DNA of 47,680 nt from Bacillota bacterium (GTDB lineage Bacteria > Bacillota > Desulfitobacteriia > Desulfitobacteriales > Desulfitobacteriaceae). The notes under the pieces were generated by a model. That model did not search any database, had not been told where the DNA came from, and was given only the letters and a program-made list of their open reading frames with translations. Each line of letters starts with the position of its first letter. The stretch's first letter is position 1. Shown piece by piece: positions 1 to 47,680 of the stretch. A program made the position numbers and the translations under genes. The stretch spans positions 1 to 47,680 of the forward strand of contig JAUZPJ010000002.1 of NCBI GenBank assembly GCA_030706025.1, in the 5' to 3' direction.

Positions 1-216
1 CTTCTCAGATTGATCATCCAACCTGTTGATCCCATAATTACCAATGAGCGGGTAGGTCATACATACCATTTGCCCCGCATATGAGGGGTCCGTTAACACT
101 TCTTGATAGCCTGTCATTCCCGTATTAAAAACAACTTCACCCAGGGCCACTCCTGTTGCTCCATAAGACTCCCCTATAAAAATCTTCCCAGTCTCAAGCA
201 CAAGTGCTGCTTTCAT
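1..216 (-). CDS. carA: Carbamoyl-phosphate synthase small subunit, N-terminal part (cut by window edge)
   Basis: Not in the ORF track because the frame runs off the window. Reading the minus strand from an ATG at 216 gives 72 residues starting [13 protein letters not shown] and containing [17 protein letters not shown], which is the characteristic N-terminal domain of CarA. The full enzyme uses this subunit to release ammonia from glutamine for carbamoyl phosphate synthesis, feeding arginine and pyrimidines. An AGGAGGGG ribosome binding site sits just upstream. It is the last gene of the visible arginine cluster, 187 bases after argD. The glutaminase domain lies outside the window. Confidence 0.93.
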
Positions 217-289
217 TTCGCCCCTCCTCAGGAAAACCCCTATCCATTTTCTGAAAATCCTACATTCAAAATTCTTGCCTTCTACATTT

Positions 290-356
290 AAAAAACACTC
301 ATCTAGCCAACTGTGTTCTATACTGCCAAGATCCTCTTATCCATCTTCATGAACAC
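290..356 (-). promoter_or_regulatory. Possible attenuator between argD and carA
   Basis: On the minus strand the octamer TGAGTGTT occurs twice, and a single GAACAC lies between the copies. GAACAC can pair with the first copy (GTGTTC) or, as AACAC, with the second copy, which is followed by six T. The two pairings exclude each other, as in an antiterminator/terminator switch. The stems are only 5-6 bp, so this is a weak candidate. The rest of the 187-base gap shows nothing else. Confidence 0.3.
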
Positions 357-403
357 TCAACTACAGATATCACTTTTTCAACGCGAAGTAACCTTTTTTG
401 ATC

Positions 404-1612
404 TTACTTCCAGATTTCTCCTAAGACTTCATCAAGGATCTCCAAGGCTTTATCCATTTCAGGTTTTTCAACGATAAGTGGAGGGAGGAACCGCAAGATC
501 TTACCACCAACACAGTTAATCAAAAGTCCCTTTTGCAGACAAGCTGCTACAATTTCTGGACCTAACTTAGATACGGGCCACCCCAAAATAAACCCTTTTC
601 CGCGGACAGGATCACCCGTCTGATACTTCTGGGCTAGTTGATCAAGTCCCTTTTGGAAATACACCGCTCGTTCCTGGACTCCTTCAAAGAATCCTTCTTG
701 GAGCATCACATCTAAAACAGCGCACCCTACCGCAGTAGCCAAAGGGTTACCTCCAAAGGTAGAGGCATGATCACCTGGTTGAAAAGCCTGCGCCACTTCA
801 TCTTTTGCGAGTATTGCACCCATCGGCACCCCACCGCCTAAAGCTTTAGCCAAAGACATAATATCAGGAACTACTCCGCTCCACTCATAAGCGAAAAGCT
901 TTCCAGTCCGCCCAACCCCACACTGAACTTCATCAAAAATCAGCAAAGCTCCATATTGGTCACACAAAGCGCGCGCTCCCTGAAGAAACTCAATGGAAGC
1001 CGGAATCACGCCTCCTTCACCCTGAATTGGTTCAATAAAGACAGCTGCCGTATTCTCATTGACCTTAGACTTTAGATCCTCGAGATCATTTAAAGCAGCA
1101 TACGAAAAGCCGACAGGGAGGGGATCAAACCCGTTCTGATATTTTGTTTGCCCAGTAAGTGTAAGGGTTGCTAACGTTCTTCCGTGGAATGAATTTTCCA
1201 TGGCCACAACCTCAAATTTATTCGCCCCAAATTTTTGCTTAGCATATTTCCTTGCCAGTTTAAAAGCGGCTTCATTGGCTTCGGCGCCACTGTTGCAAAA
1301 AAACACTTTATCCGCAAAAGAATGCTCCACCAAACGCTCAGCTAAGGCAACCTGATTTTCGATCCAGTAAATATTCGAAGTGTGCAAAAGCATTTGAGCC
1401 TGTTCTTGTATCGCGTGCACGATCGCCGGATGACTATGTCCTAGAGAGTTAACTGCCAGTCCCGTTACAAAATCCAAATATCGTTTCCCTTCTGGATTCC
1501 AAACCCAGGCACCCTCTCCTTTAACGATCGTCATAGGCAGACGGCCATAAGTATTCATTATCACGTTTTTCCCACGTTCAACGATCTCTTCAGTAGATAA
1601 GCCTTTCAACAT
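404..1612 (-). CDS. argD: Acetylornithine aminotransferase
   Basis: This PLP-dependent class III aminotransferase converts N-acetylglutamate semialdehyde to N-acetylornithine in arginine synthesis. With the start chosen here it has 402 residues, normal for the family. Visible motifs are NSGAEANEAA (about 107-116, cofactor phosphate binding), IFDEVQCGVGRTG (about 225-237) and SLAKALGGG with the Schiff-base lysine at about K256. The ORF track starts 17 codons earlier, but the ATG at 1612 has GGAGG seven bases upstream and matches the family N-terminus. It follows argB after 55 bases. A class III relative such as succinylornithine aminotransferase cannot be fully excluded, but the argCJBD context settles the call. 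Confidence 0.95.
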   Translation of the reverse strand: MLKGLSTEEIVERGKNVIMNTYGRLPMTIVKGEGAWVWNPEGKRYLDFVTGLAVNSLGHSHPAIVHAIQEQAQMLLHTSNIYWIENQVALAERLVEHSFADKVFFCNSGAEANEAAFKLARKYAKQKFGANKFEVVAMENSFHGRTLATLTLTGQTKYQNGFDPLPVGFSYAALNDLEDLKSKVNENTAAVFIEPIQGEGGVIPASIEFLQGARALCDQYGALLIFDEVQCGVGRTGKLFAYEWSGVVPDIMSLAKALGGGVPMGAILAKDEVAQAFQPGDHASTFGGNPLATAVGCAVLDVMLQEGFFEGVQERAVYFQKGLDQLAQKYQTGDPVRGKGFILGWPVSKLGPEIVAACLQKGLLINCVGGKILRFLPPLIVEKPEMDKALEILDEVLGEIWK

Positions 1613-1667
1613 CTCTATACCTCCATTTTCGATATTCGATAAGTGATATTGTGACCCGAACAATTAT

Positions 1668-2564
1668 TTATCCCTTAAACATCGTGCCGATCCCGCCATC
1701 CGTAAAGAGTTCCAACAAAATGGCGTGACTTAATCGACCATCAAGAATATGCACACTGCCCACGCCGCCCTCCAAAGCCGAGACAGCACACTCTACTTTA
1801 GGCAGCATTCCTCCGCTTAAAATCCCCTGCTCCACAAGTTGATCGACTTCGCTTCTTGAAATTGTAGAGATGAGCGAGTCCTTATCCTCTACATCTCGCA
1901 ATATCCCACTCACATCCGTTAAAAGAAGTAGCTTATCCGCTTGCAAGGCCTCGGCAATTTTTCCGGCAGCCGTATCCGCATTGACATTGTAAGTTTCCCC
2001 ATCTTCCCCACTCGCTACAGGAGAAATAACGGGAATATATCCCTGACTCAGTAAGGTCTCCAAAATATCAGGCGTGACACTCTGGATCTCACCGACGTAA
2101 CCTAAATCAACGTCTTCCATTTCCCCTTGGCTGTTGGGCATTTGCATAGGTTTCTTAATTGCGACTAATAATTGCGCATCTTTACCGGATAAACCGACAC
2201 TCTTGCCCCCGAAGCGATTGAGCAGTGAGACCATCTCTGTATTCAACTTCCCTAACAAAACCATTTGCGCAATCTCCATAGTTTGGGCATCAGTCACTCT
2301 CAAACCCCGCACAAACTGGCTCTCAATTCCCACCTTTTTCAACATAGAGTTAATTTCTGGTCCCCCACCGTGGACCAATACGGGCTTAATCCCCACGGAA
2401 TGTAAAAGCAGGACATCCATGATGACGGATTCCTTCAATACAGGATCCACCATGGCATGACCGCCATACTTAATCACCACGATCTTCCCCGCAAATTTCT
2501 GGATATACGGCAAGGCTTCCACTAAAACTCGGGCTTTCCCTAAGCCCTGTTCCATCGGGGTCAT
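1668..2564 (-). CDS. argB: Acetylglutamate kinase
   Basis: Phosphorylates N-acetylglutamate, the second step of the acetylated arginine pathway. The 298-residue protein has the amino acid kinase fold signatures IKYGGHAM near the N-terminus and [10 protein letters not shown] for substrate and phosphate binding, with [15 protein letters not shown] towards the C-terminus. The ORF track begins at 2588; I prefer the ATG at 2564 because GGAGGTGG lies eight bases before it, although an AGAAGG before the upstream ATG keeps that start possible. The length and an N-terminal helix before ALPYIQKF suggest the arginine-inhibited type, but this is an inference. It lies between argJ and argD. Confidence 0.95.
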
Positions 2565-2685
2565 CTCAACCACCTCCAACTTCTCCATAGACCTAACCTT
2601 CTATTCATTTATCGAACTCTGTTCTCTAATTTTAACCTAAATAATTACAAAACCTTATGTTGTCCACTTCTAGGTCGTATGTTCA

Positions 2686-3945
2686 TTAAGTTCGATAACT
2701 ACCATTAATCGTGACGTACTCATGGGTAAGATCGCATCCCCAAGCTGTTGCTAGCTCTTCCCCGCTGTTAAGATTCAGCCTAATCTGTACATCTTTGGCA
2801 CTGAGAATTTCTTTAGCCTTCTCCTCCGAAAATTCAACCCCTTTACCTGCTTGAGCGACGATGAGATCTCCCAGATAAACATCCACCTTTTCCGGCATAA
2901 ACTCCGCTCCAGAGTACCCTGCGGCCGTTAAAATACGTCCCCAGTTGGCATCCTCTCCAAACAATGCAGCTTTAACCAAGCTGGATCCACAAATACTGCG
3001 CGCAATCTTACGGGCATCGTCTTTTGTTTTAGCACCAGAAACCTTCACTTCCATAAACTTGCTGGCCCCTTCCCCATCCCGGGCAATATCTTGAGCCAAC
3101 TGAACACACATCATCTTTACCATTTTCTCAAAGTTAGCCGCGTCTTCTCTGTTTAGATTCACTCCAGAGGCGCCATTTGCCAGTAAAAGCACCATATCAT
3201 TCGTACTTGTATCTCCATCAACTGTGACCATATTGAAGCTTTCATCGACAGCCTCACGCAAGATCCGCTGCAATTCTGTGGCTGTAACGTTTGCATCTGT
3301 CGTCATAAATCCCAACATCGTCCCCATATTTGGGTGAATCATACCTGATCCCTTGGCCATTCCGCCAAGATGAATCACGCCTCCCTGTGAACAGGGGAAC
3401 TCGTAGGCGTATTCTTTCACCATCGTATCCGTTGTCATAATCGCCTGTGCCGCCCGATGAGCACCTTCTACAACTGTATCGTTCTGCCCACGAATTCCTT
3501 TGACCACTTCTCCGAGAAGTTCAGAACTCGCCACACGAATTCCATTTAAGACCCGATCAATCGGCATCTCCACCCCAATCACTCCAGTTGAGGCCACAAG
3601 CACATCCTCAGGAGGAACAGCCAAAAACATAGCTGCAGTTTGGGCCATGGCCAGCGCGGTCTTGTCCCCGTATTCACCGACACAAGCATTGGCATTCCCA
3701 CTATTGATGACAATGGCTTGGGCCAAACCGTCGTTCAAATGGCGCTGCGTTAAATACAGTGGGTGAGCCTTAACTAAGTTCCGAGTATATACCCCAGCGG
3801 CTTGAGCTTGCACCTGAGAAAAAATCAGCGCGACGTCGTATTTATCTTTATACTTAATTCCCGCTTGAACACCAACAGCATAAAATCCCTTTGGGGCAGC
3901 TACGCCCCCTTGAATCGACTTCCAAGCCTTTTCAGCATTATCCAC
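2686..3945 (-). CDS. argJ: Bifunctional ornithine acetyltransferase / N-acetylglutamate synthase
   Basis: Moves the acetyl group from N-acetylornithine to glutamate, recycling it, and in many members also makes N-acetylglutamate from acetyl-CoA. The precursor cuts itself before a catalytic threonine; here the site reads PNMGTMLGFMTTDA, with the nucleophile at about T209 of this start. The usual family site is A-T, so the G-T here is a small oddity. The GTG at 3945 is chosen because AGGAG is about ten bases upstream, whereas the ORF-track GTG at 3954 almost touches it. The C-terminus ends with INGSYRT, the usual family ending, so the gene is complete. Its presence means no separate argE is needed. 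Confidence 0.95.
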   Translation of the reverse strand: MDNAEKAWKSIQGGVAAPKGFYAVGVQAGIKYKDKYDVALIFSQVQAQAAGVYTRNLVKAHPLYLTQRHLNDGLAQAIVINSGNANACVGEYGDKTALAMAQTAAMFLAVPPEDVLVASTGVIGVEMPIDRVLNGIRVASSELLGEVVKGIRGQNDTVVEGAHRAAQAIMTTDTMVKEYAYEFPCSQGGVIHLGGMAKGSGMIHPNMGTMLGFMTTDANVTATELQRILREAVDESFNMVTVDGDTSTNDMVLLLANGASGVNLNREDAANFEKMVKMMCVQLAQDIARDGEGASKFMEVKVSGAKTKDDARKIARSICGSSLVKAALFGEDANWGRILTAAGYSGAEFMPEKVDVYLGDLIVAQAGKGVEFSEEKAKEILSAKDVQIRLNLNSGEELATAWGCDLTHEYVTINGSYRT

Positions 3946-4107
3946 GAATTGCACTCTCCTTTATAGAACATCGAAACTTTTCTTATTCGTTCCCAAGTAT
4001 TCTTCTCGATCGAATCTCGAGATAAATACAAGTTGAGAGAGTCCCAAACCTACACTTGCCAAGTCAAGAATGCAAGTCCGAGAACCGTCCCTAGCTTGAA
4101 CTTTGGT

Positions 4108-5133
4108 TTAAGGCCAGAGGGCCGTCCCCTGAAGTCCCTGCCCTTCGGGCCATCCCATTGCTAGATTCATATTTTGAACAGCCTGGCCCGCCGCCCCTTT
4201 AATCAGGTTATCTATTGTGGAAATAATAACAACGTTCCCTGTTCGCTGATCAAGTGTCAACTGCAAAAAGGCATGATTGCTGCCGCTGGAAAACTTGGTC
4301 TGAGGCCAAGTTCCCTGTGGTAATACATGAATAAATTCCTCTTGCTCATACTGTTCTAGCCAGCACCTGCGCAGTTCTTCCTCTTGGATTCCTTCTTGTG
4401 TTTTTGCATAGATCGTAATCAACATTCCGCGTGTCATAGGCACTAAATGTGGTGTAAAATTTATGGTTAAAGGCTGCCCTGCCGCTCGGGATAATTCCTG
4501 TTCGATTTCTGGAGTATGACGGTGCGTTGCCACTCCATAAGCCTTAAAATTCTCATTGACCTCAGAATAATGATTACCTAATGAAACCCCTCTACCTGCC
4601 CCAGAAACTCCGGATTTGGCATCAATAATCAAATATCCTGTCTGAAGCATCTTTTTGCGCAGCAAAGGAACTAAGGCTAGCAGCGTAGCTGTAGGATAAC
4701 AGCCAGGGTTGGCGATTAGAGATTTTCCTCGAATTTGCTCCCTGTACAACTCCGGTAAACCATAGACAGCGTCCTTAAGCAGTTCACTTGCGGGGTGCTT
4801 AATTTTGTACCATTTCTCATAGACCTCCGCTGAATTCAGCCGAAAGTCCGCCCCTAAATCAATAACTTTTATCTTGCGCGCCAAAAAAGCGCCTGTTCTT
4901 TCTGCCGTCAAGCCATGGGGGAGAGCACAAAACAACACATCCAGATCAGGAATAGTTTCATCCTGTAGGATCCCCACATTTTGACCCGACCAATGTGGAT
5001 AAACTGAATCGTAATCCTCTCCGGCAACACTGGATGAACCAAGATACAAATCATTCACTTCTTCATGTCTATGTAATAACCGAACCAATTCCTGCCCTGC
5101 ATATCCTGTTGCACCAAGAACACCAACTTTCAT
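4108..5133 (-). CDS. argC: N-acetyl-gamma-glutamyl-phosphate reductase
   Basis: Reduces N-acetylglutamyl phosphate to the semialdehyde with NADPH. The 341-residue protein begins MKVGVLGATGYAGQE, a Rossmann nucleotide-binding loop. The active-site cysteine is about C145 in ANPGCYPTA, and the conserved HRHTPEI supplies the catalytic histidine region. The start at 5133 has GGAGGG upstream; the ORF-track start at 5148 is a GTG inside that ribosome binding site. It is the first gene of the argCJBD-carA series, behind a good promoter. A 162-base gap separates it from argJ. Confidence 0.96.
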   Translation of the reverse strand: MKVGVLGATGYAGQELVRLLHRHEEVNDLYLGSSSVAGEDYDSVYPHWSGQNVGILQDETIPDLDVLFCALPHGLTAERTGAFLARKIKVIDLGADFRLNSAEVYEKWYKIKHPASELLKDAVYGLPELYREQIRGKSLIANPGCYPTATLLALVPLLRKKMLQTGYLIIDAKSGVSGAGRGVSLGNHYSEVNENFKAYGVATHRHTPEIEQELSRAAGQPLTINFTPHLVPMTRGMLITIYAKTQEGIQEEELRRCWLEQYEQEEFIHVLPQGTWPQTKFSSGSNHAFLQLTLDQRTGNVVIISTIDNLIKGAAGQAVQNMNLAMGWPEGQGLQGTALWP

Positions 5134-5170
5134 ATCTCGTCCCTCCACTCTTTGTATTAATCATTTCATA

Positions 5171-5199
5171 ATTATACATTCACGCGTATAAAAATTCAA
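5171..5199 (-). promoter_or_regulatory. argC promoter with possible ArgR half-sites
   Basis: The minus strand carries TTGAAT, 17 bases, then TATAAT, about 40 bases upstream of argC. Two TGAAT pentamers, the core half-site of ARG boxes, lie at the -35 and in the spacer, 16 bases apart. Control by an ArgR/AhrC repressor is an inference; neither box is a full palindrome. Confidence 0.65.
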
Positions 5200-5210
5200 T
5201 GCTTATGCTC

Positions 5211-5235
5211 AAAAAAGGGAGGTCTTTCTCCCCCC
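5211..5235 (-). terminator. Rho-independent terminator after the M20 amidohydrolase gene
   Basis: On the minus strand GGGAG and CTCCC form a stem with a six-base loop, followed by six T. It closes the upstream transcription unit just before the argC promoter. Confidence 0.7.
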
Positions 5236-5311
5236 AATTAATTGATCATCCAAATTGCTTGTCCATATTTGAATAACCTTTGACTAGTATTACCACCCTA
5301 TCGATTTAATA

Positions 5312-6478
5312 TTACTTGTGTAACCGAAACTCTCTTTTGATCTTTTGTAAGAGATTCTTATCATTAATTACATCCCAACCCGTTAGGGCTAGGGTTTGCA
5401 TAGCCAGCATTAATAATTCTTTTCCGTCTGTCGAAAGAACTGCTTGGGCAAATTCTCGCGTATGAGGTATCTCTGTACCATTACCTAAGGTTAAATAAGG
5501 ATGAATTGCCGGAACAACCCTGCTGACGTTACCCATGTCAACGGACCCCATGGCAGTTTGTGGTGGAGCTATTCGATCAATACCCATCTCTTGAAGATTT
5601 CTTGTAAAACACTCTGCCAAGGACAGGTTCGTATGCATTTCGTCATATGAAAACTCAAATTTCTGCCAAGTCATCCTTGCCGAAACCATCGAAGCTGCCC
5701 CTTCAGCACAACGAATAACTTTTTCTCTCAATTCATCCAAATCTTTGCGCCTTCGTGCTCGAATGTAAAACCGTGCTACTGCACGTTCCGGCACAATATT
5801 AGGCACAGTTCCCCCCTCGATAATAATCCCGTTAATTTTCATATCTTGAGGGATCTGTTTTTTCAAGGCATTAATTCCAACGAAGAAATTAATCATGGCA
5901 TCCAATGCATTGACCCCAAAACTAGATGCCGCCACGGCATGGGCAGCCCGCCCACGAAAGGTAAATTCTATGGCATCAAGAGCAAGACTAGAGATAATGG
6001 GGACATTTTGGCTGCCCGGATGAAACATAATAGCAGCATCGATACCCCCAAAGATTCCTTTCTCAACCAGTGTCACTTTAGCTCCGCTTGTTTCTTCCGC
6101 CGGACTGCCAATGACCAAGACCTCACCAGATAGTTCTAAACTTTTACTCAGAACAACCGCAGCGCCCGCGCTAGCTCCCCCAATTAAATTATGTCCACAG
6201 CCATGTCCTATATCTGGCAAGGCATCGTACTCCGCCAAAAATGCTACCCTAGGACCAGGACGTTTACCCGAAAATCTTGCCATGAAGGCTGTTTCTACCC
6301 CTGCGATACTGCGAACAATTTCAAACCCATGTTTCTGAAGAAAACTGCAAAGCATATTTGAGGCAAAGTACTCCTTATATCCAAGTTCCGGGTGCTCTCC
6401 AATTTGCCGAGCAACTTCCCACACCTCTTCATGAAGATGTTGTGCCTGTGCTATAAAAAATCCCTTAATAGCGTCCAT
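5312..6478 (-). CDS. M20 family (M20D-like) metal-dependent amidohydrolase
   Basis: Likely hydrolyses an amide bond of an N-acyl or N-aminobenzoyl amino acid. The 388-residue protein has the M20 metal ligands: GHGCGHN (about 91-97), the PAEET glutamate pair (about 128-129) and FHPG (about 153). The cysteine ligand in HGCGHN is typical of the M20D group (aminoacylases, AbgB-like aminobenzoyl-glutamate hydrolases). I start it at the ATG at 6478; the ORF track GTG at 6559 adds 27 residues unlike the family, but the ribosome binding site before 6478 is weak, so the start is uncertain. It follows the MltG-like gene after 99 bases and ends at a terminator. Its substrate cannot be told from sequence. 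Neighbouring arginine genes suggest an acyl-amino acid, which is speculation. Confidence 0.8.
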   Translation of the reverse strand: MDAIKGFFIAQAQHLHEEVWEVARQIGEHPELGYKEYFASNMLCSFLQKHGFEIVRSIAGVETAFMARFSGKRPGPRVAFLAEYDALPDIGHGCGHNLIGGASAGAAVVLSKSLELSGEVLVIGSPAEETSGAKVTLVEKGIFGGIDAAIMFHPGSQNVPIISSLALDAIEFTFRGRAAHAVAASSFGVNALDAMINFFVGINALKKQIPQDMKINGIIIEGGTVPNIVPERAVARFYIRARRRKDLDELREKVIRCAEGAASMVSARMTWQKFEFSYDEMHTNLSLAECFTRNLQEMGIDRIAPPQTAMGSVDMGNVSRVVPAIHPYLTLGNGTEIPHTREFAQAVLSTDGKELLMLAMQTLALTGWDVINDKNLLQKIKREFRLHK

Positions 6479-6577
6479 GGATATCCCAACTCTCTGCTCC
6501 AAATTCAAGTTTACTAATGGTTTTTGAACCAGGCAAATATCCCAAATATCGCAAAACACGACACCCCAAATGGTGCG

Positions 6578-7051
6578 TTAGATTTTTAACAAGCGCCGAA
6601 TTATTTCTTCCGGGGTAAGACCCAGTGATAACCTAAACGTTCCTACCCTAAACTTTACTTCTACCCCCATTTTATGAGCCGCTGCTAAGAAATCAGCTTT
6701 ATTTTTAAGCAGTCCTTGAGCAACTAATTGATCCGCAATTTGTTCTAAACTAGCTCCCTCCGCAATCACAAAATCTCGGTCGATTGCAATTGTATCTGCC
6801 GAGGGCAACCCGTCTTGGGGTTTGTTGGATCTGACCGAGGGAGGGGACTGTCGTGTTTGTGAGTTTTGTAGAGTTTGATTCGTTTGAGGTTGTGTAGATT
6901 GTGCAGTTTGCGACGTTGATGAGGTATGAGGCGTTTGTGATGTAGTTTGGTTTAAAGCCTGTCCTTGCAGCGGAGGTATAACCATCGCCAACATCGCACT
7001 TAAAATAAACCCCGAACCTAGACCGAGCCAATAGGAACGAGTTACCTTCAT
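6578..7051 (-). CDS. Membrane-anchored protein with MltG/YceG-like N-terminal domain
   Basis: A 157-residue protein with a hydrophobic segment at about 9-29, a Gln/Thr/Ser-rich low-complexity linker at about 33-75, and a C-terminal domain (about 92-157) containing AEGASLEQIADQLVAQGLL and FRVGTFRLSLGLTPEEII. That domain resembles the LysM-like N-terminal part of endolytic transglycosylase MltG. The MltG catalytic domain is absent, so it is not itself expected to cut peptidoglycan. It probably sits outside the membrane on the linker. Its start overlaps the stop of the preceding gene by four bases (ATGA), implying coupled translation. Similar small proteins occur in spore formers, but the function is unknown to me. 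Confidence 0.7.
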   Translation of the reverse strand: MKVTRSYWLGLGSGFILSAMLAMVIPPLQGQALNQTTSQTPHTSSTSQTAQSTQPQTNQTLQNSQTRQSPPSVRSNKPQDGLPSADTIAIDRDFVIAEGASLEQIADQLVAQGLLKNKADFLAAAHKMGVEVKFRVGTFRLSLGLTPEEIIRRLLKI

Positions 7052-7545
7052 TGGATTACTCCTTTGTGCTGAGTTTTCAGTACCATCTGAACAGCATCTT
7101 GGCTAAGTAATAGATTCTGAGCAATTTCTGGTACACCTTGCCCGCGCGCAGCCAGTTCCAGTACTTGCTGATATTTTGATGAGATAAAACGTGGGGGTTC
7201 ATCATCTTTATTAAGAATGTTGATTTTAGTTATGGCTTTTCTGTCGTTAAGTTGTGTTGGTTCATATATAGAGCCTTTCAGTTCGTCTTGCTTTAATTCC
7301 GTTCCTTTAAGTTCCCTAAGTTCAATAAATTCCGCTTCCTTAAGATCCTTCTTTTCAACGTTCGTATTTTGCACTTCGTTCACAAGAAGATTAAGCTGAT
7401 CCTGCACCCTGATGATTTCTCTTCTTAAATACGCTAGTCCTTTTAAGGCTGTCTTGGCCTCATCGTTAGGTGAACTCTGCCAGCGCCAGCCCAAGAACAA
7501 AAATACCGCTCCTAGAAAAAATAGAATGATCGATAGAACTCCCAC
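7048..7545 (-). CDS. SwrB-like (DUF6115-type) membrane protein with C-terminal helix-turn-helix
   Basis: A 165-residue protein: one transmembrane helix at about 1-20 (GVLSIILFFLGAVFLFLGW), a charged, probably coiled-coil middle (about 30-105), and a C-terminal segment KYQQVLELAARGQGVPEIAQ that looks like the small helix-turn-helix of SwrB/DUF6115 proteins. SwrB in Bacillus activates flagellar assembly, but no flagellar gene is near, so I do not transfer that role. The start is a GTG at 7545 with AAGGAGG seven bases upstream; the ORF-track TTG at 7578 has no such site. It overlaps the MltG-like gene by four bases. Confidence 0.7.
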   Translation of the reverse strand: MGVLSIILFFLGAVFLFLGWRWQSSPNDEAKTALKGLAYLRREIIRVQDQLNLLVNEVQNTNVEKKDLKEAEFIELRELKGTELKQDELKGSIYEPTQLNDRKAITKINILNKDDEPPRFISSKYQQVLELAARGQGVPEIAQNLLLSQDAVQMVLKTQHKGVIQ

Positions 7546-7693
7546 CCATTTTCCTCCTTCATTCCTACAAACCCGCAATAGCCTTTCGACAGATTGGGTG
7601 GTTAAGCTTTATTGTTTTCATAACTGATTATTCGCGAAATAGCGTTGTTCTCCTGCAAAGAGTAATGTAAACTTTGCTAGTTACCTTAGCCAT

Positions 7694-8431
7694 TTACCTT
7701 AAGCTTTTAGTTTCTTCACTCTGTTTACTAAAATAGACACTTATACCCTGAAAAATTGCAACGGCCAGTTTTTGTTGATAGTCTGGTTTCGTTAATAACT
7801 GTTCTTCATCAGGATTTGATAGAAAACCTAATTCGACAGTCACAGCTGCCTGGTGTGCCTTTTTTAATACATAGATATCTTGATTTCCCTTGACTACTCT
7901 TTTTCCACCCGTCATAGTATTGAGCTCCTGTTGAATCGCTTGAGCTAATAGCTTCCCCTCCGGAGAATCTGAATGATAAAACGTTTGTGCTCCTGTAAGC
8001 TTTGGGTTTGGAAAACTATTGGCATGGATGCTAAGATATACATCGGCCTGACTGTCCATGGCCAGCTGAATGCGTTGGGCTAAATCCTCTCGTTTTCGTT
8101 TTAACAGTCCTTGGGACGTTCCAAGATCGCGATCGTCCTCTCTAACCATAATTGTCTTAGCCCCACTTTGTTGTACCAAAGTTTGTAATCGTTTGGACAC
8201 GCCCAAAGTAATATCTTTCTCTAAAACCTTGCTTTTGCCAACCGCCCCTGGATCCACTCCCCCATGTCCAGCATCGATTACTACGACTCTGTTTCCCAGG
8301 GTCCAACTCCAGATCTTCTTATCCTGTCCCCAAAGACCCCAACTGACGGTTAACGCCAAAATAAAGGCAAGTGCTATCCCCATTATAACTACCTTACGCC
8401 GACCCATTCTCACAACCAAAATAGGCTTCAT
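7694..8431 (-). CDS. cwlD: N-acetylmuramoyl-L-alanine amidase, CwlD type
   Basis: A zinc amidase (Amidase_3) that removes peptide side chains from spore cortex peptidoglycan so that muramic-lactam can form, a step needed for germination. The 245-residue protein has an N-terminal signal or anchor helix (about 13-34), then VVVIDAGHGGVDPGA (zinc histidine), LSIHANS (zinc histidine) and VELGFLSN (catalytic glutamate). The size matches CwlD (about 237 residues in Bacillus) rather than larger autolysins. I start at the ATG at 8431, six bases after GAGGAGG; the ORF-track start at 8467 lacks a site. It follows the rpsI terminator, so it is transcribed separately. Another Amidase_3 enzyme remains possible. 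Confidence 0.85.
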   Translation of the reverse strand: MKPILVVRMGRRKVVIMGIALAFILALTVSWGLWGQDKKIWSWTLGNRVVVIDAGHGGVDPGAVGKSKVLEKDITLGVSKRLQTLVQQSGAKTIMVREDDRDLGTSQGLLKRKREDLAQRIQLAMDSQADVYLSIHANSFPNPKLTGAQTFYHSDSPEGKLLAQAIQQELNTMTGGKRVVKGNQDIYVLKKAHQAAVTVELGFLSNPDEEQLLTKPDYQQKLAVAIFQGISVYFSKQSEETKSLR

Positions 8432-8464
8432 TCTCATCCTCCTCACCCAGTCTATTCCGTCATA

Positions 8465-8492
8465 CATTATGGTGGAGTGCGACGGAATATGC
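8465..8492 (-). promoter_or_regulatory. Possible forespore (sigma-G-like) promoter of cwlD
   Basis: The minus strand shows GCATA, 16 bases, then CATAATG, about 35 bases before the cwlD start. This resembles the sigma-F/G pattern (GCATA-type -35, CATA-type -10), although the spacer is a little short. It fits the known forespore expression of cwlD in Bacillus. Sequence resemblance only. Confidence 0.35.
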
Positions 8493-8540
8493 GTAGGGCT
8501 TGTCGGAAATAACGCAAATATCTAACATTTACGCAAAGAC

Positions 8541-8570
8541 AAAAAAGGAAGGGATAAAATCCCTTCCTTT
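8541..8570 (-). terminator. Strong terminator after rpsI
   Basis: A perfect 11-bp stem, AAGGAAGGGAT with ATCCCTTCCTT, a three-base loop, and a run of T on the minus strand, 35 bases past the rpsI stop. It ends the ribosomal superoperon. Confidence 0.9.
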
Positions 8571-8604
8571 TCGAACATAATTTGTAAGGAGTAACCCGCA
8601 CTTC

Positions 8605-9000
8605 TTAACGTTTTGAGAATTGTGGAGCCTTACGAGCTTTCTTCAAGCCATATTTGCGACGTTCCTTCATGCGTGGGTCACGTGTCAGGAAACCAGCTCT
8701 TTTCAAACTTGGACGGAGACTAATATCCGCCTTCAACAAGGCACGTGCAACGCCCAAGCGAATAGCACCAGCTTGGCCCGTCGTACCCCCTCCGTGAGCA
8801 AGAGCGATAACATCATACTTAGCAAGTGTATCTGTTATGGTAAAAGGTTGTTGTACAATCATTTCCAGTGTTTTCTTGCCGAAGTACTCCGCTAATTCAC
8901 GTTTATTAATAATAAACTTTCCTTCACCGGGAATAAGGCGAACGCGTGCAATTGCATTTTTGCGTCGTCCTGTTGCAGCATATTGTAATTGAGTTGCCAT
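8605..9000 (-). CDS. rpsI: 30S ribosomal protein S9
   Basis: A 131-residue small-subunit protein whose basic C-terminal tail ([12 protein letters not shown]) reaches towards the P-site tRNA. The N-terminus carries the family motif [14 protein letters not shown], and [19 protein letters not shown] is conserved in the middle. AAGGAGG precedes the ATG. It follows rplM after 23 bases, the usual rplM-rpsI pair, and is closed by the strong hairpin downstream. Confidence 0.98.
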
Positions 9001-9023
9001 GTTTAACTTCCTCCTTCCTAAAT

Positions 9024-9455
9024 CTATTGAATGGTCCAGATTTCAGGTTGTTGAGCTTGATGGGGGTGTGATTCTCCCTTGTACACTTTTAATTTGGTGT
9101 ACATTTGGGCGCCCAACTTGTTATGAGGAAGCATTCCCTTCACGGCATGTTCCATAGCTCGTTCAGGCATTGTTTGCATCAGTTTCTTGTAAGGAACTTC
9201 TTTCAACCCACCGGGATAACCAGAGTGACGACGATACAATTTGTCGTTAAGTTTGTTACCTGTTAACACCAATTTTTCAGCATTAATAATAATAACATGA
9301 TCCCCAGTGTCAACATTAGGGGTGAATGTCGGTTTATGTTTACCTCTCAGGAGACGTGCTGCTTCAGTAGCGATACGACCCAAGGGGATTCCCGCTGCGT
9401 CAATGATATACCATTTGCGATCTTGGTCTTGTGCTTTCGCAAAGAACGTGGTCAT
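9024..9455 (-). CDS. rplM: 50S ribosomal protein L13
   Basis: A 143-residue early-assembly protein of the large subunit, bound to 23S rRNA. The motifs [16 protein letters not shown] at the start, HVIIINAEK and YRHSGYPGG are typical. GGAGGG precedes the ATG. It is the first gene of the rplM-rpsI unit, which has its own promoter and a structured leader, and so is probably regulated apart from the upstream ribosomal genes. Confidence 0.98.
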
Positions 9456-9499
9456 GACTTTCCCTCCAATTAGCAGTATTCTGTTTTTTATTCACACTT

Positions 9500-9562
9500 G
9501 CATGGGGCTCAATCATGCTCGCGGCATTCCTTGATTATGGGGCTCAATCACAGTCAAGGAAT
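9500..9562 (-). promoter_or_regulatory. Tandem stem-loop leader of rplM (L13 leader candidate)
   Basis: Two hairpins in a row on the minus strand share the loop sequence ATTGAGCCC. The first has a 9-bp stem ATTCCTTGA/TCAAGGAAT (9526-9562), the second a 5-bp stem GCATG/CATGC (9500-9518). They lie in the roughly 117-base leader between the promoter and rplM. An L13 leader motif is known in Firmicutes; I believe this is it but could not run the covariance model. Confidence 0.7.
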
Positions 9563-9578
9563 AAAAACTCATGATAGT

Positions 9579-9607
9579 ATTTTATTTAAATTCTAATCAA
9601 ATGTCAA
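9579..9607 (-). promoter_or_regulatory. rplM-rpsI promoter
   Basis: TTGACA, 17 bases, TAAAAT on the minus strand, giving a start near 9572. The -35 is a perfect consensus and the -10 has five of six matches. Confidence 0.8.
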
Positions 9608-9622
9608 GTAATTTTGGTTTAC

Positions 9623-10402
9623 TTATATGAGTTCGGGAAAAACATCAAATGGACTTTCTTCCGAATAATTTACATACACAAGATTTAAACCCTTTGCTGG
9701 AGCAATCTCACGAGCCCGTTTGCGTTCATGACTTGCTATTATATCCGGAATTTCAGTTGGTAAAATCCGACCTTTACCCACATCAATCAGTGTCCCAACC
9801 AGGATACGTACCATGTGATATAAAAAACCGTCTCCCACACAAGAAACTGTGATTATACCCTGCTCTTCTTTGACCTTACAGCGATACAGTGTTCGTTCAA
9901 ATGTTTTACTTGAGCCACCGGCTGCGGCAAATGTTTTAAAATTATGTCTGCCTTCCAGAAAACTTGCCGCCCCTTGCATTTTGGCTACATTTAAGGGAAC
10001 AGGAACATGGAAAGCATAAAGCCGTTTAAACACATCAGGAATAGGACGGTTATCCACCTGGTAATCATAGCGTTTCCACTTCGCCGACCATCGTGCATTA
10101 AAATCATCCGGTACGCAGTTTGCACGGAGTATGCGTATATCCCTAGGCAGTAAGCTGTTAAAAGCTTTCGGAATCTTTCCTTCCGGAATTCTTGTGGAAG
10201 TCATAAAGTTGACCACTTGACCTAAGGCATGTACGCCCTTATCCGTCCGGCCTGCAGTGGCTATTGTTACTTCTTCCTCAACTAACTTCCTCCAGATCCC
10301 TTCTAAAGTTCCCTGAATCGTGGGGCCATGAGTTTCATCCTGACGCTGGAAACCATGATAGTTTGTCCCATCATAGGCCACTATAAGCTGAATGTTTCGC
10401 AT
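9623..10402 (-). CDS. truA: tRNA pseudouridine(38-40) synthase
   Basis: Converts uridines 38-40 of the tRNA anticodon stem to pseudouridine. The 259-residue protein begins IQLIVAYDGTNYHGFQ and has the catalytic aspartate in AGRTDKGVHALGQV, plus the conserved YHMVRILVGTLIDVG near the C-terminus. The ATG at 10402 has AGGATAGG upstream. It follows ecfT after 40 bases, the common ecfA-ecfT-truA-rplM-rpsI order of Firmicutes. The rplM promoter region begins just after its stop. Confidence 0.96.
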   Translation of the reverse strand: MRNIQLIVAYDGTNYHGFQRQDETHGPTIQGTLEGIWRKLVEEEVTIATAGRTDKGVHALGQVVNFMTSTRIPEGKIPKAFNSLLPRDIRILRANCVPDDFNARWSAKWKRYDYQVDNRPIPDVFKRLYAFHVPVPLNVAKMQGAASFLEGRHNFKTFAAAGGSSKTFERTLYRCKVKEEQGIITVSCVGDGFLYHMVRILVGTLIDVGKGRILPTEIPDIIASHERKRAREIAPAKGLNLVYVNYSEESPFDVFPELI

Positions 10403-10442
10403 AAATTCACCTATCCTCCTAACTTAAGGATTCGGATTAGAT

Positions 10443-11207
10443 CTATTTCAATACCAAAAGAACAAATATCCAACATCCCAAAATTACCGCGCCCACGCGA
10501 TCCTGAGAGGTCCTTTCATGCATCATGAGAGTTCGATAATTGCCCGAAGCATATCCTCTCAAGGTCAGGTTTTCCGCCAGCTCTTCCGCCCGCCTTAAGC
10601 TTAATAGGATAAGTGGTACAATAAGCTGAATAAGTTCCCGAGATCGTTCAAGCCACGAAGATGGCCACTCGCCTTTAAGGGCTCTGACTTTCCAAATAAG
10701 TGTTGCCTCTTCAATAATAAGAGGAATAAATCTCAATGTTAGCGTAAGTAAAAGTGCGAAATCCGCGGCTTTCGGAGTAATTGGAATAAGGGGGTTCAAG
10801 AAATATGCTATCCCTGATCCTTGTTCTAAGGGCATCGTTACCGCCGTAAAAAGTCGAGTCAAACCAAAAACGAGAATAACTCTCCATAGCATTATAATGG
10901 CTTGCAATAGCCCCTCTTGTGACCAATGGCCCTGCCATACTGCTCTGTTTTCAGGCCAAACCCATCCCGCAGCTAGACCGTAAAACAAGCCCATCCAGAT
11001 CATTACAACAATGAGTGAACGGTATAGCTTAAAGGGGGTATGACTTAAAAACACTAGCCCAAGCAGTACCAAAGAATTAAGTGTGAGTCCCTGCCACCCA
11101 ATCACCGTCATTGAAAGGGATATAATAGCCAACCCAGCAACTTTTAACCTCGGATCAAGACAATGCAGTAAACTGTTACCAGGCCAGTAGAGTTCGAAGC
11201 CTTTAAT
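10443..11207 (-). CDS. ecfT: ECF transporter transmembrane protein EcfT, probably starting at ATT
   Basis: The membrane coupling subunit of an energy-coupling factor importer; it links the ATPases to a substrate-binding S protein. The ORF track gives 229 residues from a TTG at 11132, but the frame is open for 25 more codons and encodes LLHCLDPRLKV, the conserved EcfT N-terminal motif, so the true start lies upstream. A stop (TAA) at 11208-11210 bounds it, and the first codon after it, ATT at 11207, is eight bases after a perfect AGGAGG. No ATG, GTG or TTG exists between them. The resulting 254 residues fit the family. The C-terminal SLRRAEELAENLTLRGY is the coupling motif. It follows ecfA after 14 bases. 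Confidence 0.88.
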   Translation of the reverse strand: MKGFELYWPGNSLLHCLDPRLKVAGLAIISLSMTVIGWQGLTLNSLVLLGLVFLSHTPFKLYRSLIVVMIWMGLFYGLAAGWVWPENRAVWQGHWSQEGLLQAIIMLWRVILVFGLTRLFTAVTMPLEQGSGIAYFLNPLIPITPKAADFALLLTLTLRFIPLIIEEATLIWKVRALKGEWPSSWLERSRELIQLIVPLILLSLRRAEELAENLTLRGYASGNYRTLMMHERTSQDRVGAVILGCWIFVLLVLK

Positions 11208-11221
11208 TTAAAACTCCTCCT

Positions 11222-12685
11222 TTAGAAGCGCACTCCAGCCGCTCGAAATTGCTCGAGATGCTCTTTCCAACACTGCTTAGAACAGTCCAACACTACCTTC
11301 CCGCCTTCAACTAACCAAAGTCGGTCAGCATCCTGCAAAACATCTCTTAAGTCGTGAGTTACATACATGATTGTTATATCCTTCAGTTCGGATATCATAG
11401 TCTGAATTCTGCGGCGGCTCGCTGAATCGAGTCCGAGGAGTGGTTCGTCCATAAGAAGAATCTCAGGATTTGTTCTCAAAGCCGCGGCTAACGCAACCCT
11501 CTGTCGTTCACCCCCACTCAACTGTTCAGGAGCATAATCTAACAAGTTTCCGACCAAACCGAATTTGCCCAAATAAGACAGCCTACTTGACCTATTGTTT
11601 TCTAGCTCTCGTTTTGCTTCCCCAAAATAAACTTCCTGGTAGGCTGTTCGTCCAATCAAATATTCTCCAGCTTCTTGAAGAACCAAACGAACCTCTTTAC
11701 GCCAATCATTCAAAATTACTTTCGTAATTGGTGCTCCAAATCCAAGAATCTGTCCCTCTGTAGGCATTATAAGCCCAATTGCACTTTCTAATAAAGTCGT
11801 TTTGCCTGAACCTGAAGGACCAACAATTCCTATAAACTCTCCTGCTTTTACGGCTTTATTCAACTGTAAACGAGTTGAGAAGTTGGTCTGCTTCCATTCG
11901 AGCACAGGCCGAGAGCTGTTTTTCGATTCAATTACAGGATGAGTTACCCTCTCATTGGACATCGTCTCAACTTGATGTCCTGATCGCTTACCGGAAGGGC
12001 CGTAAAGAGCATATAACTCTTTAGAGGAAAATGCCTCGCGCGGGATGCCCTTGTCCACAAGTTTCCCATGTTCAAGAACCAATAAACGATCGGCGTGGCT
12101 AGCAAGTTCGATATCATGAGTAATCCAAAGTTGCCCTGTTTCTGCACGCGCCTGGAATAAAAGTTTGAGCACGTTGGCTTGCGCTCGTGCATCAAGCATA
12201 GTTAAGCCTTCATCTAAAATTAAGAACGAAGGTTGCAGTGCCAGAATCGCCGCAGTCACAAGTCTTTGCCTTTCCCCGCCTGATAGTGTCGCTGGAGACT
12301 GATCCTCTTTACCAGCTAGTCCAACAAAAGAGGCCAACTCTTTCACTTTACGTCTTACCTCCAGAGTATCCAACCCAAGATTTAAAAGACCGAAGCCTAA
12401 TTCTTCAGCGACTGTTACACCAATCGTTTGCCGCATTGGATGTTGCCCTACGAGTCCAATTTCCTGCCAACGCTTAACCTTATTCCAAGCACAAGGGGAG
12501 CCATCAACTATCAGACTGATCTCCCCATGATCTGGCTCAGTTAACCCTACTAAGAGACGCGCCAATGTTGATTTCCCAGAACCATTAGCGCCCATAAGCG
12601 CAATGACCTCGCCTTGGTGCCAGTCAATATTAACTCCATTCAATATATCACGATAATGGATGTCCCGCACTTTGAGGATTTTCAT
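11222..12685 (-). CDS. ecfA: ECF transporter ATPase, fused EcfA1-EcfA2
   Basis: A 487-residue protein with two complete ABC ATPase domains that powers ECF uptake of a vitamin or metal. Domain 1 (about 1-230) has GANGSGKST, LSGGERQRL, LDEGLTMLDA and WITHD; domain 2 (about 262-487) has GPSGSGKTT, LSGGERQRV, MDEPLLGLDS and YVTHD. A linker at about 230-260 is rich in Ser and charged residues. In most Firmicutes these are two genes at this same locus, so this appears to be a fusion; the 'MLD' and 'GLD' Walker B endings match EcfA1 and EcfA2 respectively. No frameshift is needed to read through. No S component is in the window, as expected for a shared module. Confidence 0.93.
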   Translation of the reverse strand: MKILKVRDIHYRDILNGVNIDWHQGEVIALMGANGSGKSTLARLLVGLTEPDHGEISLIVDGSPCAWNKVKRWQEIGLVGQHPMRQTIGVTVAEELGFGLLNLGLDTLEVRRKVKELASFVGLAGKEDQSPATLSGGERQRLVTAAILALQPSFLILDEGLTMLDARAQANVLKLLFQARAETGQLWITHDIELASHADRLLVLEHGKLVDKGIPREAFSSKELYALYGPSGKRSGHQVETMSNERVTHPVIESKNSSRPVLEWKQTNFSTRLQLNKAVKAGEFIGIVGPSGSGKTTLLESAIGLIMPTEGQILGFGAPITKVILNDWRKEVRLVLQEAGEYLIGRTAYQEVYFGEAKRELENNRSSRLSYLGKFGLVGNLLDYAPEQLSGGERQRVALAAALRTNPEILLMDEPLLGLDSASRRRIQTMISELKDITIMYVTHDLRDVLQDADRLWLVEGGKVVLDCSKQCWKEHLEQFRAAGVRF

Positions 12686-12715
12686 TGGACAAAATCACTC
12701 TCCTAGCATAACGGC

Positions 12716-12757
12716 AAAGGCCGGGCATGCTTAAACAACGTAAGCAACCCGGCCTTT
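12716..12757 (-). terminator. Long hairpin between rplQ and ecfA
   Basis: AAAGGCCGGG pairs with CCCGGCCTTT, with a smaller inner stem GCTTA/TAAGC. The T tail is only three bases, so it may be a partial terminator or an mRNA processing or stability structure that lowers ecfA-ecfT expression relative to the ribosomal genes. Confidence 0.55.
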
Positions 12758-12768
12758 AACAACTTGCT

Positions 12769-13107
12769 TTATACAAGTTCGATGATTACCATTGTCGCAG
12801 CATCCCCCCGACGTAAGCCGAGCTTCATAATGCGAGTATAGCCGCCTTGACGGTCAGCGTATTTCGGCGCAATGGTTTCAAACAGCTTCTTAACAACATC
12901 TTCATCCATGAGATAAGCCATCGACATACGACGTGCAGCTAAATCCCCTTGTTTGCCAAGTGAAATCATCTTTTCAGCAATAGCATTAAGTTCTTTAGCA
13001 CGTGCTTCTGTCGTTTGAATACGTTCATGTCTTAACAGGGAAGTTACAATATTACGCAACATTGCCCCGCGATGACCCGTGTTTTTTCCCAACTTGCGGT
13101 AAGCCAA
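12769..13107 (-). CDS. rplQ: 50S ribosomal protein L17
   Basis: A 112-residue large-subunit protein near the peptide exit. The N-terminus [18 protein letters not shown] and the C-terminal [17 protein letters not shown] are diagnostic. It starts at TTG (13107), with GGAGGGG seven bases upstream; no ATG gives the family N-terminus. It ends the alpha-operon part and is followed by a long hairpin. Confidence 0.97.
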
Positions 13108-13132
13108 TTACATTCCCCTCCTTTGCACCGAA

Positions 13133-14080
13133 TTAATCTTCAGCCGGACGGAACGATAAACCTAAGTCTTTAAGTTTAAATTCCACTTCTTCCAAAGACT
13201 TGCGACCAAGGTTACGTACTTTGATCATATCTTCTTCCGTTTTTTGAGTCAGCTCTTCAACCGAGTTAATCCCTGCCCTTTTCAGGCAGTTATAGGATCG
13301 AACGGACAGATCAAGTTCCTCAATCGTCATCTCAAGGATTTTATCTTTGGCTTCCTCTTCCTTTTCCACCATAATCTCAACATTATTGAGTTTATCAGTG
13401 AGTCCCATAAACAGACGCAGGTGATCACTCAGAATTCTAGCGGCCGTGCTGGTAGCCTCTTCAGGAGAGATACTGCCATTAGACCATGCCTCAAGGGTTA
13501 ACTTGTCATAGTCCGTGATTTGCCCAACCCGCGTAGCTTCTACTGTGTAGTTAACCTTGTATATCGGGGCGAAGATGGAGTCAATAGGAATAACTCCGAT
13601 GACATGATCTGGTTTCTTATTTTTATCTGCAGAAACATAGCCACGACCACGTTCTACCGTCATTTCCATAAATAAACGGCCATCGCGATCTAATGTGGCG
13701 ATCTTCAAATCTTCGTTCAGAACCTCAATGTCAGGGTCAGTGATTATATCTCTAGCTGTGACAACCCCTTCATTTTGAGATTCAATGCGAATTACCCGAG
13801 GTTCATCTGTATAGCCTTTTAGAGCAAGGGACTTTAGATTGAGAATAATGTCCGTAACGTCTTCCAAAACACCCGGAATCGTGGAAAACTCGTGCTGTAC
13901 CCCTTCAATTTTTACCGATGTCACCGCTGATCCTGGAAGAGAAGATAACAGGATCCGCCTCAGGGAATTCCCCAAGGTAATTCCATATCCTCTTTCCAGT
14001 GGTTCAACTACGAATTTTGCATAGGAGTCATCTTCAGAACGCTCGACACACTCGATTCTGGGCTTCTCGATTTCTAACAT
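13133..14080 (-). CDS. rpoA: DNA-directed RNA polymerase subunit alpha
   Basis: The assembly platform of RNA polymerase: the N-terminal domain dimerises and binds beta and beta', the C-terminal domain contacts DNA and activators. With the ATG at 14080 the protein has 315 residues, beginning [13 protein letters not shown]; the ORF track adds 17 residues before it without a ribosome binding site. The dimerisation motif [20 protein letters not shown] (about 29-48) and the C-terminal helix-hairpin-helix [16 protein letters not shown] and [12 protein letters not shown] are clear. It lies between rpsD and rplQ as in other Firmicutes. Confidence 0.98.
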
Positions 14081-14149
14081 CGGAATGCACCTTCTTTCTC
14101 GAGAACTTGATATACTAACCATCCGACCCATACGGGTAGAACGTCAACA

Positions 14150-14779
14150 TTAACGGGAGTATTTCTCCACGATGAGGTGTTCTTGGATGGGTAGTTGAAT
14201 ATCTTCACGAGTTGGTAGTGCAACAACGGTTCCAGCAGCAGCATTGGCATCCAAGCTTAACCATCCGGGGACTGTCCGTGAACCCAGATTTTCAAGGAGT
14301 TGTTTAATACGTGGTGAACTCTTGCTACCCTCGCGAACAGCAATTACTTCGCCTACACGCACCGAGTAGGAAGGAATGTCAACTTTATGTCCGTTCACAT
14401 TAAAGTGGCCATGATTAACAAGTTGACGAGCTTCCGGACGGGAAGAGGCGAAACCTAAGTGGAAAATCACATTGTCTAAACGACGCTCTAACAGAACAAG
14501 CAAGTTTTCACCTGTTACCCCTTTGCGGCGAGCAGCCTCTTCAAAATAGTGACGGAACTGTTTTTCCATAACGCCATATAAGCGACGTGCTTTTTGTTTT
14601 TCTCGTAACTGAAGTCCATATTCAGTAGGTTTTTTTGCCCGTGCTTGGCCGTGTTGTCCAGGAGCGTAGGCACGACGATCTATCGCACACTTCCCAGTAT
14701 AACAGCGTTCCCCTTTAAGGAATAACTTCAATCCTTCGCGACGGCATAAGCGACAGACTGGTCCAGTATATCTAGCCAT
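14150..14779 (-). CDS. rpsD: 30S ribosomal protein S4, zinc-binding form
   Basis: A primary assembly protein of the small subunit and part of the mRNA entry site. The start at 14779 has a perfect AGGAGGTG; the ORF-track start is 16 codons too early. The 209-residue product carries four cysteines, C9, C12, C26 and C31, marking the zinc-ribbon (C+) form. The S4 RNA-binding domain [20 protein letters not shown] is in the middle. It sits inside the alpha operon, unlike Bacillus subtilis, where rpsD is a separate autoregulated gene. Confidence 0.98.
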
Positions 14780-14792
14780 GATTAGACACCTC

Positions 14793-15182
14793 CTATACCC
14801 TTCTGCGTTTCGGTGGCCGACAGCCATTGTGTGGTATCGGTGTCACGTCTTTAATCAGATTTACTTCTAAACCTGCAGCTTGCAAGGCACGAATTGCAGC
14901 CTCACGTCCCGCTCCAGGTCCCTTTACATAGCATTCAACATCTTTTAAGCCATGTTCCATAGCGACTTTAGCACAGGTTTCTGCAGCCATTTGGGCGGCA
15001 AACGGTGTGCTCTTACGAGAACCTTTAAACCCAAGGGAACCAGCACTAGACCAAGAAAGTGCATTCCCTTTGGTATCCGTAATGGTCACCATGGTATTGT
15101 TGAACGTGGATTTGATATGTGCAATTCCACTGTCAATATTTTTACGTTCCCGGCGTTTTGTCCGGACAACTTTACGTGCCAT
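14793..15182 (-). CDS. rpsK: 30S ribosomal protein S11
   Basis: A 129-residue platform protein of the 30S subunit, next to the Shine-Dalgarno helix. [17 protein letters not shown] and the C-terminal [18 protein letters not shown] are conserved family signatures. The ATG at 15182 is preceded by a G-rich site. It lies 18 bases after rpsM and 13 before rpsD. Confidence 0.98.
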
Positions 15183-15200
15183 CTCGGTTATCCCCCCTAA

Positions 15201-15572
15201 TTACTTTTTGCGTTTTGCTCCAACGGTCTTAGCCGGACCCTTACGAGTACGGGCATTGGTCTTCGTGCGCTGACCACGAACAGGCAGTCCGCGACGGTGG
15301 CGCAAGCCACGATAGGAACCAATTTCCATAAGCCGTTTGATATTGAGGGAAACTTCGCGACGCAAGTCGCCTTCAATCTTGTACTCTTTATCGATAACTT
15401 CCCGAAGCTTGCTGACTTCGTCTTCTGACAAGTCACGCACTCGGACATCCGGGCTTACGCCCGATTTGGCGAGGATCTTATGCGAAGTTGGCAATCCTAT
15501 ACCATAAATATAGGTGAGAGCAACCTCTAAGCGTTTCTCGCGCGGTAAGTCAACTCCAGCGATACGTGCCAT
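15201..15572 (-). CDS. rpsM: 30S ribosomal protein S13
   Basis: A 123-residue head protein that forms bridges with the 50S subunit. [14 protein letters not shown] at the start, a helix-hairpin-helix region ([15 protein letters not shown]), and [24 protein letters not shown] near the end are typical, followed by a lysine-rich tail. It follows rpmJ and leads rpsK-rpsD-rpoA-rplQ. Confidence 0.98.
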
Positions 15573-15688
15573 CTAAAATTTACACCTCCAACTATTTCAG
15601 TTCAGATCAATATAAAAATCGGTGCATTGGAGGACTTACTCCAACCAGCCGCGCAACCGAGATCTTGAGAATTAAGTCTGTTGAACGA

Positions 15689-15802
15689 TTAGCCTTGTCT
15701 TTGCTTGTGTTTCGGATTTTCACAAATAATCATGACCTTACCATGGCGACGAATAACTTTGCATTTTTCACAGATCTTTTTGACAGAAGGCTTTACTTTC
15801 AC
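15689..15802 (-). CDS. rpmJ: 50S ribosomal protein L36
   Basis: Missed by the ORF track because it is only 37 codons. The minus strand from a GTG at 15802 reads [17 protein letters not shown] and ends NPKHKQRQG before TAA. The zinc ligands are C-x2-C, then a later Cys and His in ICENPKH, so it is the zinc-binding form. GGGAGGG lies about six bases upstream of the GTG. Position between infA and rpsM is the standard order. Confidence 0.97.
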
Positions 15803-15821
15803 CGTAATCCCTCCCTTTGGC

Positions 15822-16040
15822 TTACTTAAACCTATATGTGATTCGCCCACGTGACAGGTCATAAGGGGAAAGCTCCACAGTGACCCGGTCTCCCGGAAGA
15901 ATCCGTATAAAATTCATTCGAATCTTTCCTGAGACGTGAGCAAGAACCTTATGCCCGTTGGCTAGCTCAACCTGAAACATAGCATTGGGCAATGGCTCTA
16001 AGACCTTACCTTCTACTTCAATAACGTCCTCTTTTGACAT
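15822..16040 (-). CDS. infA: Translation initiation factor IF-1
   Basis: A 72-residue OB-fold protein that binds the A site during initiation. [20 protein letters not shown] and the conserved [19 protein letters not shown] identify it. AGGAGGGG precedes the ATG. The next gene is rpmJ, 19 bases on. Many Clostridia have a small KOW-domain gene between map and infA; the 38-base gap here leaves no room for one. Confidence 0.98.
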
Positions 16041-16078
16041 GGTCGTTCACCCCTCCTCTGACAATCCTATAGCACGCC

Positions 16079-16825
16079 CTAACATCGAGTAAGAATTTCC
16101 AAGCCATTTTCCGTAATCGCAACCGTGTGCTCGAAGTGGGCCGATGGCCGATTATCTTTCGTAACCACAGTCCAGTGATCTTTTAATGTTTTCACTTCAT
16201 ACGTACCCATGTTTACCATGGGTTCAATAGCCAAGGCCATACCTACCTCGAGTCTTGGCCCTCGGCCGGGCTTGCCAAAGTTAGGGATCTGAGGATCCTC
16301 ATGCATGGCGCTCCCAATCCCGTGCCCAACATAATCCCGCACTACCGAAAACCCGTTTGCTTCCACGTGCGTTTGAACCGCATGAGAAACGTCAAAAAGA
16401 CGATTACCTACCTTCGCTTGTGCAATACCCTTCATCAAAGACTCTTCAGTCACCCTTAATAGTTTCAGGAGATCCTCTCCTACTTCACCAATAGGCAAGG
16501 TCACTGCAGCGTCACCGACATATCCATCAAGGATCGCGCCACAATCAATACTTATAATATCTCCAGATTCTAAACACCTTAAACTGGGTATTCCGTGAAC
16601 AACTTGTTCATTAATAGAAGTACACAGAGACGCAGGGAATCCGTTGTAGCCTTTGAACGCAGGTATGGCACCCTTAGAACGAATATATTTCTCAGCTATG
16701 CGATCCAAATCGAGTGTCGTTATACCGGGCTTTGCGTGTTCGCGCATCAGTTCAAGCGTTTCAGCTACAATCCTACCCGCTTTACGCATCCGTTCAATTT
16801 GACTCGCATTTTTAAGCTTAATCAT
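16079..16825 (-). CDS. map: Methionine aminopeptidase, type I
   Basis: Removes the initiator methionine from new proteins using two metal ions. The 248-residue protein has the ligand motifs IISIDCGAILDGYVGDAAVT (two Asp), YVGHGIGSAMHEDP (His), AIEPMVN (Glu) and a final glutamate in SAHFEHTVAI. The ATG at 16825 lies just five bases after the adk stop with only a weak ribosome binding site, so translation is probably coupled to adk. Confidence 0.97.
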   Translation of the reverse strand: MIKLKNASQIERMRKAGRIVAETLELMREHAKPGITTLDLDRIAEKYIRSKGAIPAFKGYNGFPASLCTSINEQVVHGIPSLRCLESGDIISIDCGAILDGYVGDAAVTLPIGEVGEDLLKLLRVTEESLMKGIAQAKVGNRLFDVSHAVQTHVEANGFSVVRDYVGHGIGSAMHEDPQIPNFGKPGRGPRLEVGMALAIEPMVNMGTYEVKTLKDHWTVVTKDNRPSAHFEHTVAITENGLEILTRC

Positions 16826-16830
16826 GGCAA

Positions 16831-18775
<1,945 letters not shown>

Positions 18776-18776
18776 C

Positions 18777-19217
18777 CTATTCCACCTCTACTTTTCCACC
18801 CGCTGCAACGATCTTCTCTGCCGCGGCTGGGCTGACTTTGTCAATCTTGACGGTCAGAGCTTTGGTCAAATTCCCGGTTGCCAGAATCTTCACGCCATCT
18901 TTTAAGGCCTTGAGAAGACCAACTTCAAAGAGGCTTTCTACTGTAACGACATCGCCGTTTTCAAAACGTTCCAAATCACGAACATTTAAGGCTACAATCT
19001 CTTTTCTAGAGATATTATTAAAGCCGCGTTTAGGCATCCTGCGAAACAGTGGATTTTGTCCGCCTTCAAAGCCAGGACGAACACCGCCGCCAGAGCGTGA
19101 GTTTTGACCCTTGTGTCCTTTTCCAGCTGTTTTGCCATTTCCGGATCCAACACCACGGCCCAACCGCTTGGGTGCATGTGTTGACCCTACCGCAGGCTTA
19201 AGTTCATGAAGTTTCAT
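18777..19217 (-). CDS. rplO: 50S ribosomal protein L15
   Basis: A 146-residue late-assembly protein with a long basic glycine-rich N-terminal extension: [37 protein letters not shown] globular C-terminal domain ends [10 protein letters not shown]. It follows rpmD and nearly touches secY. Family identity is unambiguous. Confidence 0.98.
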
Positions 19218-19236
19218 GCTTTGCCCACACCTCCTT

Positions 19237-19419
19237 CTATTGAGATAGTGTTTCTACGCTAACTAAGTGCATGCATTTATGAACCATCCCTAGAATTCCA
19301 GGGGTGTCCTCATGAACTGCACTTGAACCAACTTTGCCCAAGCCGAGTGCTTGTAACACTCTGTGTTGTGCTTTAGAGTAACCAATGGGGCTCTTTGTCA
19401 GTGTTACTTTTATTTTCAT
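19237..19419 (-). CDS. rpmD: 50S ribosomal protein L30
   Basis: A 60-residue protein beginning [18 protein letters not shown], with [20 protein letters not shown] in the middle, as in other L30 proteins. I use the ATG at 19419, preceded by GGAGGG; the ORF-track TTG is two codons earlier. It lies between rpsE and rplO. Confidence 0.97.
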
Positions 19420-19431
19420 GACCAACCCTCC

Positions 19432-19932
19432 TTAACCTAGAATTTCTTCCACGGCCTTACCTCGGAGTTTGGCAATCTCTTCAGGACGTTTGAGAGATTT
19501 TAACGCCGCCATCGTCGCATTGACCATATTGTGTGCGTTTGCCGAACCCAAAGATTTCGCAAGAATATCATGTACTCCGGCAACCTCAAGAACTGCACGA
19601 ACAGCACCGCCAGCGATAACTCCAGTCCCCTTAGAAGCAGGCTTTAAGAGCACTTGACCAGCTCCGAAAACTCCTAAGATTGGGTGAGTAATCGTAGTTC
19701 CATGCATAGGAACACTGAAGAGGTTCTTTTTCGCATCTTCTACCCCTTTGCGGATAGCCTCGGGAACTTCGCCGGCTTTACCTAGACCAGCGCCCACACG
19801 ACCGTGACCATCTCCAACTACGACGAGTGCACTAAAGCTGAAACGTCGTCCACCCTTTACAACTTTGGCAACACGGGCTATATGAACAACCTTTTCATTC
19901 ATGTCCGACTTATTAGCATCGAATTTCGCCAA
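19432..19932 (-). CDS. rpsE: 30S ribosomal protein S5
   Basis: A 166-residue protein important for decoding accuracy and mRNA unwinding. [27 protein letters not shown] and [20 protein letters not shown] are the family signatures. It appears to start at TTG (19932), ten bases after GGAGGG, giving [10 protein letters not shown]. It is followed 12 bases later by rpmD. Confidence 0.97.
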
Positions 19933-19959
19933 TTTGTTTTATCCCTCCTTTACCCTAGC

Positions 19960-20328
19960 TTAGAAGCTGAGTCCAGCTTGGCGCGCAGATTCAGCCAGAG
20001 CCAAAATTCGTCCGTGATATACGTTTCCTCCACGGTCAAAAACCACTTGAGTAACTCCCTTTTCCAGGGCCTTTTTCGCAACAAGTTCTCCAACCTTTTG
20101 AGCTCCGGCAGTGTTCCCGCCAGAAAGATTAGCAGCCTTGAACTCTGGATCTAGGGAAGAAGCAGCAGCTAACGTCACACCGCTCTCATCGTTAATGACC
20201 TGTGCATAAATATGATTCAAGCTTCTGAAAACTGCCAAACGTGGTCGCTCAGCAGCACCGTACACCTTCTTGCGAAGGCTCTTATGCTTTTTAATGCGAA
20301 TAGACTTGCGATCAATGCGCTTAATCAA
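19960..20328 (-). CDS. rplR: 50S ribosomal protein L18
   Basis: A 122-residue 5S rRNA-binding protein. Basic N-terminus IKRIDRKSIRIKKHKSLRKKV, then RPRLAVFRSLNHIYAQVI and the C-terminal FDRGGNVYHGRILALAESARQAGLSF are diagnostic. It appears to start at TTG (20328) ten bases after GGAG. It sits between rplF and rpsE. Confidence 0.97.
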   Translation of the reverse strand: MIKRIDRKSIRIKKHKSLRKKVYGAAERPRLAVFRSLNHIYAQVINDESGVTLAAASSLDPEFKAANLSGGNTAGAQKVGELVAKKALEKGVTQVVFDRGGNVYHGRILALAESARQAGLSF

Positions 20329-20382
20329 AGGGAACTCACTCCTTTCACAGTTGGCAAGAGATTTTGCCCTTGCCTAATTTAC

Positions 20383-20940
20383 TTACTTCTTACCGCCTTT
20401 TTTACCACCAGTTTTACCTACCTTACGGCGAACAACTTCATTCTCGTAACGAATCCCTTTGCCTTTGTAAGGCTCAGGTGCACGCTCTGATCGAACTACT
20501 GCTGCAAAAGCTCCGACAAGTTCCTTATCCATCCCTTTAATCAAAATCTTATTTGGCGCTGGGACTTCAAAGTCAATTCCTTCAAAAGGAACGAGTTCAA
20601 CTGGGTGTGACTTTCCTACTGTAAGCACCAGCTTATTGCCTTGCTTCGCAGCACGATAACCAACCCCAACCATATCGAGTCCTTTGGTAAATCCAGCTGT
20701 TACACCTTCTACCATATTGGCAATCAAGGTGCGAGTCAGCCCGTGTAAAGAGCGGCTTAACGGCTCATCATTCGGCCGATTAACCGTCACTTGGGCATTT
20801 TCAACGACAATACTCATCAATGGATGCATTTGTCTTGTTAAAGTTCCTTTCGGACCTTTAACGGTAATCAAATTTTCCTCTTCTATTTTGAAGTCCACTC
20901 CACTGGGTATCCCAATGGGGCGCTTGCCAATTCTGGACAT
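20383..20940 (-). CDS. rplF: 50S ribosomal protein L6
   Basis: A 185-residue protein with two related domains, located near the factor-binding region of the 50S subunit. [15 protein letters not shown] at the start and [27 protein letters not shown] at the end are typical. GGAGGTG precedes the ATG. The C-terminal lysine/glycine tail is somewhat extended. It follows rpsH. Confidence 0.98.
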
Positions 20941-20963
20941 TCATTGCACCTCCGTTGTGATAA

Positions 20964-21362
20964 TTACCAAATGTAGGAGATTACTTCTCCGCCAAGTCCC
21001 TCTTTACGAGCTCTTTTATCTGTCATAATCCCCTTGGATGTTGAAATAACTGCAATTCCAAGTCCTCCAAGAACCTTCGGGATTTCATCCTTCTTCGCAT
21101 AAACACGAAGACCTGGACGGCTTATTCGTTTTAACCCAGTAATAACACGCTCACGATTTGGACCATATTTCAAATACATCCGGATTACACCTTGTTTATC
21201 ATCCGCAATGTATTCAACGTCTTTGATGTATCCTTCTGACTTAAGCAACTCCGCAAGTTCTTTTTTAATGCGTGATGCTGGAACTTCAACCTTATCGTGA
21301 TACACGATTCCTGCATTTCTGATGCGTGTTAAAAAATCTGCAATCGGATCTGACATTGACAC
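20964..21362 (-). CDS. rpsH: 30S ribosomal protein S8
   Basis: A 132-residue 16S rRNA-binding assembly protein that also represses the spc operon in several bacteria. [15 protein letters not shown] and [13 protein letters not shown]-like [14 protein letters not shown] are characteristic. The start is probably the GTG at 21362, eight bases after a G-rich site; an ATG two codons later is possible. It follows the zinc-type rpsN. Confidence 0.97.
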
Positions 21363-21389
21363 TTCAGTCGTCCCCCTTCCTACAATGTT

Positions 21390-21575
21390 TTACCAACTGG
21401 CCTTCGTGACTCCAGGAAGTTCTCCTTTGTGGGCCAGCTCCCGGAAACAAATCCGGCAAATTCCAAATTTCCGCATGTAAGCATGGGGACGTCCACAAAG
21501 CTTACAACGGTTATGCGAACGCACAGCGAATTTCTGTCCACGGTTTTGGCGGACAATCATTGATGTCTTAGCCAC
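21390..21575 (-). CDS. rpsN: 30S ribosomal protein S14, type Z
   Basis: A 61-residue short form of S14 with two C-x2-C zinc pairs (CKLCGRPH and [10 protein letters not shown]). It starts at GTG with AAGGAGG upstream. This short zinc form is the primary S14 of Firmicutes spc operons; a longer zinc-free paralogue, if any, would be elsewhere. Confidence 0.98.
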
Positions 21576-21595
21576 GCTCTTGAACCTCCTTTTCT

Positions 21596-22135
21596 CTAAT
21601 CACGATACGGCATACCGAACCCGCGAAGCAACTCACGTGCTTCTTCATCGGTCTTTGCCGTTGTAACGAAGACAATATCCATTCCCCGGAGTTTGTCGAT
21701 CTTGTCGTACTCTATCTCTGGGAAGATGAGTTGTTCTTTGATTCCTAATGTATAATTTCCGCGTCCGTCAAATGCCTTCGCCGAAACTCCACGGAAGTCA
21801 CGAACACGAGGTAGAGCCACACTTAGAAGTCGATCCATGAATTCATACATCCGTTCGCCACGGAGCGTTACTTTGCATCCAATAGGCATCCCTTCACGGA
21901 GTTTGAAAGCTGAAATGGACTTTTTAGCTCGAGTAACAATAGGTCTCTGTCCTGTGATCTTCATTAGATCTCCAAGAGCGGAATCAATCGCCTTGGAGTT
22001 TTGAACCGCTTCACCAACACCCATATTGATAACAACTTTATCAACTTTAGGTATTTGCATGACATTTGTATAAGCAAACTTCTGCTGTAAGGCAGGAGCG
22101 ATTTCTTTAACGTATCTGTCTTTAAGACGAGCCAC
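21596..22135 (-). CDS. rplE: 50S ribosomal protein L5
   Basis: A 179-residue 5S rRNA-binding protein of the central protuberance that contacts P-site t[26 protein letters not shown] and [20 protein letters not shown] are conserved. It starts at GTG (22135), seven bases after GGAGGG. It lies between rplX and rpsN. Confidence 0.98.
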
Positions 22136-22155
22136 TGGGGTCCCTCCTTTCGCGA

Positions 22156-22509
22156 TTAGTGATTATCCGGCAGATTTACGCCGCAATGTTTACAAACGCG
22201 CGTCTTGCCATTCTCCGTCACTTTGTAACTAACACGAGTCACGGAATTACACTCCTGGCAATATAACATAACGTTTGAGCTGGCCATAGGAGCTTCTTTC
22301 GGAACAATGCCCCCTTGAGGCATGCTTTGAGAAGGTTTGGTATGTCGTTTAACAATATTAGCCTTCTCTACAACCACGCGGCCCTTTTTTCTAATCACAT
22401 CGATAACTTTGCCTTTTTTACCGGCATCCTTACCGCTGATAACCATAACATAATCGCCTTTTTTAACGTGTATTTTTTCAGGTTGTACCTTATGCTTAGT
22501 AGCAGCCAC
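22156..22509 (-). CDS. rplX: 50S ribosomal protein L24 with zinc ribbon
   Basis: An assembly-initiating KOW-domain protein. [22 protein letters not shown] is the KOW motif. The C-terminal [13 protein letters not shown] and RVCKHCG give two C-x2-C pairs, a zinc ribbon. The start chosen is the GTG at 22509, eight bases after GGAGG; the ORF-track GTG at 22524 lies upstream of that site. The product is 117 residues. Confidence 0.96.
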
Positions 22510-22537
22510 TTTCTTCACCTCCACCTGTCATGGGGTC

Positions 22538-22903
22538 TTAGATAACTTCCGGTGCGAGCGAAATAATTTTCATGTAATTATCGCGCAATTCACGAGCAAC
22601 CGGTCCAAAGATACGAGTTCCACGCGGGCTTTTGTCATCTTTGATGATAACTGCCGCATTTTCGCTAAAACGAATATACGAACCGTCAGTGCGTCTAATC
22701 TCCTTCTTGGTCCGCACGACAACAGCCTTGACTACATCACCCTTTTTAACAACGCCCCCTGGCGTTGCTTGTTTAACCGAAGCAACAATAATATCTCCAA
22801 TCGAAGCGTACCTGCGCGTTGACCCGCCCAGCACATGAATACACATCAACTCTTTAGCGCCTGAATTGTCGCCAACCCTAAGCCTAGTTTGTGGCTGGAT
22901 CAT
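22538..22903 (-). CDS. rplN: 50S ribosomal protein L14
   Basis: A 121-residue protein at the subunit interface. [22 protein letters not shown] and [27 protein letters not shown] are diagnostic. I use the ATG at 22903, nine bases after a G-rich site and matching the family length; an ATG two codons upstream sits too close to that site. It is followed by rplX. Confidence 0.97.
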
Positions 22904-22936
22904 CCACATTGACCCCCTTCCGAACTAAATTGAAAT

Positions 22937-23197
22937 TTAAAGTGCTATTGCTCTTTGAGTTATCTCAACGAGGCGCCAACATTTATCTTTACTCAGGTGG
23001 CGAGTTTCCATGATCGTGACAGTATCCCCGACACGAGCTTCGTTATTCTCGTCATGAGCTTTATACTTTTTAGTGCTGGTAAATGTTTTCTTGTAAATCG
23101 GGTGACGTTCAGTAATCTCTACTGACACAACAACAGTTTTATCCATTTTGTCACTGACAACTTTACCGCTCCGAACTTTACGTTGAGCTCTTTCCAC
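22937..23197 (-). CDS. rpsQ: 30S ribosomal protein S17
   Basis: An 86-residue OB-fold primary assembly protein. [17 protein letters not shown] and [22 protein letters not shown] are the family signature. It starts at GTG with GGAGG upstream and lies 18 bases after rpmC. Confidence 0.98.
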
Positions 23198-23215
23198 GTT
23201 ATAAAGCCTCCTTCC

Positions 23216-23419
23216 TTAGGCACGTTCAATCTTTAACTCACGCTCACGAAGAATCGTTTTACCACGTGCTATTCCTTTGCGAACTTCTCGAATACGCATC
23301 GGATTGTCGAGTTGACCCGTTGCCAATTGGAAACGCAAATTGAATAATTCCGTTTTGAATTCGTCAATTTCCTTTAATACTTCATCATCAGTCATATCAC
23401 GGAATTCTTTAGTTTTCAT
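23216..23419 (-). CDS. rpmC: 50S ribosomal protein L29
   Basis: A 67-residue helical protein at the exit tunnel. [22 protein letters not shown] and [23 protein letters not shown] are typical. The ATG at 23419 lies inside the end of rplP, overlapping it by 11 bases, with AGGAGGTG six bases upstream. The ORF-track GTG at 23428 is within that ribosome binding site. Confidence 0.97.
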
Positions 23420-23846
23420 TTGCGTCACCTCCTACTAGATCAGCTCGGGAAACAATCTTGCACTTAACTGGAAGCTTATGCATGGCAAGACGTAGAGCTT
23501 CACGAGCAACTTCCTCAGCCACACCAGCCAATTCAAACATAACGCGACCCGGTTTTACAACCGCGACCCAATACTCCGGTGAACCTTTACCACTACCCAT
23601 CCGTGTTTCAGCAGGTTTGGCAGTTACAGGTTTATCCGGGAAAATTTTAATCCAAACTTGACCACCACGCTTTATATAACGGGTCATCGCGATACGAGCA
23701 GCCTCTATCTGGCGATTCGTAATCCAGCCACTTTCCATAGCAACTAAACCAAATTCACCAAATGTAATTGTGTTACCACGTGTGGCCTTTCCATGCATCC
23801 GACCCCGATGTTGTTTACGATGTTTCACTCTGGTTGGGACTAGCAT
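23409..23846 (-). CDS. rplP: 50S ribosomal protein L16
   Basis: A 145-residue protein near the A-site and peptidyl transferase centre. [25 protein letters not shown] and [29 protein letters not shown] are conserved. GGAGG precedes the ATG. The last codons overlap rpmC. Confidence 0.98.
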
Positions 23847-24509
23847 TTAAATTCCTCCTTCCACCTGAGCGACGACCTTTTTGGCGGGAAGAACCTCACC
23901 TTTATAAACCCAAACCTTGATACCGATTTTACCATACGTGGTATTTGCTTCAGCAAAGCCATAGTCAACATCCGCACGTAAAGTATGAAGGGGTACTTTT
24001 CCTTCGTGATACCACTCGGTTCGAGCAATTTCGGCTCCAGCCAAACGACCGCTGCATTGAATTTTAATGCCTAGTGCGCCTTGCCTCATTGTGCGGCCAA
24101 CAGTTTGTTTCATGGCACGACGGAAGGAGACGCGTTTTTCTAATTGTTGTGCAATGTTTTCTGAAACCAGTTGAGCATCAAGCTCAGGTTTCTTAATTTC
24201 AACAATATTTACAGCAACCTGCTTCTTCGTAATCGCTTCAAGTTGTTTGCGTAAGTTCTCAACTTCAGCGCCACCACGTCCAATAACAATACCTGGTTTG
24301 GCAGCGTGCACTGATACTTTAACACGACTTGCTGCGCGTTCAATCTCAACTTTCGGACAACCTGCTTGTTTAAGCTTATTTTTTACAAATGCACGGAGCT
24401 TCAAATCCTCATGAAGAAGTTCCATGTAGTTCTTATCTGCATACCATCGGCTTTCCCAGTCCCGGATAATTCCGATGCGGAGGCCTTTGGGATTAACCTT
24501 TTGACCCAC
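23847..24509 (-). CDS. rpsC: 30S ribosomal protein S3
   Basis: A 220-residue head protein with a KH domain, part of the mRNA entry helicase. [24 protein letters not shown] motif [18 protein letters not shown], and [27 protein letters not shown] are diagnostic. It starts at GTG after AAGGAGGG. The stop is directly followed by rplP's ATG. Confidence 0.98.
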
Positions 24510-24512
24510 AGT

Positions 24513-24854
24513 TTAGCCCTCCTTCTTCTCGCCTACTACCACAGTAATGTGACTCGTCCGTTTCCGGATTTGGTCTGCACGTCCCATAGCTCGAGGCTTA
24601 ATGCGTTTTAAAGTTGGTCCTTCGTCCACACAAATTTCAGTAATAAACAGATCATCAACATTCATTTCAAAGTTGTGTCCTGCATTTGCGACAGCAGACT
24701 TCAGCACCTTGGTAACATCATCGGTAGATCCCTTAGGTGTGAATTGAAGAATAGCGAACGCATCACTGACCTTTTTGCCACGGATCAAATTAACGACCTG
24801 TCGCACCTTACGAGGAGAGATACGTACATATTTTGCCACTGCTTTTGCTTGCAT
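24513..24854 (-). CDS. rplV: 50S ribosomal protein L22
   Basis: A 113-residue protein lining the peptide exit tunnel. [23 protein letters not shown] and the loop-region [29 protein letters not shown] are clear; alterations in this loop are known to affect macrolide binding, and nothing unusual is seen. It lies between rpsS and rpsC. Confidence 0.98.
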
Positions 24855-24875
24855 ATGCCTTTTGCCTCCTCTCGA

Positions 24876-25157
24876 TTAACGTAAGCCGCTGGATTTTTCG
24901 CTGCCAGCATGGCCTTTATAAGTGCGAGTGGGCGAAAACTCGCCGAGTTTGTGTCCAACCATGTCTTCCGTTACATAAACCGGCACATGTTTCCGTCCAT
25001 CATGAACCGCAATGGTGAGTCCAACCATTTGCGGAAAAATTGTTGAGCGTCTGGACCACGTCTTGATAACGCGTTTTTCACCCGATTCGTTCATCGCTTC
25101 TACACGTTCGAGTAAACGAGATTCGACGAAAGGTCCTTTTTTTAGAGATCTGCTCAT
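24876..25157 (-). CDS. rpsS: 30S ribosomal protein S19
   Basis: A 93-residue head protein. [32 protein letters not shown] and [22 protein letters not shown] match the family throughout. The C-terminus SGLR is short. It lies 18 bases after rplB. Confidence 0.98.
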
Positions 25158-25175
25158 TTATGAGCCTCCTTTCGA

Positions 25176-26003
25176 CTACTTGCTGCGTCGTTTCACAATA
25201 AAGCGATTCGACGTATTCTTTTTCTTCCGAGTTTTTGCACCGAGTGCAGGTTTTCCCCAAGGTGTAACTGGGTTGCGGCCGATGGAGTTACGTCCTTCAC
25301 CACCACCATGTGGGTGATCACAAGGGTTCATAACAGATCCACGTACAGTTGGACGAATTCCCATCCAACGAGATCTTCCGGCTTTCCCAATGTTAATGTT
25401 CTCATGGTCAAGGTTTCCGAGTTGCCCGATGGTTGCGCGACATTCGAGTCGAACCATACGCATTTCACTAGACGGAAGTCTTAAGGTGGCATAAGCGCCT
25501 TCTTTAGCCATCAACTGAGCTGATCCACCAGCTGAGCGAACCATTTGGCCACCTTTGCCAGGTTTCATCTCGATATTATGAACCAAAGTACCTACAGGGA
25601 TGTTTTGCAGCGGTAAAGAGTTGCCAACCTTGATGTCAGCATCAGGTCCGGAAACAACCATTTGGTCCACTTGCAAGCCATAGGGTGCCAAGATGTACGT
25701 TTTGAATCCATCTTGATAAAATAACAAAGCAATATTTGCAGAACGATTAGGATCATACTCAATACTCGCAACTCGAGCAGGAATTCCATCCTTAGTTCGT
25801 TTGAAGTCAATCACACGCAACTTGCGTTTATGTCCGCCGCCTTTATGTCGAACGCTTAAGCGTCCATCGTTATTACGACCGGCCTTTTTAGTTAAGGGTT
25901 TAAGCAAAGAACGTTCTGGCTCCGTTCTCGTAATTTCTTCAAAGGTCGATACGGTCATATTACGACGACTTGGCGAGGTGGGCTTAAATGTTTTTAATGC
26001 CAT
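25176..26003 (-). CDS. rplB: 50S ribosomal protein L2
   Basis: A 275-residue protein required for peptidyl transferase activity and subunit joining. [17 protein letters not shown] at the start, [18 protein letters not shown], and [17 protein letters not shown]-type [15 protein letters not shown] with the functionally important histidine are present. It follows rplW after 33 bases. Confidence 0.98.
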
Positions 26004-26036
26004 AAGATTTCATATTCCTCCTTTGCTTCAAGCTGC

Positions 26037-26324
26037 TTACAGGCCCGCGAAGTTTTCAATCTTATCCCCAGCTTTTAGCGTAGCTATCGCTTTTTTGCGG
26101 TTGATAGTTTTCCCAGCATACTTACCAACCCGCTTCATTTTGCCTTTTACGTTCATGGTGCGGATTTCAACGACAGAGACTTTAAACATCTTCTCAACAG
26201 CAGCTTTTATTTCGATTTTATTGGCTGCAGGATCAACCCAAAAAGAGTATTTATTATCTTCAACAATCCCTACGGATTTCTCGGAAATTACCGGACTTTT
26301 GAGGACATCACGTGCGTCGCGCAT
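26037..26324 (-). CDS. rplW: 50S ribosomal protein L23
   Basis: A 95-residue protein at the tunnel exit, docking site for trigger factor and SRP. VLKSPVISEKSVGIVEDNKYSFWVD and VEIRTMNVKGKMKRVGKYAGK identify it. Its start codon shares one base with the rplD stop (TAATG), implying coupled translation. Confidence 0.98.
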   Translation of the reverse strand: MRDARDVLKSPVISEKSVGIVEDNKYSFWVDPAANKIEIKAAVEKMFKVSVVEIRTMNVKGKMKRVGKYAGKTINRKKAIATLKAGDKIENFAGL

Positions 26325-26947
26325 TACGCTAACACCTCCTCTGTTTTTGTTACAGCTGCTTTAGTCATTACGAGGATGTCATGTTGCAGTAAGTCAACAA
26401 CGTTCATTCCAGCGACATCCGTTGTCTTTACACCCTCAATATTACGAGCAGAACGAAGCACATCCTCATCTAAATTATCCATTACGATCATGGCCTTTTT
26501 GTTAATTTGAAGAGCTTTAAGAACCTTTACCATCTCACGAGTCTTTGCTTGGTCCATACTCAAAGCATCAAGGACAATTAACTGTTGCTCCATAACCTTC
26601 GAAGAGAGTGCCGAGTGCAAGGCCAGTCGACGAACCTTTTTGGGTAATTTAAAGTCATACTTCCGTGGTTTAGGTGCGAAAACAATACCACCACTTCTCC
26701 AAACCGGGGAGCGACTACTACCGGAACGAGCACGACCCGTTCCTTTTTGACGCCAAGGTTTGCGTCCACCTCCGCTTACTTCAGCTCGGGTCAAGGCTGA
26801 TTGTGTACCTCGTCTCCTACTGGCAAGTTGAGATACTACGGCAGAATGAAGAACATGAATATTTGGAGTAATTCCAAATATACTCTCGTTCAATTCGATC
26901 TCTCCAACTTGAGCACCTTGCATATTTAATAGTTGAACTTTCGGCAT
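26324..26947 (-). CDS. rplD: 50S ribosomal protein L4
   Basis: A 207-residue protein with a tunnel loop (about 45-95) including [28 protein letters not shown]. In E. coli L4 also represses its own operon through the leader mRNA; here the structured leader lies before rplC, the gene just upstream. GGAGG precedes the ATG. Confidence 0.98.
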
Positions 26948-26970
26948 TGCTTATTCCTCCTTTCTCAGTG

Positions 26971-27600
26971 TTACTTCGCCTTGACAGAAGGCTTCAGAAC
27001 TAGCAATGACTTTTTAGCTCCTGGGACAGCCCCTTTAATCAAGATCATGTTTTTATCCACATCAACCCGGATTACTTCCAGATTTTGTACAGTTATACGT
27101 TCGCCACCCATACGACCTGGTAGCGCACGGCCTTTAAACACACGAGCTGGGCCTTTCGCGCCAAGGGAACCGGAACGGCGATGATACTTTGAACCATGAG
27201 CCATTGGTCCACGGCTAGCACTGTTTCGCTTGATCATTCCTGCGAAGCCCTTCCCTTTAGAAGTACCTACAACGTCAAGCTTATCGCCAACTTTGAATAA
27301 ATCTACCAAGACCTCTTGACCAAGTTCATAAGAGTCAACATCATTTACCTTAAACTCACGTACATACCGCATTGGCTTAAGTGATGCCTTTTGGAAATGC
27401 CCTTTCTTGGGCTTGTTGCTCAGACCTTCGCGCAGAACCGAAAGGCCGATCTGAATTGCGTTGTAACCATCTGTAGCAACAGTTTTCTTCTGTACCACCG
27501 GGCATGGACCAGCCTCAACAACAGTGACCGGAATTACACGGCCTTCTTCTGTGAAAACTTGAGTCATACCAATTTTTCTACCTAGAATTCCTTTTGACAC
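26971..27600 (-). CDS. rplC: 50S ribosomal protein L3
   Basis: A 209-residue early-assembly protein close to the peptidyl transferase centre. [15 protein letters not shown] starts the protein and [29 protein letters not shown] is the conserved central loop. I start at the GTG at 27600, eight bases after AGGAGG; the ORF-track GTG at 27609 lies against that site. It opens the rplC-rplD-rplW series behind its own promoter and structured leader. Confidence 0.97.
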
Positions 27601-27616
27601 GAATGCCACCTCCTAA

Positions 27617-27658
27617 ACGCTTTGAAGTGCGCCAGTGTTTACTGGTGCACAAGAGCGT
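27617..27658 (-). promoter_or_regulatory. Structured leader of rplC
   Basis: On the minus strand an outer stem ACGCT/AGCGT encloses an asymmetric internal loop and an inner hairpin GTGC-A-CCAGT / ACTGG-C-GCAC with an AAAC loop. The base of the outer stem ends two bases before the AGGAGG of rplC, so folding could limit ribosome access. Further upstream GTTGCG can pair with CGCGAC. This resembles a protein-binding autoregulatory site, perhaps for L4 or L3; that role is inferred. Confidence 0.6.
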
Positions 27659-27736
27659 CCCTTTATTTATTATTGTCGCGCTCCGTCAGGGAACTACTCC
27701 ACGCTCCCGGGCGTTTCTCGCAACAAACATAACGAT

Positions 27737-27745
27737 AGTATATCA
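27737..27745 (-). promoter_or_regulatory. Extended -10 promoter of rplC
   Basis: TGATATACT on the minus strand is an extended -10 element (TG, one base, TATACT). The -35 region 17 bases upstream, TGGCAA, is weak. It would start transcription about 130 bases before rplC. Confidence 0.5.
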
Positions 27746-27797
27746 TAGATCGAATGGTTTTGCCACTAAAATATGAACTAATTTATTATGGTCTAAA

Positions 27798-28103
27798 TTA
27801 AAGCTTAATCTCAATGTCCACTCCTGCAGGTAAGTCTAAACGCATAAGCGAATCGACGGTTTTCGGCGTAGGCTCAAGAATATCAATCAACCGTTTATGG
27901 GTCCGCAACTCAAACTGTTCACGGGAATCCTTGTTGACATGCGGCGAGCGCAAAATAGTATATACGCTTTTCTCTGTCGGCAGTGGAATCGGTCCGCTAA
28001 CCTGTGCACCAGTTCGTTTTGCACTCTCTACAATGCGTTCTGCTGATTGGTCTAAAGTCTTGTGATCAAATGCTTTAAGACGAATCCTAATCTTTTGGCT
28101 CAT
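27798..28103 (-). CDS. rpsJ: 30S ribosomal protein S10
   Basis: A 101-residue head protein that also pairs with NusB in transcription antitermination. [31 protein letters not shown] and [29 protein letters not shown] are diagnostic. GAGGAGG precedes the ATG at 28103. It is separated from rplC by 197 bases containing a promoter and leader, so it may be partly uncoupled from the rest of the S10 series. Confidence 0.98.
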
Positions 28104-28126
28104 AGTATGAATACCTCCTCATAATT

Positions 28127-28198
28127 CCCGTTATACGGGTTTTCAGCATAAAAATTCCCTAGCTCAAGCGGAGTCACCTGTCCAGCAACCTTTTATGC
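28127..28198 (-). promoter_or_regulatory. Structured leader of rpsJ
   Basis: Two inverted repeats on the minus strand: GCATAAAA with TTTTATGC (28146-28153 and 28191-28198, enclosing 37 bases), then a small hairpin CCCGT-ATA-ACGGG (28127-28139) seven bases before the GAGGAGG of rpsJ. Upstream, around 28220-28250, AATGAGT and ACTCA can also pair. Possibly an autoregulatory or processing region; no family recognised. Confidence 0.5.
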
Positions 28199-28280
28199 CA
28201 TACCAGAAATTAGAAGTCAGATACCGGTAGCCGAGTGAGTACAGAACTCATTCCGGCACACCCTTATCCGACCCATAATA

Positions 28281-28310
28281 CAAGAGAGGAAGAGATCTCT
28301 TCCTCTCTTG
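28281..28310 (-). terminator. Perfect 30-bp palindrome after tuf (probable terminator)
   Basis: CAAGAGAGGAAGAGA is followed immediately by its exact reverse complement, 25 bases past the tuf stop. The minus-strand tail (TATTATG) is poor in T, so termination may be partial, allowing read-through into rpsJ. Confidence 0.6.
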
Positions 28311-28335
28311 TAAAACGTTTGTATAATTGAAGAAA

Positions 28336-29538
28336 TTAACCCATGATTTTAGCAACGATACCCGATCCAACGGTACGGCCACCCTCACGAATAGCGAAAC
28401 GGAGACCATCTTCCATTGCGATTGGGGTGATTAACTCTACTTCAATCGTTACACGGTCACCAGGCATAACCATTTCAGTTCCTTCAGGAAGAGTGATAAC
28501 GCCTGTCACGTCGGTTGTGCGGAAGTAGAATTGAGGACGATAGTTGTGGAAGAAAGGAGTGTGACGTCCACCCTCTTCTTTATTTAAGATGTAAACCTCT
28601 CCAGAGAACTTTGTATGAGGCTTGATGGATCCAGTCTTAGCCAAAACTTGTCCGCGCTCGATATCTTTACGCTCAACCCCACGAAGGAGAGCACCAATGT
28701 TGTCACCAGCTTGAGCTTGATCCAAGAGCTTACGGAACATTTCTACCCCAGTAACAACCGTTTTGCGCGAAGCTGTTGTTAAACCGACGATTTCTACTTC
28801 GTCGCCAACTTTGACTTGACCACGCTCAACACGTCCTGTAGCAACAGTACCGCGTCCGGTAATGGTGAAAACGTCCTCGACAGGCATTAAGAATGGCTTG
28901 TCGGTATCCCGCTCTGGGGTTGGGATATAGCTGTCAACAGCATCCATGAGTTGCCAAATCTTACCACACCATTCGCACTCACGTTTTCCGCAACCACATT
29001 GGAGGGCTTTAAGACCTGAACCAGGAACGATGGGGATGTTATCGCCATCAAATTCATAGGAACTTAAAAGTTCACGAATTTCCATTTCTACGAGCTCCAT
29101 AAGCTCAGGATCGTCAACCATATCTGACTTATTAAGCCATACAACAATGCTAGGAACACCAACTTGGCGAGCCAAGAGGATGTGCTCACGAGTTTGAGGC
29201 ATAGGGCCGTCAGCAGCAGATACGCAGAGAATAGCACCGTCCATTTGGGCAGCACCAGTGATCATGTTTTTAACATAGTCTGCGTGACCTGGGCAGTCCA
29301 CGTGCGCATAGTGACGATTTTCTGTCTCATACTCAACGTGTGCTGTAGAAATGGTAATACCACGTTCGCGCTCTTCAGGAGCTTTATCAATTTGGTCAAA
29401 TGCTTGTGCAACTGCTCCGCCGGTTTTGGAGAGAACAAGAGTAATTGCAGCAGTTGTTGTTGTTTTACCATGGTCTACGTGACCAATGGTCCCAACGTTA
29501 ACATGTGGTTTTGTACGTTCGTATTTGGCTTTTCCCAT
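28336..29538 (-). CDS. tuf: Elongation factor Tu with four-cysteine insert
   Basis: Delivers aminoacyl-tRNA to the ribosome in the GTP form. The 400-residue protein has the G motifs GHVDHGKTT (19-27), DCPGH (81-85) and NKSD (136-139), with domains 2 and 3 complete. Between SGLKAL and the helix leading to PTPERD it carries [12 protein letters not shown], four cysteines at 181, 183, 188 and 191, where E. coli EF-Tu has a short acidic loop. The spacing suggests a metal site. I believe related Clostridia share the insert, from memory only. It follows fusA after 62 bases. Confidence 0.98.
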
Positions 29539-29600
29539 GTTTTTTCACTCCTTAATTAAATAATAGTTAGTCAAGTGAGATATCGATTATCGAACCTCGC

Positions 29601-31679
29601 TTACGCCCCTTGGCGTTTGGCAATAATGCCATCCGCAATCGTTTTAGGCACTTCTTCATAATGGTCAAACTGCATCACATACACGCCACGACCTTGTGTA
29701 GCAGAACGCAAATCAGTTGAATAACCAAACATTTCAGAGAGTGGAACAAATCCACGCACTACCTGGGAATTCCCGCGCGCTTCCATTCCTTCAATCCGTC
29801 CACGACGAGAGCTAATATCACCAATGACATCACCCATATACTCCTCAGGAACTGTCACTTCAACTTTCATTACAGGTTCCATAATTGCAGGATCTGCTTT
29901 CAACGCGCCAGCCTTAAAGGCCATTGACCCAGCAATCTTGAATGCCATTTCCGAAGAGTCAACATCATGGTATGAACCATCATAAACCGTAGCACGTACG
30001 TCAAGAACTGGATATCCGGCAAGAATACCATTTTGCATAGCTTCTTCAATACCTGCACCAATCGGATTGATATATTCCCTAGGAATAACTCCCCCGACAA
30101 CTTTGTTAACAAACTCAAAGCCGCTTCCTGCTTCGAGTGGCTCAAGTTCAACCCAACAGTGTCCATATTGCCCGCGGCCACCAGACTGACGAACAAACTT
30201 TCCTTCGGATTTAACTGAACGCCGAATTGTTTCTTTATATGCAACTTGCGGACGACCCACATCGCACTGGACTTTAAATTCCCTTTGTAAACGGTCGACA
30301 ATAATTTCTAGATGAAGCTCGCCCATTCCAGCAATAATTGTCTGTCCTGTTTCTGTATCCGTATGCATTTTAAAGGTAGGGTCTTCTTCAGCCAAACGCG
30401 CGAGTGCTCCGCCCATCTTTTCTTGGTCCGCTTTCGTCTTAGGCTCGATCGCAACATCAATAACCGGCTCAGGGAAGACCATTTTCTCTAGAATAATCGG
30501 TGTCTTCTCATCACACAAGGTATCTCCTGTTGTCGTATCTTTTAAGCCGACAGCAGCTGCAATATCCCCAGAGCGAACCTCCGGAATATCTTCACGATGG
30601 TTAGCATGCATTTGAAGTATTCTTCCAATGCGCTCACGCTTACCTTTGGTTGAATTATAAACATATGATCCTGAACTCAATACTCCTGAGTAAACCCTGA
30701 AAAATGCAAGTTTACCAACGAATGGATCAGCCATAATCTTGAAGGCCAAAGCAGAGAATGCCTCGTTGTCGGAAGCTGGTCTGTGGTCTTCTGCACCTGT
30801 ATCAGGATGCACCCCTTTAATTGGAGGCACATCTAGCGGTGAAGGCATATATTCAACAACTGCATCAAGGAGGGGTTGCACTCCTTTGTTCTTAAATGCC
30901 GAACCACAGAGTACAGGAATAAACTTGTTTCCGACAACACCGCGTCGTATACCATCGCGAATTTCCTCTTCCGTAAGTTCTTCTCCTTCGAGATACTTCA
31001 TCATGAGTTCCTCGCTGGTCTCAGAGACTGCTTCGATCAGTTTCTCGCGATATTCCTTTGCCAACTCAACTAAATCATCCGGGATCGCGTTATGCTCTGC
31101 AGTCGTCCCTAAGTCATCCGTATATACAATAGCGGTCATAGTTACCAAATCCACAATTCCCTTGAAACTATCTTCAATTCCAATCGGTAATTGAAGCGGA
31201 ACAGGATTGGCTCCTAACCGATCATGAATCATGGAAACACCGCGGAAGAAATCTGCTCCCATTCGATCCATTTTATTAATAAAAGCAACTCGCGGAACTT
31301 TATATTTATCTGCCTGACGCCATACTGTTTCGGATTGAGGTTCAACTCCTCCGACCGAGCAGAACACCGCTACCGCACCATCCAGAACCCTCAGAGAGCG
31401 TTCAACTTCAACTGTGAAGTCCACGTGCCCTGGTGTGTCAATGATGTTAATACGATGCCCTCTCCATTGGCAAGTTGTCGCAGCAGATGTAATCGTGATA
31501 CCACGTTCTTGCTCTTGGACCATCCAGTCCATTGTTGCCGCGCCATCGTGAACTTCACCTATTTTATGCACACGTCCTGTGTAAAAAAGTATCCGCTCAG
31601 TTGTTGTCGTTTTTCCGGCGTCAATATGGGCCATGATCCCGATATTACGCGTATTTTCAAGAGAAAATTGCCTAGCCAC
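29601..31679 (-). CDS. fusA: Elongation factor G
   Basis: The translocase GTPase. The 692-residue protein has [27 protein letters not shown] and NKMDRMGAD for GTP binding, followed by domains II-V; domain IV shows [20 protein letters not shown]. It starts at GTG after AAAGGGGGA. It lies between rpsG and tuf as in the classical str operon. No sign of a truncated or ribosome-protection paralogue. Confidence 0.98.
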
Positions 31680-31717
31680 ATAGAATCCCCCTTTCTGTCA
31701 AAGTATTGTGCCTCAAA

Positions 31718-32188
31718 CTACCACTTGTAATGCGCAAAAGCCTTATTAGCCTCAGCCATTTTATGCATATCTTCCTTCTTCTTGACAGAACCACCTGTAT
31801 TGTTAGAGGCATCAAGTAACTCTCCAGCAATCTTTTCTTGCATAGTCTTTTCGCCGCGCTTACGAGCTTGAGCAACAATCCAACGGAGTGCAAGAGTCGA
31901 ACGACGATCTGCACGTACTTCGATAGGCACTTGGTAATTTGCACCGCCGACACGGCGGGCTTTAACCTCTAGTACCGGCATTACGTTCTTCAACGCGTTT
32001 CCGAACACTTCAAGAGGATCCTTACCCACTTTTTCTTGGATCATATTAAATGCGCTATAGCAAATTGCCTCTGCCGTTCCCTTTTTGCCATCAAGCATAA
32101 TTTGATTGATAAACTTTGTTACAGTCTGATTCTTATAAATAGGATCGGGCAGAACATCGCGTTTCCCAATATAACCTTTACGAGGCAT
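31718..32188 (-). CDS. rpsG: 30S ribosomal protein S7
   Basis: A 156-residue head-assembly protein contacting tRNA in the E site. [27 protein letters not shown] and the C-terminal [21 protein letters not shown] are characteristic. In E. coli S7 represses its own operon, but no such structure is obvious in the 84-base gap upstream. GGAGGG precedes the ATG. Confidence 0.98.
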
Positions 32189-32272
32189 TAATTTCCCTCC
32201 TTTTCTACGGATTCATGTATTTCCCCTATTGAAAATGGACCTAGTTTCCATTCTTTCTAAAATCGCGTTATA

Positions 32273-32692
32273 TTAAACCTTTTTAGGACGTTTTGCACCA
32301 TATTTAGAGCGTCCTTGCGAGCGTTTTTGAACAGCAGTCGTGTCCAATGCACCACGAATTACGTGATAACGTACCCCTGGCAAGTCTTTAATACGACCAC
32401 CACGGATTAGGACGACGGAGTGTTCTTGCAAGTTGTGTCCGATTCCGGGGATATAAGCGGTTACTTCAAGTGAATTGCTAAGGCGAACACGAGCAACCTT
32501 CCGAAGTGCGGAGTTAGGCTTTTTCGGAGTAGTGGTGTATACCCTTATGCAAACTCCACGTTTTTGTGAGGACCCTCCTGAAGGATATTGCTTACGTTGA
32601 AGGGAGTTATAACCCCACTGTAAAGCTGGAGCAGTCGATTTCTTTTCGGCTGAGGCACGACCTTTACGAATGAGCTGGTTAATCGTCGGCAT
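32273..32692 (-). CDS. rpsL: 30S ribosomal protein S12
   Basis: A 139-residue decoding-centre protein. [18 protein letters not shown], the conserved [22 protein letters not shown] loop and [21 protein letters not shown] are present. The PKKPNS lysines and the GRIKDLPG loop, where streptomycin-resistance changes occur, look wild type. Length agrees with Firmicutes S12. It follows the L7Ae-like gene. Confidence 0.98.
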
Positions 32693-32801
32693 GTCTCCAC
32701 CTCCTTTCTAATCAAATACAATATACAAGGAATTGCTTGCCGCAGCATATGACAAGCAATTCCAAAACCTGCAATATGGTTCAATCAAGGCTAATAAGTC
32801 A

Positions 32802-33053
32802 CTATTCTTCCAATATAGCAGCTACTGCAGTGCCTACTTCGATTCCACATGCCTTACCTAGGTCTTTCATTGTAGGAACTTCAATTCGCTCAACGTGATG
32901 CGTAGTACACCAATCCAGAATAGGACGAAGAATATGTTTTTCTGCATCATTTGCAATAAACACTCGTCGTACGATTCCCTTTTCCATGGCGCGTTGAGTT
33001 TGCTTTAGCCCAACCGTCTTCTTTTTGGCATGTTTAAAGGTTTCATCAAGCAT
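32802..33053 (-). CDS. L7Ae-like K-turn RNA-binding protein (YbxF type)
   Basis: An 83-residue L7Ae/L30e-fold protein similar to Bacillus YbxF (RplGB), which binds kink-turn RNA. KTVGLKQTQRAMEKGIVRRVFIANDAE and PTMKDLGKACGIEVGTAVAAIL match the family. I start at the ATG at 33053; a TTG one codon earlier fits the GGAGG spacing equally well. Its place between rpoC and rpsL is the standard Firmicutes location. Ribosome association is known for the family; a precise role is not. Confidence 0.93.
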   Translation of the reverse strand: MLDETFKHAKKKTVGLKQTQRAMEKGIVRRVFIANDAEKHILRPILDWCTTHHVERIEVPTMKDLGKACGIEVGTAVAAILEE

Positions 33054-33134
33054 CAAAATGCTTTCCTCCCCAATCACACTATAGTAGTTTAGCATTTGAG
33101 TTCTAGTGTGTCAATAATCTCGGCTAAATTGTCG

Positions 33135-36100
33135 TTAATTTGCCTCCAGGGTCTTAATTGTGCGATATCTTGCCATACCCGTTCCTGCGGGGATCAATTT
33201 ACCGATAATCACGTTTTCCTTTAACCCCAGCAATGGATCGACTTTTCCCTTAATGGCTGCTTCTGTCAGCACACGTGTTGTCTCTTGAAATGATGCCGCT
33301 GAAAGGAAGGAATCTGTGGCCAACGAAGCCTTTGTGATCCCTAATAACACAGGGTGGGCAACTGCTGGTTCTCCACCTCCGGCTATCGCTTGAGCATTCT
33401 CATCTTGGAAGTCAAAGACATCAATCAAACCACCTGGCAGCAATCTGGTGTCGCCAGCATCATCAACTTTTACTTTGCGGAGCATCTGCCGAACCATAAC
33501 TTCAATATGCTTATCGTTGATATCCACCCCTTGAAGGCGATAGACACGTTGGACCTCTCCTAAAAGGTAAACCTGAACCCCACGTTGGCCTTTGACTTTT
33601 AGCATATCATGCGGATTAATGCTACCTTCAGTTAACACATCCCCGGCTTCAACGAACTGTCCTTCTTTTACACTAAGCCGCGAACCGTAAGGAATACTAT
33701 AGATAATATGCTCCTCATTTTCCGTCAAAAGATCGACTTCCCGCCGCCCCTTAACTTCAGTGATCGATACCTTTCCATTAGCTTCCGTGATAATTGCTTG
33801 CCCCTTCGGTTTACGTGCTTCAAAAAGCTCCTCGACACGTGGAAGACCCTGTGTAATGTCATCCCCCGCAACACCACCGGTATGGAATGTACGCATGGTT
33901 AGCTGGGTACCAGGTTCACCGATAGACTGAGCAGCAATAATTCCAACTGCTTCTCCCATTTCAACTGGTCTGCCAGTTGCCAGATTTCGCCCATAGCATT
34001 TCTTACATACCCCATAACGCGAGGTACAAGTAAGAACTGAACGAATGATCGCTGAATCATAGACCTTAGCAATATGGCTGGCCTTCTCTTCAGTTATCTC
34101 ATAATCCGGCGATGCTAACAGTTCCCCTGTCTCTGGATCATGAAGTTCTTCCAGCACAAAACGACCAACGAGGCGATCCACCAAAGGCTCAATAATTTCA
34201 GGACCGTCTTTAATATCTTCTACCATGATGCCTGCTCTAGTTCCGCAATCTTCTTCACGTACGATTACGTCTTGGGAGACATCTACTAAACGACGTGTCA
34301 GATATCCAGAGTCAGCGGTTCTTAAGGCAGTATCCGCAAGTCCTTTCCTCGCACCGTGTGAAGAAATGAAATATTCCAAAACGGTAAGACCTTCCCGGAA
34401 ATTCGCCTTAATAGGCAACTCAATAGTCCGTCCGGACGGGTCTGCCATAAGTCCCCGCATTCCAGCCAATTGCCTTAGCTGTTGAATATTACCACGGGCA
34501 CCCGACGTCGCCATCATGTATACTGGGTTAAACTGATTGAGAGAATCCATCAAGGACTGAGTCACCGTTTTAGTGGCTTTGTCCCAAGTGCCAATAACAA
34601 GGTTATAGCGCTCTTCATCCGTAATTAGACCTCGTCTGAACTGTTGCTCAGTTTTGGCAACTGCAGCGTCAGCATCCGAGAGAATCTGAGTTTTCGCTTC
34701 TGGTACTGTTATATCCGTCAAACCAACGGTCATTCCTGCCCGTGTTGAAAATTTGAACCCTTGACTTTTTAGACCATCCAACAATTTAGCCGTTGCTGCA
34801 TAACCACAAATGCGATACGTTTTAGCAACAATATCTCCAAGACCTTTTTTGCCTACAACTTCATTGAAATAACCAATTTCGGGTGGAATTACAGAGTTGA
34901 AAATCAAACGGCCTACGGTCGTTTCCAAGAGTTCACCGTTTCGGAGCACCTTGATACTGGCTTGTAAATGTACCTCTTTAGTATCATAGGCTAAAACAGC
35001 CTCATCATAGTCCTTAAATATCTTGCCTTCTCCAAAAGCCCCTGGGCGATCCATGGTTAAGTAATAGGATCCCAAAACCATATCCTGAGTTGGCGTTTGC
35101 ACTGGCCGTCCGTCTTTAGGATTCAGGATATTATGTGACGCTAACATTAACAATCTCGCTTCCGACTGAGCTTCGGCAGACAAAGGAACGTGAACAGCCA
35201 TTTGGTCCCCATCGAAGTCAGCGTTATAAGCTGTACAAACTAAGGGATGGATTTGTAAAGCACGACCTTCTACTAAAATCGGCTCAAAGGCCTGAATTCC
35301 CAAACGATGGAGAGTTGGTGCCCGGTTCAGCAGGACAGGATGATCCATAATAACTTCTTCGAGAACATCCCATACTTCAGGACGAACCCGTTCAACCATT
35401 CGCTTAGCACTTTTAATATTGTGAGCATGACCTTCATTAACCAGTTTCTTCATTACGAACGGCTTAAACAGTTCCAAGGCCATTTCCTTTGGCAGCCCAC
35501 ACTGATGAAGATTGAGATTAGGTCCTACTACAATAACAGAACGACCGGAATAATCGACCCGCTTACCCAAAAGATTCTGTCTAAAGCGTCCTTGTTTTCC
35601 CTTGAGCATATCACTAAGAGACTTGAGAGGACGATTTCCAGGACCTGTCACTGGACGACCTCGACGACCATTATCAATCAAGGCGTCGACCGCCTCTTGG
35701 AGCATCCGTTTCTCATTACGCACAATGATGTCTGGAGCACCAAGATCTAAAAGACGCTTCAAGCGGTTATTTCGATTAATTACCCGGCGATAAAGATCAT
35801 TTAGATCAGAAGTAGCAAACCGACCTCCATCCAGTTGGACCATGGGGCGTAATTCCGGTGGAATTACGGGAACAACATCCATAATCATCCATTCCGGACG
35901 GTTTCCTGAACTTTCAAAAGCCTCTACAACCTCGAGACGGCGAATAGCCCGTATTTTTCGTTGTCCAGATACTTCTTTTAGCTCAGCTCGGAGTTCGTCA
36001 TTGAGTTTTTCTAGGTCCATCTCCTCAAGCAAGAGTTTTACTGCCTCTGCGCCCATGCTGGCCTGAAAACGATTTCCGTATTTATCACGGTACTCGCGAT

Positions 36101-36563
36101 ATTCAGTTTCAGTCAAAAGTTGCTTTTTCATTAAGGAAGTATCGCCAGCATCAGTAACAATATAGGAGACAAAATATAAAACCTTTTCTAAAGCCCGAGG
36201 AGACATGTCCAAGAGCAAGCCCATTCGGCTAGGAATTCCTTTAAAATACCAAATATGAGACACTGGTGCTGCGAGTACAATATGACCCATTCGCTCACGC
36301 CGAACTTTAGAACGCGTCACCTCTACCCCACAACGATCGCAGACAATTCCCTTATATCGTACACGTTTATATTTTCCGCAGTGGCATTCCCAATCTCGAG
36401 TTGGACCAAAAATCTTTTCACAAAATAAACCTTCCCGTTCCGGCTTTAAGGTCCTGTAGTTAATTGTCTCAGGTTTCTTAACTTCTCCAAACGACCACTC
36501 ACGTATCATATCCGGAGAAGCTAATCCAATGCGCATGCGGTCGAAGTTATTGACGTCTAGCAA
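33135..36563 (-). CDS. rpoC: DNA-directed RNA polymerase subunit beta'
   Basis: The catalytic subunit half that holds the active-site magnesium. The 1142-residue protein has the N-terminal zinc finger ([20 protein letters not shown], about 60-80), the catalytic [13 protein letters not shown], the bridge-helix/trigger-loop region ([11 protein letters not shown]), and a second cysteine cluster, [14 protein letters not shown]. It starts at TTG (36563) after GGAG. It is about 57 residues shorter than Bacillus subtilis RpoC. It follows rpoB after 27 bases. Confidence 0.98.
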
Positions 36564-36590
36564 TCCTTATCGCTCCTTTCGCCCGGGGGA

Positions 36591-39500
36591 CTATTTAAGA
36601 TCGCCAAGATCCATATCTTCTTCCTCAAGGACTTCCTCATTTAGTTCATCGAGCGGATCTTCTTCGTCGATTATGAGTTCCTCGTCGTCCTTATCGTCTT
36701 TATCGTCCATATGAACGCGAGTCGTCGGAGGCGGAAGTTCTTCGTGCATATCAATGCCCAGTTCTTTGGCAGTTTCTGTGATATCCTCGTCAGTATCATG
36801 AATCTCAATTTCCTGATCATCAGCTGACAAGACTCTGACATCTAGTCCAAGGCTCTGCATTTCTTTAATCAGTACTTTAAAGGATTCGGGGATTCCAGGT
36901 TCCGGAATATTTTCGCCTTTGACGATCGCTTCGTATGTCTTCACGCGGCCAACAACATCGTCGGATTTTACCGTGAGAATTTCTTGCAACGTATAAGCAG
37001 CACCATAAGCTTCCAAAGCCCAAACTTCCATTTCCCCAAAACGCTGTCCCCCAAATTGTGCCTTACCACCTAAGGGCTGCTGGGTCACAAGCGAGTATGG
37101 TCCCGTGGAACGAGCATGAATCTTATCGTCAACTAAATGGTGAAGTTTAAGCACATACATATAACCAACTGTAATCTTAGCGTCAAAGGGCTCTCCAGTA
37201 CGTCCGTCATACAGCACAGTCTTCCCGTCGCGAGGACGTCCAGCCTTTTCCAAGGTCTCAAAAATATCGCTTTCTGTTGCTCCATCGAAAACTGGCGTTG
37301 CGACGCGAATCCCTAAGCTCTTCGCGGCCCATCCTAAGTGAGTCTCCAAAACTTGACCGATATTCATCCGAGAAGGAACACCTAAAGGATTGAGAACAAT
37401 TTCAATGGGCGTGCCATCGGGCATAAAAGGCATATCTTCTTGACGCATAATGCGGGAAATAACCCCTTTGTTTCCATGGCGGCCGGCCACTTTGTCACCG
37501 ACGGAGATTTTCCGTTTTTGAGCAATGTAGACACGTACAAGTTCATTGACCCCCGGAGATAATTCATCCCCATTTTCGCGAGTGAATACTTTTACATCTA
37601 CAATTTTACCTGCTTCTCCATGAGGCACGCGCAATGAGGTATCCCTCACCTCACGTGCCTTCTCTCCGAAGATAGCACGCAAGAGGCGCTCTTCAGCCGT
37701 TAGTTCGGTCTCACCCTTGGGAGTGACTTTACCGACTAATATATCGCCGGGCCGAACTTCCGCACCGATTCGGATAATACCACGCTCATCAAGATCCTTT
37801 AAGACATCTTCTCCCACATTGGGAATGTCACGGGTAATTTCCTCCGGTCCAAGCTTTGTGTCACGGGCATCCGATTCATACTCTTCAATATGAATGGACG
37901 TATAATAATCCTCTCGGATTAGTTTTTCATTAATGAGAATAGCATCCTCATAGTTATACCCTTCCCAAGTCATGAAAGCCACTAGGACATTATGTCCCAA
38001 AGCAAGCTCCCCATGATCGGTAGAAGGTCCATCAGCAACAATCTGGCTAGCTTCGACTCGCTCACCTTTCATGACAATCGGTCTTTGGTTAATACACGTA
38101 CCCTGGTTAGAACGCAGATATTTTAGTAGTTTATGTTTCTCAGTGGTTCCATCGTCATGTCGCACGATGATTTCGTCCGCTGTTGCTCTTTCGACTACAC
38201 CAGCTTGTTTAGTAACTGCACAAACACCAGAATCCTTTGCTGCTTTATATTCCATCCCGGTCCCAACATAGGGGGAATCTGTTCGCAAAAGGGGTACGGC
38301 TTGCCGCTGCATGTTAGAGCCCATCAAAGCCCTGTTCGCATCGTCGTGTTCTAGGAAGGGAATAAGGGCAGTGGCAATCGATACCATTTGTTTAGGAGAA
38401 ACGTCCATGTAATCAACTTGACTCGGTGATACATGCACAAAATCCGGACCATGACGTCCATCAATTTTCTCCCCTAAAAACTTTCCGGTCTCGTCAAGGG
38501 GGGCATTAGCCTGACCGACAACATATCGTTCCTCTTCGTCAGCGGTTAAGTAGTGAATCTCATCTGTAACTCGACCATTCTCTTTATCCACTCTACGGTA
38601 TGGTGCTTCAATAAAGCCATAAGGGTTAATGCGTCCAAACGTCGCTAAAGAACCAATCAAACCAATGTTCGGACCTTCAGGAGTCTCTACCGGACACATT
38701 CTCCCATAGTGGGAAAAGTGAACGTCACGCACTTCAAACCCTGCGCGCTCCCTGCTCAATCCTCCCGGTCCTAATGCGCTTAGACGTCGTTTATGTGTTA
38801 ACTCAGCCAAGGGATTTGTTTGATCCATAAACTGTGATAACTGACTGCTGCCAAAAAACTCCTTGATTGCAGCTACGACAGGCCGGATATTAATTAAGAC
38901 CTGAGGCGTAATCACTTCAACGTCTTGAATTGTCATCCGTTCGCGGACAACACGTTCCATTCGCGACAAACCTATACGGAACTGATTCTGAAGAAGTTCT
39001 CCCACCGAGCGAAGTCGTCGATTTCCTAGATGATCGATATCATCCCTATGCCCTTCGCCTTCCATCAAGGCAAGCATCCGTCTAACGCTAGCTATAATAT
39101 CTCCGCGGGTCAAATGTCGAACCTCCATCGGAGGCAAATCGTCAGCATTTTGGTAGTCTTTTAGTTTTTTATTCAGTTTATACCGTCCAACTTTGGCAAG
39201 ATCGTAGCGTTTAGCATCGAAGAATAGCGCTTCCAACAATGAGCGCGCACTATCGACAGTCGGAGGTTCTCCAGGCCTTAGCCTTTTATAAATCTCCACT
39301 AACGCTTCCTCAGTAGATTCTGAATTGTCTCTCTCTAGAGTTGCGCGGATAAATTCGTTATCATTGAACAACTCAAGAATCTGACCGTTACTAGCATATC
39401 CTAAGGCACGAATTAAAACAGTACCGGGTAATTTTCGAGTACGATCAACTCGGACAAAAATATTATCGTTAATATCTGTTTCAAATTCTAACCAAGCTCC

Positions 39501-39992
39501 ACGATTTGGGATAACTGTTGCACCATAGAGTTTCTTGCCGCTTGGATCGATCTGTTCTGCATAATACACCCCGGGCGAGCGTACAAGTTGGCTTACAATA
39601 ACACGTTCAGCACCATTAATAATGAACGTACCTTTGTCTGTCATCAACGGGAAATCTCCCATAAAGACTTCCTGTTCTTTGACCTCTCCTGTTTCCTTGT
39701 TGATCAGGCGAACCTTTACGCGCAGCGGCGCAGCAAAGGTTACATCACGTTCTTTACACTCCTCAACCTGATATTTAGCTTCTCCTAAGCTATAGTCAAT
39801 AAATTCCAGAACAAGATTGCCTGTGAAGTCTTGAATCGGCGAGATATCGCGAAACATATCTCGTAGCCCTTCATCAAGAAACCATCGATAGGAGTTTTGC
39901 TGAATTTCGATCAAATTTGGCATGTCGAGGACTTCTCGAATTCTGGAGTAGCTCCAGCGCTCCCGTCTCCCAACCTTTACAGGATAGAACAT
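36591..39992 (-). CDS. rpoB: DNA-directed RNA polymerase subunit beta
   Basis: Forms the other half of the RNA polymerase active centre. The 1133-residue protein has the rifampicin-binding segment [31 protein letters not shown] without obvious resistance changes, and the C-terminal [17 protein letters not shown] and [23 protein letters not shown]. The tail (about 1090-1133) is strikingly acidic: [25 protein letters not shown] in part, as in other Firmicutes. GAGGGGTG precedes the ATG. A 377-base leader separates it from rplL and contains its own promoter. Confidence 0.98.
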
Positions 39993-40030
39993 TTGCGTTT
40001 CACCCCTCAGTGTGGTTTCCTCTTCTTGAG

Positions 40031-40044
40031 GTCAATATATTGAC
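40031..40044. promoter_or_regulatory. Perfect 14-bp palindrome before rpoB
   Basis: GTCAATATATTGAC lies about 40 bases upstream of the rpoB start codon. It could be an operator or a small mRNA hairpin; nothing in the window identifies a binding protein. Confidence 0.4.
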
Positions 40045-40048
40045 ATAT

Positions 40049-40091
40049 ACAGCCAAAAGCAAGGCCTTTTAAAAAAACCTCGCTTTACTGT
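40049..40091 (-). promoter_or_regulatory. Hairpin with T-rich loop in the rpoB leader
   Basis: On the minus strand ACAG and AAAGCGAGG pair with CCTTGCTTT and CTGT, enclosing a loop that starts with seven T. This is not a classical terminator, because the T run is inside the loop. It may be an attenuation or pausing element. Confidence 0.45.
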
Positions 40092-40099
40092 CTATGGTG

Positions 40100-40120
40100 T
40101 TATCTTTGCTGAAAATTCAA
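40100..40120 (-). CDS. Possible leader peptide upstream of rpoB
   Basis: A six-codon frame on the minus strand, TTG AAT TTT CAG CAA AGA TAA, has AAGGAG eight bases before it. It lies inside the transcribed rpoB leader and just before the T-loop hairpin. It could couple ribosome position to folding of that hairpin. So short a frame may arise by chance. Confidence 0.25.
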   Translation of the reverse strand: MNFQQR

Positions 40121-40215
40121 AATTGTTTCTCCTTATAGTACAATGCTTACAAATTATTACCATAGCATGGGCATATTAAGTAATAAATTCCAGTTATGTA
40201 TGGTAACATTTATAA

Positions 40216-40244
40216 AGTATAACAAAATCAAAATACGTTGTCAA
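40216..40244 (-). promoter_or_regulatory. rpoB promoter
   Basis: TTGACA, 17 bases, TATACT on the minus strand; perfect -35, five of six at -10. The predicted start near 40209 gives a leader of about 217 bases. Confidence 0.8.
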
Positions 40245-40323
40245 GTAATACTTTTCGTATTGCTTTCCAAATTGTTGTGACATAATTTTGTCCTGATCGT
40301 GTATTTTGTTTCTATCATAATTA

Positions 40324-40355
40324 AAGAAGGTACCCCCACGAGGGAGTACCTTCTT
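40324..40355 (-). terminator. Hairpin after rplL (attenuator-type terminator)
   Basis: AAGAAGGTAC and GTACCTTCTT form a 10-bp stem, extended by TCCC/GGGG, 15 bases after the rplL stop. The tail TTTAATTAT is only moderately T-rich, consistent with partial read-through, as known between rplL and rpoB in other bacteria. Confidence 0.7.
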
Positions 40356-40369
40356 GGTTTTTCCAGCTA

Positions 40370-40744
40370 TTATTTAACTGTGACTGTTGCTCCAGCTTCA
40401 GCTAATTTTGCTTTTAAAGCTTCTGCTTCGTCCTTAGAAACTTTTTCTTTAACAGGTTTTGGTGCATTATCTACGAGATCTTTTGCTTCTTTGAGGCCCA
40501 AGCCTGTTGCTTCACGAACCACTTTAATAACGGCAATTTTAGTAGCGCCGCAATTATCAAGGATTACATCAAACTCAGTTTTTTCTTCAGCTGCTTCAGC
40601 AACAGGAGCTGCAGCCGCACTAGCAACAGCTACAGGAGCAGCTGCGCTTACACCAAATTCAGTTTCAAAAGCTTTTACGAGTTCAGCTAATTCGAGGACA
40701 GTTAAACCTTTTACGGATTCAAGAATTTCATTTACTTTAGACAT
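40370..40744 (-). CDS. rplL: 50S ribosomal protein L7/L12
   Basis: A 124-residue stalk protein present as several copies on L10, recruiting translation factors. The N-terminal dimerisation helix ([24 protein letters not shown]), an alanine-rich hinge (about 33-52) and the factor-binding C-terminal domain ([24 protein letters not shown]) are all present. It follows rplJ after 55 bases. Confidence 0.98.
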
Positions 40745-40799
40745 TTTATTTCCTCCTTAAAATATGAAAGCTATTTGCTCTTCAATTAATTCTATAAAC

Positions 40800-41327
40800 T
40801 TATTGTGCAGCCTTAAGTTTACGCACTTCTTCGAGTGCGTAACCCATTTTGCGAATAGGTCCTTGAAGTACATTGGCCATACCCGTGAGCGGAGCCTGCA
40901 TCCCGCGCAGAACCATTGCAAGTAGAACTTCACGCGAAGGCAGCTCTGCAAGAGCTTTAACGCCTTCAGGTCCAATTACCTTTCCTTCCACGACTCCAGC
41001 CTTAATCGTAAACGTTTTGAGCTTGTTTTCTTTAGCAAACTCCATTAAAGCTTTAGCCGGAGCGACAGGATCTGTACTGAAAGCAAGTGCTGTCGGTCCA
41101 GAAAGATAGGAATCAAGCCCCTCTACCCCAACTTCATTGGCGGCGCGTTGTACCAGTGTATTTTTCAAAACCCGATATTCTACACCAGCTTTACGCAGCT
41201 TAGCACGCAATGCAGTTGCTTGAGCCACTGTTAAACCACGGTAGTCGGCTAAGACAACTCCAGAAGACTTTTGGAATCTCTCCGTGATTTCCGAGACGAT
41301 TTGACTTTTTTCTTCAATATTAAGCAT
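40800..41327 (-). CDS. rplJ: 50S ribosomal protein L10
   Basis: Stalk-base protein that carries L7/L12 dimers, and the known ligand of the leader RNA upstream. The ATG at 41327 has AAGGAGGTG upstream and gives 175 residues; the ORF-track start lies 24 codons earlier inside the leader. SSGVVLADYRGLTVAQATALRAKLRKAGVEYRVLKNTLV is the rRNA-binding region, and the C-terminal helix binds L12. Confidence 0.97.
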   Translation of the reverse strand: MLNIEEKSQIVSEITERFQKSSGVVLADYRGLTVAQATALRAKLRKAGVEYRVLKNTLVQRAANEVGVEGLDSYLSGPTALAFSTDPVAPAKALMEFAKENKLKTFTIKAGVVEGKVIGPEGVKALAELPSREVLLAMVLRGMQAPLTGMANVLQGPIRKMGYALEEVRKLKAAQ

Positions 41328-41362
41328 TCTGTGTGCACCTCCTTCCTTCAGATAAACCCAGC

Positions 41363-41470
41363 AAAAAACCCCCGCGTATGCAGAGGTTAAGAATGCCAAA
41401 TTAATATCTTTCGGCGTACTTCCAACCTCGGCAGGTAATTAAGCCTTGCAGCCCCTGCTTTCTACAGCGG
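41363..41470 (-). ncRNA. Ribosomal protein L10 leader with attenuator
   Basis: The minus strand carries CCGCTGTAGAAAGCAGGGG, then CTTAATTACCTGCCGAGGTT, matching my memory of the conserved L10 leader core. Downstream, CCTCTGC-ATAC-GCGGGGG followed by six T (41363-41386) is a terminator. GAGGTT in the core can pair with AACCTC at the 5' edge of the terminator, a plausible antiterminator. Binding of L10-L12 would favour termination. Confidence 0.85.
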
Positions 41471-41529
41471 ATTTTATTCAATTCTTGGTAAGTCTATCTC
41501 TATTGTATACTGTCGGGAGTATACGCTAT

Positions 41530-42222
41530 TTAGACAGCTTTGATAGGGTTGATGCGCACGCCAGGTCCCATGGTCGAGGTCACTGTGACACTCCGCATGT
41601 ATTGTCCCTTGGCTGCTGCAGGTTTAGCCTTAACTAAGACATCCGCCAACGTACGATAGTTTTCCAATAGCTGCTCCACAGTAAATGAAGCTTTTCCGAT
41701 TGGCGCATGAATGATACCGGCCTTTTCCCCACGATATTCAATCTTACCAGCTTTGATTTCTTTGATCGCACGCGTAACATCAGGCGTAACTGTTCCGGTT
41801 TTTGGGTTAGGCATTAATCCTTTTGGTCCGAGAACACGGCCCAATTTACCGACCAATCCCATCATGTCCGGAGTCGCTACGACAACCTCAAAATCAAACC
41901 ATCCTTGTTCAATCTTAGCAATCATATCCTCAGCACCGACAAAGTCCGCTCCAGCTTGTTCGGCTTCTTTAGCCTTATCCCCTTTAGCAAATACTAAAAC
42001 CGAACGGGTTTTACCAGTACCATTAGGGAGCACAACTGCACCACGGATTTGTTGATCCGCATGACGGGTGTCAATACCGAGTTTAAATGCTACTTCAATT
42101 GTCTCATTGAACTTCGCTTTCGCGTTGCTTAGTACGAGTTCAAGGGCTTCCTTGGGTTCGTAGAGTGCATTGCGATCAAATGATTTTACAGCCTCTTGAT
42201 ATCTCTTTCCTACTTTGGCCAT
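41530..42222 (-). CDS. rplA: 50S ribosomal protein L1
   Basis: A 230-residue protein of the mobile L1 stalk that helps move deacylated tRNA; often also represses rplK-rpl[27 protein letters not shown] and [21 protein letters not shown] are diagnostic. The ATG at 42222 has GGAGG upstream; the ORF track adds 14 residues of leader. A promoter-like sequence lies in the 141-base gap after rplK. Confidence 0.97.
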
Positions 42223-42269
42223 TCTAATAACCTCCTTGTGGTGATGCGGGCTTAGCCCTCCCACAGTCT

Positions 42270-42298
42270 ATTATATACCTAGTCATAAAGCATGTCCG
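42270..42298 (-). promoter_or_regulatory. Possible promoter between rplK and rplA
   Basis: CGGACA, 17 bases, TATAAT on the minus strand, about 40 bases before rplA. The -10 is perfect, the -35 has four of six. Just upstream GCAGTAC-TT-GTACTGC forms a perfect 7-bp hairpin that may be an attenuator or processing site. Confidence 0.5.
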
Positions 42299-42363
42299 TT
42301 TGAGCAGTACAAGTACTGCCTTGCTGTCACCTTAGCGAATGCCACGCGCCAGCTAAGTCTTCC

Positions 42364-42792
42364 TTATCCCTCGACGACATTGATTCCCATACTCCTTGCG
42401 GTACCTTCAATCATTCGCATCGCCGCTTCGATACTCGCTGCATTCAGGTCCTTCATCTTAATGTCCGCAATTTCACGCACTTTAGATTTAGGGACTGACG
42501 CAACTTTTTTACGATTCGGTTCTGACGAGCCTGAATTGATGTTAGCCGCCTTCTTAAGCAGCACAGCTGCTGGCGGAGTTTTTGTAATAAAGGTAAAGGA
42601 GCGATCCTCATAGACAGTTATCTCCACAGGGATAATAAGCCCTGCTTGATCCTTTGTGCGCTCATTGTACTCTTTGCAGAAGCCCATAATGTTAACTCCA
42701 TGCTGACCAAGAGCTGGACCAACCGGAGGTGCCGGTGTAGCTTTCCCTGCCGTAATCGCCAATTTAACCAACCCAATTACTTTTTTCGCCAT
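42364..42792 (-). CDS. rplK: 50S ribosomal protein L11
   Basis: A 142-residue protein of the GTPase-associated centre, also needed for RelA activation. [40 protein letters not shown] is the N-terminal thiopeptide-site domain; the proline pair is unchanged. The C-terminal rRNA-binding domain follows. It lies 36 bases after nusG. Confidence 0.98.
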
Positions 42793-42828
42793 TTATTTTT
42801 ACACCTCCTTGTTAGGATATCCTCATTA

Positions 42829-43356
42829 TTAGTCAAGTTTTTGGACTTGTGAAAATTCCAGCTCAACCGGTGTCTCTCTACCAAACATCGACACTTCGAC
42901 CCGCAGTTTACCTTTATCTGCAAGAATCTCTCGAACCACTCCAACAAAGTCCTTAAACGGTCCAGCCGTAACTTGAACACTCTGATTGATCTCAAAGTCA
43001 ACCCGTGTGTGAACCTCATCCATTCCCATTTGCTGTAGTATCTTGACAACTTCGTCATCCAGCAAAGGAATCGGTTTCGTTCCAGTGCCAACAAACCCAG
43101 TAACACCAGGCGTATTACGCACAACATACCAAGAATCGTCAGTCATTTCCATTTCCACAAGAACATATCCCGGATACACCTTGCGTTTGGCAATCTTCTG
43201 TTTTCCGCCTTTGAACTCAATTTCGTCTTCCATAGGAACAAGTACGCGGAAAATCTTTTCTTCCATGTTCATGGATTCGACTCTTTTTTCGAGGTTCATT
43301 TTAACTTTGTTTTCATAGCCAGAATAAGTGTGTATAACATACCAGTTTTTCGCCAT
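42829..43356 (-). CDS. nusG: Transcription termination/antitermination factor NusG
   Basis: Binds RNA polymerase and couples it to the ribosome or Rho, and promotes pausing in Firmicutes. The 175-residue protein starts KNWYVIHTYSGYENKVKMNLEKRV (NGN domain) and has a C-terminal KOW domain, QSVQVTAGPFKDFVGVVREI. The middle PGYVLVEMEMTDDSWYVVRNTPGVTGFVG is conserved. It lies 43 bases after secE and before rplK, the universal order. Confidence 0.98.
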   Translation of the reverse strand: MAKNWYVIHTYSGYENKVKMNLEKRVESMNMEEKIFRVLVPMEDEIEFKGGKQKIAKRKVYPGYVLVEMEMTDDSWYVVRNTPGVTGFVGTGTKPIPLLDDEVVKILQQMGMDEVHTRVDFEINQSVQVTAGPFKDFVGVVREILADKGKLRVEVSMFGRETPVELEFSQVQKLD

Positions 43357-43399
43357 TTCTCAGGGGACCTCCTCAGGCATTGCCGCGGAAACTCGCAGA

Positions 43400-43621
43400 T
43401 TATGGCACCAGCTTGGTCAAGACCCAACTTAAGCCACTATCAACAAACCACATCAGAATGGACACAATCGCCACCGCAAAAAACACAACCCCAGTGTAAG
43501 TAAGCAGTTGCCTGCGGCTCGGCCAATGAACTTTTTTTAACTCGCTCAAAACCCCTCGGAAATACTCCGACGCCTTATCTGCTTGTCGCTGAGTATTGGC
43601 TGGTTTCTTTAACGCGCCCAT
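43400..43621 (-). CDS. secE: Preprotein translocase subunit SecE
   Basis: The small clamp subunit of the Sec channel. The 73-residue protein has an amphipathic segment EYFRGVLSELKKVHWPSRRQLLTYTGVV followed by one membrane helix (about 46-64). The ATG at 43621 follows AAGGATGTG; the ORF-track TTG is one codon earlier. It sits between rpmG and nusG. Confidence 0.95.
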   Translation of the reverse strand: MGALKKPANTQRQADKASEYFRGVLSELKKVHWPSRRQLLTYTGVVFFAVAIVSILMWFVDSGLSWVLTKLVP

Positions 43622-43701
43622 CAATTCACATCCTTACGCATCGATGCCATCGATACTGTAACAACGCCTCCTGGCGTTCAGTATAATCTAGTGCAAAAAA
43701 A

Positions 43702-43851
43702 TTACTTAGTTTCCTTATGGAGAGTATGAGTCTTGCAATTCTTGCAATACTTTTGAACTTCCAAGCGATCAGGGTTATTTTTCTTATTTTTCATTGTAGC
43801 ATAGTTACGGTGCTTGCAATCCGTACACGCTAAAATAATGCCAACACGCAT
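43702..43851 (-). CDS. rpmG: 50S ribosomal protein L33
   Basis: Too short for the ORF track. The minus strand from ATG 43851 encodes 49 residues starting [19 protein letters not shown] and ending [10 protein letters not shown]. Two C-x2-C pairs (CTDC, CKNC) mark the zinc-binding form. GGGAGGTG is upstream. It opens the rpmG-secE-nusG unit, the standard order in Firmicutes. Confidence 0.97.
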
Positions 43852-43907
43852 TCACGAACACCTCCCAGACAACGGTAGGACGCTGTATTTTTTCCATTAC
43901 TCGAAGT

Positions 43908-43936
43908 AGTTTATCATAAGTGAAATTTCCTGTCAA
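43908..43936 (-). promoter_or_regulatory. rpmG-secE-nusG promoter
   Basis: TTGACA, 17 bases, TAAACT on the minus strand, about 60 bases before rpmG and just after the tRNA terminator. Perfect -35, four of six at -10. Confidence 0.75.
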
Positions 43937-43951
43937 GGAAATAACTTATAA

Positions 43952-43974
43952 TAAAAAAGACAGCTTCGCTGTCT
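43952..43974 (-). terminator. Terminator of the tRNA transcript
   Basis: AGACAGC-GAA-GCTGTCT followed by six T on the minus strand, ten bases past the initiator tRNA. Confidence 0.9.
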
Positions 43975-43983
43975 GGTCAAACT

Positions 43984-44058
<75 letters not shown>

Positions 44059-44131
44059 ATGTAGATCAATTCAATTGACGCAAGTCATTAATTGCTCACG
44101 GCGACCTGAGCTTCAGGTGTAAGGATACAAA

Positions 44132-44207
44132 TGGAGCCAACGAAGGGACTCGAACCCGCAACCTGCTGATTACAAATCAGCTGCTCTACCAATTGAGCTA
44201 CGTTGGC
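44132..44207 (-). tRNA. tRNA-Thr (TGT)
   Basis: A 76-base cloverleaf on the minus strand: acceptor GCCAACG/CGTTGGC, anticodon loop TTTGTAA with TGT, T arm GGTTCGAGTCC, and an encoded CCA. It lies 73 bases before the initiator tRNA, probably in the same transcript. Confidence 0.97.
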
Positions 44208-44247
44208 ATATTTACCAGCTACATCTCCGCGCCCTAGGCACTTGTAG

Positions 44248-44276
44248 AGTATACCACTTCTCTATTTGCTTTGCAA
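44248..44276 (-). promoter_or_regulatory. tRNA-Thr/tRNA-fMet promoter
   Basis: TTGCAA, 17 bases, TATACT on the minus strand, about 40 bases before tRNA-Thr; four of six and five of six matches. Confidence 0.7.
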
Positions 44277-44307
44277 GTCTTTAATTCTTATGATAGCCTA
44301 TGTAAAA

Positions 44308-44958
44308 TTATCCATCTCTGCGTTCTAGGTAGCGTTCGAGTTTTCTCTTAACTCTCTGCAGTGCATTGTCGATCGATTTTACATGTCTTCTCAAATCAAC
44401 AGCTATCTCTTGATACGATTTTCCTTCCAAATAGGACATCAATACTTTCCATTCCAATGAACTAAGGATCTCGCCCATTTTTTCCTCAATGTCATCAAAT
44501 TCTTCTCGACTGATAATTAGTTCCTCTGGATCCGTAATACGAGTTCCCGAGATAACATCAAGTAGGGTCCGATCAGAATCCTCATCATAAATTGGCTTGT
44601 TAAGTGAGACATACGAATTCAAAGGAATATGTTTCTGTCGGGTTGCTGTTTTGATAGCAGTGATAATCTGGCGGGTGATACATAACTCAGCGAAGGCCCG
44701 AAAGGAAGAAAGTTTGTCCCCACGAAAGTCCCGTATGGCTTTATAGAGTCCTATCATGCCTTCTTGGATAATATCTTCACGATCTGCCCCAATAAGAAAA
44801 TACGAACGCGCTTTGGCCCTAACAAAGTTTTTATATTTGTTAATTAAGAACTCTAGTGCTGTAGCGTCGCCTTCCTTGGCAAGCTCAACCACCTCCTCAT
44901 CAACTACAACGTCGATGATCTCGCACTCTATTAGTTCAGGTTGGGCTTGAAGAGTCAA
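44308..44958 (-). CDS. sigH: RNA polymerase sigma factor SigH
   Basis: Transition-phase sigma factor that turns on early sporulation genes. The 216-residue product (218 in Bacillus subtilis) contains the region 2 sequence NFVRAKARSYFLIGADREDIIQEGMIGLYKAIRDF, SFRAFAELCITRQIITAIKTATRQKHIP, and the region 4 helix-turn-helix SYQEIAVDLRRHVKSIDNALQRVKRKL. The TTG at 44958 has a perfect AGGAGG seven bases upstream. The ORF-track start at 45054 cannot be right, because it overlaps the -35 of the promoter. Confidence 0.95.
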   Translation of the reverse strand: MTLQAQPELIECEIIDVVVDEEVVELAKEGDATALEFLINKYKNFVRAKARSYFLIGADREDIIQEGMIGLYKAIRDFRGDKLSSFRAFAELCITRQIITAIKTATRQKHIPLNSYVSLNKPIYDEDSDRTLLDVISGTRITDPEELIISREEFDDIEEKMGEILSSLEWKVLMSYLEGKSYQEIAVDLRRHVKSIDNALQRVKRKLERYLERRDG

Positions 44959-45024
44959 GTTGATCCCTCCTACAATGTCGTCATGAAGAAGACGCATCTC
45001 GCTCTTGTCCACGAGAACATTCTC

Positions 45025-45054
45025 ATTATACTCGACCCTTAAGAAAAGCGTCAA
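45025..45054 (-). promoter_or_regulatory. sigH promoter
   Basis: TTGACG, 18 bases, TATAAT on the minus strand; five of six and six of six matches. Transcription would start near 45018, about 60 bases before the TTG start. Looks like a housekeeping sigma promoter. Confidence 0.8.
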
Positions 45055-45163
45055 GGCGAAGTTTTGGTTGTTCTGTCGCTATTAGCGAGATTCAAGGTAG
45101 AAAGTGAAGCTTTGTATGCAGCAAAATGCCTTTGGAAAAGTTCAGCCACACATTACCACAAAG

Positions 45164-45186
45164 TCCTTTGCAAATATTCCTTTGCA
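45164..45186. repeat. Short direct repeat between rlmB and sigH
   Basis: TCCTTTGCA occurs twice, five bases apart, in the 267-base gap. Nothing else is recognised in that gap apart from the sigH promoter and ribosome binding site. May be a protein-binding site or a remnant of a dispersed intergenic repeat. Confidence 0.5.
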
Positions 45187-45225
45187 TTAAGAAACTGCAA
45201 TTAATCATTAATTAAGTGTTCAAAC

Positions 45226-45975
45226 TTAATGAGAATTAGATCTTTGCCGTAGAACCTCATAAAGCATGATCGACCCAGCTACACTGGCATTTAATGATGT
45301 GACCTTTCCTCTCATCGGCAAGCTTACAATTTCATCGCAATTCTCACGCAATAGGCGACTGATACCTTTTCCCTCGCTGCCTATAACAATAACTCTAGGA
45401 CCGGTGAGATCCGCTTCAAAGGCATCTTTCCCCCCCGCTTCTGCCCCAGTTACCCAACATCCTTTCTTTTTTAGTTCTTGCAGTGTCTGAACTAAATTGC
45501 TCACTCTCGCTACAGCCACATGTTCGACCGCCCCGGCCGATGTTTTGGCAACAGTACCCGTCAACGCTACACTGCGCCGTTTAGGGATAATCACTCCGTG
45601 GGCCCCCACAGCGTCTACGGTCCTTAACAAGGCCCCTAAATTATGAGGGTCTTCAATCTCATCCAGCATTAAGATAAACGGGTCCTCTCGCCGCTCCTCA
45701 GACACCGCCAAAAGATCGTCTATGCTTGCATACTCCCTTGCAGCAACATATGCGAGCAATCCCTGGTGACGTTCTCGATTCGTTAAACGATCAAGCGTCT
45801 GACGGTCTACAAATTGATAGGGGATTTGTCGTTCTTTTAATAACGAGACAATCTCTTGATTCCGTCCGCCTGGCCCCTCTGAGAGTAAAAGCGCTTTGTT
45901 AACGGGTTTTCCGCTTTTTAAAAGCTCTATCACGGGATTTTTCCCATAAACCATTTCTTCGTTCAAGTAGTTCAC
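45226..45975 (-). CDS. rlmB: 23S rRNA (guanosine-2'-O-)-methyltransferase RlmB
   Basis: A SPOUT-class methyltransferase acting on the P-loop guanosine of 23S rRNA (2251 in E. coli). The 249-residue protein has an N-terminal L30e-like substrate domain (YGKNPVIELLKSGKPVNKALL) and the knot motifs DPHNLGALLRTVDAVG, IVIGSEGKGISRLL and LNASVAGSIMLYEVLRQ. It starts at GTG and overlaps the thyX stop by four bases. A tRNA methylase of the same family is possible but the length and context favour RlmB/YacO. Confidence 0.9.
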   Translation of the reverse strand: MNYLNEEMVYGKNPVIELLKSGKPVNKALLLSEGPGGRNQEIVSLLKERQIPYQFVDRQTLDRLTNRERHQGLLAYVAAREYASIDDLLAVSEERREDPFILMLDEIEDPHNLGALLRTVDAVGAHGVIIPKRRSVALTGTVAKTSAGAVEHVAVARVSNLVQTLQELKKKGCWVTGAEAGGKDAFEADLTGPRVIVIGSEGKGISRLLRENCDEIVSLPMRGKVTSLNASVAGSIMLYEVLRQRSNSH

Positions 45976-46652
45976 TTCTTCTTTCCTTCAAGGGTTTTTA
46001 ATCGTCCACAACTATACGCACCCTGATGACAAACTCCTTGGGTCCTACAGGTCGGTCCAGCTTCACTAAAAAGATTAGGAGCTACCTCACGTACTAATCT
46101 CAACATCGTTTCCGCCATAGCGCGGATTTCCCACTGAGCCCTCGAACAAGTCCGGTGTTCAAAAAAATTCAACAATGAGCGTGCGTTAAACGTAGCCATT
46201 AAAGAGGTAGTGCAGGCATTGGGTAAAACATAGCGTGCATCCTCAGCAGGCACATAGTTTAAAAGCTCCTGATAGTCTTCCTGAAGACGAGCCATAACCG
46301 CTTCAAAACGGGCCAAAGCCTCGGGATTTCGGCCTATACTTAACGGAGTAACAAACTCAAATCCATTTTCTTTCACATAACGCTGAGAACGTTGTGAATA
46401 ACTTGCAATCCGATGGCGCACGAGCTGATGGGATAAAGACCTCGAAACCCCATCAATGGAAAACTGAAAGCTAACATGTTCAAAGGGGGATAAGTGACCC
46501 ATGTCGCGTAATTTGCGGACGAAATTGCCCATCATTTCGTCATCTAACTGTTCTAAAAGTTCTGGCACTGGATCCGATGAATAGCACAGACGGGCAGCCG
46601 CAGCCACAACTTTCTCCGGCTCCGGCGTGTACTGAACGAGAGACACACGCAT
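45972..46652 (-). CDS. thyX: Flavin-dependent thymidylate synthase ThyX
   Basis: Makes dTMP from dUMP using FAD, NADPH and methylene-tetrahydrofolate. The 226-residue protein has the ThyX motif RHRIASYSQRSQRY (about 79-92), LPNACTTSLMATFNARSLLNFFEHR and CSRAQWEIR. It sits between mrnC and rlmB, the usual clostridial arrangement. Whether the genome also encodes ThyA cannot be seen here. Confidence 0.96.
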   Translation of the reverse strand: MRVSLVQYTPEPEKVVAAAARLCYSSDPVPELLEQLDDEMMGNFVRKLRDMGHLSPFEHVSFQFSIDGVSRSLSHQLVRHRIASYSQRSQRYVKENGFEFVTPLSIGRNPEALARFEAVMARLQEDYQELLNYVPAEDARYVLPNACTTSLMATFNARSLLNFFEHRTCSRAQWEIRAMAETMLRLVREVAPNLFSEAGPTCRTQGVCHQGAYSCGRLKTLEGKKK

Positions 46653-46675
46653 TATAATTCCCTCCTCTCTAATCT

Positions 46676-47083
46676 TTAATCAACAATGTCCGCTTCTTTT
46701 GCCAATCCCTCGTGAAGCATCTCGTCAACCTGGTTAAACGCCCATTGCATACGGCTGATCTGTCCATTCAATTGCCAATAGCCCACCAAACTCTCAAACG
46801 CAGTGGCATGACGGTAAGTCACAACATCTACGTTCTTGGGATACCCTCCTTTGGCATTTCGCCCACGCAAAACAACCTGTTGCTCAACCTCGTCTAAATC
46901 CGGCAAAAGGGCGTGTAAAATGCGGGCTTGAGTAGCCGCACGAACATAACTTATAGCTTGTTTATGAAGTTCCTTGACCTTTTCGTGCCCTAACTCTAGC
47001 AAATGTGTCCGAACCCAAAGTTCATAGACGGCATCTCCCAAATAAGCCAGGGTTAAGGCATTCATTTCCTGCCAATTACGCAT
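46676..47083 (-). CDS. mrnC: Mini-ribonuclease III
   Basis: A 135-residue RNase III-like enzyme without a dsRNA-binding domain that matures 23S rRNA in Bacillus. LTLAYLGDAVYELWVRTHLL is the catalytic motif, with RGRNAKGGYPKN and TAFESLVGYWQL conserved. The ATG at 47083 follows GGGAG; the ORF-track TTG at 47107 lies upstream without a site. It lies between cysS and thyX. Confidence 0.93.
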   Translation of the reverse strand: MRNWQEMNALTLAYLGDAVYELWVRTHLLELGHEKVKELHKQAISYVRAATQARILHALLPDLDEVEQQVVLRGRNAKGGYPKNVDVVTYRHATAFESLVGYWQLNGQISRMQWAFNQVDEMLHEGLAKEADIVD

Positions 47084-47211
47084 GCGTTCTCCCTCTCGAC
47101 TACCCAAATTACTCTCTTAAAGAGTAAATGTCTTAAAATTTAATGTTTCTTTAAATTCACCATTTATTAACTATTACTTGAATTATCGCTTCTTAAAATT
47201 ACTACTTTTAA

Positions 47212-47680
47212 TTACGACTTCTTGATTTGCCATCGTGCACCTTGCGGGGTATCCTCAATGATGACTCCTTTTTCTTTCAGCGCATCTCGAATAAAATCTG
47301 CCATCTCCCAATCCTTCTTCAAGCGGGCACGAGAACGAACCTGCAGAACAACCTCCATAACCTGGGAAAGAATCTCCTCGTTTTCAACCTGAACTTGAGC
47401 CGGATGCAGAAGATCAAAGCCGAGTACCTCTCCAAGTTCTACCAAGGTTTTTTGAGCCTTCGCCAACCCTTCGGAAGGGCGCGGACTCTCTTGGACAAAC
47501 CCGTTAATCGTTTTGGCTAATTCGAAAAGCGCCGCATAAGCCAAGGCCGAATTGAAATCATCGTCCATAGCCTTCTCAAAGGCTTCCCGCGCTTGCTTAG
47601 CAGCATTAAAAAGTTCAGTTTCAATGCTATGGTTATTTAACGACCCCTCTCTTTGCAGAGCCTCTTGGGCTAAACGGACA
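47212..47680 (-). CDS. cysS: Cysteinyl-tRNA synthetase, C-terminal part (cut by window edge)
   Basis: The ORF track shows only the part from an internal Met at 47568, but the frame is open to the window edge (VRLAQEALQREGSLNN before it). FEKAMDDDFNSALAYAALFELAKTIN is the conserved start of the C-terminal helical domain of CysRS, and the tail ends with IRDALKEKGVIIEDTPQGARW. The catalytic domain lies outside. The AT-rich 128-base gap before mrnC shows only a weak ACTCT/AGAGT inverted repeat. Confidence 0.95.
   Translation of the reverse strand, partial: VRLAQEALQREGSLNNHSIETELFNAAKQAREAFEKAMDDDFNSALAYAALFELAKTINGFVQESPRPSEGLAKAQKTLVELGEVLGFDLLHPAQVQVENEEILSQVMEVVLQVRSRARLKKDWEMADFIRDALKEKGVIIEDTPQGARWQIKKS

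Follow-up and report, generated by a model that had tools for sequence, protein, structure and literature searches.

ecfT probably starts at a conserved AUU, AUC or AUA codon in a group of Desulfosporosinus genomes

From the perspective of translation initiation, AUU, AUC and AUA (AUH) codons form a class that is discriminated against by initiation factor IF3 and that lowers yield when used as start codons. Such a codon begins infC, the autoregulated gene of IF3 itself, which starts with AUU, AUC or AUA, and also E. coli pcnB, whose translation is limited by its AUU start. To our knowledge, very few bacterial genes besides infC retain a start of the AUU class over many species. In S. aureus, the starts of ccpN (AUA) and cvfC1 (AUU) were mapped experimentally and are conserved in related species, and non-canonical starts reached about 10% of the AUG level in reporters, ccpN attaining as much as 30% when the medium was rich (PMC13009471). 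In Listeria, rnhC starts with ATC and reporters ranked ATG > ATA > ATT (PMC13068326), while in Streptomyces IF3 acts as a repressor of sigR, which has a GTC start (PMC5472188).

Here, we analyzed ecfT, which encodes a subunit of a vitamin transporter, in a window of 47,680 nucleotides (contig JAUZPJ010000002.1, the whole stretch of DNA considered) from a Desulfosporosinus draft genome that is 80% complete and in 511 contigs. Our literature searches found no earlier report of a non-canonical ecfT start. The gene resembles infC in its apparent AUH start, placed after a strong Shine-Dalgarno sequence (SD) and conserved across the genus, and the same genomes carry infC with an invariant ATT; it differs in that infC encodes an initiation factor, whereas ecfT encodes a membrane transporter subunit and the third base of its start varies between T, C and A. 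With ccpN and cvfC1 it shares a non-canonical start, a strong extended SD and conservation across related species, but the starts of those genes were mapped experimentally, whereas ecfT, with a start predicted from sequence, is internal to an operon and has its SD in the upstream stop codon. Finally, pcnB, rnhC and sigR are likewise single genes with a non-canonical start, all of them different genes from ecfT. The features of the locus are as follows.

10443..11207, minus strand: ecfT, CbiQ/EcfT family transmembrane subunit (PF02361 match and similarity to EcfT in the PDB), 254 codons with ATT start, stop included
11205..11207, minus strand: probable ATT initiation codon of ecfT (ATT, ATC or ATA here in 15/15 genomes of the clade)
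11208..11210, minus strand: TAA in the ecfT frame, abutting the ATT
11216..11223, minus strand: SD of ecfT, AAAGGAGG, 8 nt before the ATT and overlapping the ecfA stop codon
11222..12685, minus strand: fused ecfA1-ecfA2 ATPase gene, 487 aa with two ABC domains, its TAA (11224-11222) 14 nt before the ATT
11130..11132, minus strand: TTG, first in-frame canonical codon of ecfT, without SD and rejected as start

Reread on the minus strand, the junction shows ecfA ending in CGC TTC TAA (last base 11222), AAAGGAGG overlapping this stop, then AGTTTTAA and ATT AAA GGC TTC GAA CTC TAC TGG; the start context is CTTCTAAAGGAGGAGTTTTAA, ATT, AAAGGCTTCGAACTC. The AGGAGG of the SD lies at 11221-11216 on the minus strand with a spacer of 8 nt to the ATT, and its duplex with the 16S tail is predicted at -12.0 kcal/mol. 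An earlier note on this DNA had placed an ATT at 11207 eight bases after a perfect AGGAGG, in a frame with a stop at 11208 and no ATG, GTG or TTG before the TTG at 11132, and both observations are correct: the TAA at 11210-11208 abuts the ATT, and that TTG is codon 26, past the conserved EcfT N-terminus. This N-terminus, predicted from the ATT as IKGFELYWPGNSLLHCLDPRLKV, is indeed encoded upstream of the first TTG, as had been claimed.

The identity of the gene is clear from its product, which matches the PF02361 (CbiQ) profile with 76 bits (E 3.2e-21) and aligns with the solved EcfT chains 4hzu (E 8.7e-18), 4huq and 5d3m in alignments that begin at residue 5 or 7; both the profile match and the similarity to solved EcfT place it in the EcfT/CbiQ family. 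EcfA1 and EcfA2 are fused into one 487-aa protein with two ABC ATPase domains, also in the relatives that carry this ecfT, and the order rplQ-ecfA-ecfT-truA-rplM-rpsI is retained among relatives.

We then looked at the start codon across the genus, in a sample of 30 genomes, 19 of which carry this ecfT; in the rest, EcfT relatives are remote (26-29% identity) or absent. Across 14 further Desulfosporosinus genomes (68-82% identity), the ATT aligns with ATC (eight), ATT (five) or ATA (one), and never with ATG, GTG or TTG; with the window added, this makes ATC eight times, ATT six times and ATA once (collectively ATH), the first two bases being invariant in 15/15. Close relatives thus have no ATG at this codon, and within the genus ATG occupies the corresponding position only in four more distant genomes (58-62% identity), while in the family's other genera an ATG, GTG or TTG sits at this position or within one or two codons of it. 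An SD precedes the ATH in 15/15 genomes, with duplexes of -11.8 to -16.1 kcal/mol, and is strong in both the ATH and the ATG group. The incomplete state of the draft, with its 511 contigs, might invite the view that the ATT is an assembly or sequencing error for a true ATG, but ATH recurs in 14 further assemblies, including those of two isolates, D. metallidurans OL and Desulfosporosinus sp. I2, which rules out such an error for the clade-wide pattern and makes it scarcely credible for the window.

Could translation begin elsewhere? Among the ATH genomes, summed diversity over codons 2-13 is 1.48, 0.81 and 4.34 at codon positions 1, 2 and 3, the same pattern as in later codons; because variation sits mainly at third positions, these codons read as coding, and the coding constraint starts directly after the ATH codon. 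This bears on a start further downstream, at TTG 11132 or an equivalent TTG or ATG in relatives, which would leave the upstream reading, including FELYWPGNSLLH, untranslated. A canonical codon is indeed available at codon 26, and at codons 13-14 in many relatives, but a start at the TTG would delete codons 2-25, whose protein sequence is conserved in all relatives and can be aligned with crystal structures of EcfT; moreover, TTG 11132 lacks an SD, and in three genomes (L002, L014 and L016) the first canonical codon comes no earlier than codon 26 or 29. We therefore reject the downstream TTG, regard any such start as very improbable, and side with the earlier note in favoring the ATT.

The opposite alternative, in which EcfT would arise by frameshifting, as a continuation of the ecfA frame, or from a canonical start further upstream, draws on the five of 15 genomes where the frame is open upstream into ecfA and holds canonical codons there (at least 10 codons upstream in four of these), and on a sixth genome, L010, where a GTG lies three codons upstream of the ATH. 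However, in the other nine of the 15 no canonical codon occurs between the upstream in-frame stop and the ATH: this stop lies 6-27 codons upstream in seven of them and abuts the ATH in two, the window and L007, where an upstream in-frame start, a frameshift and readthrough into codon 1 are therefore excluded. The GTG of L010 follows GGAGG by only some 2 nt, a distance from the SD too short to be favored, yet L010 is the sole genome in which a different start close by can be envisaged. We accordingly reject frameshift or readthrough from ecfA, and an upstream origin of EcfT seems exceedingly unlikely. With no canonical codon at the start of the coding region, its SD spacing and its coding constraint, ecfT displays what characterizes genes with a non-canonical AUH start, and we consider it very likely that AUH is the true start of ecfT in the window genome and in the clade.

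The neighboring genes served as controls. Among 18 other cluster genes, almost every genome has ATG or TTG at the codon that aligns with the start in the window, and ecfT is the sole cluster gene with a conserved ATH start pattern. The mismatches at rpmD are an artefact of the codon chosen, its ATG being two codons further on, and the N-terminus of ecfA is variable among genomes, with GTG, ATG or TTG a few codons upstream of the aligned start. At rpoA, the codon aligned with window position 14080 is ACG in L056 and CTG in L064, whereas every other complete genome shows ATG following AAGAAGGTGCATTC(C)G; in these two the start may have moved, an in-frame ATG being found about 14 codons upstream, or may be non-canonical. 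The pattern at ecfT, found in 14 other genomes and in no other gene of the cluster, is beyond chance. A wider survey covered the window and, in three relatives, the contigs that carry ecfT, with 62-91 conserved ORFs per genome, and yielded no other clear AUH-start gene; its flagged list, judged by eye, contained antisense ORFs that are spurious as well as genes whose SD region is conserved.

Two further observations concern this cluster. The start of rplQ (window 13107) is TTG in the window and 14 relatives and ATG in two. Between rpsD and rpoA lies a stretch (window 14080-14158) with strong conservation throughout the genus (TCCCGTTAATGTTGACGTTCT...GAGAAAGAAGGTGCATTCCG); the rpoA frame is mostly open through it, L058 carrying a stop, and it is possibly a conserved leader.

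With regard to the capacity of these bacteria to use such codons, infC was identified in 29 Desulfosporosinus genomes (L072-L100) and starts with ATT in every one of them, mostly after the SD GGGGGTGG or GGAGGTGG. Because of this, AUU initiation very probably works in the genus, and IF3-sensitive initiation is plausible there. For ecfT itself, IF3-linked control is a doubtful proposition, to which only the type of codon and the ATT start of infC point.

How might such a start act? In the mechanism that we propose, ecfT would be translated from AUU, AUC or AUA, preceded by a strong SD that overlaps the stop of the fused ecfA1A2 or lies next to it. The weak codon would most likely reduce EcfT synthesis relative to the ATPase and might render it sensitive to initiation fidelity, hence to IF3, while the strong SD, perhaps together with coupling to ecfA termination, would hold initiation at the correct place. 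Such coupling is possible because the ecfA stop lies 13-18 nt before the ATH, with the SD beside it, in the 14 ATH genomes where this stop could be placed. Initiation at AUH, reduced EcfT yield and IF3 sensitivity are all inferred from comparative sequence evidence.

It is also quite conceivable, at a little short of an even chance, that AUH is a real start with no regulatory role, descending from a single ancestral loss of the canonical start that was tolerated through the strong SD and ecfA coupling and followed by drift among AUH codons. Indeed, by parsimony the tree needs one change between ATG and ATH plus two third-base changes within ATH, the third-base pattern is indistinguishable from that of four-fold sites, and the SD is strong in both groups alike. 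Against such drift, one mutation would restore ATG, yet ATH is kept in 15/15 genomes while synonymous sites changed repeatedly (an average of 4.3 parsimony steps at four-fold sites, versus the two third-base changes within ATH). That the third base is never G is no more than suggestive, since avoidance of G was not significant (8/40 four-fold sites also lack it). The tree is compatible with the ATH genomes being monophyletic (AU p 0.71) but does not establish it, and RNAalifold found no conserved hairpin or RNA structure at the ecfT start site beyond column shuffles.

Returning to a functional reading of the AUH start, we give a regulatory or dosage role an even chance. A more ambitious version, in which the start is a selected, clade-wide control point by which the energy-coupling module of vitamin uptake is tied to the state of the initiation factors, parallel to the autocontrol of infC, strikes us as rather unlikely. 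In any case, ecfT appears to join the small known class of genes with conserved non-canonical starts (infC, pcnB, rnhC, ccpN, cvfC1). Gene finders limited to ATG, GTG and TTG would shorten EcfT or misplace its start in these genomes, and the ATH and ATG forms of ecfT in related groups of one genus offer a natural comparison for the effects of weak starts. For the biology of these bacteria, the pattern suggests that EcfT output may be held low, or tuned, already at translation initiation.
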